DNA from: Gigantopelta aegis
Lineage: Eukaryota > Mollusca > Gastropoda > Neomphalida > Peltospiridae
DNA: 64,000 nt
Direction of reading: 5' to 3'
Assembly (NCBI RefSeq): GCF_016097555.1
Contig: NC_054702.1
Span: 110,275,014-110,339,013 of the forward strand
Position 1 is the stretch's first letter. The number at the start of each line of letters is the position of its first letter. Positions 1-64,000 of this stretch are shown one piece after another. The translations under genes were made by a program, and so were the position numbers. The notes below the pieces were generated by a model, which did no database searches, was not told the DNA's origin, and saw nothing but the letters and a program-made list of their open reading frames with translations.

Positions 1-729
1 ATCTAAAATGTATGATTTTGATTTTATATTTTGTTTCCCACTCTTGAAGGCATATAGACCCCCACTCCGGGGGGTTGTCACATGACTATAGAAATAACCC
101 ACCTTTTCTTCCATCTTAGTAGTAATCTAGGTTACTTTTCTTTATAATCCTTGGTAGACCTGGGGTTGCAAACAGATTTGTAAACTCGCCCGTGGGAATA
201 TGCCTTAAGATTTAGAATCATTGGTCTGTCATCTTGTGTAAATCTGAATTACATTTTCAAATTGTTGGGAGAGACCTTATTATAGGCATTTTGCCTGTTG
301 GCCAAACCCAAACTAGCATTATAATTGGGAATAAATATTTTTTAAACCAGTAAAGACATACCTTTGTTAAATATGCTGGAATTTGACTGAAGTCGACTGG
401 TAACTTTATCAAAAATTTTACACAACCCATTCTGCCCTAGACAACAAAAAGTATGATATAAATCAAGCAGCTATTCAAATAATAACATCTCTGAAAACAG
501 GATTAGAAATACAAACATATTACAGCATGAAACAAATCTAATAAAATCACTTTATCATTTAATATCTTAAAGGTGCAGGCCCTAGTTTCAGCCTGTGAAA
601 ATGTACACTAAGTTTATTTAACCTATAAACATGCAACACATCTAGATAGAAGAAACAGAGAGAAGCTAAGGAATGTGATGTTTAAATGGGAAAATACCAT
701 CTAAAACAAGCATACATACATGACCCTAC

Positions 730-1258
730 CAGGTCCAACTATTTTTCATATCTCCTAAATTCAAGGGTCATAACTTTGAAAAATGGGTAAATCACCACTA
801 AACTTCAACTTGATCTGTAAAGCTATACAAATGATAAAGCTATATACAACATTTCATCTTGATATCTCCAGATATTGCAAACAGGTTCAAGGGTCATAAC
901 TCCGTTAAAAATTGGTAAATCGCCATGAAAGTCAAACTTGATCTGTAACAGTACGTGATAAACCTATACACACAATTTCAGTTTAATATCTAAAGGTCTT
1001 CTGAAAAAAACATCAGCAAAACAAACTTTCACATCTCCTAAGTTCAAAGGCCATAACTCAAAAATGGGTAAATCATCATGAAAGTCAAACTTGATCTGTA
1101 ACAGTACATGATGAAACTATACAAATTTCAGCTCAATATCTCGAAGCCTTCTGCAAAATACATCCGGAAAACATGTGGGACAGACGGACGGACAGACAGA
1201 TAGACGGACAGACATGAAATCAATAGTCCCCTCCGGTTGGACCGGTAGGAGACTAATA
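730..1258. repeat. Interspersed repeat with tandem units ('ggtcataactc' family), copy 1
   Basis: Three diverged units of about 150-180 bases each contain 'ttcaagggtcataact', 'aatgggtaaatcaccat' and 'caaacttgatctgtaa'. They end in 'catccggaaaac', a (GGAC/AGAC)n stretch and 'ggttggaccggta'. The same order recurs at 55607-55960, so this is a dispersed repeat with fixed internal tandem structure. No coding capacity was seen. It lies in the BABAM2 intron or downstream region. Confidence 0.75.
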
Positions 1259-2120
1259 ACTAGAGCTTGTCTCGATAACCATTACTTGTCAGACAATGTG
1301 CATTTTTAGAATGATGAAACATGCATTTCGGGGTATTACAAAAACCTCAGGTCCTCATTTTTCACAGAAACTATTGTTTCCAGTACTGTGTCGGTAAAAT
1401 CACGGAACTAAAATTTTATTTCCCATGATTATTATATTGAGTACGACTATTCAACGAAAATAATATATTAACAGTTTCCAATGGGTTCCCATGGTCACAA
1501 GGCACGGAATCAAAAAAGTATTTCCTGTGAAGTTTGAAATCCTATGGCTTGAAACTTGGATAACCAAAACCACTTCAGATGTACACAAACAAATATTCTA
1601 AATAATGAAATTTAACTACATGTATTTCTAACTTAAATGATCAAAAATGGATTTAATGGTGAAAAATATGTCAGAGTGTTTATAGAGTCTGTCACTGTAA
1701 TGACCAAGTTAAGAACAATCAAACTGTGAATATCAATGTTTATAAAATTAGGTAAAAAATATTCAGATCTGACATCTCCTGCACTGAATATATTTTCATC
1801 CAATTACTATGGGCATATAAAGGATATTTTTACATAGTCAAACTAAAACCAACAAGGAAAAGTTATCAGTGGTTCGGGATAAACATAATAATTTAGAACT
1901 AGTGAAACTGATGTCAGTGATGACACAGAACAATTTGTCGACCTCAAGATTTCCCAGGCTCTTAACAACGCATCAAGTGAAAACATACCACATAAACATA
2001 AATGTTATAAAAACCAGGTACCTTTTTACACATAAATGTAATCAACAGTCTACATAGAAAGTAAGAGGAATAATACATTCTGAAACAAATTCTAATTGCG
2101 CAGACCTCTGATCTTGTGAC

Positions 2121-3138
2121 ATAGATTTCTATATCTTCTGGTGTCAAATTTGTCTGTTCTAGAAGAGATGAAAACTCAAATTTGAGACGTGAACTGGTTT
2201 CAACCAAGCGCCGATTGTACACCTGGAATTCACGTAGAAGCTCATGGACAGCCATTGACAATGAACTGCTGTTTGATGGATCCCACTTAGTCAAACTCTG
2301 AAACAACAATTCCATAGAAGTAAATATCTCCACCACCATCTATACTGATTCAATCACTTTGTGAATAAAGAAATCATTTGTGATGTCACATTACAGATTA
2401 ATTCAGTGCTTAAAAAAATATTACTATTTAAAAAAAAAAAAAAATATGTTTTAAATATGCACTGGGATGAACATTGAATTTCACTGATGTAGCATTTATA
2501 GGTTGAGAGAAATAAATGTCACCTTTTGACTTGTCAAGACAAGACAAAAATACATCATGACATATTTTATAATGCACTTTACAAAGTGTATACAAAAAAC
2601 ATTAAAGAATATATTTGCATACAAAATTCACAAATAAATACTTGTAACACAAACAAAGCCCAATACAGTTTGAAAATGTGAGAAATACTTTTTTCTGAAA
2701 AATGCAGATGAAAATAAAAACTTTCTGATTACCGTAATATTTTCAAGATTTGGTAAAAAGTCTTCATCATCTGGACCAAAAATGAAATCAGGAGGCTCAT
2801 CTGGAAAAGTGTTGTCAAACAGAATTTCCCCTGTTGATGAAATAACATTTAATAGAAATATCACCAATGAGTCAAGTTCTCTGAAAACCAATATTTAAAG
2901 TCATAAATGTAAAAGTAATATATCTATCCAATAATAGTCACTTTTGGAATTGAAAAATTAAATTATATAATATTTACAAATTAAACAAACAAAACAACAA
3001 AACAAAATAAAGAAAAAGACCCCTATAAAGAAAATACAATGACTTCCTATACAATACTCACATGTAAGTGATTGTCCAGCATAGGGGATAACAAGCTTAA
3101 ATCTGTCACACTGTGCTTCCTGGACTACTGTTGGGCAA
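2121..3138 (-). CDS. BABAM2: BABAM2 (BRE/BRCC45) homolog, partial, three internal exons
   Basis: Partial gene read right to left. Exons are 3138-3062, 2830-2733 and 2297-about 2121; the first two junctions have clear AG/GT ends and consistent phase. The joined product contains CDRFKLVIPYAG, then WEILFDNTFPDEPPDFIFG, then SLTKWDPSNSSS and SSRLKFEFSSLLEQ, closely matching residues about 45-155 of human BRE as I recall it. FPDEPPDF is the PPxF turn of a UEV/UBC-like fold. The family bridges subunits of the BRCA1-A and BRISC Lys63-deubiquitinase complexes (BRCC36, Abraxas/Abro1, MERIT40). The 3' end of the last exon is unsure: GT occurs at 2120 and at 2105, neither a good donor. The N-terminal exon was not found upstream and the C-terminal two thirds lie beyond the left edge. 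Identity is firm; boundaries are less so. Confidence 0.87.
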
Positions 3139-4329
3139 CTGCAAAATAAATACAATGAGCATTTTGTGACCATTGTTATAAATTTGTGATTTGCAGTAAC
3201 CCATCCATTTTAGGAGTTTATAATGCAGATGTTACCATGAGAATTGGGAAGATTTTGATTAGTTTGATTGTGTGAATTTTAATCAAAATATAATTTTAAA
3301 TTGTGAGCAAATGAAATTCTTCACCATGGGAGAGTATTGTTGTTTTATTCATATATTGATAATTTTTTTTACAAACTGCACATTTATATTTGTTATTTCC
3401 AAAATATAGCGAGAGTACTCTTCCGTAATTTGGACCGTTATGATCATTATTTCAGTCAGAGTCTGAGATAACTGTATAGTGAAAACACAGAATTGCTGCC
3501 AGATAAGCAAAGATTCCCACTCTTAATGCAACAATAACAAATATTTTACATAAACCCTACAGCACCCTCTTTCAATAATGTTTCGATTAAATATGTAGGC
3601 ACTGACGTGTTTCTTCCTGTAGTCTGTGTATTAGTCATTAATATGCCAAATATTTTGAACGGCAGATTCAGATTATAGCTCAAGTAACCTCTAGCCCTCC
3701 CCTTATTGATATGTTGGGGGGGGGGGGCTAGAGAGGAAAGTGTGTAATACTTCGGCAATCATCAACGACCAAATGGCAGCAAGCTACTGTGTCTAAAATA
3801 CAAATGTTTTACTAAATCTGATGCCACAGAGACTTAGTTTGATTATTCTCAAATTCAGTCATGACATTAAACTTACATGTTGTTAACCAGTACCAACGTG
3901 TCACACGTTGCTCTAAGTCACCACAAGAAAAGAAAGTAGGCTATAGTGCATGTAACGTTCATTTCGCATAGAGGCATTGGGTTTCTTCGGCATCAATTTA
4001 GGAAAAATGTGTATTTCAGACACAGTAGCTGGCTACCATTCGACAACTGCCAAAGTAGACAGTTCTCTCTACAACATATCAACATAGAGGTTACTCGAGC
4101 TATTCGGATTCCAAAAATGTATTCCTTTTCTATTCACGAATCTGTATTCGAAACTGGTTAACTCTGTCTTTTGTGCAGGGGCATTGGGGTTTTTCTTATA
4201 GCACATATATTAATCAGAAATATATATTAGCTCAATGCTATGAGTGAACTCGGAAGTAACTAAACCAAAGCCTAAGCCAGGCTAAGGTCTTTGGAATTGG
4301 ATATAAAAACACCACAACTATACTGGGAT
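3139..4329. other. BABAM2 upstream or intron 1, no gene seen
   Basis: The N-terminal BABAM2 exon should lie to the right of 3138, but none could be supported. A donor-like 'catgtaagt' near 3877 on the minus strand has no homologous coding before it. A G-run at 3715-3728 is simple sequence. Confidence 0.5.
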
Positions 4330-4846
4330 GCGGTGAACTCGTATAGAAACTAACTCGTAGGAACAGAAAACTTGTATGGAAAACGAACTCGTATATAAAA
4401 AATAACGGTGAACTCGTATGGGGATGTATGGATATGCAGATATACTTTGATATTTCTCTTAAATGTGTATGATGACACTTGTTTTGTATACATGATTCTT
4501 ATTTATGTCACCATCAGTCAACTATTTGCGTGTCAACCGCAGTTTGTGCGTCAACGGCAGTCACCTATTTTCATGTCACCCATGGTCACCTATTTTGGTG
4601 TCATGTTATATATTTGGTTTCGTGCATAGGCGTATGGGCACATTTTTCCCGAATGAAATGTGATGTCAAGAGCATCCTTGCCCGAATGACCAGACAATTT
4701 TTGCTCGAATAGATAATCAGTTTGTAATTTCCATACGCATTTTCCCCCATACGAGTAAATATTCCATACGAGTTCACTTGTGGATTTCCATACGAGTTCA
4801 CTGCATTTCCCCCTATACACGTAAGTTTTTCATACGAGTTCACCGC
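4330..4846. mobile_element. Foldback element with iterated GTGAACTCGTATGG motifs
   Basis: The left end starts GCGGTGAACTCGTAT and repeats 'aactcgtat' four or five times; the right end carries the same motif inverted (CCATACGAGTTCAC, several copies) and closes with CATACGAGTTCACCGC. The middle has 'gtcaccta/ttttcatgtcac' repeats. There is no open frame of note and no clear target duplication. The plan resembles 20418-21225 but with a different motif. Confidence 0.7.
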
Positions 4847-4892
4847 AAGCCACTATTATCATTATGTGACTATACTAATACAGGAACTGGAA

Positions 4893-5541
4893 CTATTGTC
4901 CGAACCGAATTGTTAACAACTACAAAAAATGACTCTCCTACCTTTAATTGCCGTTAGATTTCCTCCAAAGTTTGTTCAGACACAAATCGTAAAAAAACCC
5001 ACTACAAATTCCACACACGAGACTGCAACAATGTCGCCGATATCGCTGTTGCTGAGATTGCATAGGGAAAAATACATGCAGTTTTCTGCCGTCTGCCATG
5101 TTGCTTGTTTATGGAATACTCTTCAAGAGGGGTGAAAGCCTCCAAAGTATGTGACACAATTAATATGAAATCAATGATCTCTTGTGGTATCATTAAACAT
5201 TTTTTAATAATAATAATTAATAATATGACGTCATCACGTCTGCTTTTATATCATAACATGTTATGATGTTGTTAGATTAAGTCCTATCCTTTCACCCTCT
5301 TGGAGAATATTCCATAAAAAGTCAAAATGGCAGCTAGCACAAAATTACATGCTTTTTGCCCTATGCGCTCTCAGCGAAGTCGATATAGGTGACATAGTTA
5401 TCATCTGGTATGTGAAAACTGTGTCATTGTAGTGGGTTTTTTCAAGATTTCTGTCTGGACAAACTTTGGAGGAAATCTAACGGCAATTAAAGGTAGGAGA
5501 GTAATTTTTCGTAGTTGTTAACAATTTGGTTCGGACAATAG
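4893..5541. mobile_element. Long-TIR foldback element with CRE-like core, copy 1
   Basis: The ends are CTATTGTCCGAACC and its inverse. Each arm runs about 300 bases and contains 'ttgttaacaactac', 'cctttaattgccgttag' and 'cctccaaagtttgt' close to its terminus. Between the arms lies an AT-rich spacer with TGACGTCA (5226-5233) and the palindrome TCATAACATGTTATGA. The two arms have drifted apart toward the centre. A second copy in the other orientation lies at 21423-22070. No transposase is encoded. Confidence 0.78.
5226..5233. promoter_or_regulatory. CRE-like palindrome TGACGTCA at the foldback centre
   Basis: A full TGACGTCA followed by 'tcacgtc', then a 16-base palindrome TCATAACATGTTATGA, sits between the arms of the foldback element. 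The same motif is kept in the second copy at 21729-21736. A regulatory role is inferred from the motif only. Confidence 0.35.
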
Positions 5542-6919
5542 GTAACAGACGAGGTTTATCTTAAAGACGGTTCTACTGCGATATACCTGTTATGTGCATC
5601 AAATACATGCATGTTTCCAGAGCATACTGTGCCTTTCCCCTGTATAATTAAACTTTCTACAAACGGCTTAATTTTTGGTGAAAAACTATTTAAAACTTCT
5701 GTATCTTTTGATTTACCCATCTTGAAACTCCACTGTTTTTTAAATTAAAGTTACGCTTCAAAAAACCATAAAAATACATTGTGGTGGTTTCGAGTCAAGA
5801 GTACCAGTTGGTCTCTTTGTAACTTCCGGATGCTGTCAAAATACATGTGCATTTTTGTTCTCTGTGCTATTGAACTTAAAATAATAGACATCATTATGTT
5901 TTGAAGTGTAAACAGCCAATTTCATTAAAAAGAGCTGTATTAATGGTATAATAACAACATATTGACAGTTGTTTATTAAAGTGACACTATAAGAACTCTG
6001 TGGCACCGGGCTATCCGCATTCCTCATTTGAAGATCTAGATGTGTCCTATTTCAAAATTTGAGAGTGGAGTGGGGGGCTCGAGCCCACCTGCTTTCATAT
6101 AAAAAAAAAACCCTTAAAAGTGCTTATACATAAGAGCAAAACTTAAATTTATTTTATTCTCATGTAGTTTTAACCACACACACACACACACACACACCAC
6201 CACCCCCACCCCACCCCCCGCAAAACATTGAGGGTCTATATTTTTTTAAACAATCACAGCGCTACAATATCATAAGACCATTGGATGTAGCACTACGATA
6301 GCTTAATTTAATTTAATTTTAAAGTGCTTATATGTAAGGGCAAAACGTTTCATGTACAAGTAGATATGGACCCCCATCCCCTGCAAAATATCCTGAATCT
6401 GCCTGTCAAGGCATTTATAACAGTGAGAATCAAAGGCTATTAAGAAGCAGTAGAATAAAAGTTAACAATGAAAACGAAAACCTAAGTTTACCTAACTGTA
6501 TCTTATTATTTGTAAATACAATAATGGGAAAAACATTCATAGTGTTTGGAAATACCGATATAGATCTTAGCAAATTTGGTTTAGAGATTCATTGTAAACA
6601 GGAGAGAGAGCGAGAGCAAGCGAGAGAGAGAGAGAGTTGTTTCTAAAGAAAAGGAAAGGAATTGTTGATTAAATACATCTAAGCACCTAAGCTGTTTTTG
6701 GCACAAGTTTGGTATAGAGAGAGACACCAGTTAATCATTTCACTACTAGAAAGCAGCATGTGATCTTTTTTATGTACTTCCCCATAGACTGGACATCATA
6801 CCTCACATAGGCACTCTACTACTGAGATGCAATCCATAATGCAAATTTAATCCTTTATTATATTGACACATCCAAGTTTTAATCATCATGATTCATGACT
6901 ATCCAATCGAAAACAGTTG
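5542..6919. other. Gap between BABAM2 and DDX28, no gene seen
   Basis: AT-rich with a CA microsatellite, a GA-rich patch near 6602-6637 and no coding frame that resembles a known family. The DDX28 promoter may lie here. Confidence 0.5.
6177..6219. repeat. (CA)n microsatellite with C-rich tail
   Basis: A run of CA dinucleotides passes directly into a 'ccaccacccccacccc' tract. Simple sequence, with no gene around it. Confidence 0.85.
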
Positions 6920-7200
6920 GTTTGTTTTGTATAATGACACCACTCACACTGGTCACTAGAACACATTGGATGTCAAACATTTGGCAGTTTTGTCATACAG
7001 TCTAAGACTCTTACAGAGGAAACCTGATACATTTTCCATTAGTAGCAAGGTATCTTTTATATGCACCATTCCACAGACAGGATAGCACATACCACAGCCT
7101 TTCATATATACCATTTGTGGTGCACTGACTGGAATGAGAATAACCCAATGGGTCCACCAACGGGTAGATTCTAGATTTGAGCACCTTACTACTGGGCTAT
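6920..7200 (-). mobile_element. SINE, tail-conserved family, minus orientation
   Basis: Read on the minus strand it carries 'ggaatggtgcatataaaaga', 'ctactaatggaaaatgta' and a tail 'gacatccaatgtgttc...gtgtcatta'. It matches the other copies in this window at the body and 3' tail. The tRNA-like head is decayed at 'tagcccagtagtaagg'. Confidence 0.75.
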
Positions 7201-7418
7201 TATTTGATATATCAGTATTTAATAGAAATGTAAAAAAATATATATATTGACTGAGCTCACTATATAAAATAATTGATGTTGCATGTCTGCCACCTTCTAC
7301 TATTTTATTGTCTGATTATATATATATTATATATAAATGTATAGTATTAAGTTAAACAACATCACTATATAATATATGCTTTAAACATGCACTCCCAAAC
7401 TTTTGGTTTCTGTTTCAG

Positions 7419-7499
7419 ATTGGTATTCAGTGGATGATAGTAATGTTTTCTCCTGAAAGAAAGAGTTGATTTTACAAGATACTAAAAAGAAAAATCAGG
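7419..7499 (+). other. Probable 5' UTR part of DDX28 exon with upstream acceptor
   Basis: A good 3' splice site (ctgtttcag, AG at 7417-7418) lies 81 bases before the DDX28 ATG, suggesting that the start-codon exon is preceded by a noncoding first exon somewhere to the left. The promoter and first exon were not located. Confidence 0.45.
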
Positions 7500-10400
7500 A
7501 TGGCATCTTTGCTGTGTGTTTGTCGCAGTGTTCTGGTAGTGTGTAGAAGACAAGCAATGGTTTGTTGTTGTTCTTTTGATTTAAAAAAAAAAATTACGGG
7601 GTGTGTCAGTGAATGCACTGTGTAATATATTTTTAATTAATATTTTAATACTCGTTAAGAACAATCTTCCAGAAAAATCATGAATCAGTTAAAGTATATA
7701 CAGGTCTGCAATCCAGTGTTCAAAATAAGCACTTGTCCATTTGTCCCAACAAGTGAAAATGTGCTCAGACAAGCAAAATGTACTTCAATTGTTGTCCAGA
7801 GGACAAGTAAACTGTTCAATGTTTCATTTTGAGCAATTAAAAATATGGTCCTTGTACTTGAATAAAATGAAACATTTATTTGGACAAATGAGAATATTGG
7901 TGGACAAGTATATTTCCAGATGTACTTGTCCGGTGGACTAATAAAAAATTATTCTCATTTCAATCACTGCCTTTAGGTTGAATATTTATGCAAAACAAAG
8001 GAATGGATAGCTGATATTGTTGTACTTACTACATCTAATAATCATAAGCAATGTTTTTCAAGTGCATATAATTACTAAATGGGTCTGTACCTGATTTCAA
8101 AGGGGTGTTTTGTTAGTCTTTCACAAACCTGAGACTTTATTCAGATATGTTCCTGGTATAAGATCATAGTAAAAGTTACAGAAGTAGGCCTACTGCTTAA
8201 TGTCTTATGTAATGTCATAGTTTTATGTTTAGAATTTTGGGTAAAATATGGTATCAGATCTTCTAGAACTCTGATTTGGGTCTGTGATAATTTACAGAAA
8301 AACTTATCAAAAACTGTTTGCTTGAATATTTGAAAGTTATTATGCATTTTGTGGGTGGGTGGGGTTTTTTTCAGACACTGGCTGACCAAGCAAATTTAAC
8401 AAAGATTACCGTTCCTCAGAAAATGGTTGCAAAAATAGAAAAGCTTAAATACAAGAAAATGGTTGAAGCAGCTAAAAAAAAGAAACCACTGAAATTCAAA
8501 TCTCCACTGGTAATTTCTTGCAAACGGACAGAGTACAACCACCACCGAGGTCAGACGTACAATGAGTTCGACCCACAAGTTCTCGCCTCACATGGATGGA
8601 AACACAGAAAATCTGCTGGAGACCATTTCACTGTTATGTGCCGTGAGCGGGTAAATAATAATAAAACAGTATTTATGTAATTATTTTATGATACTGTCAG
8701 TACAATTTAATTACAGGGAACATTTTGTTCAGTATCGCATCGATGAATCGCTTTGCTGAAATTGATACTGACTAGAAATATCGCTAATCAAGATTTTGAA
8801 AGCAAAATGTTCCCTGAATTAGTCATGCCAATAGCAGTAAGATTTCATTTAGACACATGCATGCAATGGCAAAAGAAAATCTAAAAGAAATAAATAGACA
8901 CTGAATATCTACTTAATAAAAGAGGAAAAGAAATAATGAATTACAAATATCTATTTATCAAAGCTTAACTTAAAATTGTATTGTAGTTACTGTAACAAAT
9001 AAGTAAAAATAAATTGTAACTTGTTTTAATTGGTCTTTCTTTGAATCTCTTTTTCAGAATCCTGCATTGCTGACTGAGGAAACAGAATTATCTTTTGCAA
9101 ACTTTAGTCTTAATGACAGACTGCAAAATGGCTTACACCAACTTGGCTTCCATACTCCCACTAATATACAGGTATTAACATGTATGTACATGTTCACTAC
9201 TGTGCATCAAAAGTGCCACAGGGTAATGCTTCAAAGTATAGAGGGTTATAGAAAGATCAAAATAGAGATAGATTTTGAAAGACAGTTTTATATTGGTTGT
9301 TACTTGGGCACTGCAGTTTAATTCTATGTTTAGACTGTAAGACGTGTTAATAACATTTTCTTCAAATTATTAGTTCATCTGTTGATGACACAGGATATTG
9401 TTAATTGTAGCACAGAATACATTTCCCAACTAAACGGTGTGTGGTTTATTTTCAGTCCCTGGCAATTCCTAAGATTTTGAAAGGTGGAGATGTGTTGTGT
9501 GCTGCAGAAACAGGTAAATATCACATGTATTACTGTATAATTTTACAAATATTGCTTGTACCCGATACTTTCTGTTTATTTGTATTACTACATTGATTGT
9601 GCTTTCTGTCCACTTTCAATTTTTATTTGATAAAAACAAATACAGCCTATGAAAACACTAGTTTGGAGTTTTTTCTATTCTTTTTTCTGGCTTTTATATT
9701 TATACTAATTCGAATTCAGCAGAAACTACCTTAGCATCTTTTCTGGATTATTTGTAAGAGTTTTGTTGTAATGTCGGTGATCTTTACCTATGTGAGTTGA
9801 TAAATTTGTTTGTATAACATTTTGTTAATTTGTTTTAATTCTTTGTCAGTAACAAGAAATTAACGACTGACTCCATTCATTCATTCATTCATTCATTCAT
9901 TCATTCATTCATTCATTCATTCATTCATTCATTCATTTATTCATTATCACACTAACTTTATACTAACTCCACTTAATTCTGTGTTATTATTTACCAGGCA
10001 GTGGAAAGACACTAGCATATCTTTTACCTCTTGTGGAGATCATTTATCAACAAAATCAGCTGATGACAAAAGAAATATCCAAGAACAGCCCAAAAGCAAT
10101 AATTTTGGTGCCTTCAAGAGAACTTGCAGATCAAATTATGGTGAGTTCTACCCATATTGATCGCTTATTTTAGTGTCATCATAAGTTGTGGTAATAACTT
10201 AGTGTTGGGCGTTGTTCATTTCAGCACTATCCACCGTAATTATTTCATAAAAAAATATTTTTGCCTACATCAACAAAGGAGTTTTATTTTAGATTATATA
10301 AAATTTTGTAACACTATGAGAACTTTTAATATTGTAAGTGAAATTTAACAATGAGGGATATTGACTTTGGACATTGTTGTTGCATTTGTCTTATATTTCT

Positions 10401-13400
10401 AGGATGTTGCAGAGAAGTTAGCACCATACAGTGGCATCATCACACATACTGCAGTTGGCGGTAGAGGAACTAAGGTTTGTCCATATTGAATATATATTTA
10501 TCATATCAGTGCTGAGTTACGTTTTATTGTTTTGTAAAAAATAAAATTAAAGACAAGTAATAATGCAAATATCTCTCAGAAATGTTATATTCATATATTA
10601 CATGCTTGTTTCATCTAAGGGTGATATGACTAATTTCTGTTTGCAGCAAAGACTTGCTTGGTATGAATGGAAACCGATGGATGTTCTGATTTCTACCCCA
10701 GGGATTCTAAAGAAACTACTTTCTAATAGTAATATGTGACTTTTATTTTTCTCTGTCAATTTTCCATTATTTTTAAATGTTAAACTTTGTTTTGTTTAAA
10801 CCGGCCTCGGTGGCGTTGTGGTTAGGCCATCAGTGAACAGGCTGGTAGGTACTGGGTTCGGATCCCAGTCGAGGCATGGGATTGTTAATCCAGATACCGA
10901 CTCCAAACATTGAGTGAGTGCTCCGCAGGGCTCAATGGGTAGGTGTAAACTACTTGCACCGACCAGTGATCCATAACTGGTTCAACAAAGGCCATGGGTT
11001 GTGCTATCCTGCCTGTGGGAAGCGCAAATAAAAGATCCCTTGCTGATAATCAGAAAGAGCAGCCCATGAAGTGGCGACTGGGTTTCCTCTCAAAATCTGT
11101 GTGGTCCTTAACCATATGTCTGATGCCATATAACCATAAATAAAATGTGTTGAGTGCGTCGTTAAATAAAACATTTCTTTCTTTCTTGTTTTGTTTAATG
11201 ACACCACTAGAGCACATAAGTTTATCAATCATTGGCTATTGGATGTCAAACATGGTAATTTTGACGTAGTCTTTGAGAGGAAACCCACTATATTGTCCAT
11301 TAGTAGCAAGGGATCTTTTATATGCACCATCCCAAAGACAGGCTAGCACATACAATACCTTTAATGTACCAGTCATGGTGCACTTGCTGGAATGAGAAAT
11401 GTGGATCGATCCCAAACCAACCATGCATCAAGCGAGTGCTTTACCACTGGGCTACGTCCCACAACCATTATTTTAAAACCTTTTACTTTAGAAATATATC
11501 TACATATGTGTCATATCAGTTTGTATTAACTTACCATATACGCAAAAATGTTCGCGAATAAAATATACCGCGGAAATCGCGAACACGTTGACAGCATCGC
11601 GAATTTAATTACACGCGAACTTATTTCCTATTTGGTATAATTTTCATGGATACAAAAGACAAGCAGTCAGAGGTACCTGTTACATTTATACTGAGTTTCG
11701 TATGCACTTTGTCTTTACCGCCAAATTATCCACAAGGTCACGTGGTTCTGTAAACCTGCATGGTCACGTGGATTTGATCGAAGTGACACACAGTTGGGTG
11801 TAAGTCTGTTGTTGCGTAATCTCAGTTTTGTTTGTTTTCTTTGTAACCTTGAATTGAAGTTTGTGGGTACCATCAATAAAAGTTATTTCTTCTGATATTT
11901 GCGTTTTTCAATTTTCTGTATCGCATGTGCGTGTTCCTTCGATAACATGTATTATCAGACATACATACAACATTGACGTCTCGCTGACAGCATGTCCAAG
12001 TGTGTGCATGAAATAGTCATTGAAAAGAGTTTGGAAAATGAAATATGGGTAATTTTGATTTTATCGGGGGACACAGTCGTGAAAATAATTCCTCGCGAAA
12101 ATGTAAAATGAAAGCCTGATCGTGAATTATTTTAGCCGAGAAAATATTTGCGTATACGGTAGATTAGGCTTCAATAAGAAACATATTTTTGGCATGTTGT
12201 GTCTGTTCATAATAAAACCTCCAACTACACTTAAATTATTTGTAGTTGGAAATGTGTGAGAATACGTGTTACTTTAAATGTAGGAAAATATTCACTTTTG
12301 TCTTGCCTTTACAAAGTGAATATAGACAAGATATATGTGTTACATTTTTGGCATTGGAGATGGTGTAAACTTTTGTCTTAATGTTTAACATTAAAGTTTC
12401 ATAACAGTGCTCCTAAAATGATTATGATTGGTGAGACATTTAATTCCCTTAATTCTTGTTTATTAACAGAAGTCTTTAATTTTAAATATATTTTTAATAA
12501 AAAGTTTCAAATAATGACCAGAAAAATAATTGAGTTTGAAACTGGCCTAAATGTTTAGTGTTAGCGTGACTTCATTTCAAAAGTATTCTGATGGGGGTGG
12601 AGATGTATAAATCACTTTATTCAAGACTGGTGATATTGTCAGATTATTGTTATGAAATTGTATACAGTGAAACCTGTCTAAAACAGATTACACCGGGGAC
12701 CTAATATTTATTCAATTTAGACAGAATCCGGTTTTTAGAGAGTGGCGTTTTAGAATTTGGGAAACTTGGCCAGTTTTCACAGGATTCCAGTTTGTTCACG
12801 GTCCAGTTGCGACAGGTTTCACCGTGTTTGGAAGAGACAGACTGATTCTTGTACATACACTTGTTTTTGTATACCTAGATAAGATCCACCGTTCGTACCT
12901 ACAGCACATTGTCTTAGACGAGGCCGACACTTTGCTGGATGACTCGTTCAGTGATGATGTAAAAAATATTTTGAGAAAACTACAGGTGAGGAGTCCGAAG
13001 AAGAAGAAATTTTTTTTATTTAACGACGCACTCAACACTTTTTTTATTTTACGTTTATATGGTGTCAAACATATGGTTATAGACCACACAGATAATGAGA
13101 GAGGAAACCCGCTGTCGCCACTTCATAGGCTACTCTTTTCGATTAGCAGCAAGGGATCTTTTATATGCACCATCCCACAGATAGGGTAGTACATACCACG
13201 GCCTTTGATATACCAGTCGTGGTGCACTGGCTGGAATGAGAAATAGCCCAATGGGCCCACCGACGGGGTGAGGAGTCCGTTACACAACAAAACTATTTTG
13301 AAAGTTTATGGTATGTACTCTGATTAAAATTAATTAGTCCCATTCAAATGTTTAAAATATTTAAAATAATTAGGTACAGAGATTTACCTCAAACTCCTGT

Positions 13401-16400
13401 AACATGGAAATATTTAAAATAATTAGGTACAGAGATTTACCTCAAACTCCTGTAACATGGAAATATTTAAAATAATTAGGTACAGAGATTTACCTCAAAC
13501 TCCTGTAACATGGAAATATTTAAAATAATTAGGTACAGAGATTTATTTCAAACTCCTGTAACATAGAAGATAAAACAAAGCACTGGCTTAGTGAGTATTT
13601 TACATTGGGGTGTGGGGCACACTCATTCAGGTAGTCAACCACACTGTCTTGGTGGGTATTTTACATTGGGGTGTGGGGCACACTCATTCAGGTAGTCAAC
13701 CACACTGTCTTGGTGAGTATTTTACATTTGGGGTGTGGGGCACACTCATTCAAGTAGTCAACCACACTGTCTTGGTGAGTATTTTACATTGGGGTGTGGG
13801 GCACACTCATTCAGGTAGTCAACCGCACTGTCTTGGAGAGTATTTTACATTGGGGGTGGGGCACACTCATTCAGGTAGTCAACCGCACTGTCTTGGTGAG
13901 TATTTTACATTGGGGTGTGGGGCACACTCATTCAGGTAGTCCGCCGCACTGTCTTGGTGAGTATTTTACATTGGGGTGTGGGGCACACTCATTCAGGTAG
14001 TCAACCACATGGTCTTGGTGAGTATTTTACATTGGGGTGTGGGGCACACTCATTCAGGTAGTCAACCACATGGTCTTGGTGAGTATTTTACATTGGGGTG
14101 TGGGGCACACTCATTCAGGTAGTCAACCACACTGTCTTATGAGTGGTATTTTAGGGTAACAAGAAAATATAACAGGTGTGTCAAGAACAAAATTCAATGT
14201 GGTGTAAGCCAAGCATTGAAATTTCTTTACATGTATCACTGATGTTATGTTGGGGTTTTGGGGGTTTTCGTTTTCCTTTAATTGTTTTTTATCCCCAGAA
14301 ATATAGATGATATTAGGGTTGGGGAGCCCTGAACCATCACCATACATTTTTCCTTCTTTTATATTAACCACACGAGTTAAAATCAGCAGTGAAATATGTA
14401 GCATTGATGTTAACTGTATTGGATTCCAGTAGTCTGCAATTTGTTTTCTGTAAGAATATCAACAGAAGTCGAAACCCGTTAAAACCGGACCCTCACAAAA
14501 CAGGAATTGCCCCCAAATCAGACATTTTTAAAATATTAGAACAAAACAGAATTGCTTTAAACTATAACCCCTTAAATTGGACTTTGTACTTTGCCAGTTT
14601 AGAAGGGTTTATTATCAAACATTTCAGAATTCCCTATGGATCATTGTCATCTCATATTGATATAATCAGTATTTCTAGATATATATTTCTCTTTAATTTA
14701 AACCAGTATATTGTAGTAAAGAAATAAAGTTGATGTGCTGTCTTGTTTTGAATGTTATTTCCAGTTTTTGTTTTGTAGTTGTCTAAAGGTGGTGGAGGAA
14801 CCGATTCTCAGTTGGGCGTTGTCATGGATACCCAGTTTATCCTTGTCGGTGCTACTATGCCACGCAGCATTGAACAGGTCATAGGGGAAATAATTCCAGT
14901 AAGAACTTGGCTCTTCTTAATAATTTGATGTGTACTCTGCTGTATTGTCTTTAGAATCTAATTAAGCCTCGGCACATATGAATGTTCAAGTGACAATTGA
15001 TCTTGTTATAAAAATTAATTGAGAGAACTGTCAACCAGTAAATGTTATGATTAAAGATGTGAGATCCACCATAAAGCTGGGGTCCAGAAACTGCAGGTAC
15101 CCAATGAGGTCCAGAGCAATGCGGTAGTAGGGAATCGCATGGAGCAAAGATCCACCCTCCTGCCAAAAAACTATTTTTTACTATTTATTAGATATATTTT
15201 GAGGCCTCTGGTGGCACAAATGACATTAATGATACATTTCCCTGTTTTTTTCCCTGATCAATATTTTTTTAATGTTTTGATACAAGTTAGGTATCCATGA
15301 GCATTCATTTCACAATGCAATGAAAACACTAAATTCAGACAGTCCTATTGTTATATGTGTTAATGATAGAAACACTGGAAAACTAGAACGTCAGAGTGTA
15401 CTAACATTTTTAGTACAAATAATTTTTATGGACTTTAGATTTTACATCTTGAACGAGCATAAGTTTCATAGGTCTGATGGTACTTTAAAATAGAAAGCTT
15501 TTTGTTATCTTTACATTTTGCCATACTTGTAAAATATTTGAAAGCAGTGGTGAAACCCTTAGGAATGATATGTGAAGTTGGGGACAAGAAAACTTAAACT
15601 AAAATATATGGGAACCATAAAAAAGTAAATGCTTTGGGCCTAAAGTGATGGAATGAGACGCCAATCCACCCCTCCTCGCATCCTATGTGCTCGTGTTTTT
15701 CTCCATATTATGCTAATGAACCATAATAATTTTACTTACATAAGTTTATTTTATTGTTTCTGTACATCATGTTGCAAGTAATGTACTTTTAGTGTTTCTT
15801 ATTAGTTTGTTCAAATTTTCTTATTAATTATTCAATTTTACTTCTTTAGGCAGAATCCCTACAGAAAGTAACCACATCACACCTCCATTATATTATGCCT
15901 CATGTTCCACAGAAGTTTCTGAGACTTCTTCCATCTCAGAAAGCAGGTATGAAACACTTTCTTGTTTTCATTCAATAAAACAAAGCACATCTCAGTTTGT
16001 AATGTACATGTGTTGTTTACAAATATACTTGTGTTATTTACAAATGTGTTGTTTACTGAACCAAAACTGCTAGTGGTATATCAAAGTTACCGGAAATATG
16101 TCATACTGTTGAGTTATCATTTTCTTTGTTTTCTTTTGTAGAAATGATAATCAAGCTGGCAAGTGATAGTCATAAGAAAGGTGTTCCTACGATGATCTTC
16201 TGCAACAAGAGTAACACCTGTTTCTGGCTGTCGGAAACCCTCCGTGAGATGGGAGTCAACAACGTTCTCATGAACGGAGTCATGCAGGAGCAGGTACATT
16301 TTACATCTGTAAATAAGACAGGTACTATATTCTTAAAGGTTATCAGAAGTTATGGCCAAGAGTTAAAATGTTGCAGAGAAAAACATACATAGATTTGCAA

Positions 16401-18289
16401 TGTTTTTATAGCAGCCAGTCAACAAGGATCTCATTATTCTAGTTTGTTTTGCTTGTTAATATAAAAAACAAATAGTTCTTTATTATATATCATTTTTATT
16501 TAATTTGTTGTATGGTAAATGGCTCTCACTGCAAGATAGTCAGGACAATACCTATCATTGGGAAATGTTAGCAGTTGCTTCATCAGAAAAATACAATTAG
16601 GGATGTGATTTTTCAGCTTTTTATCTCATTTCAGCTGTTTTGCCCAAAATTATATTCACAAAGTAGACTCGATTTGGTCTGAAATGCTTAAATATGACCT
16701 TTATTTATAAATGTTTCTTTTTTAAAAGATAATTTTCAGCTTTTGTTTTTCAATGATTATCACATGCTTTTTATAGAAGTGACCTCTTTACCTGGCTGGA
16801 GAGGACCGATCATTTAATGTCCTAATTCTTTTCTGGTTTTTCATACCCCGCCCACCCCCATTTTCCTCCATGTTAGTTTAGGCTAGGCATGGCCCTGATG
16901 ATTGAGATAAGTATGCAATGAATTCAAGGTACACAATTGAATATATGTTATGTCACTGATATATGTGTTGTAGATTATTTGGCTATAAATATTATGTGGT
17001 TTTATCTTTGTAGAAACGACATGCAGAATATGAGAGTTTTAAATCGGGCCATACAGACATATTGGTGGCCACTGACATAGCATCTAGAGGCTTGGACACT
17101 ATAAATGTGAGTTTTCAAGTTTAAAGGTTTCATTATTGTAAGGAATATACTAAATGCACTAGTTGGAACATGAGGGGGTGGGCTGAACCTGCCTTAGAAA
17201 AGCACTCTACTACTGGACTACATCACACTCCAAAGTTTATTGGGACAAAATCTCAGTTAAAATGGTGGTCAACAACTTACAGAACTGTAAGAAAGAGCAG
17301 TCAGATGGTCTCAGCCCTTTTAACTATTAACTCCCAGTTGGGAACAAAGCTGGATGTTATGGTTTTGGATTTTTGTTAGACCTGGAAGCGAAAATGATCT
17401 TATGCCAAATGTGTATTTTCTATAAATATTTTGTAATCGTTCATTCATTTATAGTTATTTTTATGTTTATATCCAATTACGGTTGTCCTGGGCACACACA
17501 TCAGCTACTTAGTCTGTCTATCCAGTACAGTGGGTTAGTGGTTAGTTGTTAGTGGTTAGTGAGAAAGAAGTCAGTTTAGTGGGCATTGAGTCACACAGAG
17601 TCATTAAAACTAGATCTGGGTGGGAGTACCTACTAACCCCAAATCTGATGGCTTAACCACAACACCAGTTTGTATTTGTAGGTAACATTTTATATCTCTG
17701 TAGGTACAGCACGTGATCAACTTTGACTTTCCACTCTTCATGTCTGACTACATTCACAGAGCGGGTCGTGTGGGACGAGTTAGCAGTAGGACAAATGGAC
17801 TGGTCTCCAACTTTGTGACTCACTTGTGGGATGTAGACTTACTCTGGAATATTGAGGTTTGTGTACCAGTCTTTTGCCAGCCATTTAAGATTATGAAATT
17901 ATAACACTTAAGTGTGACCAAAGAATATACTCCTAGACCATAATGAGTCCATAAGCTGATGTGCATATAGTTGACAACCACAGTTTTCGCAGGTGTAAAG
18001 CTTTATGCTTACAAAAGGACATTTTGTTCAAAATGTGTTAAGATATACCCCTGTACATTTACTGTTTGAAAATGTTAATTGAATAATATATTAATGGGAT
18101 GTTGTTGTAACATCTGGGGTTTTGGGTGGGGTTTTTTAATCAACTTACGAATTTTATTCATGCATTGATTTTTTGTTTCAGACTGCTGTACGAAAAAACA
18201 CTGAGTTACACAATGTGAATGCAAACATTAAAAGAAAACTGACTTCCATCATTATCAACAAATATGGCCATCGTTACAATGGACAGTAG
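7500..18289 (+). CDS. DDX28: DDX28-like mitochondrial DEAD-box RNA helicase, 14 coding exons
   Basis: Exons: 7500-7559, 8375-8650, 9058-9171, 9456-9513, 9998-10140, 10403-10474, 10647-10728, 12879-12985, 14779-14898, 15850-15946, 16142-16293, 17014-17106, 17704-17856, 18182-18289. All phases agree and give 544 residues (human about 540). Motifs: Q motif GFHTPTNIQ 142-150; motif I AETGSGKT 167-174; PSRELA 208-213; TPG 258-260; DEAD 282-285; GAT in place of SAT 328-330; IFCN 395-398; TDIASRG 447-453; HRAGRVGR 476-483. The N-terminal block SHGWKHRKSAGDHF matches the DDX28 SQGWKSRR..DHF region rather than other DEAD-box proteins. The first exon (MASLLCVCRSVLVVCRRQAM, basic and without acidic residues) suits a mitochondrial presequence. 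Human DDX28 acts in mitochondrial RNA granules in large-ribosomal-subunit assembly. The exon 7 donor was set at 10729 (GTAATA) because it restores frame; GTGACT at 10736 does not. Confidence 0.95.
7714..7969. mobile_element. hAT-like MITE in DDX28 intron 1
   Basis: The ends CAGTGTTCAAAATAAGCACTTGTCC and inverse ...TTGAAATGAGAA (CAGTGATTGAAATGAG) are imperfect inverted repeats. The inner sequence repeats 'ggacaagta/acttgtcc' modules in both directions. CAGTG ends suit a hAT-type element, but no clean 8-bp target duplication was found. Confidence 0.55.
9873..9946. repeat. (ATTC)n microsatellite in DDX28 intron 4
   Basis: About 17 units of CATT/ATTC lie between exons 4 and 5 of DDX28. Other ATGA/ATTC runs in this window end LINE or SINE tails (53393, 54793), so this may be a leftover tail, but no element body is recognisable beside it. 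Confidence 0.85.
10800..11185 (+). mobile_element. Full-length tRNA-derived SINE, plus orientation
   Basis: The head 'cctcggtggcgttgtggttag' has an A-box-like stretch and 'gggttcggatccc' is a B box, so the head is tRNA-derived. The body runs through 'gacaccgactcc' and 'gcaaataaaagatccc' and ends 'cgttaaataaaac' plus (TTTC)n. A 13-bp target duplication TTGTTTTGTTTAA flanks it (10787-10799 and 11186-11198). The target was the tail of the SINE at 11187-11462. It lies in DDX28 intron 7. Confidence 0.9.
11187..11462 (-). mobile_element. Full-length SINE, minus orientation
   Basis: On the minus strand it starts 'gacgtagcccagtggtaaag' and 'gcttgatgcatggttggtttggg', then 'catataaaagatcccttgct', and ends 'gacatccaatagccaatg...gctctagtggtgtcattaaac'. 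The head is tRNA-like (A box 'tagcccagtggtaaag'). It was cut at its tail end by insertion of 10800-11185. Confidence 0.88.
11534..12159. mobile_element. TA-flanked MITE with CC(A/G)TATACGCAAA ends
   Basis: The left end CCATATACGCAAAAATGTTCG and the inverse right end CCGTATACGCAAATATTTTC are flanked by TA on both sides (11532-11533, 12160-12161). The inside includes several CpG-bearing 'tcgcgaa' motifs and no transposase. It belongs with the other TA-target elements of this window, probably Tc1/mariner-type. It lies in DDX28 intron 7. Confidence 0.75.
12665..12826. mobile_element. Short pogo-like MITE next to DDX28 exon 8
   Basis: CAGTGAAACCTGTCTAAAAC at the left faces an inverted CACGGTGAAACCTGTCGCAAC at the right. 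The left flank is TA and the right is TG. At 162 bases it is nonautonomous. It ends only 52 bases before the exon 8 acceptor. Confidence 0.65.
12998..13266 (-). mobile_element. SINE that duplicated the DDX28 exon 8 donor
   Basis: Minus-oriented SINE: read on the minus strand it has 'gggcccattgggctatttct', 'catataaaagatcccttg' and the tail 'gtgcgtcgttaaataaa'. It is flanked by a 13-bp direct repeat GGTGAGGAGTCCG (12985-12997 and 13267-13279), so it inserted on the exon/intron border. The tRNA-like head is truncated. Confidence 0.88.
13357..13566. repeat. 53-bp minisatellite, four copies
   Basis: The unit starts TATTTAAAATAATTAGGTAC and ends CTCCTGTAACATGGAAA. The first three copies are almost identical; the last differs by a few bases (atttcaaac, acatagaag). 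It lies in DDX28 intron 8. Confidence 0.9.
13584..14140. repeat. 61-bp minisatellite, about nine copies
   Basis: Each unit contains GGTGAGTATTTTACATTGGG, then 'gtggggcacactcattcagg' and 'tagtcaaccacactgtctt'. Several units vary by one base. It opens artefactual frames rich in GHTHSGSQPH. It lies in DDX28 intron 8. Confidence 0.92.
17455..17670 (-). mobile_element. SINE (second family), minus orientation, DDX28 intron 12
   Basis: On the minus strand: head 'ggtgttgtggttaagccatc', then 'gtactcccacccagatcta', 'ccactgtactggatagaca', 'gcccaggacaaccgtaattgg'. It matches 18880-19070 and resembles 37108-37332. The tail ends in 'aaatgaatgaacg'. Confidence 0.75.
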
Positions 18290-18381
18290 CAGTGAAAATG
18301 ACGTTGTGTTAGAAGGATATTCTTTGACAGTATCTGAACAGTGTTGAATGAAAACTAATATGGCACTTTATTACTTGTGAA

Positions 18382-18387
18382 AATAAA
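18382..18387 (+). terminator. DDX28 polyadenylation signal AATAAA
   Basis: AATAAA lies 93 bases after the DDX28 stop codon, followed by T-rich sequence (ctttttgtaatt). It fits a short 3' UTR. It is the first AATAAA after the stop, but no transcript data support it here. Confidence 0.6.
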
Positions 18388-18879
18388 ATACTTTTTGTAA
18401 TTAAATTATTTGCCATTCTGTTTCTAGTACAAGTTATTTCACAAAGTCACATCAGAAATTTTTTTCTTGATAACCGGATATACCATAGAATGATGTTTTC
18501 AAGTGTTGTCAGTTTACATGCTGTGATCACTGCCATGTTTAAATTAAGTGATTGGTGCATGTGTGTAATGCTACAAGAAAAGTACAGTCATTACCATTAC
18601 ATTCATTTGAACAATGGCAGGACCAGAATCTGAAAGGTTTGCGGTCTTTCCCATTAGATTTGATAAAAAAAACACACAAAAAAACTAAAAAATTAAGAAC
18701 AAACTATAAAGGCTTTGAAAAATGTGGAAAAGGGGAACTGTTTTCAGAATTTATTTATATTGTCATATATTTTAGTTTATAATATTTGTAATTGGAATGG
18801 TTTGTCAAAGTTCAGTAATAATTTAATACAGTATATGATATGATTGCCATTAACTTTGATTATTATTATTATTAACTTA

Positions 18880-19070
18880 TTTTCATGTTTAAATCCCATT
18901 AAAGTTTAAGCACGCTATTTGAGCTGTCTGTCCAGGACAGTGGGTTAGTGGTTAGTGAGAGAAAAGAGTGTGTATTGGTCTTACACCTACCCATTGAATT
19001 GTTAAAACTTGCTCTGGGTGGGAGTCAGTACCGAGCTGCGAACCCTGTACCTACATGTCCGAGGCCGGTA
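18880..19070 (-). mobile_element. SINE (second family), downstream of DDX28
   Basis: Minus-strand head 'ccggcctcggacatgtaggt' and B-box-like 'agggttcgcagctc', then 'gactcccacccagagcaag', 'accaatacacactc' and 'ccactgtcctggacagaca', with an A/T-rich tail. The head is shared with the SINE at 10800. Confidence 0.75.
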
Positions 19071-19582
19071 TTTAACTTTGATTAATCCCTTCGAATCCAA
19101 ATTATACACTGTAAAATGACAATCTACTTATTTCTTAAAACATCTTGAATGACATTAAATATGCATTACTGAAGCTGGTCTTGAAAGGGTTTAGATTGAA
19201 TGATGAAACTATTTAGTGTAGAAGTGGTATATTTGTTTAAATGGGGGGAAAAAATAAAAAAATAAATCCTAGATCATACTACAAAATGCATGTATCATGT
19301 AACAATATTACAAAGCCATCTTCTTGTTTTTCTGCCACTATTTTAATTAATAGGCCTAAGCATCCCATACCACGTCATCCTACCATAGCCTTCTAAATAT
19401 TTAGCAATTATTAATAAAAGTAAGACATGAACAGTACACATTGAAACATTCTATCTGACAAACCTAAACAAAACATCATGTATTTTGGAATTCTAGCATA
19501 TTGCGTATTTTTTATTGTGACTGTCAGCTTAATTTTTTCAGTACAATTGCAGAAGCAGGGTGTTTTGATTTTATGTTGTAGA

Positions 19583-20110
19583 CTACATGGCAGACGGTCT
19601 GGATTCAATCCCCATCAGTGAACTCATTGGGTTATTTATCTTTCCAGCCAATGCACCATGACTGGTATATTAAAGGCTGTGGTATGTGCTATCCTGTTTG
19701 TGAGATGGTACATATTGTAAGCCCCTCAACTAACAAAAGGAACAAGTCAGGAATGGTAGAAAACATTATTTCAGATTTATTTACTACACAGTAGATAAGC
19801 AGCCTAAGTGAAACTGAGATATGAACTTGCCAAAAGTGGTGTAATAGGAATGTAGGTAAAAATCTTAATTTAATTGTTTGTAAACTGTAAATTTTCATTC
19901 AAAAACTCAGATCTAAATAGCTTACTATTTGTCATTTTGTTATTTCGTATGTTGTGACAACACTTATGCAAAGTGATGAGCAACCATTTTTTCCTCCTGT
20001 TTATACTTTTCTAACCAATCAAATTATCAAAGTTTTTATATCCAATAGCCCGTGATGATTACCAGGTAATAAATAAAGGTGCTCTAGTGGTGTCGTTAAA
20101 CAAAACAAAC
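19583..20110 (+). mobile_element. Interrupted SINE, plus orientation
   Basis: The front part (19583-19713: 'ctggattcaatccccatcag', 'ccatgactggtatattaaag', 'gagatggtacatat') and the tail (20036-20110: 'tccaatagcccgtgatgatt', 'gctctagtggtgtcgttaaa') belong to one SINE. The 322 bases between them are unrelated, so the middle was replaced or an unknown sequence inserted. Confidence 0.65.
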
Positions 20111-20417
20111 ATGGTACATTTCCAGTGTAAACTGGAAACCAGGCGAGAGACCTTATTAGTGAAAGATTAAGCCATCAAGAGTTATCTTCCCTTTAAATAA
20201 ATGCAGTTTCGTTTTACGTTTCTAGCAGCGGTCACAGAATAAAGAATTCTGCTGATCATCTCTGCTTCTGTCTGTTAACGTCAGGTTAAACATTTTTGCT
20301 GGTTTTGTGTTAAAAGATTAACAGCAAATGTAAAAGCTGCGTTGTCATTTCATGAATGTGAAAAGACTTGACTTTGATCAGTCCCAGTCAGTGTCACACG
20401 CACTCGTAGGTCCATTG

Positions 20418-21225
20418 GTTGCTAGTCACTTCGTACCATGGTCATTTCGTACCATAGTCATTTCGTATCTAATTTGGTCGTTTCGTACCCTGGTCATTTC
20501 GTACCTTGGTTATTTCGTACCATTGCAAAAAGTCATTTCGTACCTTGGTCATTTCGTACCATTGCAAAAAGTCATTTCGTACCCTAGTCATTTCGTACCT
20601 TGGTTATTTCGTACCATAACTGAAAGTCATATCGTACCATGGTATAACAATTTATAACAATCACCCTGGTAAAGTCTTTTACAAAATAACATTAAATTAC
20701 AAATTTGTGGTTAATTTAAGGGATATTTTATCATCAAAAGACTAAAAATTATTGCCACTTTGTATAAACATTAGCAATTGGCTAATTTGGCAATCAGTAA
20801 GGTAGTTAATGTTTTAATGGCTGTTATTGTTTATTTCTTAAACAAATAAGATGCAAATAAGCAAGTTTGAAAAGAAGACCTAATAAATAATATTTTGTTG
20901 GTCCATTATATTGTTTTGTTGTTTTTGACTAATTATCTGGAGCCATTTCACACAAAATCGAAGTTGGCAGTTAGTAGTAAATACCATATACGGCTCTTGT
21001 CAGGTAAAATGGAAATAACAGTTTACAGGTATTATGGGTATCGATAACGATATGCTGCACAATAACGTGTTCTGGTTTTCAAACTGTCAAAATAAAGTTA
21101 CGAAATGACTTTTTGCAATGGTACGAAATGACCAAGGTACGAAATGACTAGGGTATGAAATGATCAGGCAGCATGGTACGAAATGGATGGTACGATATGA
21201 CTTGGGTACGAAGTGACTATGATTC
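20418..21225. mobile_element. Foldback element with GTCATTTCGTACC arrays and 9-bp target duplication
   Basis: A 9-bp direct repeat GGTCCATTG (20409-20417 and 21226-21234) flanks an 808-bp element whose ends share TAGTCACTTCGTACC inverted. The left arm (20431-20640) repeats 'gtcatttcgtacc(a/t)tg' about ten times, with 'attgcaaaaagtcatttcgt' in two units; the right arm (21098-21215) holds the same motif inverted. The centre is AT-rich and noncoding. A 9-bp duplication suits Mutator-like elements, but no transposase is present. Confidence 0.8.
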
Positions 21226-21422
21226 GGTCCATTGACTCCATGATCTGAGTCCATGTGACATGCCTGCCGTTTTGAGACCGACATTTCGACTTTGTTGTCA
21301 GGCTGTCGTGATCGCTATAATAATGTAAATATATTCAAACCAGAGGAAGAGCATTATTATAAAAGCATACGGTAGTAACGGTAATTGTAAAGTTAGCCCG
21401 AGTGCTCTTGACTGTAAGAGAG

Positions 21423-22070
21423 CTTGTCCGAACCAAATTGTTAACAACTACGAAAAATTACTCTCCTACCTTTAATTGCCGTTAGATTTCCTCCAAAGTT
21501 TGTCCAGACACAAATCTTGAAAAAACCATTATAATGACACAGATTCCACATACCAGATGATAACTATGTTACCTATATCGACTTCGCTGAGAGCGCATAG
21601 GGCAAAATGCATGTAATTTTGAGTCAGCTGCCATTTTGACTTTTTATGGAATATTTTTCAAGAGGGGTGAAAGGATAGGATTTAATCTAACAACGTCATA
21701 ACATGTTATGATATAAAAGCAAACGTGATGACGTCATATTTTTTATTATTATTATTATTTTAATGATACCACTAGAGATCATTGATTTCATATTAATTGT
21801 GTCACATACTTTGGAGGCTTTCACCCCTCTTGAAGAGTATTCCATAAACAAGCAACATGGCAGACGGCAGAAAACTGCATGTATTTTTCCCTATGCAATC
21901 TCAGCAAAGACCATATCGGCGACATCGTTGCAGTCTCGTGTGTGGAATCTGTATATTTGTAGTGGTTTTTTTGCGATTTGTGTCTGGACAAACTTTGGAG
22001 GAAATCTAACGGCAATTAAAGGTAGGAGAGTAATTTTTTGTAGTTGTTAACAATTTAGTTCGGACAATAG
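21423..22070. mobile_element. Long-TIR foldback element with CRE-like core, copy 2
   Basis: Same ends (TTGTCCGAACCAAATTG and CGGACAATAG), arms and core TGACGTCA (21729-21736) as 4893-5541, but flipped: the arm on the left here matches the right arm of the other copy. The open frames in it are shadows of the inverted arms. Confidence 0.78.
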
Positions 22071-22701
22071 ATGGACATTTGGAAGGTTATACGCTCTCTT
22101 TACAGTCAGAGACCAAGCAATGTAATTTTCTTTCAATTGCTGCCCACCTGATACCTTTACATAGATCATTTTCGAATTCCATGATTTAAAAAAATCCACA
22201 TATTAATCACTAATACACACACTGCAGAAAGAAACCCAACAGCACCCACATTCAATTAAGCTTCACCAAACTTCGGACAGCAGAATTTTAAGGTCATGAT
22301 CGCCCACTCAGTGGTTCCGTCTTCCAGGGGCCGTTTCATACAAGACAAGTGCCCAACAAGCACCTAATAAAGTTTGTTTTGTTTCCATTAGTAACAAGGG
22401 ATCTTTTATATGCACCATACCACACTGCATGAAGAAACCCGACGGCCCTTTTAATAATGTTCTGGCTGAGATAGCAATCATAACTGTCGAAATGTCCATC
22501 TAGCTCTCAAAGGGCAGAGTATTCCGGCTATATCTCCCTCATTAACTTGACTGTTTTGAGTTTGTTGCCATTATTGTGGTGAAACAGAGCCATCTTAAAA
22601 ATCACAATTAAATATAAAATACATTTTCTCGTTGAGAATATCAGTGTCTGTATAATTCAGTTACTGAGATAGGGGAATAGGGGTTTATGGTAAGTGTACT
22701 C

Positions 22702-22733
<32 letters not shown>

Positions 22734-22849
22734 ATACTTAAAATAACCCTTGCAAAATCTTTTTTTTTTTAGAAGGGAGGAGGTAAGGGTGATAATGTTC
22801 AGTATGATTAACCTCTAATAACATCTTGTTGATTTTTTATTTGTTTTAG
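22071..22849. other. Upstream of TMEM160, no gene seen
   Basis: Contains a SINE scrap, poly-A and poly-T tracts (22707-22730, 22760-22771), and an acceptor at 22848-22849 that suggests a noncoding first exon of TMEM160 further left, not located. Confidence 0.5.
22377..22430 (-). mobile_element. SINE fragment
   Basis: Only the central part remains: on the minus strand 'ggtatggtgcatataaaaga', 'tcccttgttactaatgg'. Neither head nor tail is seen. Confidence 0.55.
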
Positions 22850-22861
22850 ATTCTAATTGGA

Positions 22862-25779
22862 ATGAAGATGATTTCACGTTTTCTCAACAGATGTTGTTGG
22901 TGCATTCAGAGGAATTTACACAGTGTTTCAACATATTCAAGACAAAATGCTATATTCTGTCAAACTAGCTGCCTCTATTCAAGTACACTACCACATGTTA
23001 ATGTGCACAGAAAGGGTGCTGTGTGGGGAACTTCACTTTCAAGAACATTTTATTTCGCTGCTGAGAGATTGAGTCGACTTGGTATTGGAGGTGATTATCA
23101 TCATGAGATTGACAGTCACCATGGAGATGACAGAATGAGTGAAAACAGAATGAGGGAAAAAACTTCTGAATCAAACCTGGGCTGGGTTAGTACAATTTAA
23201 ACTAAAGGCAAGCTAATTTGGTAGTGTGGTTTGTCCAAGGGTGTTTGAAAGTCAGACAATTATTGGCCTAATTCTTACTGACCCACTAACATTGCAGGAA
23301 TTCATCTTGTGGGTCTTGTTAAATATTCAAACACACTCAAATTTACAGACCAAACATTTTGATGTTAAGTATGATCCTTTAATATGAACCATTTGTAGGA
23401 TGTTTAGTATTGATGATGCATTCTGATTCTAGAACAGGAACTGAATCAGCTATGACTGCAAAATACCACAAAACATACTAACTGGTTGTTTACAGATTAT
23501 TTTGAGGACTGGAAACTTCTATTTTTTTAGTAGTGTTTAATGTGTAGTGCATGCCTGTCATGGTCACAGGTATTGGCTCTTGCCGGCTCCTCTGTCTAGT
23601 ACAGGAACCTTAAGCTAGTGACACATATATCCATTAATGGTTTGTTTAATATTGGATCTGTTTGTCATCCGTAAAACAAATCCGCTAATGGGTGATCTGT
23701 TTGTCATCCGTAAAACAAATCCGCTAACGGGTGATCTGTTTGTCATCCGTAAAACAAATCCGCTAACGGGTGATCTGTTTGTCATCCGTAAAACAAATCC
23801 GCTAATGGGTGATTTTGAATGAGTGGTTTTTAATGAAGACTGACACACATGTGTATGTCTAATATTTATTTGTCTGATCTCATTGACAGACATTTCGCAC
23901 AGAGGTTGTAAATACTCCATTTACGCGCCATTAATGGAGCAAGGATTCCCATATTATGACGTCATATTGGCAAAGACCTTGTGTTAGGAAATTGTTGTTT
24001 TCTAGTCTCGGTGCTGGGATTAACAATGGCTGGGGAATTGTTATCATTTAACTGTGAACACACATAATTGGCACAGTATGAGATTCTCTGACCCGAGATC
24101 AAAGCTGTGACCTTATCATACTAGATTACTTTGTATACTTGCATGTTTTTTATATTCCTGGGGCCTAATTCACTAAACTCTCACAACTTTGCGATCTCGC
24201 AGTGCAATGCTAAAAGACTTACAAAGAGGATGCTGTGTTGTCTAGCAGAGCCTAAGAGATCTTTGTGAATTAGGCTCTTTGTTGTTAAGAACATAATAAA
24301 ATCAGTTTTCACTTGGACACCTTGGTGTGTTGGAATCTGGAGAGTTGTCCTCTGTAATCCTTGGTTTTACAGATATGATTTCAGATATATGTGTGACTCA
24401 TAGTGTCATAGTTTGTTGAATTCGTCTGATAAACGGATCAGTTTATGGGCATATGTGTCGCTATCTCTAACGAGAAAGGTAGAGTAGTGAATTGTCTTTT
24501 ATTTTTCATTCCTGTTATAATAAAATTTAAAAGATGTTAATTTTTTGTCCTTTTTTTTACTTTCCAGAGTGTTCGACTAGCAAATGAAAATGGTAGGTGT
24601 GCAAAGGGAGCATTATTTCACAACAGTTACTTAACTTATTTACTTTTATCTGTATTAGCATCACTACCTAAAATAGTAATAAATAAACTTTTGAATATTA
24701 TTTAATACTACATCTATAGTTACTGGTATCTGTAATTGATATTCATGTTTTTATTATAAACTTTATAATATTACTTATAGAAACTAGTATTCATTTTTTC
24801 ACCACCATTATATAATATAACTTTTTATTTATGACAATATCTACAGTTACTAGTAGTTAGTATTATTTGTTTACTACTGTACCATACACTTTGGACTATT
24901 ACTTGTGACAGTTTATCATCTTGGAATAACCAACAACATAATCGTTTATACATATTTTTATATGTATTGAAGATAATTCGTGTAAATCATCTGATGAATG
25001 GCTCATTGCTCCTACAGGCTACTTGTCATGGTGTCGGAACACGTACTTGGTGACGATGGTTGGGATTGCTATGCAGGCTGAAGGAGCCTTCGCCATGTCT
25101 CAACATGCAGCAGAAGGTAATGGTCACTCAGACTTTTTCATTGCAGAGCTAAATAATTTAATGTCCATTACATTTATTACAATATAACCTCATCCCATTG
25201 GGCCAGACATAGCAACGGGAGTTTGTTCATTCTTTGATGAACGTAAAAATTACATCATCAGGGAATGTCATGTCTGATGACGTCATTTTATGTTGGCAAG
25301 TTGTCTTATTGAGCGTTATTGTTTATGGACCAGATTATTTTAATTTTACTTATTTTTTAAAAGTAGCTTGCACGTAGATGTATCCACAGACAATTTGGTC
25401 TTATTATTATAACATAAATTTGGTCTTTCATGAAAATTGTTTAAAAAATGTTGATGAAATATGGTAAAAGATACTATATTTTTCTAAAAAAATATTGTGT
25501 TTGGACACATTATTACTACATTATTAGTATTAATGTTTCTTACTTTATTACTGTTCAGTTGCCTTTCTCCTGGCTGGTATGAACTTGCTTTGGGGAACGT
25601 GTTCGTTTGCATCCAACATCGTGTTGCTGAGACGCCACGTAGAGATGTCAGTGCCAGTAGCTGTCATGCACGTGGTGGGCGTCTTTCTTCACTTCTTGCT
25701 GTGGGTGTGCATCGTGCTCATGTACATCGGCGTCAGTGAGGAAGACAACCGCGCAGACAGCTCAACAGAGTCTTCTTAA
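22862..25779 (+). CDS. TMEM160: TMEM160-like mitochondrial membrane protein, four exons
   Basis: Exons: 22862-23185, 24568-24592, 25018-25116 and 25559-25779, all with AG/GT borders and matching phases, giving 222 residues. The first 108 residues are Ser/Arg/Cys-rich with few acidic residues near the start, as in a mitochondrial presequence, and are not conserved. From about residue 115 the protein reads ENGYLSWCRNTYLVTMVGIA, then FLLAGMNLLWGTCSFASNIV, then a third hydrophobic stretch near 181-203. This matches the TMEM160 pattern ETAFLSWFRNGLL..GFFLLGGLCVVWGSASYAV followed by LLWACAVGLYMG. The tail is acidic (SEEDNRADSSTESS). Three membrane segments are expected. TMEM160 is a mitochondrial inner-membrane protein of poorly known role. 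The first ATG after an acceptor at 22848-22849 was taken as start; exon 2 is only 25 bases. Confidence 0.86.
23653..23814. repeat. 39-bp minisatellite, four copies
   Basis: The unit contains TGATCTGTTTGTCATCCGTA and 'aaacaaatccgctaacggg'. Copies differ at one or two sites. It lies in TMEM160 intron 1 and gives false open frames on both strands. Confidence 0.9.
24162..24277. mobile_element. Short hairpin MITE in TMEM160 intron 1
   Basis: GGCCTAATTCACTAAACTCTC at the left faces an inverted GAGCCTAATTCACAAAGATCTC at the right, with a 70-base loop region. Nonautonomous. The family is not known to me by name. Confidence 0.65.
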
Positions 25780-26653
25780 AAACATGGTTGAGTCTTTGTG
25801 TAGGTGCTAATCTGAACCACAAAGCCATTCTTTCAAAAATTGCACAAGACAGAGTGAAAAGGATGTTTTGACAGTCGAGAATGGTCCCATGACTTGTAGG
25901 ACTGCCACTTCCCATAACAATACATTTTTCCTGCTTTGTCAGGGGTCTACCATGGTAGAGCTTATTGTGTATTCAAGAAGTTGTGATGACATGCACTCAT
26001 AAAGAACTGTCCAAATTGTGATATCAAGTTTTTTTCCTCCAAGGCCTTACAAAAAATGTTTTTCCCAGGAACATGCCCCCAAAAACTGTAGTTGTTTTTT
26101 GCTTTTCATCATATTACTTTAAAAATTCAGGTGTGTTTTTTCTAGTTGGGGTCATGTTTCTGGAAACACATTTTTTGTTTAGTTCTAAGTTAAGCAATCT
26201 TAAAATATTATTTGACACAGAAATGCAAAGCCACTTTTATTACAATGTATGTGGACTGGTAACAGACATACGTTGCATGAAGTTCTGAATAATCATTGAA
26301 TATGATGGCACAAACATTTATGATGACTGTAGTTTTGAGTTTTTCCCATTAGTAACAATGTGATTACAATGTGGTTAGACAGATTTGCAGCTTTATTGCA
26401 TAATTCTTAGATTATCAGTAAACTATTTTTATTGAAATTTTTCTTCTTAAAAACTTTACAAGGAAGGAAATGTTTTATTTAACGATGCTCTCAACATATT
26501 TTATTTTAAAACTTTACAAATGACAGCTAGTAGATTATATACATGTATACAAGCTTACGGGTATCGATATAGCAAGTAGCATTTTACCAGGTTACGTTCA
26601 AAATGTACCATCCTTTACTTTTATATAGCATTTTAAATATGGCCACACATGAC
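25780..26653. other. TMEM160 3' flank
   Basis: Probably the 3' UTR of TMEM160 at first. No canonical AATAAA close to the stop was seen and no other coding signal. Confidence 0.45.
26463..26512 (-). mobile_element. SINE tail fragment
   Basis: 'aaggaaatgttttatttaac' followed by 'gatgctctcaaca' is the inverted 3' tail seen at 41749 and 13005. The rest of the element is absent. Confidence 0.5.
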
Positions 26654-26888
26654 ATTGGTGATATATGTAACTGACTGGACTCATTGGTGATATATGTAAC
26701 TGACTGGACTCATCGGTGATATATGTAACTGACTGGACTCATCGATGATATATGTAACTGACTGGACTCATCGGTGATATATGTAACTGGACTCATCGGT
26801 GATATATGTAACTGACTGGACTCATCGGTGATATATGTAACTGACTGGACTCATCGGTGATATATGTAACTGACTGGACTCATTGGCG
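26654..26888. repeat. 29-bp minisatellite, about eight copies
   Basis: Unit TCATCGGTGATATATGTAAC plus 'tgactggac'. One internal unit is four bases short ('gtaactggactcat'). It lies between TMEM160 and the pogo-like element at 27035. Confidence 0.9.
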
Positions 26889-27034
26889 TGGTGTTGTTTC
26901 ATCTGTCCAATGCATTCAGGTAATTTGATATGTACTAATATGTGTGTGAAAAGTGGGGTCCCACTAAAATTAGAATGAGAGTTTTTGTGTGTAACTAGGG
27001 TAGTGAAAAGGGTACGGGTTGCATTATGTATATA

Positions 27035-27850
27035 CAGTCAGGCCTCATTACAATGACCGTCGGTATTACGACATTTACACCATCCGACCACAAATTGTCA
27101 GAAACAAACGGACATCAATGTTATTCTGTTCATATCACCAGAATTCACACCTTCCGACACCGACAGAGCAACTTGGGAACAAACGTGCATCCGACGTCTG
27201 AAAACGCCTCGTTACAACGACCTTACATAATCACAGATGTCGTAGCACATTGGCAGTACACACACAGCCACTTAGCATCCTTGATCTCATCGTGAGCCGA
27301 CCGTGTCACATGCTATCCGAGCTACTGATGTCCGCTAAATCTATAGAAGAGTATTGCTTTTGAAAATAAGCCTTTAGACATTCAATTATAGGATCCATTT
27401 CCAACAATTAACTCTACTGTTTTATGATATTATGTAAACGAAGTAGGTACCAATCGTAGATATATTTACCCAAGGAATGATTAGAATGACATTAAATGTG
27501 CCTTGATTAATAATTATATAATTAATAATGGTCTGTGATCGGTCCCCGTCGGTGGGCCCATTGGGCTATTTCTCATTCCAGCTAGTGCCCCACGACTGGC
27601 ATATCAAATGCTGTGGTATGTCCTATCGTGTGTGTGGGATGGTACATATAAAAATCCATTGCTACTAATGGAAAAATGTAGCGGGTTTCTTCTCTAAGAC
27701 TATATTAAAATTACACCCAGTAGCCAGTGATTAATAAATCAATGTGCTCTAGTGGTGTTATTAAACAAAACACATTTTTATAATGGCAATTTCGATAAAA
27801 CGACAAAGTGACCCAGGGACGAATGTGGTCGTTGTAACGAGGTCTGACTG
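27035..27850. mobile_element. pogo/Tigger-like nonautonomous element with nested SINE
   Basis: The left end CAGTCAGGCCTCATTACAATG and the inverted right end CAGTCAGACCTCGTTACAACG follow the CAGT... pattern of pogo-type ends. The left flank is TA and the right TG. A SINE (27530-27775) is inserted in its right half. No transposase frame remains. Confidence 0.75.
27530..27775 (+). mobile_element. SINE nested in the pogo-like element
   Basis: Carries 'gtcggtgggcccattgggct', 'gtgtgggatggtacatataa', 'ggaaaaatgtagcgggtttc' and the tail 'gctctagtggtgttattaaa'. The head is truncated. Confidence 0.8.
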
Positions 27851-27852
27851 TG

Positions 27853-27883
<31 letters not shown>

Positions 27884-27886
<3 letters not shown>

Positions 27887-28830
27887 CTGAACAGCAAAAG
27901 AAACACAAGATTCCAAATCGTAATGCAATCATGTGCAATTGTGGGTTATAATTTATAAGTATTACGCCAGTATATTAATTGAATGTGTTTATTAACATTA
28001 TTTCGTTTTAAATTCAAGTACGGTTTTTTGCATGTTTTCGTTTTCATAAACAATCCTGTTTTTGAGTATCCTCTCTCTTCTTATAACACTTCGTCTGGAA
28101 AACATAGATGTTGTTCTCATTGGCGTTATGTCAACTATCATATCATAAAACCTTACATTGAATTACTCAATAAATGAATTCATTGCTTTAATTTGCAAAC
28201 ACAACAGTTTTCACATAATTAATTGGAAATCACAAATTAAAGAAAGTACACCTTTGTTTTCAATCACTGCAGCACATCGTTGTCTCATGGATTGAAAGAA
28301 ATTCCTTATGAATCCTCTAGAGATGATGTTATAGGCATGTAAAACAGCATTGGTCAATTCCTGTAATGTGGCTAGAAGCACGTGACAATGATGGATCCTA
28401 CATTCGATTTCATTCCACAGTTCTATGGGATTTAAGTCAGGACTTAAAGCTGGTCAGTCCATTGTAATAAAGTTATTTCGAGCCAAAAATCCCGTGTCAA
28501 AAGTGGGCTCTGGCGTTGTCTTGTTGAAAAAACATGTCCCATCGGCCAGCCACGAATGGCACAAGTACAGGCTGGAGCACTTCATCAATGTACCGCCTAG
28601 AAGTCAGTCCCCCACCACGACCAACTCCATTGTTCTGCAAGATTACAGGTTGAACATGATGTCCCCAACATAATACCACCCATAACATCATGACACGCCT
28701 CCCCAACGATCACTTTCATGTTCAAGGACACATGCATCTCTTGCACTGTTACATATACACAGACTTCAATGGGAACATGCAAATAGTGACTTTTTTCATT
28801 ATTCATAGTAGTCAAAAACATGTTAAAATG
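27884..28830 (-). pseudogene. Broken Tc1/mariner transposase with one terminal repeat
   Basis: On the minus strand, 28706-28500 encodes QPVILQNNGVGRGGGLTSRR, YIDEVLQPVLVPFVAGRWDM and FFQQDNARAHF, the second catalytic Asp block of a Tc1/mariner transposase. After a frame change come MDWPALSPDLNPIELWNEIE (with in-frame damage) and a C-terminal NFFQSMRQRCAAVIENKG. The 3' terminal repeat TACTGAACAGCAAAAGAAAC is at 27887-27906. The N-terminal half and the other terminal repeat are missing, so it is dead. Confidence 0.82.
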
Positions 28831-29267
28831 GTGCGCTTTGGTGAATTTAAAGTAGCAACCTCCTTTTAAAATACTGATTACTTTCCTGTAAGTAATAATA
28901 TTTTACCTGATTTTGATACCGGTAATTATTTGCATCAGTATTATTACCAGTGTTTTTCAGTATTATCAATATCATATATTAGGAATAAAAATTGTATTGT
29001 GCAAACCTTTGGTGAGCATAATACATTATTTTTATTCCTAATATATGATATTTAAGATGCCGAAACACACCAGGGTAATAATCTCTTTATCATATAATCT
29101 CAAGCTCAATACATGTTTTTGTAAACTGTACACGTAACTTTAATTTCAGTCCGCCATTACTAGATATTCAAATGAAGTAAGAATATGTGACTTGGTGTCT
29201 TTTTGAATGGAAATGATGTCAAACCCGAATGACGTTATTTTGAATGTCCATACATCAAAATAAACTA
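28831..29267. other. AT-rich gap, no gene seen
   Basis: A short inverted pair 'aatatcatatattaggaata' / 'tattcctaatatatgatatt' (about 28970-28990 and 29033-29053) is the only structure noticed. Confidence 0.45.
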
Positions 29268-30226
29268 CCGTATATCTTCGCCTATAAGTCGAATTTTTTT
29301 CACCCAAAAATTATTTTATAACTTGGGGGGTCGACTTATAAGAGGGTAAAAAAAATTCAACAAAAAATATTACTGTTTTGGGGATTATTTTACAAGTTTT
29401 ATTGTTGAAGTATGCCATGTATTTATACTCAAATATGTTAATTTGACACATTTATTTTTTATAACCTATTTTTTTTGGCATTAGAACGGTTTTGGTTATG
29501 CGAAAAGGCGTACGATCTCACTCACATGCCAAGACAACAGTCCACTTAGTTAAATTAACAGTCATCACTAATAGTAAAAATGTAAACAATACTAACTACC
29601 TGTTGCCTGAGTTTATTTTGAAATCTGGTCACTGGCATTAATGGTTGTTCAAACAATGTTTTGGCGGTGATTAACTTCATGAATATTACTGAGCTTTCCC
29701 TTAAAATAGACTGATCTCTGCAGTTCACTATCTAGAGCAATAGGGACACACATCATTTGGTACAAAAACCAGTGTACTTTCCAGAGTTATCCTCCTTACA
29801 TGTATTAATATGGCGGCAAAACGTGATACTTTCAGTTTTATCGTAGTGATCTGTTGTCAGTGTTTATAAATAAAGTTGTTGTCTGTGCACAAAACCATCT
29901 GTACAGTACTATACAGTAACAGTCAAACAGCTTTCACTCTCTACTAAGGGAATATTTCGTTTTGATGCTATGTAATAATGATAGTTTGATTGGAATAGTT
30001 TATTATATTGCGATGTACAAAACATGAAAACCGAAGTTTGTAAAATAATTTTCTTTTGTTCAAATATTATTGTTCTCATGTGCTGAAAATAAGAAATATT
30101 TCAATATTTATAAGTAGTTTTTCATGGGTCGACTTATAAACGGGTCAATAAAAAAATACGTTTTCAGGGCTTGAAATTAGGGACTCGACTTATAGCCGAG
30201 ATCGACTTACAGGCGAAGATATACGG
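29268..30226. mobile_element. 959-bp TA-flanked element, copy 1
   Basis: The left CCGTATATCTTCGCCTATAA and inverted right CCGTATATCTTCGCCTGTAA are flanked by TA (29266-29267, 30227-30228). Subterminal 'gtcgacttataa' motifs repeat at both ends. It is nearly identical to the outer element at 44606-46395 once that copy's insertion is removed. It is noncoding, so a related transposase elsewhere must have moved it. Confidence 0.85.
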
Positions 30227-31386
30227 TAGTGCTTAACATTTGTTGTTTTCTGAACACTTGACAGCTTTCAGTGTAAAATTGCTATTGAAATGTTTTTATT
30301 TGATGACTATGAATGCATACGTCAATTATGGAGTGTCATCCTAATACCCTAGTATGTTTGCTTAAATGTCAATAAACCTAGTGCAGTGACCTTGATTAAT
30401 TTACATCTAATTTGCAAAATATCACATACTTTGATTGCACTGAAAATGCAAGATATTATATGATAGATATATATATAATAATAAAATTGCATGGAGCATC
30501 TTTTGCCATGCTTTACTATTGTTTATGGGTTTGATTTGGTGGTGTCAACACATTAGACAATGTTGGTGAATATTTTGTTTTTAAATTTTTTGATTAGCAG
30601 CATTGAATCGATTTAAAATGATCATGGTTGCGTTTGTCCCAGGAGCTTATATGATGCTATTATACAGAGTATTATTATTTTTTAAAATAGTATTATTTAT
30701 TCTAGACATTTATCAAGAATATCAGCAATACAATTAGTTTTAACTTTGGACAATCTGAATGTTTGTCCATTTTAGATATTCTTTTTATTAATCAGTTGCC
30801 TCGCACATATGGTACACACACATTTTTAGCTACCGTATGGATCAAAATTTTATTTGTTTATAATAACATTTTTAATAAACCAAATCATTGTTACCATTAT
30901 GTAAATCACGAATCGAGTTAAAAACTAGACAAAACATTGTATGTGATGAACACCAAGTCTTATTATATCTTTGAATAAATGGATATTTGAATTATCATTG
31001 TTTATGTACTAAGATTTATGTTAGTACCTATGCATCTATTTGTGTTAAATTTGGGATTATAGTTGTAAAGATGGTATACTGCTTGTGATTAAAAAATGTT
31101 TATTTTGCAGTACTTTTTAAAGGTTTGCTCACCAGACAAATTAGACGTGGGATTGCAGGGCTCACACTGGGAATAATTTGGTTGTAGCCAATTTCACATA
31201 CAAAATGGACAATTAAAAAAATTATACCTATATATAGGCCACTAAATAAAATTTAGCGGCTATGGGCAGGGCAAGCGCTAGGCTTGGGAATTTAAATTCA
31301 CATTTATAAACATTCCCATAACTATTTCAAGTTACATAATACATGTATAACAAAATTTTAATTAGTTTTGGAGAGGCAGTTCACAC
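30227..31386. other. AT-rich gap, no gene seen
   Basis: No coding similarity. A hAT-like end 'gcagggctcacactggg' near 31156 may be a decayed MITE. Confidence 0.45.
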
Positions 31387-31450
31387 TGCTGGACCGTGTC
31401 CCCAGGAAAGCATGCTTGCACCTTGATTGGAATAAGCATTTCAAATACTT
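31387..31450 (+). mobile_element. SINE fragment (second family)
   Basis: 'ccaggaaagcatgcttgcac' and 'cttgattggaataagca' match the 3' part of the SINE at 47985-48165. Head not present. Confidence 0.5.
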
Positions 31451-31869
31451 ACGTAATGCCCCAGTTACACTGAGAGATATGATAATTTATGATGGTCTAC
31501 GGATCGCGAACAATCGTAAAAAAATCGTGCGACAAGTCACTGGTGGTCGTGGCACGACCGAAATCAGTCAAAGCGAGGTGTTTGAATATGTTAAAAAAAA
31601 ACCTGGCTGCGACCGATTTGATAGTATCTTGCGGTGTCGCGCGACTCTCCAGTCTCACCGGATACTGTACGACCGTCACATGATTGTGAACGACCGTTGC
31701 ACAATGATGCGCGACTAGTTGTGTGCCTATTCGTGCATTGTTGCGCGATGGTCGTACAATTAGTCGTGGGGGTATACCCAAATTGCGCACCTGTTCTCTT
31801 TGGTATAATACTTTGCTCCTATCCAAATTCAATAGCACCATCACTGCCTGCTACCGACCATGGTCGGGC

Positions 31870-32273
31870 TGCTGGTGCTCCCTTGCACCTGCAGTCCCTC
31901 CTCTCCCCCTTTCTTGTCCTGGACGGAGGAGCCGGCTCTTGTGCCCAGGACAGGTGTGCGCTACAACAGCTTGCTCTGAATGTGCACATAAAGCCCAATG
32001 ACCTGACCTGACCTGACCTGAGCAGCATCAGTCTCCAGCCAGTCTCGATAGTGTTTACTGCTAGACCATTACCTCGAAAGCTTCAGAGGTGCGGAGAACT
32101 GACGACTCGCTCCAATTCCAATTCCAAAAAGGTTAACATGCACATTCAGAGCAAGCTGTTGTAGCACACACCTGTCCTGGGCACAAGTACTGGCCTCAGC
32201 CAGTTCCTCCGTTCAGGACAGGGGGAGGTGGAGGAACCGCTTGCACTGGTAGGTGCAAGGGAGCACCAGCAGT
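31870..32273. repeat. Inverted pair of about 120-135-bp repeats
   Basis: The left arm (31870-31988) has 'gctggtgctcccttgcacct', 'gtgcccaggacaggtgtgcg' and 'gcttgctctgaatgtgcac'; the right arm (32139-32273) is its inverse ('gtgcaagggagcaccagcag', 'gcacattcagagcaagctgt'). The left arm ends in (CCTGA)n. The spacer is 150 bases. GC content is higher than around it. It could be two opposed SINE-like copies or a foldback element. Confidence 0.7.
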
Positions 32274-32527
32274 CCAACTGAAGTTGGTAATAAGCGGGAG
32301 GTGGTATGGTGCTATGCAATTTGGAATGTCCCGTTGAGAAATGGAGCGCATTTTAATGAAGGAAGTTTGGCGCAATTTTGATGGTCGTTCTGAAGGTGAA
32401 TGGTAGGGAGCTACGTATAAGTTTGGATTTTAGTAAGCCGAGAGTAGCTCCAACTCACTCTGGCAGAGCACCATATTTATAGTCGTTTTGACAATTGCAT
32501 AACCGGTTGCGACTGGTCGCAAGCTGT

Positions 32528-32642
32528 CATGACGCAGCCTTTGATATTCCATTCGAATGAGAAATAGTCCACAGGGCCCACTGACGGGGATGAATCCTAG
32601 GCTGACTGCGCATCAAGTTGGCACTTCACCACTGGGCTAAAG
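32528..32642 (-). mobile_element. SINE head fragment
   Basis: On the minus strand: 'tagcccagtggtgaagtgcc', 'cagtgggccctgtggactat', 'gaatatcaaaggctg'. Only the head half remains. Confidence 0.6.
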
Positions 32643-35600
32643 TAAGATGGGTAAGTGTACTTGAAACATCCATTTCTGACGGTGGATGAAATGGTGTATC
32701 TTGAATACAGTAGATGATGTAGGTAGAATGATGTTTGAAAGATAAACACAAACAGATCATTTGATTTTATTAAACAATATACATATAGCAACATGTTTAC
32801 ATATACAACATATTAATAAAACAATTAAATACAACTATTTGATGACAGCATTCAGTATTTTCATAGCAAACTTGCAGGTTTTTCTTTATAAACATTCACC
32901 TGTTGTTTCACCCGTTGTTGGAATGTTTAAGAACTAATAATCGCAGTCAATGGCTAATGAGATACAATATACAGACAATAATTCGTTACAGTCTTCACCC
33001 TTTGAAATTCATGGCAACAACTGGCAATGCTATAGCAAAAGCTACTCTAAAATTGATTTGCGATAGCATTTTAAAGCCATCGTAAAACTGAGAGAGAATA
33101 CAAAAATGTCTTCATTCAGAAATAAGAATGTTGTCATTCCGTACAATTCATAACTACAAGAAAACTACAGTTGATAGCTGGATTTATATTTTAAAGTAAC
33201 CACTGACTGACAGACAAGTTATTTTAAATTTTATAAGTTATCTTAGAATCTCAATGTTTGCCGATAAAAACCGATTATTGTTTCTTGTTCTACATGTTGG
33301 TTCTAAAAGGTTGCGTTTCTTTTTATTTTAAATCTTACATGCATTGATGATGGTTTTTGGGGGTGGGGTCCCCGTCCCCCTCCTTCCCCCCCCCCCCCCA
33401 TGATTATCGTGAGTTATTTTCATAGTTTATTTATTTACTTTTTGTTTGGACAATTCTAATTTATTAATAATGCCGATTTAGTTCCCTTTTACATTAGGTG
33501 TGCTTTTTTTTGTGTAGCTGGAGGAAAGACAATAACAGTACAGATATTTTTCACTACACCCCATCCCTCCATTATCTTCAGCTTGGTATGATCCTGGGAC
33601 TGTCCGGTGTACTATGCAAACAATTAGCAAGTATTTGAACTATTTTCAAATCCCATATTACCTCTCTTGGTGGTGTGATGAGAATGGATCCTCAGCTGTT
33701 ATGTCATGAAACCAGTTTTTAATACACATGGCAAGAAAGTGGTTCTATATTTTAAATAAGTAAATGTACAGTTATTCTTATAAGTTGTTCCTGCTAAAAC
33801 AACTAGCACCAGTGTCAGCATGGATGGAATGTTTTTGTACAGGGTAAGTGTTGAAATAATATGTATTATAATTAAATTAATATTACACAAAAATACAATT
33901 TGTACAATACATGGAAATAATACTTGACATGTCAATCACAGAAACTTGTTATCACAGACATAGTCTGAATGAGATGATACTATACTAACATAACAGTTTA
34001 AATTAACTATTTATAATCAATAACAATTATGTACCATCTAAAAATGGACAACTATTTATAAAATATCTATTAATTATGCTTATATTATTATTTTTCAGTA
34101 CATGGTAAGTTTACATTTAAAATATATTGTTACCTACATAATGCCTGAATGCATTATTATTCTATTTTAATACTTCCTTTTTAGCCCTGGATTTAAATAT
34201 GGAAAATACCACAGGAAAAGATAAGAATTATCCAAAATTAGGCTCAGGGCTTAAATTAAGAAGTTGAAAAATATTCATATTTGAATAAAAGAAGTGTAAG
34301 TTAGGATATGAATGGAGTACATATTGCTGATTGACAATCTTTGTTATGTGTAAAACAATTTCAATATTAAATGTCACAGAAGATGCTATCAACTGGGATT
34401 TTGTGGGGCTGCTATTAAACTGCCTTCATCTCGAGGTGGCAGCATATATTCTAGCCAATCACAGCATCGGTAACATGTGACAATCTTGAAAGCAATATCG
34501 AAAACCGCTGGACACCGACGCTGCCATCTCTGTTTACAATAACAAGGGAATCTATAAGGAGTGTTGCGATTCGTTGCAATCAGATCTCATCGCATTCAAT
34601 GAAATTTAAGCATTTTGTGGCACGATTTCTTGACATGTATCAAGGCTGAATACGAGGAACGAATATTAGCCTTGATTTATGAAGATGGGTTCTTGATGGA
34701 TACATTTAATAATGTGTAGTTTCTGTTTTTACCTAAACATTTCTGGCAAAGCCACTGACAGTACATTACAATTTTGATATTACGAAATTCAAGTTAATTA
34801 TTCAAAAATTGTATGGGGTTCATTAATTTGCAGACTTTTTCTTTTTTACCATAAATGTGAAAATAATTAAATATATTACTTGCAACTACGATAATAGTCC
34901 ATGGACTTAAATATGGTGCAGTTTAATGAGCTTAAATATGGAAAATCCCAGAAATGATACCAAAAGTTTAATTTCTTCCCTACATTTTAAAGGCTGACAT
35001 CCAGAACTGGCCTTATCCAAAGTGAATGAAGGAGCAGCCTAAGTAGCTGCAGGTTTCTCTTCTCATTAAAGTATCGCAATTACCATATGTTAGACCCACT
35101 CATATTTATGTTGTTAGTATTTAAAATGTAAAGAGTTGGGGAAAACGAGATCAACATGTTGGTCAGGATTCTTCGATTCTTGCTAAAGTATTAAACTGAA
35201 ATCAATCTCGTATGGCCTTCAAAGCAAAGAGTCCTTCATACAAGTTAAGCTAGAAGAATGAACTGTAAATCAACCGACTAGGAAAATATTGGTGTTCTGT
35301 GATAATACCATTCACTGTACATTTGAGCTATTTACAACAAATTATATGTTCAATATGAACACGAGTCAGACCTCATTACAATGACCACATTTGTTCCATG
35401 CTCACATCTGACATTATAACAAATCTGCCATGGTATGGGATTTGTCATGAATTATTTTCATTCCTAATAATCATGTGGGAGGAGGGGGAACTTAAAATAT
35501 TAGTGGTAAACAATGTCTAAAACAGAACACATTCATCTTTTAACTATTCCAATGTAATTATTTTTTATTTAGAACACTGTTGAAAAACTATGATCAGTCA

Positions 35601-36489
35601 TGGTCATGATGATTTATTGTAATGTTACTATATTAATCAGTAGGAAAAGTATAATAATTTGTTTAACGAATTTACAATCATGACACTGGTAATTACATGC
35701 GTCCCTTTCATGAGTGATGTTGGAAGGTCTGAAATCTCTTGTACCAATGGACCTGGCAGTTTGTGGATGGATATAATGATTTGATTTGTCATTGTAAAGA
35801 AATCTTACAATATATAATAACAAACACAAATTGCATAGTTTTGTCTTGAGGTAATTAACCTAATGACTTCCAAATAAAATATAAAATTTTCATGTCACAA
35901 ACAATTATAGAAAAACAAAAATTATATAACATATCATCTCTTCAATACAGATTACCAAAATAATACTCATATAGTATTTTCCTGTGAAAATACAATTTAA
36001 AAAAATAAGAGAGAGACTAAATGCACAAATGTATTAAAAAAGTAAAATGCCAGTTACTCTTCCAAAGTTGATGGGTCATTATGCCCGACTGCCATCTGTG
36101 GTCATAACTATCGTGGCATCACAGTCAAAGGAATAGAATAAAAAGATGCAAGAATTACAGATGACAAATACTGCAAAACATTTAGCATACTTGGCATTTT
36201 GCCACGGTAAATTTAAAAAATGAGAATCAAATGTATTCTTGATCTTTAGAAAATGGATTTCAAGTTAAAGAGGCAAATGATAATGTAGTAACAATTGTAG
36301 AGCATCACTATAAATGATCCCTGAGACAGACTGGGTATATACATATACTTCAACTTGAATACTGATAAACAATCACTGGAAATCTCAAGTATCACAGAGT
36401 GCTCAAACAAACTCAGTAACTGCATATCAGATCTAATGATGATATATCTGTTATTTTACTGAAGATACTGGATTTATGTTAATGTAGGA
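32643..36489. other. Long gene-free stretch between inverted repeats and CEP85
   Basis: Mostly AT-rich single-copy-looking sequence. It holds a C-run at 33387-33400, the pogo end at 35365, and a pair 'agccctggatttaaatatgg' (34183) and 'ggacttaaatatgg' (34903) that may mark a decayed hAT-like element. Nothing coding is supported. Confidence 0.5.
35365..35430. mobile_element. Terminal fragment of a pogo-like element
   Basis: 'gtcagacctcattacaatga' plus 'ccacatttgttcc' match the ends of 27035-27850. No matching opposite end was found. Confidence 0.5.
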
Positions 36490-36495
36490 TTTATT
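36490..36495 (-). terminator. Candidate CEP85 polyadenylation signal
   Basis: TTTATT on the plus strand (AATAAA on the gene strand) lies about 190 bases past the CEP85 stop codon. It is the nearest canonical hexamer seen downstream. Placement is by position only. Confidence 0.4.
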
Positions 36496-36687
36496 TTAGA
36501 GAAGGGAAATAACTTCAATATTTCTAAGTGCAATAACATGCATTGTGTATAAACAATCTTTCCCTGAAACATCTCCCTGACAACAAATGTACTTTTGGGT
36601 ACTCCGATGTTCCTGGTGGTAAGGTGTATCCTTCCCCTAACACATTCTCCTGGATCTGTCCCTATACTGACAATGTGAATAGCAGCC

Positions 36688-39600
36688 TTATTGTGGATTA
36701 CACGTCAAATTGTCCCCCATATCTTCAGCGTATTTGTTACAGATTATTCCTCTTAGTTTGTCAATCTCTTCTCGAAGTTCGGCAACCCTCGTCAGCCAGT
36801 GCTTGAGTGTCTGCCCTTCAACCTTCGTCGGTAAATCATCTGCTTCAGAACTTGAAGCTGAAAACAAACAAAATGTAAACTGACTACCTTTTAAATAACA
36901 AAGTCCCAATAATCAGAAAGTAGAAAGCAGTACGTGTTCTTTCACAAACAAATTAATAGCAGTACAAAGCACCAAAATTGTTGCTGGAATGTTTTTAATT
37001 AATTACCTGGAGAGTCCTAGAAAAATCTAACTCCCACCCACACATTATGATAAATTCTGGAAATGCTATAACTGCATATATGTTATTATGAGAGTAATAT
37101 CAGTCTTGGTGGACAAGAGGTTAAGTCACTGGACTTAAGGCTAACAGGTACTGGTGTTCACAACCCGGTACCGTTTTCCATCCAAAATAAGCATTAATGA
37201 TTCAATGGGGAGGTGTAGAGCTTCTTACTAATCACAAAACCACTGTCCGTAAAACACAGACCAGATAGATTAGTCTACCCAGGACAGAATGCTTGAACCT
37301 CAACTGAATAAAGCATTAAATTAACTGAAACTGAAATGAGCCTAGTGAATAGAGATTGGAGTACAATTGATTCCGAGGAGAATGGACATGTTGGGGTCCT
37401 CTCCGTTGACGCGCTGCATGCAGATCTGTACGAGGGACTGGAGGTTGGAGAAACACAGTCCAAGCTCGATCATCAGCCTGCGCTGGAGTCGCACACTTTC
37501 ATCAGTGAGCTGCGCCTCAAAGTGCTGCAGGTGCTCCTTCGTGATCAGATTCTCTTCCATCAGGTCCTGGTTCTCACTTCCCAGCTGAAGGAAAAGTAAT
37601 ACTTTTGTCTTTATTGAGAACAATAACAAAAATGTTTGCTTGAAGACAACAATCTGTTACTCCTGGACTACAAATATGTACTAGTTTGTAGTCTGACTGT
37701 GGGTTTCTTCACTAAGAATCTTGGAAAAAAAAAAAAAAAGTTTAATTTAAAAATATATATTTGTAGTGAGGGGGCTTTATTCCTTATTTTTAATACTTTT
37801 GAATTTCTAGAAACTACAATATAGAGAATACTAAAAGGTATCTTCTGAGCAAAAGCAAGCTGGATACATGTTAAACATTGTAAGACATGTGCAGTGTTCC
37901 ATCATCATATCATCAAAAAACAGGTTTAAAAATAAATAACATATTTTCCCAACTAAAACCTATTTGTGATGCATTCCTGTTTGTCCAATCAGCCATCTTG
38001 AAATCAAAATCCCACACATTTGCTATCGTTGTGCTATACTAACAACAGCATACACTGTTCTTTGTAATGTGCACGTAAGAAATTCCTAAATGATACTCAC
38101 CTCTTTGATATTTTTCCTGAGATTTTCAATGAGTTCATCCTTACTGGCGATGTCTTCCCTCAACAAAGTCACGGATTCTTCCTCATGGCTCAGCTGTTCA
38201 GAAAGCTGACGCACATCATTCTGATATTTTTGTTCAGATCGTCTCAAGTTCCTCACAGTTTTTTCCAGCAACTAATTTAACACAAACATATAAATTTATT
38301 AAAACAAATTCTTATAACCAGGATTCAGTTTTCTCCAGCAACTAATTTAAGACAAAAATATAATTTATTAAAACAAATACTTATAATCAGGATTTCTAAA
38401 GACTGGGCTTTTTTTTTTTTTTTTAAACTTTGTACATTTAGTTTATCATTAATTCTTAACCAATAAATCCATATACAGTCAACTCCACTTATTTGCACAT
38501 CGGTTTATAGCATAATTCGGTTAATCGACTATTTTCACCCAACACGGAACCATTTGCCCTTATAACACTACAAAACATCCGGTTAATTGCACAGACTACA
38601 GGCTATATATCGGTTATTTGCACATATAAATAACGATTTTTTTTTTTTTGGTGCTAAATTAATGTCACAAATGACTGAGAATGTCTATCAAACTTTGGCA
38701 AAAAAACTCAAATAAATCACCGATTAATCTGTTTTGTTTGAGCTCACTGTGTGGTAAGCCGACTGTAAGTGTAATCGCTGTTTACAGAGTCGACGTGTGA
38801 CATGCAAATGAGATGGTGTGCACGTTACTACTGGTGAATCACAATACCCGACTACAAGATTTAAGAATGACATAATTAAGTTGAATAAACCTAAGACCTA
38901 ATGTTTTGTTTGCAATATATTGCTGTTAATCAGAGGCCATCTCAATAACAAGTAACTCTCCGACTATTATTTTTAGAAGTACCGCCTGTGCGCTTGTACG
39001 CATGCGCACTCAACTATTGAGGCCCTATTCGATTGACGTGTTCAGGGCAATCATTGTTCTGTATCAATTATTACGTTATGTTGAGAAGCCTTGTTAATAA
39101 TTAAAAGATTACAGATCAATCGTCCTAGGCGGTTATGTTTTTAATAAATGTGACCGAGAAAGGGTTGTTGTTCACTTATTCATTAGATGCAGTGTACGCT
39201 ATATCTGTTAAACGCAAAAGAAACGATTTATCACTTGCTTCCCGGAAAATGTAGCGGAAAAAAAAAAGACTAGTGGGGGAGGTCGTCAAAAAAACAAACA
39301 TAACAAAGACCGTTATTTATGGATCGTCCCTAAGTTTCTGCTATATTGTTAGACACCAATCATTCGGACCTCACCATGAAGGTCAGTCAATTGTGTTAGA
39401 CCGGTCATGCATGCAATGCAGACTGCTGGAACTGATAACGACTCACTAGCCGAGCTTAACTTTAATTGCTTAACAATAGCAAAGTCATTATTTGGGGATC
39501 ACAAATAATACCAAAGCTTGCCGTATCTTTTGGGATGGAAAGAACACCATACCAGCAAATGCATACAAGTTCACGTAATTCTATTCGGTCAATCAACAGC

Positions 39601-42600
39601 CCGGTAATTCCGGAAACTGACGTCATTTTGTAAACACGTGCACCGATGAAACGTGAACTTTTTGATGGTTCTGTTGTTTCAAGTTTATCTCATTAACTAC
39701 ATGGCTAATACACTTTGTTTACACTAGTGGATGGTCAGTGGGTTTTTTTTTAATGCACAAAGTTTGTGTTTTTAGAAAACGACGCCAGTTTGTGTTTTTA
39801 GAAAACGACGCCCAGTGACAGACGTTGTTGGTTTTTTTAGAAAATGATTTCTGGTCTGGCAGATTAAAACAAAAACGCCATGCTAATTATATATATCGAT
39901 AGATATATTTTTTTACATTTATATATATCCAACTGCATGTGACATGTGTTAACTGTAATAGTTCCGGTATGAAGTACCGCATTATGCTAGACTGTCTCCC
40001 ATGCCACTTTGTAGTTGGATGGCTGTTACAAAGTGAAAGTCGGTACTCTATCGGTTAATCGACTAACCCGGTTAATTGCACAAAATCGAGCAGCACCGAG
40101 GGTATGCAAATAAGCGGGTTTGACTGTATTTAAAATTAGAAGCTTTTCTAAAATAAAAAATGTAAGCCTTTTGCATGGTCTAATAAGTTAAAATAATTGT
40201 ATCATAAAATAATTTGCATTAATCCAAGTTGCAGCCATTAAAGACCCTGACAGTGTAAAGGATGTTGAGACTATTACAGATGTTTTACCATTTAATTGCA
40301 CATTACTTACAACCTACTACTATTTAATTACACATTACTTACAACTTCTTTCCATTTAATTACACATTACTTACAACTTCTTACCATTTAATTACACATT
40401 ACTTACAACTGCTTACCATTTAATTACACATTATTGGTATTTGTAGATAAAGTTAAAGTTTGGTTGTTTTTAGTCAACGACACCAGTAGAGCACACTGAT
40501 TAACTAATCATCGGCTACTGGATGTCAAACGTTTGGTAATTCTGACACATAGTTTTCTATTAGAAGCATGGGATCTTGTATATACACTTTCCCAGACAGG
40601 AAAGCACATACTACAGCCTTTGACCAGTAATGTGCACTGGTTGCAAAAATAAAAAACCCAATCAGTTTAGCATAGTGTATTTGTAGTATCTGTCCAAACA
40701 GAAAATGTACGTACCTTGAAAACTAAGGTCTATGATATAAAACCAAATATATTATTAATTAAAAAAACATCCTGCTCAATATAAAAAATTGTCCATACCC
40801 TTTTAGCCTTTTCGAGGTCAATAGCGAGCCTCTCTTTTTCTTCCCTCATCTCCTGCAGCTCCTCCTGAATCTGGTAGAGTGTGGCGCCCACTCCCTCGGA
40901 CCGCAGGCTGTCCACCTCGCTGGTGAGGTCGTCCACCTGGTCAGACAGCCGCTTGACCGTCAGCTGGAGCTCCTGCTCGGTGAAGTCCCGCGCGGTCAGC
41001 TGCTTCCTGGTGTCACTCAGCTTCGTTTCCAGGTCCTCGACCTGCATCACCGACTGCTGGTGCTGCTGCTTCACTTTGTGCAGGTGAACGCGTTAAAGAT
41101 GCATAACATCATATAACAACTTGGAATTGAGTCTGGTGTAAATAAAGCACCAATACCAATTTGGTTTACACCTATGACTTTTAAATCACATCTGAAAATA
41201 TATAACTGCTGGTTTGGAATTAAAAACTCATGCAAATGAACAAATATTGGCTTTTCCTCTAAATATATACAACAAAACTATTAACATATATTTCAAAGAG
41301 TATCCCTGCACAGGGCAGTTTAAAGGGTATTTTATTGAGGTTTTAATTACTGAATCATCAACAGATGCTTCATCTATAGGACTGCCACTCCCAGGATGAT
41401 ACATCTTTCCTACACATCATTACTACTTTGTAGAAATGCCACTCCTTTCTACTTCTGGTTTAACAAATCTAAACCTACGATCATATAACAGAGTTCAGTG
41501 GACAAAATATACCTATGTGGTCCACTGTGTTAGCATTGTAATTTTCTCTGTAGTTATGTTGATATACTGAATAAGTAGAAACGAAAGGATATTTTCATCT
41601 CTGTTTGCGCCATGGCCTCGGCTGTGGGCAGATCCCCGAGATAGAGCTCGAGCTGGTCCAGCTTCTTGCGCGCCTCCAGGTGACTCTCCTTCATCTCCAG
41701 ACACTTGGACTTCCACTCTCCCAGCTCTCGCTCCTTCTCAGACAGCTGAAACAAGAAAGAAAGAAATGTTTTATTTAACGATAAACTCAACACATTTTAT
41801 TTACGGTTATATGGCATCAGACATATGGTTAAGGACCACACAGATTTTGAGAGGAAACCCGCTGTACCCACTACATGGGCTACTCTTTCCGATTAGCAGC
41901 AAGGGATCTTTTATTTGCGCTTCCTACAGGCAGGATAGCACAAACCATGACCTTTGTTGAACCAGTTATGGATCACTGATCGGTGCAAGTGGTTTACACC
42001 TACCCATTTAGCCTTGCAGAGCAGACAGCTGAAACAATGCACGCATTTCACTTCTCAATTACTGGTAATATTACACACACAATTGAAACAGTTCTGGAAC
42101 CGACTTCTCCTTTCCCAGAATAGTGCTATTTTGCCAACTGGATTAGTACAGCCATATCAATACATGTTAGGGCTAGCTCTGGGAGTGCAAAACATTTTGC
42201 CAAATTATGTCCAAAAATGCAAAACTTGGTTATTTTCCAGCAAATATCAATTATTGCATGAATTTTTTTTCGCCAAATTAAAATAAAATTTGCCAATTGT
42301 TCCTAAAATTCGCAATTGGCGAATTTGGCGAGTGGCAGAGCTAGCCCTGCATGTATATCAGAATGTTTTTACAGCAAGGGCATACAAAATCTATACCAAT
42401 CAAAATATTTGTTAATTTATTATAGGACAATGCAGTTTAAAATTTCCTCCTATTACTAATAATAAGATCTAAGTTCTGATACCAAATTAAATACCCTTTT
42501 AAAATCTGAGGTGCATTCTTATACAATTAATGTACACTATGAATGATTTACATCTTTATTGACTGAATAACAAATCTGATTTTTTAAAATATTTCTTTTA

Positions 42601-45600
42601 AAATGTGATACCTGTGAAATACTTGAATCTACATGTGCTTGCTTTTCCTTCAGTGCTTTTCGCAGTTGTGAATTCTCAAACTCAGTTGCTCTACAACACA
42701 AGAATTAATATCACAAATAGTGAATTCAATATAACTTATGAATTCTTCTTCACATTTGCTCTATAACATAAGAATTAAAATATCAAAAGGTGAATGCTAT
42801 TTAACTCATAAGTTGTGAATATATCCACTTCCAATTATGTCTTTATCTGTATTGCATTTCTAGAGAGTGGATTCTACAGCACAGTGGTGGTCATTTCTAA
42901 TTAAATAACAAGCTGTAAATAAATATTTGAATGTGAAATACTGAAAAAACTAAACTAAAATATATTTTAAATGAATTATCAAATACATTTAATCATATGA
43001 AAATGTACTGAGAAGTGAAGAGCTATTAAAAACATGTATGAAAACACCTTGTGGGAAATGTTGATAGCAATAAAATTCTATAAAATACATTTCAAGGATA
43101 TGTTTGCATCTCAATAACCAATATTTTGTTTGTGCCATTAAACATTCATTCATTCTCCGATATATAGAATGATAATACAAAAGAAAAATTAATAACACCA
43201 ATTAAAGAACACCAATAAACTGTAGCTTGCAGAAATCCTGAAGTATGTTATAAAATATCTGGTCAAAAGATTCAATAAGTATCTTTTTCACACAGATAAC
43301 GCAATCAACATACCCTAGTTTGTTTTCCAGTGAATCTATGTCTTCATTTTTCTGTGTACTCGAAGCAATTAGTTCATTTTTCAAACATGCAATCTTATGC
43401 TGCAACTCCTACATGGGTAAAGAAGAAATTAGTTTATCCAGTTTAAAAATATCATAAAGATGGAGTAAAAAACAACAACAAACATAAAAAATAATATTTA
43501 TGTTACCAGGGTCCAATTTGCCAAACGGTATGCATGGAAGAACATTTCTCCTATTTGTTGTACAAATATTTCATAAAATGTTCATACATACGTCGTAAAT
43601 ATGTACTCGTATGTCCACTGTAAAGAAAAAACAAAATTGGAGCAAAGAAGAAAATGAAAGATTACTGTATGCAGTAGAAAAATATGTTCTATAATATTTG
43701 CTAAATTTAACAATACAACAAGCAATATTACAAAATAGAGAGAGTGGGCAACCATAACAAAACAAGGTAAATTCTGTTAATGTTGGACAACAAAGGATAG
43801 CATCAGAAGTGAAAAAGAGATGACAAGATTCTTTCAGCCTTACCAAGAGACACTAATTTCATCAACAGAGTTTATTAAAGCACAGCGGGTGGGGGAAAAG
43901 CCATTAGATTAATCAAATACTGATGAAAAGATTATACAAATTTATGGCAACAATGTCAATGCGAAAACTTCATTAATAGATGATACTGAAATTACACAGT
44001 TTGGATGTGATCGATGGTGAAATTCAACAAACATCTATTTCTTCTGAACAAAAAAAACCTGTCAGCTCCTCAAACACTTCAAATGATCGCACTAAAAACA
44101 CTAACAAGTCTGCACATATGGCATGTTCATCAAATGAACAATTCAACAGTTTTGAAAACATTTTCAAAAACCTTAAAAAGTAAAACAAAGATCGAGCATC
44201 CACTCGCGGATATAGAAAAACAGACTAAAACTGGATCAAGAAATATTGGATGGGCAAGAATGTCTACTAGAAGTAGAAAAGGAAAGATTGAAAATTGAAA
44301 AAGACGGTAGTGCTGCAAAAACTATATCCCATCTCAAATCGTCATCCAACAAGTCACAACTCTATTACATGAAAGTCTGTATCTCGCAATCATGTTTTCA
44401 TTGTAAAATTCTATTTCTTCTTATAGCTTGTCACACGTTATGCATAACGTCATAGGCTGCAGACATGTTTACGTCTAACCACTGAAGCTATTATTGAAAT
44501 ATACAATTAAAATGTAAGCTGTCGTAGACGTATGACATTTTAACAAATCTTTGAATAAACACTTCAAGAAATAGTCAAAATGTGTGCACGATCATGATAC
44601 AAGTACCGTATATCTTCGCCTATAAGTCAAATTTTTTTCACCCAAAAATTATTTTATAACTTGGGGGGTCGACTTACCGTATTTGACCGGAAATAAGCCC
44701 AGGGGGCCAAGACAACTCATTGTGAGCTTAGCATGGGGTGGGCTTATTCCCAGACAAGGGGCCAGTTTTGTTGAATTTGTTTTTAATAATAATAATTAAA
44801 ATAAATAACAATACTTAAATGAACTAGGAAGAAAACAAAAAACGTTCAGTAGCACATCTATTAATTAGTGTTCCATTAATTTGTTAATAATAAATAATAA
44901 TTGTTTATTAATTAAATTGTGGGTTTTTTTACTAGTATCTAATTATCAGAAACACACCTTCTATGTTACAATTACTTACCAGTGCTGTTTATTTACATCC
45001 AAAATTTAATGCTGAGAAGACTTAAAACAACAGCAATTAACAACAAACCCAATAGCATATACACGTTTCTGACACAGGCAGCCAGCTTACACTACAAAGA
45101 ATTATCAATCTAAGGTCATTGTTCTTAGCCAATCAGAATAAGGTATTTGCTTAATTAGCATTAACTGTGGACCCAGTGTTGTGGTAAAAATAGACATTGG
45201 TTTTTAGTTCATACTTGGGATTGGATACTTCAGAGAAATACTGCAGGCATGAAATTGAAAACAATGTTACACACTGTTATTGTTAGACTGCTAAATCTCA
45301 CTGGTGGTAAAATATTGTGTTACATTTGTGTTTAATTATCTGCAGGAGGTAAATGAACTTTGAGCAAACTTGCAATTTCATGTTATTTATAAGGTGACGA
45401 AGTTGGGGGTGGGCTTATTTACGAATGAGGGCCTAATTTCTTAAATGCTATCAAAACGGAGGGGGTCTTATTCAAAGACATGGGCTTATTTCCGGTCAAA
45501 TACGGTATAAGAGGGTAAAAAAATTTCACCTAAAAAATATTACTGTTTTGGGGATTATTTTACAAGTTTTATTGTTGAAGTATGCCATGTATTTATACTC

Positions 45601-48600
45601 AAATATGTTAATTTGACACATTTATTTTTTATAACCTATTTGTTTTGGTATTAGAACGGTTTTGGTTATGCGAAAAGGCGTACGATCTCACTCACATGCC
45701 AAGACAACAGTCCACTTAGTTAAATTAACAGTCATAACTAATAGTAAAAATGTAAACAATACTAACTACCTGTTGCCTGAGTTTATTTTGAAATCTGGTC
45801 ACTGGCATTAATGGTTGTTCAAACAATGTTTTGGCAGTGATGAACTTCATGAATATTACTAAGCTTTCCCTTAAAATAGACTGATCTCTGCAGTTCACTT
45901 ATCTAGAGCAATAGGGACACACATCATTTGGTACAAAAACCAGTGTACTTTCCAGAGTTATCCTCCTTACATGTATTAATATGGCGGCAAAACGTGATAC
46001 TTTCAGTTTTATCGTAGTGATCTGTTGTCAGTGTTTATAAATAAAGTTGTTGTCTGTGCACAAAACCATCTGTACAGTACTATACAGTAACAGTCAAACA
46101 GCTTTCACTCTCTACTAAGGGAATATTTCGTTTTGATGCTATGTAATAATGATAGTTTGATTGGAATAGTCTGATCATATTGCGATGTACAAAACGTGAA
46201 AACCGTTTGTAAAATAATGTTCTTTTGTTCAAATATTATTGTTCTCATGTGCTGAAAATAAGAAATATTTCAATATTTATAAGTAGTTTTTCATGGGTCG
46301 ACTTATAAACGGGTCAATAAAAAAATACGTTTTCAGGGCTTGAAATTAGGGACTCGACTTATAGCCGAGATCGACTTACAGGCGAAGATATACGGCAGTT
46401 TTACTAGAACAAAGGCTTTGTGAAATTAGCACCTGTAGCTACAAACACTGTAAAGAGAAAACTTGAACCGTAAGAGCAAAGAAGACAGAAGAAAGAAGAT
46501 ATCACGTGACTGTAAGTGGATACCTCGGGTATTCTGGAGCATTATAGTCACTCAGCTGATTTGGACGTTAAGACCAGTCCACTAAAATAGGTTTCATTAA
46601 ACAGATATGCCGAGGTTTCCGTAAAGAAATATTTCTTTCCGATGTAAGTGTGAAGTTTTCGCAGCTCACCTGTATTCTCATTTGACCAGATTCCTCCCTG
46701 CCTTCTCTGCCAGTGAGAGAATGTCTCAATTTCTTCTCCAGGGACAGCTTATCATCCTCCAGCTGAAACACATGCTTTTTCAACCTGCAATAAACACTCA
46801 TTGGTTACATTCTTAATAAAAATTAAAATGCCATTTTATTACTTAAAATTAAAATACTCTTTATAACCAAATCAATTTACCAAAATAAATTACAATAATT
46901 TCTAACAAATAAATTAAATAAGGCTTTGAGATAAAAAATACTTTTTTTTAATGAGTTTGAGTTATAGATCCTTTTTGATGACTAAAATAACATATTAGAG
47001 ATATTTTCCTGTCATGTGTTTGTTGTTGCCCACACGAAGAAAAATCAAAAATATTACTACAAACATTAGCACCTGACTCTAAACACATTGGATATACAGA
47101 CATTGGCATTCTAAAGAAGTAAAATGTATTTAATATGCAGTTATAGTTGCCAAAAAGGCTCTATTTGTCAAAACATCTTACAATGGCTGCAAACACAGGA
47201 CAGTCCACTTAACATCAGGAAACCCATATAGAGAAACAAATTGAAAGACTATAAAACGGCACCTGTTGATAACGGCATCCTTTTCTCTGATGATGTTGTC
47301 AGCAGCACGACGCACGGGGTCTAGTCGTGCCGAATCCTCCTCTTTCAGTCGGAGTTGCTGGAAAACTCCCTCGATGCTTGTCTGACTTCCTCCATACAGA
47401 GCCTGAATGACAGTGCTATATAATAAACATTTTTATCACTTGATTCTTGTACATAAAGACTAGATCCTAAATCTAGGTTCTGACCAAAAATAATAATTGT
47501 ACAAAAATGTTGAGGTTTCTAAATTCTAAATCAGTGCTGCAATTCCATGGCCCGTGTCACGTTTTTAATTGGTGGTGGGCTGGAGGTGATAAACACATTT
47601 TGGGTACACAAATAGTACTGCCTAAAACCTGTTTAATCATACATTTACTAATAATTACATACCTAGATTCTTGCACATAGACTAGATTCTAAATCTAAGA
47701 ATTGATGAAAATAATAATTATCCAAACATGTAGAGGTTTTTAAAAATATTATTCAGAACTGCAGTTTCATGGCCTGTGTCAAACTTTTAATTGGTTTAAA
47801 ATCTGTTTAATCATACATGCTCTGGCATAAGGATGAATAACTAAAAATAATGGTGTTGATTGTTTCTGATGGAAATTACAAAGCAAATGCAGTCACACAA
47901 CCCTTTCAACACTGTCATATTTTTCACAGAATATATTCTGACATAGGAATTGTATTGAAATGCATGATAAAGTGAATGGTATGGTGCAACCCACTGGGTT
48001 TGCATACAGATATCAGCTCCCACCCAGAGTAACCTTTAATGGCTTTATGGAAGGTGACTTGATCTACTCCGCTTACACTAACAAACATTAACCCACAATC
48101 ATGGATAAATAGCCCAGGAAAGCATGCTTGAAACTTAATTGGATAGAAACACAAACATTAAGTTAAAATGACAAAGCTTAGTGCTGACCTGTGATTCCAG
48201 CTGCTGTTGGAGAAGATGGTCCTTGTGTTGTTGCTGCCACTGCTGTAGACTAGATGAACTCGCAGACCTGCCATAGCCAGCCGGCTCGTGTGCGACATCA
48301 TAGTAGTCAGCTCTCACATACGACTGGCTTTTCACCGGAGACTGATAAGTGGAATGTATATTATGCTCACTCAGTGTCGGAGGTGTTGTCATCGGCGATG
48401 TATAGTCGGTGTCATACTCCTCTCCGTGGCAGGAATGTCGGTTTCTTGCCTGGTCTTGTCCTGCTGGGTAGGTGCTTTGATTTACTGAGTATGTCTGCTG
48501 CTCGTCTGTTACATACACATTTGAGTATGGTTGTTTTATTTGATTGTCACTATGGAATCCATGGTCTGCATCATGCTGTCTGTCACTTATGGTGTATGAA

Positions 48601-49954
48601 TGTCTGTCTCTCAGTATACCTTGACTCTGATAGTCAACACTGGCAACTGGATTCTAGCATTATAAAAAAAATATGACAAATTCTTATAATCTACTAAAAG
48701 GAAAAAAGACTTGTAAACTGAAAAATAATAATTCAGGTCCATACATGCAATTTTTTCAACACCAGGAAACAAGTTAAACAGCATAAAACAATAAAACATT
48801 TGCATTTAAAATGTGATTGTACAATATTATTTTTTGAAAATATTTATATTATACATACATCACCAAAAGAACCAGCTCGGAAAATCTTGATTAACGATAT
48901 ATCTAGTCAATTGTCTTTGTGTAGCGATCTTTTATTTGAAGCTAGTGTAGCAAATCATGATGCATTAATGAAAATGTTCTCTGAATAAATATGCCTTTCT
49001 TCTTACAAATGAACAGTCAGGGTGCAAAAAGTACTCAGCCACTCACCAAATACGAGTAACAATTTTGAAGGACGAGTTAAAAATGCAACTACTAGTCCGA
49101 CGGGCGATCTGGGGGTTTTCTGACCGACTGTAATTTTATTTATTTATTTTATTATTTAATTTTTTAGCATTGATTGAATCCACAACTCTGCATCAGCCAT
49201 GCTAGAATTCCAAACCATTCAAACAAACAGTACAGAATGATGGCGAAATACACAACAATGCATGTACCGCATTGCCAATAGACTGCTTTGGAGGTCCAAA
49301 CTGCGAAAACACAACATTCCGGAAACGGGTTATAGCGAAAATGGAACTGTGGCAAAATGGCCTCAAATGAAAACGGAACCAAACTGGACAAAACGGAATC
49401 TATCATTGGCTGAAACAGCACCACGATCTATGACTGTATGGCTTAAACAGAAGTAAAAATTAAAAGTATGGCTAAAACGGCATTACAAACATGCATTGTT
49501 TACATTATTCAACATTTAATAATGGATGTTCGAACCAAACATTTTCAAGTCTTAACACCTCAACACCGTTTTTGCCAATTAATACATTAAAATGCTGTTA
49601 TAGCTTTAAAAAACCAACAACAACCAAACCCAAAAACAAACACACACATGAAACCCCCCCCCAAAAAACCCAAACCCAATAAAAAACAAAACAACGAAAA
49701 TGGTTCCATTTTGATAGCTATTCCGATTTAGCCTCATTCATCGGAAACGGACCCAGTCAAAGGTCAACAGTTCCTACAATAATGAATTGTTTACATTGAA
49801 AATATCTTGCTGGTGTGTTTTGAATATATTCTTCTGTTAAATACTTAAATTTTGTATATCTACATGAAAGAAATGTAAAAAACCTAGCCTTGATTAGAAT
49901 ATTTCAAAATAGGTCAGGGATTTGATTTCGTTCGTTTGCCATGTGATGTTGATA

Positions 49955-49998
<44 letters not shown>

Positions 49999-50008
49999 GT
50001 GTGTGCGT

Positions 50009-50052
<44 letters not shown>

Positions 50053-53000
50053 GTGTATGCAGTGTTCTCGCTGGGTGAAAATTAAAGGAGGGCGGCCGCT
50101 CGGCACCACACCCTTAAAAAAAACAAAAACAACCCAAACCCCCCCCAAAAAAACCAAAATACCATAAATACGAAATACAAGCAGACTCGTCTTTTAATTG
50201 AACCGAAGATGATATCGTTCTGACATTCACGGGCAGTTCCGGTTTTGCTGGACCGATCAAAGTTTTAATATTATTATTTTTAATAAAGATTTCAAAATAT
50301 ACGAAAAACAATAAAGATATTTGTAAAGTGATCTCCTAATGTCGGATACATTTTTGTTATTTCCATCTTCGTCGCATGAATCGATCGCTGTGATAAAATA
50401 TTATCGCCAGCTGATAAAAGTAGTTTCGTTTTTGTAAAGGCGGTGTATATATTATTTGGCACTCAAGATAAATGATTTTAATGATAAACACTACCACTCC
50501 TGTTGTTTTTATAAGCGTTCATATCCCCCAGCATGAAAAGTTTACAATATTTTATAAAGAACTGCTGAATAAACAGAATGACAGAAAGTAAAAACCATCA
50601 GTTACAACCAATTATATCTGCAACTGAGGACAAAATATCAGACGATAGTTAGTGGAAACAAAAGACAGAATGACCGTTCTGATCACGTGACAAATTTGGC
50701 ACCAAATAAGTGAGGTCTTTTTCAATCGGAGATTGCTGAATTCATAAAAAATAAAATGTTTTCATTGCTCACATAAAATATAACTTTTATTGTGTCTGTC
50801 AAACATACACATGGATACAGATATGGGGCAAAATAGAAGCTGTTACAAATACTGTTAAATTATGTTACGGTAACTGTCATAAATATTTCATCAGTTGCTT
50901 TTTCGTACACACGCAGCTTGTTTCCTTTGATGTCCAGTGTGCAGACTGATCATTGATTTTTGTGTGGAACAAAATTTGCATTTGGAAATAGCGGAGATAG
51001 GTGCTGGAAAATAAAGAGGGGCGCTAAAAAATAAAGGAGGGCGGGGAACGTGAAAGGAGGGCGGCAAAATGGAATACTGGGGCGGGACGCCCCGCTTAAA
51101 TGGAGCAGCGAGAACACTGGTATGTATGTATGTATGTATATGGAAAAAAAAAACATATTGTTTTTTAAAAATAAACATATTTGTTGTGAAATTAATATAT
51201 CGACATGTTTATAGTTCGACTTTCAATTATAATGTCACTTTTAAAGTTTAATTATTCCAATTTTTAAGTCACGAAAATAGCTAAATGACATATCGTTTGA
51301 CAACCAACCTTGTGACCGCGTTTTATAAGTATACATTAAATTACACATCTTTTAAACATTTCCGATTTAAATAGACATTTTGGCTGTGAATAACATTGCA
51401 CACACTTGCAACAACACTTGCAACGAAATACATATATGTTATTGGGTCTGGGATGTAACCGTCATTTGATTTCCAGCTATAAATAGCGTGACCCAACAGC
51501 TTTACATCACTTGATCACCGATTGCTCAAAACGTAAGGTTAACTTTACTTTAAATACACTGTAATATTATTTAAGGTTTAATTTAGCGATAATTATTTGT
51601 TTATACTACTGGTGACTAATATTTGTTATAGAATTAGATATGTAAAAAAAACATTTATGATAATTTTGTATAATATTTGGTTGTAAAACTTATTTACGTT
51701 AGTACAATAAATATGTAACGGTTTCTATTTGTTTAACATTCATGTTTTTGAGAAACTAGCCTTAAATAAGCCAGTTTCGCTACAATATTGTTTATATATA
51801 AAGATACTATTAATAATAATTAATATATTGTTGAATAGGCTGGTGGACTAGTAAATTATAGTTGGTTCTGGTCCGGTGGACTAGTGAAATATTTTTCATT
51901 TCTGCACTCTGGATAGTTATGAATAAAATTTAAATATATCTGAGAAAAAAAAAACCAACAGTATATACCTGTAGTTCCTTGGGGAAATAGGATGTATCAT
52001 AGAACTGCTGTGATGTCACAACTCCATATTTCCCTGGATTGTAAGACTGAGTGACCGCTGAACTGTCTACATCAACACCAGTGAAAGTTCTCCCAAAAGG
52101 TTTTGCACTACTAGAAGGTCTCCTGGAATAATTCTGTGTTTCATAACCAGAATCCACTGAACTAGGACCTCGCACAGATGGTGTTGGCATCAACATCTGG
52201 GAACCACTAGGAACATCTCGATAGCCTAAACAGATAGACCACGCAAATATGTAATATATTGTCTGAGTAATATTTTGGTGTGATATCGGTTTCGAAGTGC
52301 TATCTTCAAATAACAATCGTACATGATCAGAGAAAAGCTGTGACACTATATGGAGAAGTTTATATTAATAGCAATACATCTTATTAATAAAGATAATGCA
52401 GTCTTTATATTTCACATTGTTTCTGTAAATATAAACAATTAACAATACCATGTATCTAAAATTACTAATTTCTGTAAAATAAAAGAAATGTCTTTGTTTA
52501 ATGACACCCCTACAGCATACTGATTTATGTAAAATGACACCCCTACAGCATACTGATTTACGTAAAATGACACCCCTACAGCATACTGATTTACGTAAAA
52601 TGACACCCTACAGCATACTGATTTACGTAAAATGACACCCCTACAGCATACTGATTTACGTAAAATGACACCCCTACAGCATACTGATTTATGTAAAATG
52701 ACACCCCTACAGCATACTGATTTATGTAAAATGACACCACTACAGCATACTGATTTATTAATAATTTGCTGCTGGAAGTCAAACATTTGGTAAATTTGAC
52801 ATATAGCATTAGAGAGAAAATCTGCAATTTTTTTCCATTAGTAACAAAGGATCTTTTATATGCACCATCCCACAGACAGGATAACACATACCACAGCCTT
52901 TGATATACCAGTCATGGTGCATTGGCTGAAATGAAATTTATTATCCCAATGGGCCCACAGATGAGGATCAATCCCAAACCAACCGTGCAGCAAGCGAGTG

Positions 53001-56000
53001 CTTTACCACTGGGCTACGTCTAACCCCCACATAATGTACATAAATTCCCTGTATCTATAAATTTTTACCGTTAATTTTACTCACGTGCTACACAAAGATT
53101 GCAGTCTGCTAATAGCTTAGTAACCCCATGACAATTAGACAATGCCCATGTCAATTTATTTCTGTGGAAGGTCAAATGAGTTTCCACTCCTAATTTTAAG
53201 ATGAACTGTAAACAATTACCTTGGGGCAGGATAAAAAAAAAGACTTGTGTCTTTCATTTTAATACACTTGCCATCCACTCCTCCTTGCAAATTAATTTTG
53301 CAGTCAGATCAGATTCACAAATCTTAAACATGTTAAATATAAATTTAGTGGAAAACATTAGGATAGGATCTGCAAAGTCTACTGAGTTTAATGAATGAAT
53401 GAATGAATGAATGTTTAACGACACTCCAGCACGAAAAATACATCGGCTATTGGGTGTCAAACTATGGTAATGGAAAAACAAAGTGATGATCAACATCAAT
53501 ATAAAAATTCAACAGTTAAATAAAAACACAGTGTAAAAGACTGTGTAAAAAATACAAATATCACAGATAGATATAATTAAAATTTAGAATAAAATTCAGT
53601 ATCGCGTAAAAACTGCAATAAAAGTTCTGGATGGAATCGAAATGATTCCATCACATTTCTTTGTCCAAATAAATCTTTTCGAGTTGCTGACAACTGCTTA
53701 CACTCCACCAAAATGTGTCGCACAGTCAGAAGACACTGACAATGCTCACACTGAGGTGGAGGATCTTTCTTCAAGATAAATGAATGGGTTAAGTAAGAGT
53801 GAACGATGCAGGCACGACACAAGACTATTTCATCCTTCCTGCACTGTCTATAGGAGGACTGCCACTCTCCCAAGACTGGCTTAGTAGCATGAAACTTGTT
53901 CGCAACCTCACCGTCCCAATCACGTTGCCAAGTCGAAAAGATAAATTGGTTGATACAATATTTAAAATCAGTATACGGTACACCAACCCCGGCATGAGGC
54001 AAATCCAAAGCAGACTTGGCGAGTTTAATGAGGGCAGCTATTGTAATATTTTCTACAATGGTAAATTCTCAGTGGCAGAATTCCGTAGCCAATGTATTAA
54101 TGCTTAATGCTACAAGGTATAGACAACTTGATACACCCAGTTTATATGGAGACATTCACTTACTAATTAAGGTTACATGAAAAAATTATGACCACCACCC
54201 AACGTGGTATCAACTGCAGATCAGTGGCCTGGAATAAAGCTAAAAGAAATCACTAAATATTAACAGTTTTTAAATGCAGTTATCAATCATCATTTGAAAA
54301 AGCTGATTTTCCCCCCTTCAACAGCATCAATAAAGTCCACTTTTGTAATTAGCTACAGTGTTACAATTTCCATCTGTTCTTTAAAACATAATTTCAATTA
54401 ATTTGTAATTAATATTTATTTCCTCAAAACAACTCTATAGAATTTGTAAATTAAGAACAAGAGACAACATAAAATAAACAAACCTGCTATATACTGTTGA
54501 TTCTGTAGCATTTTCTCATAGTCTGCAAACAAACAAATGTGCAAATAACATTTACCTACAAACAAAACTTACAAAGGGCATACTTATAATCTATATGAGT
54601 AATGCACACATAAAAATTGAAACAAAATGTGCTTGGTTTTTTTTGCCATATTTAAAAAATTACCTTCATTCTCTCTATATAAACAACTTTATATGCATGG
54701 ACATAAATGTTTTGCAAATCCTTAAAAGAATAAAAAATATACTAGCAATAAATTTAATTTTTTTTAAAATGGAAATAGTTGTTGTAGATCTGAATGAATG
54801 AATGAATGAATGAATGTTTAACAAACCCCAGCACAAACATACATATCAGCCATTGGGTGTCAGATAAAGGTACCGGTAAATATATTTGTAGGTAGGTATG
54901 GAACAGTTTGCAAACGTGTACACTTACTACCGTACTAGTAAGTGAAGATCTACCGCAATCCTCACACCAACATGTATAATAGCTTTGGTACTTCAACATG
55001 TCAGTATGTTTATTTAAGTTAAGGTCAACAACAGTCACTTTTTGCACTCGTTTTGGCTTCTTACACAATAAATATAACCTATCATACCGTTAAATCACTT
55101 TAAATGAGTAATTCTTAAACAAAATGTTTTAAATAGTAATTTTGCATTGTCATACACCCAGTTTATTTTTTATTGTAAAGCGATGGAAAATGCCATCATT
55201 AGACAACTGACATCATTCAAATTCAAAATTAGCTATATTATTACAATGCTTCATCACATTAAATAAAAATGATTCCATGTTCTATATTGAGCAGAAAATG
55301 TTTACAGGTCAATAAGTTTTTATTTTTCATAATTTTAAGCAAAATATTGTTTAAGTTTTAAAAGATGAAAGAAATAAAAGTATCTCTCATCAAATATATC
55401 ATATCAAAAAATAATATTTATTGTGTACCAAACCAAAACAAGGGTGTGAAGAATGACTGCCGTCGACCTTAAATCCGATTTCTGCCAATTAACAAATGCT
55501 CTGAGATACTAGTGTAAATATGGAATGAAAAATTTAATAAATTTATAAAGGACTTGTAAACTTTGTTGATATACTAGTAACTAGATATAACAAGCACTCT
55601 GAGTACTGCTAAAGCAATACATGTCCCCTACTGGGCCCCAACAAATTGTTTTAGTTCTTAAGTTCAAGGGCCATAACTCTGTCAAAAATGGGTAAATCAC
55701 CATGAAAGTCAAATGTGATCTGTAACAAAACATGATAAAGCTAAACATAAAATGTTAGTTCAATTTCTTGAGGCATTGCAAAAATAAGTGTTTGTATCTC
55801 CTAAATTCAATGGCCATAACTTTATAAAAAAAAATTCAGTTTAATAGCTCAAGACATTGTGAAAAATCATCCGGAAAACTATACGATGGACAGACGGACG
55901 GACAGACAGAATATGAATTAAATCCATAGTCTTCTCTGGTTGGACCGGTATGGAACTAATAATAAATTAACCAATACCAAGTTTAAAAATGTCAGATGTT

Positions 56001-56276
56001 TTTTGTTGGGTTCCCCCCTCCCCATTCACAGAATCCCCGTTACAAAAACCTGTCCCTAACCAGAGATCAAATGAATAGGACATTAGTCAACATGACAATT
56101 GGTGATAAAAAAACAAACATATATACTTGTTTTCAATAGTTTTTGATAAAGATCAATACAAAATTTCAAAGACATGGTTTGAAGTTTTGTATTCATTAAA
56201 ATAATAATAAACCTTCACCTGAAATATTTGAAGAGAGTGCAGGGACTTTGCCTGGTATGTCTGCTTGGTGGAACAT
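36688..56276 (-). CDS. CEP85: CEP85/CEP85L homolog, centrosomal coiled-coil protein, 13 coding exons
   Basis: Exons in transcript order: 56276-56219, 54522-54484, 52225-51969, 48653-48189, 47402-47263, 46784-46670, 43408-43314, 42690-42612, 41745-41583, 41073-40799, 38271-38101, 37584-37365, 36857-36688. Every junction is in phase; the total is 2247 bases, 748 residues (human CEP85 about 762). Residues 33-273 are Ser/Gln/Tyr-rich and probably disordered; about 275-690 is heptad-rich coiled coil (EKKLRHSL, ENKLGATEFE). Family marks: YLGDLPT at 451-457 (human YLADLPT), SENQDLMEENL near 622, NMSILLGIN near 685, and the C-terminus LREEIDKLRG..YAEDMGDN. The family localises to pericentriolar material; human CEP85 binds STIL in centriole duplication and restrains NEK2. 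CEP85 and CEP85L are vertebrate paralogs, so this may be co-orthologous to both. The ATG follows an in-frame TAG. The exon 9-10 junction has weak splice signals. Confidence 0.93.
37108..37332 (+). mobile_element. SINE (second family), CEP85 intron 12
   Basis: 'ggtggacaagaggttaagtc', 'aggtactggtgttcacaacc', 'gattcaatggggaggtgtag', 'ctacccaggacagaatgctt', and a tail 'taaagcattaaattaactga'. Tail and body match 47985-48165. It lies 33 bases from CEP85 exon 12. Confidence 0.72.
38256..38394. repeat. 70-bp tandem duplication across CEP85 exon 11 acceptor
   Basis: Two copies, 38256-38325 and 38326-38394, begin CAGTTTT(T/C)TCCAGCAAC and end 'cttataa(c/t)caggatt', with a few differences. The left copy includes the first 16 bases of exon 11 and its acceptor AG (38273-38272). 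The right copy is an intronic duplicate. Confidence 0.85.
38476..40126. mobile_element. 1.65-kb pogo/Tigger-like nonautonomous element
   Basis: CAGTCAACTCCACTTATTTGC and the inverted CAGTCAAACCCGCTTATTTGC are flanked by TA (38474-38475, 40127-40128). Subterminal 'cggttaatcgac' occurs near both ends. Ends of this form are typical of pogo elements. No transposase was found inside. It lies in CEP85 intron 10. Confidence 0.8.
40270..40440. repeat. Short tandem repeat, about 32-bp units
   Basis: About five units of 'ttaccatttaattacacatt' plus 'acttacaacttc', diverged at the left. It lies in CEP85 intron 10 just right of the pogo-like element. Confidence 0.8.
40452..40665 (-). mobile_element. SINE, minus orientation, CEP85 intron 10
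   Basis: On the minus strand: 'gtgcacattactggtcaaag', 'gtgtatatacaagatcccat', 'gacatccagtagccgatgat', 'gctctactggtgtcgttgac'. Diverged; the head is decayed. Confidence 0.72.
41749..42008 (-). mobile_element. SINE abutting the CEP85 exon 9 acceptor
   Basis: Minus-oriented (same sense as CEP85). It runs from 'aatgggtaggtgtaaaccac' through 'gcaaataaaagatccc' and ends 'cgttaaataaaacatttc' plus (TTTC)n, then directly 'ttgtttcag' and exon 9. It is the same subfamily as 10800-11185 but lacks the head. Confidence 0.85.
42168..42349. mobile_element. hAT-like MITE, GGGCTAGCTCTG ends
   Basis: AGGGCTAGCTCTG at the left faces inverted CAGGGCTAGCTCTG at the right. The interior has 'ttgccaa' and 'ggcgaattt' repeats. 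Nonautonomous. No sure target duplication. It lies in CEP85 intron 8. Confidence 0.65.
43617..44360 (+). pseudogene. Broken Myb/SANT-like DNA-binding protein gene
   Basis: Plus-strand reading begins KKQNWSKEENERLLYAVEKY (about 43625-43690), the start of a Myb/SANT-like domain of the kind carried by PIF/Harbinger transposons and Zeste-like proteins. Further on, VNVGQQRIASEVKKR followed by QDSF (about 43775-43840) matches the last helix (V.G.QR...EVKKKW.D). Later pieces have Lys/Ser-rich linker character. Many stops and frame changes make it nonfunctional. It lies antisense in CEP85 intron 6, left of the 959-bp element. Confidence 0.65.
44606..46395. mobile_element. 959-bp TA-flanked element, copy 2, with nested insertion
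   Basis: Same ends and body as 29268-30226. It is interrupted 71 bases in by an 829-bp element at 44677-45505; without that and its duplicated TA, the length is again 959. It lies in CEP85 intron 6. The left flank is TA and the right is CA. Confidence 0.85.
44677..45505. mobile_element. 829-bp TA-flanked element nested in 44606-46395
   Basis: Ends CCGTATTTGACCGGAAATAA and its exact inverse, with TA duplicated on both sides (44675-44676, 45506-45507). The subterminal motif 'gggcttattt' is repeated. No coding frame. Confidence 0.85.
47985..48165 (+). mobile_element. SINE (second family) close to CEP85 exon 4
   Basis: 'cagctcccacccagagtaac', 'acccacaatcatggataaat', 'gcccaggaaagcatgcttga' and 'aacttaattggatagaaac' are the body and tail shared with 37108 and 31387. 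It ends about 22 bases from the exon 4 donor. The head is lost. Confidence 0.68.
49958..50059. repeat. (GT)n microsatellite
   Basis: About 50 GT units with GTGC interruptions. Open frames here (VCVCVC, THTHTH) are artefacts. Confidence 0.92.
50060..51119. mobile_element. 1.06-kb element with CAGTGTTCTCGCTG ends, copy 1
   Basis: CAGTGTTCTCGCTGGGTG at the left and inverted CAGTGTTCTCGCTGCTCC at the right. Subterminal 'ggagggcgg' occurs several times. Internal marks 'ttcctttgatgtccagtgt' and 'tggcaccaaataagt' recur in copy 2. Noncoding. CAGTG ends suggest hAT, unproven. Confidence 0.78.
51478..51532 (+). promoter_or_regulatory. Orphan core-promoter-like site with TATA box
   Basis: TATAAATAG at 51478-51486 is followed about 45 bases later by 'caaaacgtaagg', a good 5' splice site, as if a short noncoding first exon were present. 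It lies antisense within CEP85 intron 3, inside the possible hAT-like element. No coding exon was linked to it. Confidence 0.3.
52500..52763. repeat. 33-bp minisatellite grown from a SINE tail
   Basis: About eight units of 'aatgacacccctacagcata' plus 'ctgatttacgtaa'. The motif equals the inverted SINE tail (gctctagtggtgtcatt) in changed form, and the rest of a SINE follows at once at 52764. Confidence 0.88.
52764..53030 (-). mobile_element. SINE with expanded tail, CEP85 intron 2
   Basis: On the minus strand: 'gacgtagcccagtggtaaag', 'cttgctgcacggttggtttg', 'gatggtgcatataaaagatc', 'atttaccaaatgtttgactt'. The head is intact; the tail has become the 33-bp array at 52500-52763. Confidence 0.85.
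53393..54110 (-). pseudogene. 5'-truncated LINE, ORF2 C-terminus and 3' tail
   Basis: Minus-strand frame 54008-53577 (143 codons) encodes QRDWDGEVANKFHATKP, then LCRACIVHSYLTHSFILKKD and PPPQCEHCQC, with a C-x2-C-x7-H-x4-C zinc knuckle (CEHC..H..C). This is the typical tail after the RNase H region of Jockey-like LINE ORF2. The 3' UTR includes 'gacacccaatagccgatgta' and 'gtgtcgttaaac' and ends in (ATTC)n at 53393-53412. Upstream the sequence fades near 54110, so endonuclease and reverse transcriptase are missing. It lies in CEP85 intron 2. Confidence 0.82.
54791..54890 (-). mobile_element. LINE 3'-tail fragment
   Basis: On the minus strand 'ctgacacccaatggctgata', 'gtgctggggtttgttaaac' and (ATTC)n, matching the 3' UTR at 53393-53470. 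Only the tail is recognisable; the sequence to its right (to about 55070) is unassigned. Confidence 0.7.
55607..55965. repeat. Interspersed repeat ('ggtcataactc' family), copy 2
   Basis: Starts near 'caagcactctgagtactgc', has 'gcaatacatgtccccta', two 'caagggccataact' type units, 'catccggaaaac', a GGACAGAC run and 'ggttggaccggtatggaac'. It matches the order of elements at 730-1258. It lies in CEP85 intron 1. Confidence 0.75.
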
Positions 56277-56349
56277 TTCTGTACAGCGGTTTGTAGAGAC
56301 ATCAGCTTCACTAACTGAACTAGACCTTTTCTACATCATAGGACTACTC
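56277..56349 (-). other. CEP85 5' UTR part of the start-codon exon
   Basis: A strong acceptor (attttttgcag, AG at 56351-56350) begins an exon whose first 73 bases contain a TAG in frame with the chosen ATG, so translation starts at 56276. A further noncoding exon and the promoter should lie to the right; neither was identified. Confidence 0.55.
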
Positions 56350-56462
56350 CTGCAAAAAATATAGATTTTACCAATATTTTACTTTTGTAACTTAAATGAA
56401 TGCTCGCGGAAGGCTATTCAATGATATATAATGCACATTATTACTTAATATTAACAAGTATT

Positions 56463-56611
56463 TAGAGAATAACTAACGAGCTACGAGGAATTATGAATTA
56501 TCTGTCCCGAGTGAATGAATGTTTTACAACATTCATTCATGAGTTACAACATTCATTCATGAGGGACAGATAATTCATAATTCCTCGTAGCGAGTTGGTT
56601 ATTCTCTTTAT
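56463..56611. repeat. Near-perfect hairpin, about 60-base arms
   Basis: The left arm 'agagaataactaacgagcta', 'cgaggaattatgaattatct' is inverted at the right as 'agataattcataattcctcg', 'tagcgagttggttattctct'. The loop has 'gaatgaatgtt(t)tacaac' in both directions. It adjoins a second weak inverted pair (ttattaccca at 56609, tgggtaataa near 57067). It is probably a MITE terminus or a foldback element in front of CEP85. Confidence 0.7.
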
Positions 56612-57075
56612 TACCCATTGTCAATTTTAACTGATTTTTAATGTAAAAATCCCTCTGGAGTCTACAAAATCAGCCATTATGTGATATAATCTTACGCGCA
56701 TTACATGACATAATGTAAGTGACGTCATAGCATAACGGCGTTCTCTTTACAGTTGTACAAAATAATACAACTGTATTTGCATTTGAAAATAATTATTTTT
56801 ATATATTATTAAAGCCGCTGCTTATGAAAATATACCATTTCATGTTTACGAGTCCATTTGTTTTTGTAAATCTTTGTAGATCGTATAACGTATGTGTAAT
56901 CTGACTCATGAATGAAAAAATTATATGAATGAAAGTGAAGTTCCGGCCATGGCAAAGCAACCAACCAAACGTCGTGATGTTAAAGCCAGCCAATCAGTGG
57001 CTGTAGAAGCAATCTGCACACTGTGCAGAGATTGAAAAAATATTACCCCGTATATTTGAGCCCATATGGGTAATA

Positions 57076-58171
57076 AATTATTATATTTAATTAATAAAAC
57101 AGTTAAATGTGACAGCTATTACATGTAACAGGCACAGCCATTTTGTTCCTTCGTTGTGAATGCACCCTCTGGCGAGCCAGTGGTTACACAATACTTAACG
57201 CGCTACTTCAGGAATTAAGTCTTAGAACTGAAGAATAAAACGCTGATTTTTTTAGTGATGATGGTATGCATCATAATGTTCTGTAATAATATCCATCCCA
57301 GTAAGCCAGCAATAACTATGTATTATTTTTCAATATAAAATAAACCACCATTGTCAAAGTGGTCGAAATAACTGTATCATGTTTTGTCCATGCATTAAGC
57401 TACATACTGAAATGATAATCGGAGTGTTTTCTTAGTTAATTGGTCTATCGTCTAGTTGCCTCCACCTGTGATTCCTGATTGGCAGGTATATATTTGTTTG
57501 GTAACCAGACAAGACAATTAATAACCACCGTCTAGATACAAAAATATGTATCAATATTATTAACATCACAGGGTATGGTGAAATAACCTACCATCCCTAA
57601 AATGGTAATGAACATTATCAGCCATAAATAATTCTATAAAACTCTTGATTTAAAGTAGACTTTCCCATCTAAAATCACAGAACTGACCAATTACATAGTC
57701 CCAAAGAAAAGAACTTTATCACTTGGGTATTCTGAGTAGTTGTTTTTGCTCCAAAGTATGCATTTTTTCTTTGGATTTTTTTAAGAGAGAAAAATACTTA
57801 TAACCCCATTTTATTCTGTTAATGCAAATTGAAATATATTTAGTTAAACAGTATATTATATTATTAAGTCATTTATGTTGTTTTACAAGTTCGGTTGATC
57901 AAAGGGAAGCCCCTTGTCGTAAATTACTGTGTTTGTTTTCACTGTGCATACAGGAGTTGGTAGGAGCTCACGTCATTTCGCCCCAAACTAGAGTACTGGA
58001 CGTGACGAAAATGAAACAAAATGGCTGCCCCCAGTTAGCAGGAAATAATCAAGTTTTTTTATCAACTCTAAAATTACGCATTTTTCATTTGTTAAACTAT
58101 CCATATGTGTTGGTGGTCCGGGTATGCATCTTTTTAACACATAAGGCTCATATATGATGCATCCTCCCCTT
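57076..58171. other. Upstream of CEP85, no gene seen
   Basis: No conserved coding sequence. The CEP85 promoter and a noncoding first exon could lie between 56500 and here. The frame at 57822-58157 has no family resemblance. Confidence 0.45.
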
Positions 58172-58470
58172 TAGGTGGTGGGATTTAGCTGAGCTGCTCA
58201 GTCGGTTGAGTGCTCGCCTGAGGTGCTAGTGTTGCAGGATCAAACCACCTCAGTGGATCCATTCAACTGAGTTTTTTTCTCGTTCCAACCAGTGCACCAC
58301 AACTAGTCAAAGGTCGTGGTATGTGCTTTCTCTTGTCTATTGGAAAGTGCATATAAAAGATCTCTTGTTGCTCATGGAAAAATGTAGCGGGTTTCCTCTG
58401 ATGACTGTCACAATTACAAAATGTTTGACATCCAATAGCTGATGATTAATTAATCAATGTACAAATTGCC
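58172..58470 (+). mobile_element. Full-length SINE, plus orientation
   Basis: Head 'agctgctcagtcggttgagt', 'gctcgcctgaggtgctagtg' with a B-box-like 'gcaggatcaaacc', then 'caccacaactagtcaaaggt', 'tgcatataaaagatctcttg', 'aaaaatgtagcgggtttcct', and the tail 'gacatccaatagctgatgat'. The head differs from the 10800 and 11187 copies but the body and tail are shared, as in modular SINE families. Confidence 0.85.
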
Positions 58471-59605
58471 ACATTATCTGTGAGGATGAATTACATATCA
58501 CAGCAGATGGGTCAATCATTACCCATATGAGCAGCGAGATGCAGGGCAATATTTTGCTACCTTTCCATAGGGAATGGAACAAGTTGGTAACATATGGAGT
58601 GAAAACGTGACAAACACTTCAACCAATCATCAGACTTGGCAGATAATTTGTTTAGATTGTCATGGGAAGGAACGTTGTGGTCTAACTAAGTGTACCAAAA
58701 AATAAGCATGTCTAAATTACATACGTACATGTTAAGGAAAGTAGGGTTTGTGCTGTTGGTAGCCAAATTAGCCATTGGCTAATAATAAAAAAAATTGCTA
58801 ATAAAATTTGCAAGTGGCTAAAATTTTAGCTAAGCCATTTTCTATCTTCTGATTGTGAACAAACAGTTACATAATCTATCTAACACTTCAAACATAATAA
58901 TAATACCAAATATTCAATTAGCATAATAGCGATCTTGTGGCCGGTAACGAGAAACGATGTCATCCAGAATTACACCCATGGGCAAAATTGAGCCATATGT
59001 ATTAAAACAAAAGGAAAAAAAAAGTCTTATTTGGATAGGTATTCAGCTTACTGGGGTTTGGATTGAGGTAAAAGTTTGTGTTGTATTTTGTTCACTATTA
59101 AATATAGAAAAAGTAATAAATTGGCAAATAACTACAATCAATTATGGCACATGGATTGGGCGTTTTGTTCATAATCAAACAAGTTGATGTTTCGTCAGAT
59201 TTTCTGATATTATGCAATTTCATTTGGAAATGAAATACAGTTGATATCTTTCCATGAAGCCAAATTGAAAAATGCAGGGTTCGAACATAACAATTTATCA
59301 CCCATGGCAATTAAAAAACAAACTGATGACGGCAATTTTGAGTATGCCGACGGCAATTTTTTAAAACTGTCCTTTGTAGCAAATAAACTTGACTGAAAGG
59401 TTATTTTTCTGTATAGTACATGTAGTCAAATTTCTTCAATTTATGTCAGTAAACTTCAATAAACAAAAATTTATTATAAATGGAATCATGGACTACTAGC
59501 ATATGCTAACATTTAATGGAACCTGGTGTTTCTGAGATGAAGTTGCCCAAGTTTTCGATGCATATGACATGAAAATTGTTCTATGGATGACATTAAATTG
59601 TATAT

Positions 59606-60694
59606 AGTGTTCTCGCTGAATGAAAATTAAAGGAGGATGGTTGCGCATCCCCCCCACCCCACCATTTAAACAAAACAAAAAACCACCCCCCAAAATATTT
59701 TTAAAAAAGAAGAAAAACAAAGAAAAAAAAACCCAAAGAAAAAGGAACGTTTGGTTACCGTATATCGTTGTGCGTTGGTTGACTTTGTGGAAATACCTAT
59801 CCCTTATTTTGCTCCTTGGTATCTGGTACTGAAAAGTTGATACAAAGTACAAGCTGCCTTATTTTTGTGTGCACTGTTAGTTAAAACATAGTTCAGTTAA
59901 AACAGAGTGTCGGTCTGACATTCACGGGTATGTTTTGCTAAACCGATCAAAGTTTAAATATTATTATTTTAATACAGATTTTAAGATATATGAAAAATAA
60001 TAAAGAATTTTTTTTAAGCAATCCCCTACTGTGGGATAAAAAAAATTATGTTCTTTTTATTTCCATCTAAATCAATCGCATTTATATTGCCAGCTGATAA
60101 AAAGTAGTTTTGTTTTTGTCAAGGCGGTGTATATATTATTTGGCACCAATGATAAATGATTTTAATATTGAACACTACCACTTCCGTTTTTGTAAGCGGT
60201 GATATCCCCCCAACCAAAAAAATTAAACGTTTCTAATATGTTTATAAGGATTTGCTGAATAAACAAATGACATTAAGTAAAAATCATCAGTTACGACCAA
60301 TTAAATCTGCAATTGAGGTTAAAATATCAGGCACGAGTTAGTGGACACAAAATGACCGTTCTGATCACGTGACAAATTTTGCACCAAATAAGTAGTTTTT
60401 TCAGTCGGAGATTACCAAAACTATAAAAATAAAATGTTTTCATTGTTAAAATAAAATATAACCGTTATTGTGTATATCAAACATACAAATGGATACTGGT
60501 ATGGGACACAACAGAGGCTGTTAAAAATAGTGTTAAATTCCGTTACGATAATTGCCGTAAGCTACTGAAGTTTTTCGTAAATTACACTTTCGTACACAAT
60601 GTGGCTTCTTTCCTTTGATGTCCAGTGTACAGACTAATCAATGTTTTTCAGTGTGAAAAAAAAGAACGCAAGGAGGCAAAATGCAGCGAGAACA
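59606..60694. mobile_element. 1.09-kb element with AGTGTTCTCGCTG ends, copy 2
   Basis: Ends AGTGTTCTCGCTGAATG and 'gcagcgagaaca'. Body marks 'gaccgttctgatcacgtgac', 'tttcctttgatgtccagtgt' and 'ggcggtgtatatattatttg' match copy 1 throughout at moderate divergence. It lies upstream of CEP85. Confidence 0.78.
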
Positions 60695-62779
60695 TATATT
60701 ATACAACAACAAAGGGTATGCGCATGACTTAATATAGTTCCATCACGTGGTACTAACTAAATGCCCATTAACTCCAACCAGGACCCAAACGGCAGTAATT
60801 TTTATCCGCCAGCACAAACTGCCACCGATGACACTCCCAACCGACGCCAGTTTATATGTCACCAACTTTATAATAACAAAGCACCTAATAAATGTATTGA
60901 ACAATGTGTACTTGTTTTCATTTAATTATGATCACTTAATTGACATTCGTAAGAACCACAACACAAACTAAGGTACTGTTGATAATTATAGACTGACAGC
61001 TAACCCAAAGCCTGCACACATAACACTACCTGTTTATTCGGCCAATGTAAATAATGACTGCTACCCACAGGACCGTGCAGTTTCAGATGTACAATTTACA
61101 TTAAATAAACACAATGGCACTAGATTATTTGTCCACTGTTCAGTTTTGCTGGTTACATTTTTGTATTAAAAGATGCGCTGTCCACTTGGGTCGACACAAA
61201 ATGATTGCTAATGTTAAGTTTGTGAACGACAAATTTGTACCGGACAGTGTCCGTGCCTGGTCACTTATTTCCAGATTTGGTGGTGTTACACTTTTTTTGT
61301 TTACTAGAATGTTATGTCCATGTGATTTTGGGGGTTCTTTTGGTTTAATTGTGTTCTTGTCATTAGCCGAATGCAGTTTGGGACGTTGTTGGTTCTGGTA
61401 GTGGTATCGTCAATGTCCCTAATTCTGTTCAGTTTGTTTTCTCATGCATGGTCTGCACTATCAACATCTGATTTGTTGTCATTCATTAATTTTACTAAGT
61501 CATTTTTGTTTATTCCTTAAAATTACCAATATCGGGTCCACATGATTTGTAGAAATTGACTTAAAATAGAGGAACATGAATTAACATTCAGTGCGTGGGA
61601 CATGACCTTAGTGATAGTACATACTACATGTATTAGCATACATGCTGGAACGTTTGGAAGTCTTTCCCGATTGACAAACTGAATGTTTCCTATTTAAAAA
61701 ATACTAAACAAAGTTTTCGTCAACTGTGTATTGTTAATAAACTTCTTTTTTTTCCATGTAGTAGTCTTAAAAATTAAAATTAAAAAACGCACATGCGCAG
61801 TACGATACTTTTTGCAAACGTTGCACTCTTTTCTGTTTACTGGAGGGTGCTTCACTTTTATTTACTAAAATGATTTTTTTTACGTCCATATTGTTGATTT
61901 TTTACGTTAACTGATAGCAATCTATTTTGTTTCACGTATCCTAGTTGCAAAATGTAGAATAGTATTTCCGTATCGTGTTTTTGTCGTTAGGTGACAAAAA
62001 AATAAAAGCAAAACAGTTAAAGTAGGAAAATTTAACACAAAATATTAAAATACCGTATCAATAAATATATAAATTCATTATCAATAATAAACTAAGAGTT
62101 AATGAGTCTGGTAATCACTAAACAAAACTGACCGAATACGCAAAATAAATGAACTTGCTGCCAATGTCAACAAATGGCGAACATTCAACTGATCGTTTAA
62201 TGATGTTACGCTTTAAAATATTGACCAGCCATCTGTATCATGGCGGACATTGTTGGGGGGGGGGGGTATTTGCGCGTTACTATAGGTTCCATTAGACCAA
62301 ATCAATTCCTATTGCCGATAATGTTAACGTTTACTAATAAAACTGATATAAGCCGCGTTTCAACACACCCAGGAAGTACAACAATAGAAAGTGTGGCACC
62401 TCACATCTAATCTAGCTGCAAGAAAATGGGGGGTCACGTATCATTTAAGAGATTTAATTTATGTTTTTAATAGCAACCGTCATTTTTGCTGAAAATTGCA
62501 GTTCCATTTTTGGGGGTACCCCGCATTAGTTTCAACCTCTGGTATATACTGCATAACAACTGTATAACAAATAAAAGTGTATTTATTTATTCTCAATGGA
62601 TAATAGTATTTGCACAAATAATCAATGTCACATATTACTACCAATCACACCCACAGCTGCTTTTACTCCGTAAATGTCGAACCTTGACACGGTACTCTCT
62701 TCTTTGGTACTATGCAACCTGTAACTCTCGCCGTTAATCTCGATCCTATGGTGGCTGATTTCCGCCAAACAAACTTACG
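60695..62779. other. Unassigned stretch with some open frames
   Basis: Moderately open plus-strand reading occurs at 60747-60971 and 61114-61401 (for example NVKFVNDKFVPDSVRAWSLI), but no family is recognised and the pieces do not form a gene model. 62180-62270 has 'aaatggcgaac' and a G-run. Treated as noncoding or decayed. Confidence 0.4.
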
Positions 62780-62960
62780 TTTTAGTACGGCGTTATAACG
62801 CCATATACAGCATTATAATGCCCTATACAGCGTTATAACGCCTTATTTTACGGCATTACAACGCTCTAATTTAGGGCTTTGTAATGCCGTAAAATAAGGC
62901 GTTATAACGCTGTATAGGGCATTATAATGCTGTATATGGCGTTATAACGCAGTACTAAAA
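62780..62960. repeat. Palindromic hairpin built of GGCGTTATAACGCC modules
   Basis: The two arms of about 84 bases (62780-62863 and 62877-62960) are inverse copies with one mismatch. Each arm is itself a series of short palindromes: GGCGTTATAACGCC, GCATTATAATGC, GCGTTATAACGC. The ends are TTTTAGTAC. No coding frame. It is possibly a foldback element. Confidence 0.88.
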
Positions 62961-63012
62961 AGTTGCAATCTTATATTATGTTTACCCACACCTTTCTACC
63001 ACAAACAAATAC

Positions 63013-63180
63013 TTTTAGTACGGCGTTTTAATGCCGTAATAGGGCATTATAACGCCGTATTACAGCGTTATAATGCCCTCTTACGGCGTTATAATGCACT
63101 ATTACTGCATTATAACGCCCTATTTTACGGCATATTAACGCCATAATTTACGGCGTTAATTCGCTATAATAGTGTAAGGG
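63013..63180. repeat. Second GCATTATAATGC-type palindrome array
   Basis: Starts CTTTTAGTACGGCGTTTTAA, the same terminus as 62780, and holds about ten 'ggcattataacgcc' or 'gcgttataatgc' variants, more degraded and without a clean overall hairpin. It is probably a decayed copy or an extension of 62780-62960. Confidence 0.75.
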
Positions 63181-63860
63181 CATATGTCGTTAAAATAGGT
63201 CCCGTGGGAATTTCATGTTAATTTTTGGAACCAATGATATTAATCATTATTGTATATAGATTCAGAAAAAAATATGGTGCCATTTTTTCTAACGAATATC
63301 AAGGTCATTCTGAGGTCACTAAAGGTCATCACTATAAATCTGTTCACGGCGCTAATTGAAATAATGTGTCACCGTATACTGTCTTTAAAATACTGGCATG
63401 TAGTATGTTAAAAGAAAGGAAACCACTACATTAAAACATCAGTAAATATTTGTTTTATTGTTGTTAGGGGCGGATATAGAAATTTGAAAAGGGGGGGGGG
63501 GGGGTGGGGGTGAAATATTCTAACTACTAGATGTTATATCATATTTGGTCAAGTTAACCACAAATTTGCAGTTTCTGTTTTAAAAAATGGTACATGTATT
63601 TAGTGTCTGTCAAAAAGGGTCTGTTCAGTGTAACTCAGACGTAGTGGTTCACATACATTTCTGATAGTGTGTACAATGTGGGCATCGACTAGGCATAGAT
63701 AGATATAGATAGATATAGATGTGTGCAATCTTTCCACTGTAAAATAGGTAGTAGGGCATTCTCAGACTACTAACTGGAGACCATCCATAAAGTAATTATT
63801 TTTCAAAATCAAGTATTGTTTTATCACCCCTCCTCAGGTACATGCTTTGTACATTTGATC

Positions 63861-63865
<5 letters not shown>

Positions 63866-63905
<40 letters not shown>
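63866..63905. repeat. (CA)n microsatellite
   Basis: Twenty CA units. The same region has an AGATAT run near 63700 and a G-run at 63490-63503. Confidence 0.9.
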
Positions 63906-63908
<3 letters not shown>

Positions 63909-64000
63909 GAGGGCAACGTTGATCTTTCACGCTGAAAAGTACATCGGATACAATTAGGAGCATTGATCGCATCCATCTTACACCAATAAAATAATGTATT

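Follow-up and report, generated by a model that had tools for sequence, protein, structure and literature searches.

A probable SINE-mediated duplication of the exon 8 splice donor of DDX28 in the gastropod Gigantopelta aegis, likely silent

Transposable elements at splice sites

Several described systems place a transposable element on or beside a splice site. In canine merle, a tRNA-derived SINE lies in reverse orientation on an exon border of PMEL17, and the accompanying 15-bp duplication involves the original acceptor (PMC7349775). An antisense insertion of an LTR retrotransposon at a 5′ splice donor has also been described. In introners, the target duplication provides a splice site beside the inserted element (PMC9860276), and exonised antisense SINEs of the Alu type offer acceptors, which may need a point change before use (PMC7349775). 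Within 100 bp of exons, the introns of human and mouse contain fewer SINEs than expected, and the six intronic Alu insertions that one compilation lists as mutagenic are without exception antisense and located in this zone (PMC3088655).

The locus considered here is the border between exon 8 and intron 8 of a DDX28 gene, found in a 64-kb window of the Gigantopelta aegis genome (the window being the whole stretch of DNA analysed), and the case belongs to this known kind of event. Like the merle insertion, it combines a reverse and putatively tRNA-derived SINE, an exon border, a duplicated splice site and, as candidates here, cryptic sites borne by the SINE. The merle paper, however, describes a 3′ acceptor (intron 10/exon 11), mis-splicing that is driven by tail length and gives a visible phenotype (PMC7349775), whereas the site here is a 5′ donor and its duplication is probably silent. 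The LTR retrotransposon shares with it the antisense insertion at a 5′ splice donor, but that element is of the LTR type, and the passage that describes it reports eight aberrant transcripts and makes no mention of a duplicated donor. Introners resemble it in the splice site that the duplication supplies beside the element, but they create whole new introns and are thought to be mostly DNA-mobile (PMC9860276), while here the SINE appears to have copied a donor that already existed, without any need for a new intron. The insert was in fact considered as an introner and rejected, as it sits on the border of an intron that continues 1.5 kb beyond it. Lastly, the exonised Alu-type elements have donors within the SINE (PMC7349775), while the corresponding donor in DDX28 would be a duplicated host site. 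Given the scarcity of SINEs close to exons in human and mouse, the survival of the DDX28 insertion would fit with a duplication in which the donor next to the exon stayed intact. A literature search over titles and the beginnings of abstracts found no SINE described as duplicating a donor, which is no proof of absence.

The exon 8 border and the inserted SINE

The gene model comprises 14 coding exons between 7500 and 18289, all with GT-AG borders, and encodes a protein of 544 residues. Among solved structures, the closest to this protein is DDX28 (9hcc_z; phmmer E 3.4e-103, residues 4-522 of 544), the best match that is not DDX28 reaches 2.7e-48, and Pfam finds a DEAD domain (7.4e-39) and a helicase C domain. 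With a nearly full-length best match and both domains, the gene is the DDX28 orthologue, as the initial annotation had named it. Exon 8 (12879-12985, plus strand) encodes the DEAD motif VLDEADTLLDD and ends in phase 0 at CAG/GTGAGG (the slash marks the splice junction), and its partner acceptor is that of exon 9 (14779-14898, plus strand). The phmmer alignment to DDX28 spans the join of these two exons without a large insertion.

The sequence GGTGAGGAGTCCG occurs at 12985-12997 and again at 13267-13279, forming a perfect 13-bp direct repeat with a start-to-start distance of 282. The first copy holds the last base of exon 8 and the near donor GTGAGG, and the second holds the far donor in the context GGG/GTGAGG. 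No third copy of GGTGAGGAGTCCG was found on either strand of the 64-kb window, and when pairs of positions 282 apart were compared (63,500 pairs), all matches of at least 10 bases were part of this repeat. Between the copies lies a SINE of 269 bases (12998-13266) on the minus strand, antisense to DDX28, with 95% identity to a consensus that was compiled by eye from copies in the genome. Its (TTC)n tail, TTTCTTCTTCTT, is on the 12998 side, and its truncation point is at 13266. Full-length copies of the family carry GGATCGATCCCCGTCGG where this copy begins; the DDX28 copy is thus 5′-truncated, and the head, which looks tRNA-like by eye in full-length copies, is absent (tRNA calling in the window gave none). 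The initial annotation had read an inverted SINE whose target duplication fell on the end of exon 8, and each of these elements is borne out: a SINE of a genomic family lies opposite to the gene, the repeat abuts both of its ends, and exon 8 ends within the first copy of the repeat. The length of 13 bp ascribed to the duplication holds for the repeat itself and less firmly for the duplication. The element has four G's on the plus strand at its truncated end, and the two G's that precede the T in the right-hand repeat may derive from the SINE, the overlap between SINE and target being at most 2 bases; the duplication is therefore 11-13 bp long.

A genome search for the locus gave 3116 first-look candidates, of which 40 were scored, and 42 matches were listed. 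Among these listed matches in the 1.149-Gb genome (40 of 3116 scored), one covers exon 8 and most of those scored are copies of the SINE. Twenty random stretches of 10 kb contained 19 tail-bearing copies and the window contained 4; extrapolation from the random sample suggests a copy number of around 10^5 (60,000-158,000). A candidate duplication of at least 7 bp was found in 32 of the 56 tail-bearing copies examined, and one of 9-16 bp in 22 of 56, with the latter distributed as 4/4 in the window, 15/33 at loci fetched for their likeness and 3/19 in the random stretches. The family has the features expected of a SINE mobilised by a LINE: its copies are dispersed, perfect duplications flank both ends (11-13 bp at DDX28, 9-16 bp in 22 of the 56 copies but in 3 of the 19 random ones), and the element at 12998-13266 has a simple-repeat 3′ tail together with the 5′ truncation that such elements permit. 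Neither Rfam, at the gathering threshold over the 64-kb window, nor searches with the SINE patterns in viral contigs, in a collection of genome contigs and in printed papers returned any match. Matetovici et al. 2016 reportedly described mollusc SINEs with exchanged modules, and the copies in the window likewise vary in their head and tail modules.

Other repeats were noted in the window. A SINE with a different head occupies 10787-11198, in intron 7 of DDX28, with a 13-bp duplication (TTGTTTTGTTTAA), and it adjoins an older SINE with a different tail. At 26467-26519, on the minus strand, some 40 bases of tail are all that is present of another copy, which has a duplication of 12 bp (TTGTAAAGTTTT). 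Long inverted repeats (CTCTCCTACCTTTAATTGCCGTTAGATTTCC...) were seen by eye in two related stretches, each about 650 bases long (~4880-5545 and ~21425-22075, with approximate ends), which are possibly MITEs.

Two donors and a candidate exon

The initial annotation described two identical donors. They are indeed the same from -1 to +12, but they are unlike at -3/-2 (CAG/GTGAGG near, GGG/GTGAGG far), and the near donor scores higher, at 13.0 bits versus 11.0 bits under a generic matrix. Predicted pairing with a generic U1 5′ end gives -11.6 kcal/mol for the near donor versus -9.8 kcal/mol for the far one. With the same generic matrix, the near donor is the top-scoring of the 3,817 GT sites on the plus strand of the window, and the far donor ranks in the top three, with a score above those of 12 of the 13 real DDX28 donors. 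Use of the far donor would add 282 bases in frame and, in the reading frame of the gene model, 67 codons followed by a TAG at 13187-13189 (plus strand), which lies 78 nt upstream of the far junction. The stop announced by the initial annotation is thus present in an in-frame extension, but after 67 codons and not about 60. As a general rule, a stop 78 bases before a junction would expose the transcript to decay.

It is also relevant that intron 8 contains a minisatellite of about nine 61-bp units (13581-14138, plus strand), six of which carry TTG/GTGAGT (TTGGTGAGT) and form an array of donor-like sites matching U1. The far donor is therefore not the sole decoy in the intron. We also considered RNA structure that would hide the far donor and rejected it: a local hairpin was found, yet openness is alike in longer contexts. 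Predicted openness is 0.43 for the far donor versus 0.74 for the near donor in a context of 80 bases, while the near and far values are 0.39 and 0.36 in 150 bases and 0.41 and 0.41 in 300 bases. These folding predictions give no clear distinction between the two donors.

The antisense SINE may also contribute an acceptor. An AG at 13127-13128, after CCGCTGTCGCCACTTCAT, scores 10.16 under a generic matrix, above 12 of the 13 real DDX28 acceptors scored in the same way. Together with the far donor borne by the duplication, this site (...cttcatag/GCT) would delimit a hypothetical cassette exon of 139 nt at 13129-13267 on the plus strand, preceded by a mini-intron of 143 nt, and its inclusion would shift the frame. 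This AG is found in 6 of the 59 family copies that cover the site, the DDX28 copy included, in a sample partly picked for likeness to that copy. One insertion could in this way have made a complete exon from a duplicated host donor and a SINE acceptor, that is, a 139-nt poison exon that would, through its stop, tune DDX28, although we consider this improbable.

Other exon borders and competing readings

Within the same window, a second SINE (41755-42021, minus strand) shares its tail with the DDX28 copy and lies in the sense orientation of a CEP85-like gene, which was identified by Pfam (CC4_CEP85, 4.6e-13) and by a CEP85 structure (5oi7, 1.2e-07) and whose exons were joined by hand. It is flanked by 16-bp repeats (TTGTTTCAGCTGTCTG, at 42037-42022 and 41754-41739) that span the acceptor TTTCAG/CTG, with the exon starting at 41745, and its tail, TTTCTTTCTT, gives a pyrimidine tract to the downstream acceptor. 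Use of the upstream copy of the acceptor would add 283 bases with an early stop in one frame, or would shift the frame. Separately, an intron of the CEP85-like gene (41592-41078, minus strand) has the look of a U12-type AT-AC intron, starting with ATATCCTTTC and carrying TCTTTAAC before the terminal AC, as judged against the general consensus of such introns.

Elsewhere in the genome, a single narrow pattern, in which CAGGTRAG has the antisense tail after it at 14-17 bases, gave 11 matches, and the same pattern backwards gave 0. Ten of the matches were inspected; the remaining one (C5211) is similar to L049 in its match and could represent the second haplotype of that locus. L049 (G000:C3 near 71131750) is a probable case of donor duplication, in which a 12-bp repeat, CAGCAAACAGGT, lies across the donor of a probable exon with an open frame and an acceptor ahead, although its protein finds only weak coiled-coil matches. 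There, the SINE tail replaces +3 to +6, which results in GTAAGG at the near copy as against GTGTGC at the far one. L054 (G000:C7 near 29584185), on the opposite strand, has a sense SINE before an EF-hand exon (EF-hand_7, 1.6e-20) and an 8-bp repeat, GCAGGTAG, across the acceptor of that exon. L051, with a 15-bp repeat and an open frame, is a candidate for an exon border case, and L056 has an open frame, where a repeat was looked for and none found. Two further loci (L053 and L058) were rejected as border cases, having repeats and no exon, as were four others (L050, L052, L055 and L057) that are without the family tail or without a convincing repeat. When 22 duplications were scanned for splice motifs, a donor-like motif was found in DDX28 alone and acceptor-like motifs in L003, L014 and L035 (sense) and in L019 (antisense), while at the CEP85-like locus the scan gave a chance antisense match and its pattern missed the real acceptor. 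Inspection of seven copies outside the window (L003, L008, L014, L016, L024, L025 and L035) found no clear coding exon at the duplication.

The initial annotation had called such an insertion rare, which is not supported in view of the acceptor case in the same window, the probable case at L049 and the further one at L054. If the genome has 200,000-400,000 exon borders, as we assumed, 228-456 insertions spanning a border would be expected without selection, and 36-72 of these would have a readable duplication if just 3 of 19 copies keep one. Given these expectations and the cases found, such events recur, and the term is unwarranted.

From the structure of the DDX28 locus, we infer an insertion event, and it is very probable that a LINE-mobilised SINE copied the donor and that the near donor is used, with the SINE spliced out within intron 8. 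The SINE would have been moved by LINE machinery and integrated antisense through target-primed reverse transcription, the cuts in the two strands being staggered by 11-13 bp and straddling the border of exon 8 and intron 8. Gap repair would then have copied the donor, plus the last exon base if all 13 bp of the repeat were duplicated. The gene would survive because, on the side of the exon-side copy, no part of the exon is lost and the donor is both intact and strong. Splicing would use the near donor (12986), and the SINE and the far donor at 13268 would go out within intron 8. The far donor would act as a strong decoy and leak little if at all, and the transcripts made with it would, by their stop, be open to nonsense-mediated decay. 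This reading agrees with the perfect repeat on both ends of the SINE, with the overlap of up to 2 bases at the truncated end, with the duplications of 9-16 bp in 22 of the 56 tail-bearing copies, with the top score of the near donor, with the DDX28 alignment across the join of exons 8 and 9 and with the similar events at other exon borders of the same genome. Weighing against it are the strength of the far donor, through which leakage could exceed what we assume, the finding of duplications of at least 9 bp in just 3 of the 19 random copies, and the generic nature of the splice matrices and of the U1 sequence.

The strength of the far donor is also a ground for an unlikely alternative, in which the far donor or the 139-nt exon enters some transcripts, introduces a premature stop and lowers or regulates the output of DDX28. 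The far donor (11.0 bits) and the acceptor at 13129 (10.16) each outscore 12 of 13 real sites in the gene, and a mini-intron of 143 nt with an exon of 139 nt would be of ordinary size, but the near donor has the better score and sits directly at the real exon, the scores come from generic matrices, and intron 8 offers many other donor-like sites. In another and very unlikely reading, the SINE or its LINE partner would favour splice sites, with the pyrimidine tail priming at polypyrimidine tracts and exon borders being hit above chance. Of the four copies with a tail in the window, two sit on exon borders (P 0.0005-0.005, assuming 50-150 borders), but one of the two was picked for its border position, and for the other three copies the chance is 0.03-0.08. 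In 21 of 22 copies the duplication starts with T or C, but this pyrimidine is confounded with the tail. A pyrimidine tract derived from the tail is retained at the CEP85-like and L054 insertions. We looked genome-wide for an excess of one acceptor motif after the tail, and found none: TTGCAG followed the tail 106 times and the rearranged control TTGGAC 85 times, close to their background in 200 kb (82 and 63; Fisher P 0.91). It is hardly credible, finally, that the direct repeat is not a target-site duplication and that it arose next to a SINE already in place, through duplication of the local sequence or through misassembly. A haplotype free of the SINE could have escaped the search, with 40 of 3116 candidates scored, but the two copies of the repeat meet the ends of the SINE without a gap, and their length is in keeping with the duplications at other SINE copies.

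The duplication of the DDX28 donor by the SINE is thus very probably real and probably silent. When a target duplication falls on a splice site, it sets up a natural experiment in which two copies of one signal compete in a single gene. Merle is the mirror case at an acceptor, with a phenotype. Since this window holds one case at a donor and one at an acceptor, and the genome two more candidates, a genome-wide study could address how often such insertions are tolerated and whether new exons arise from them.
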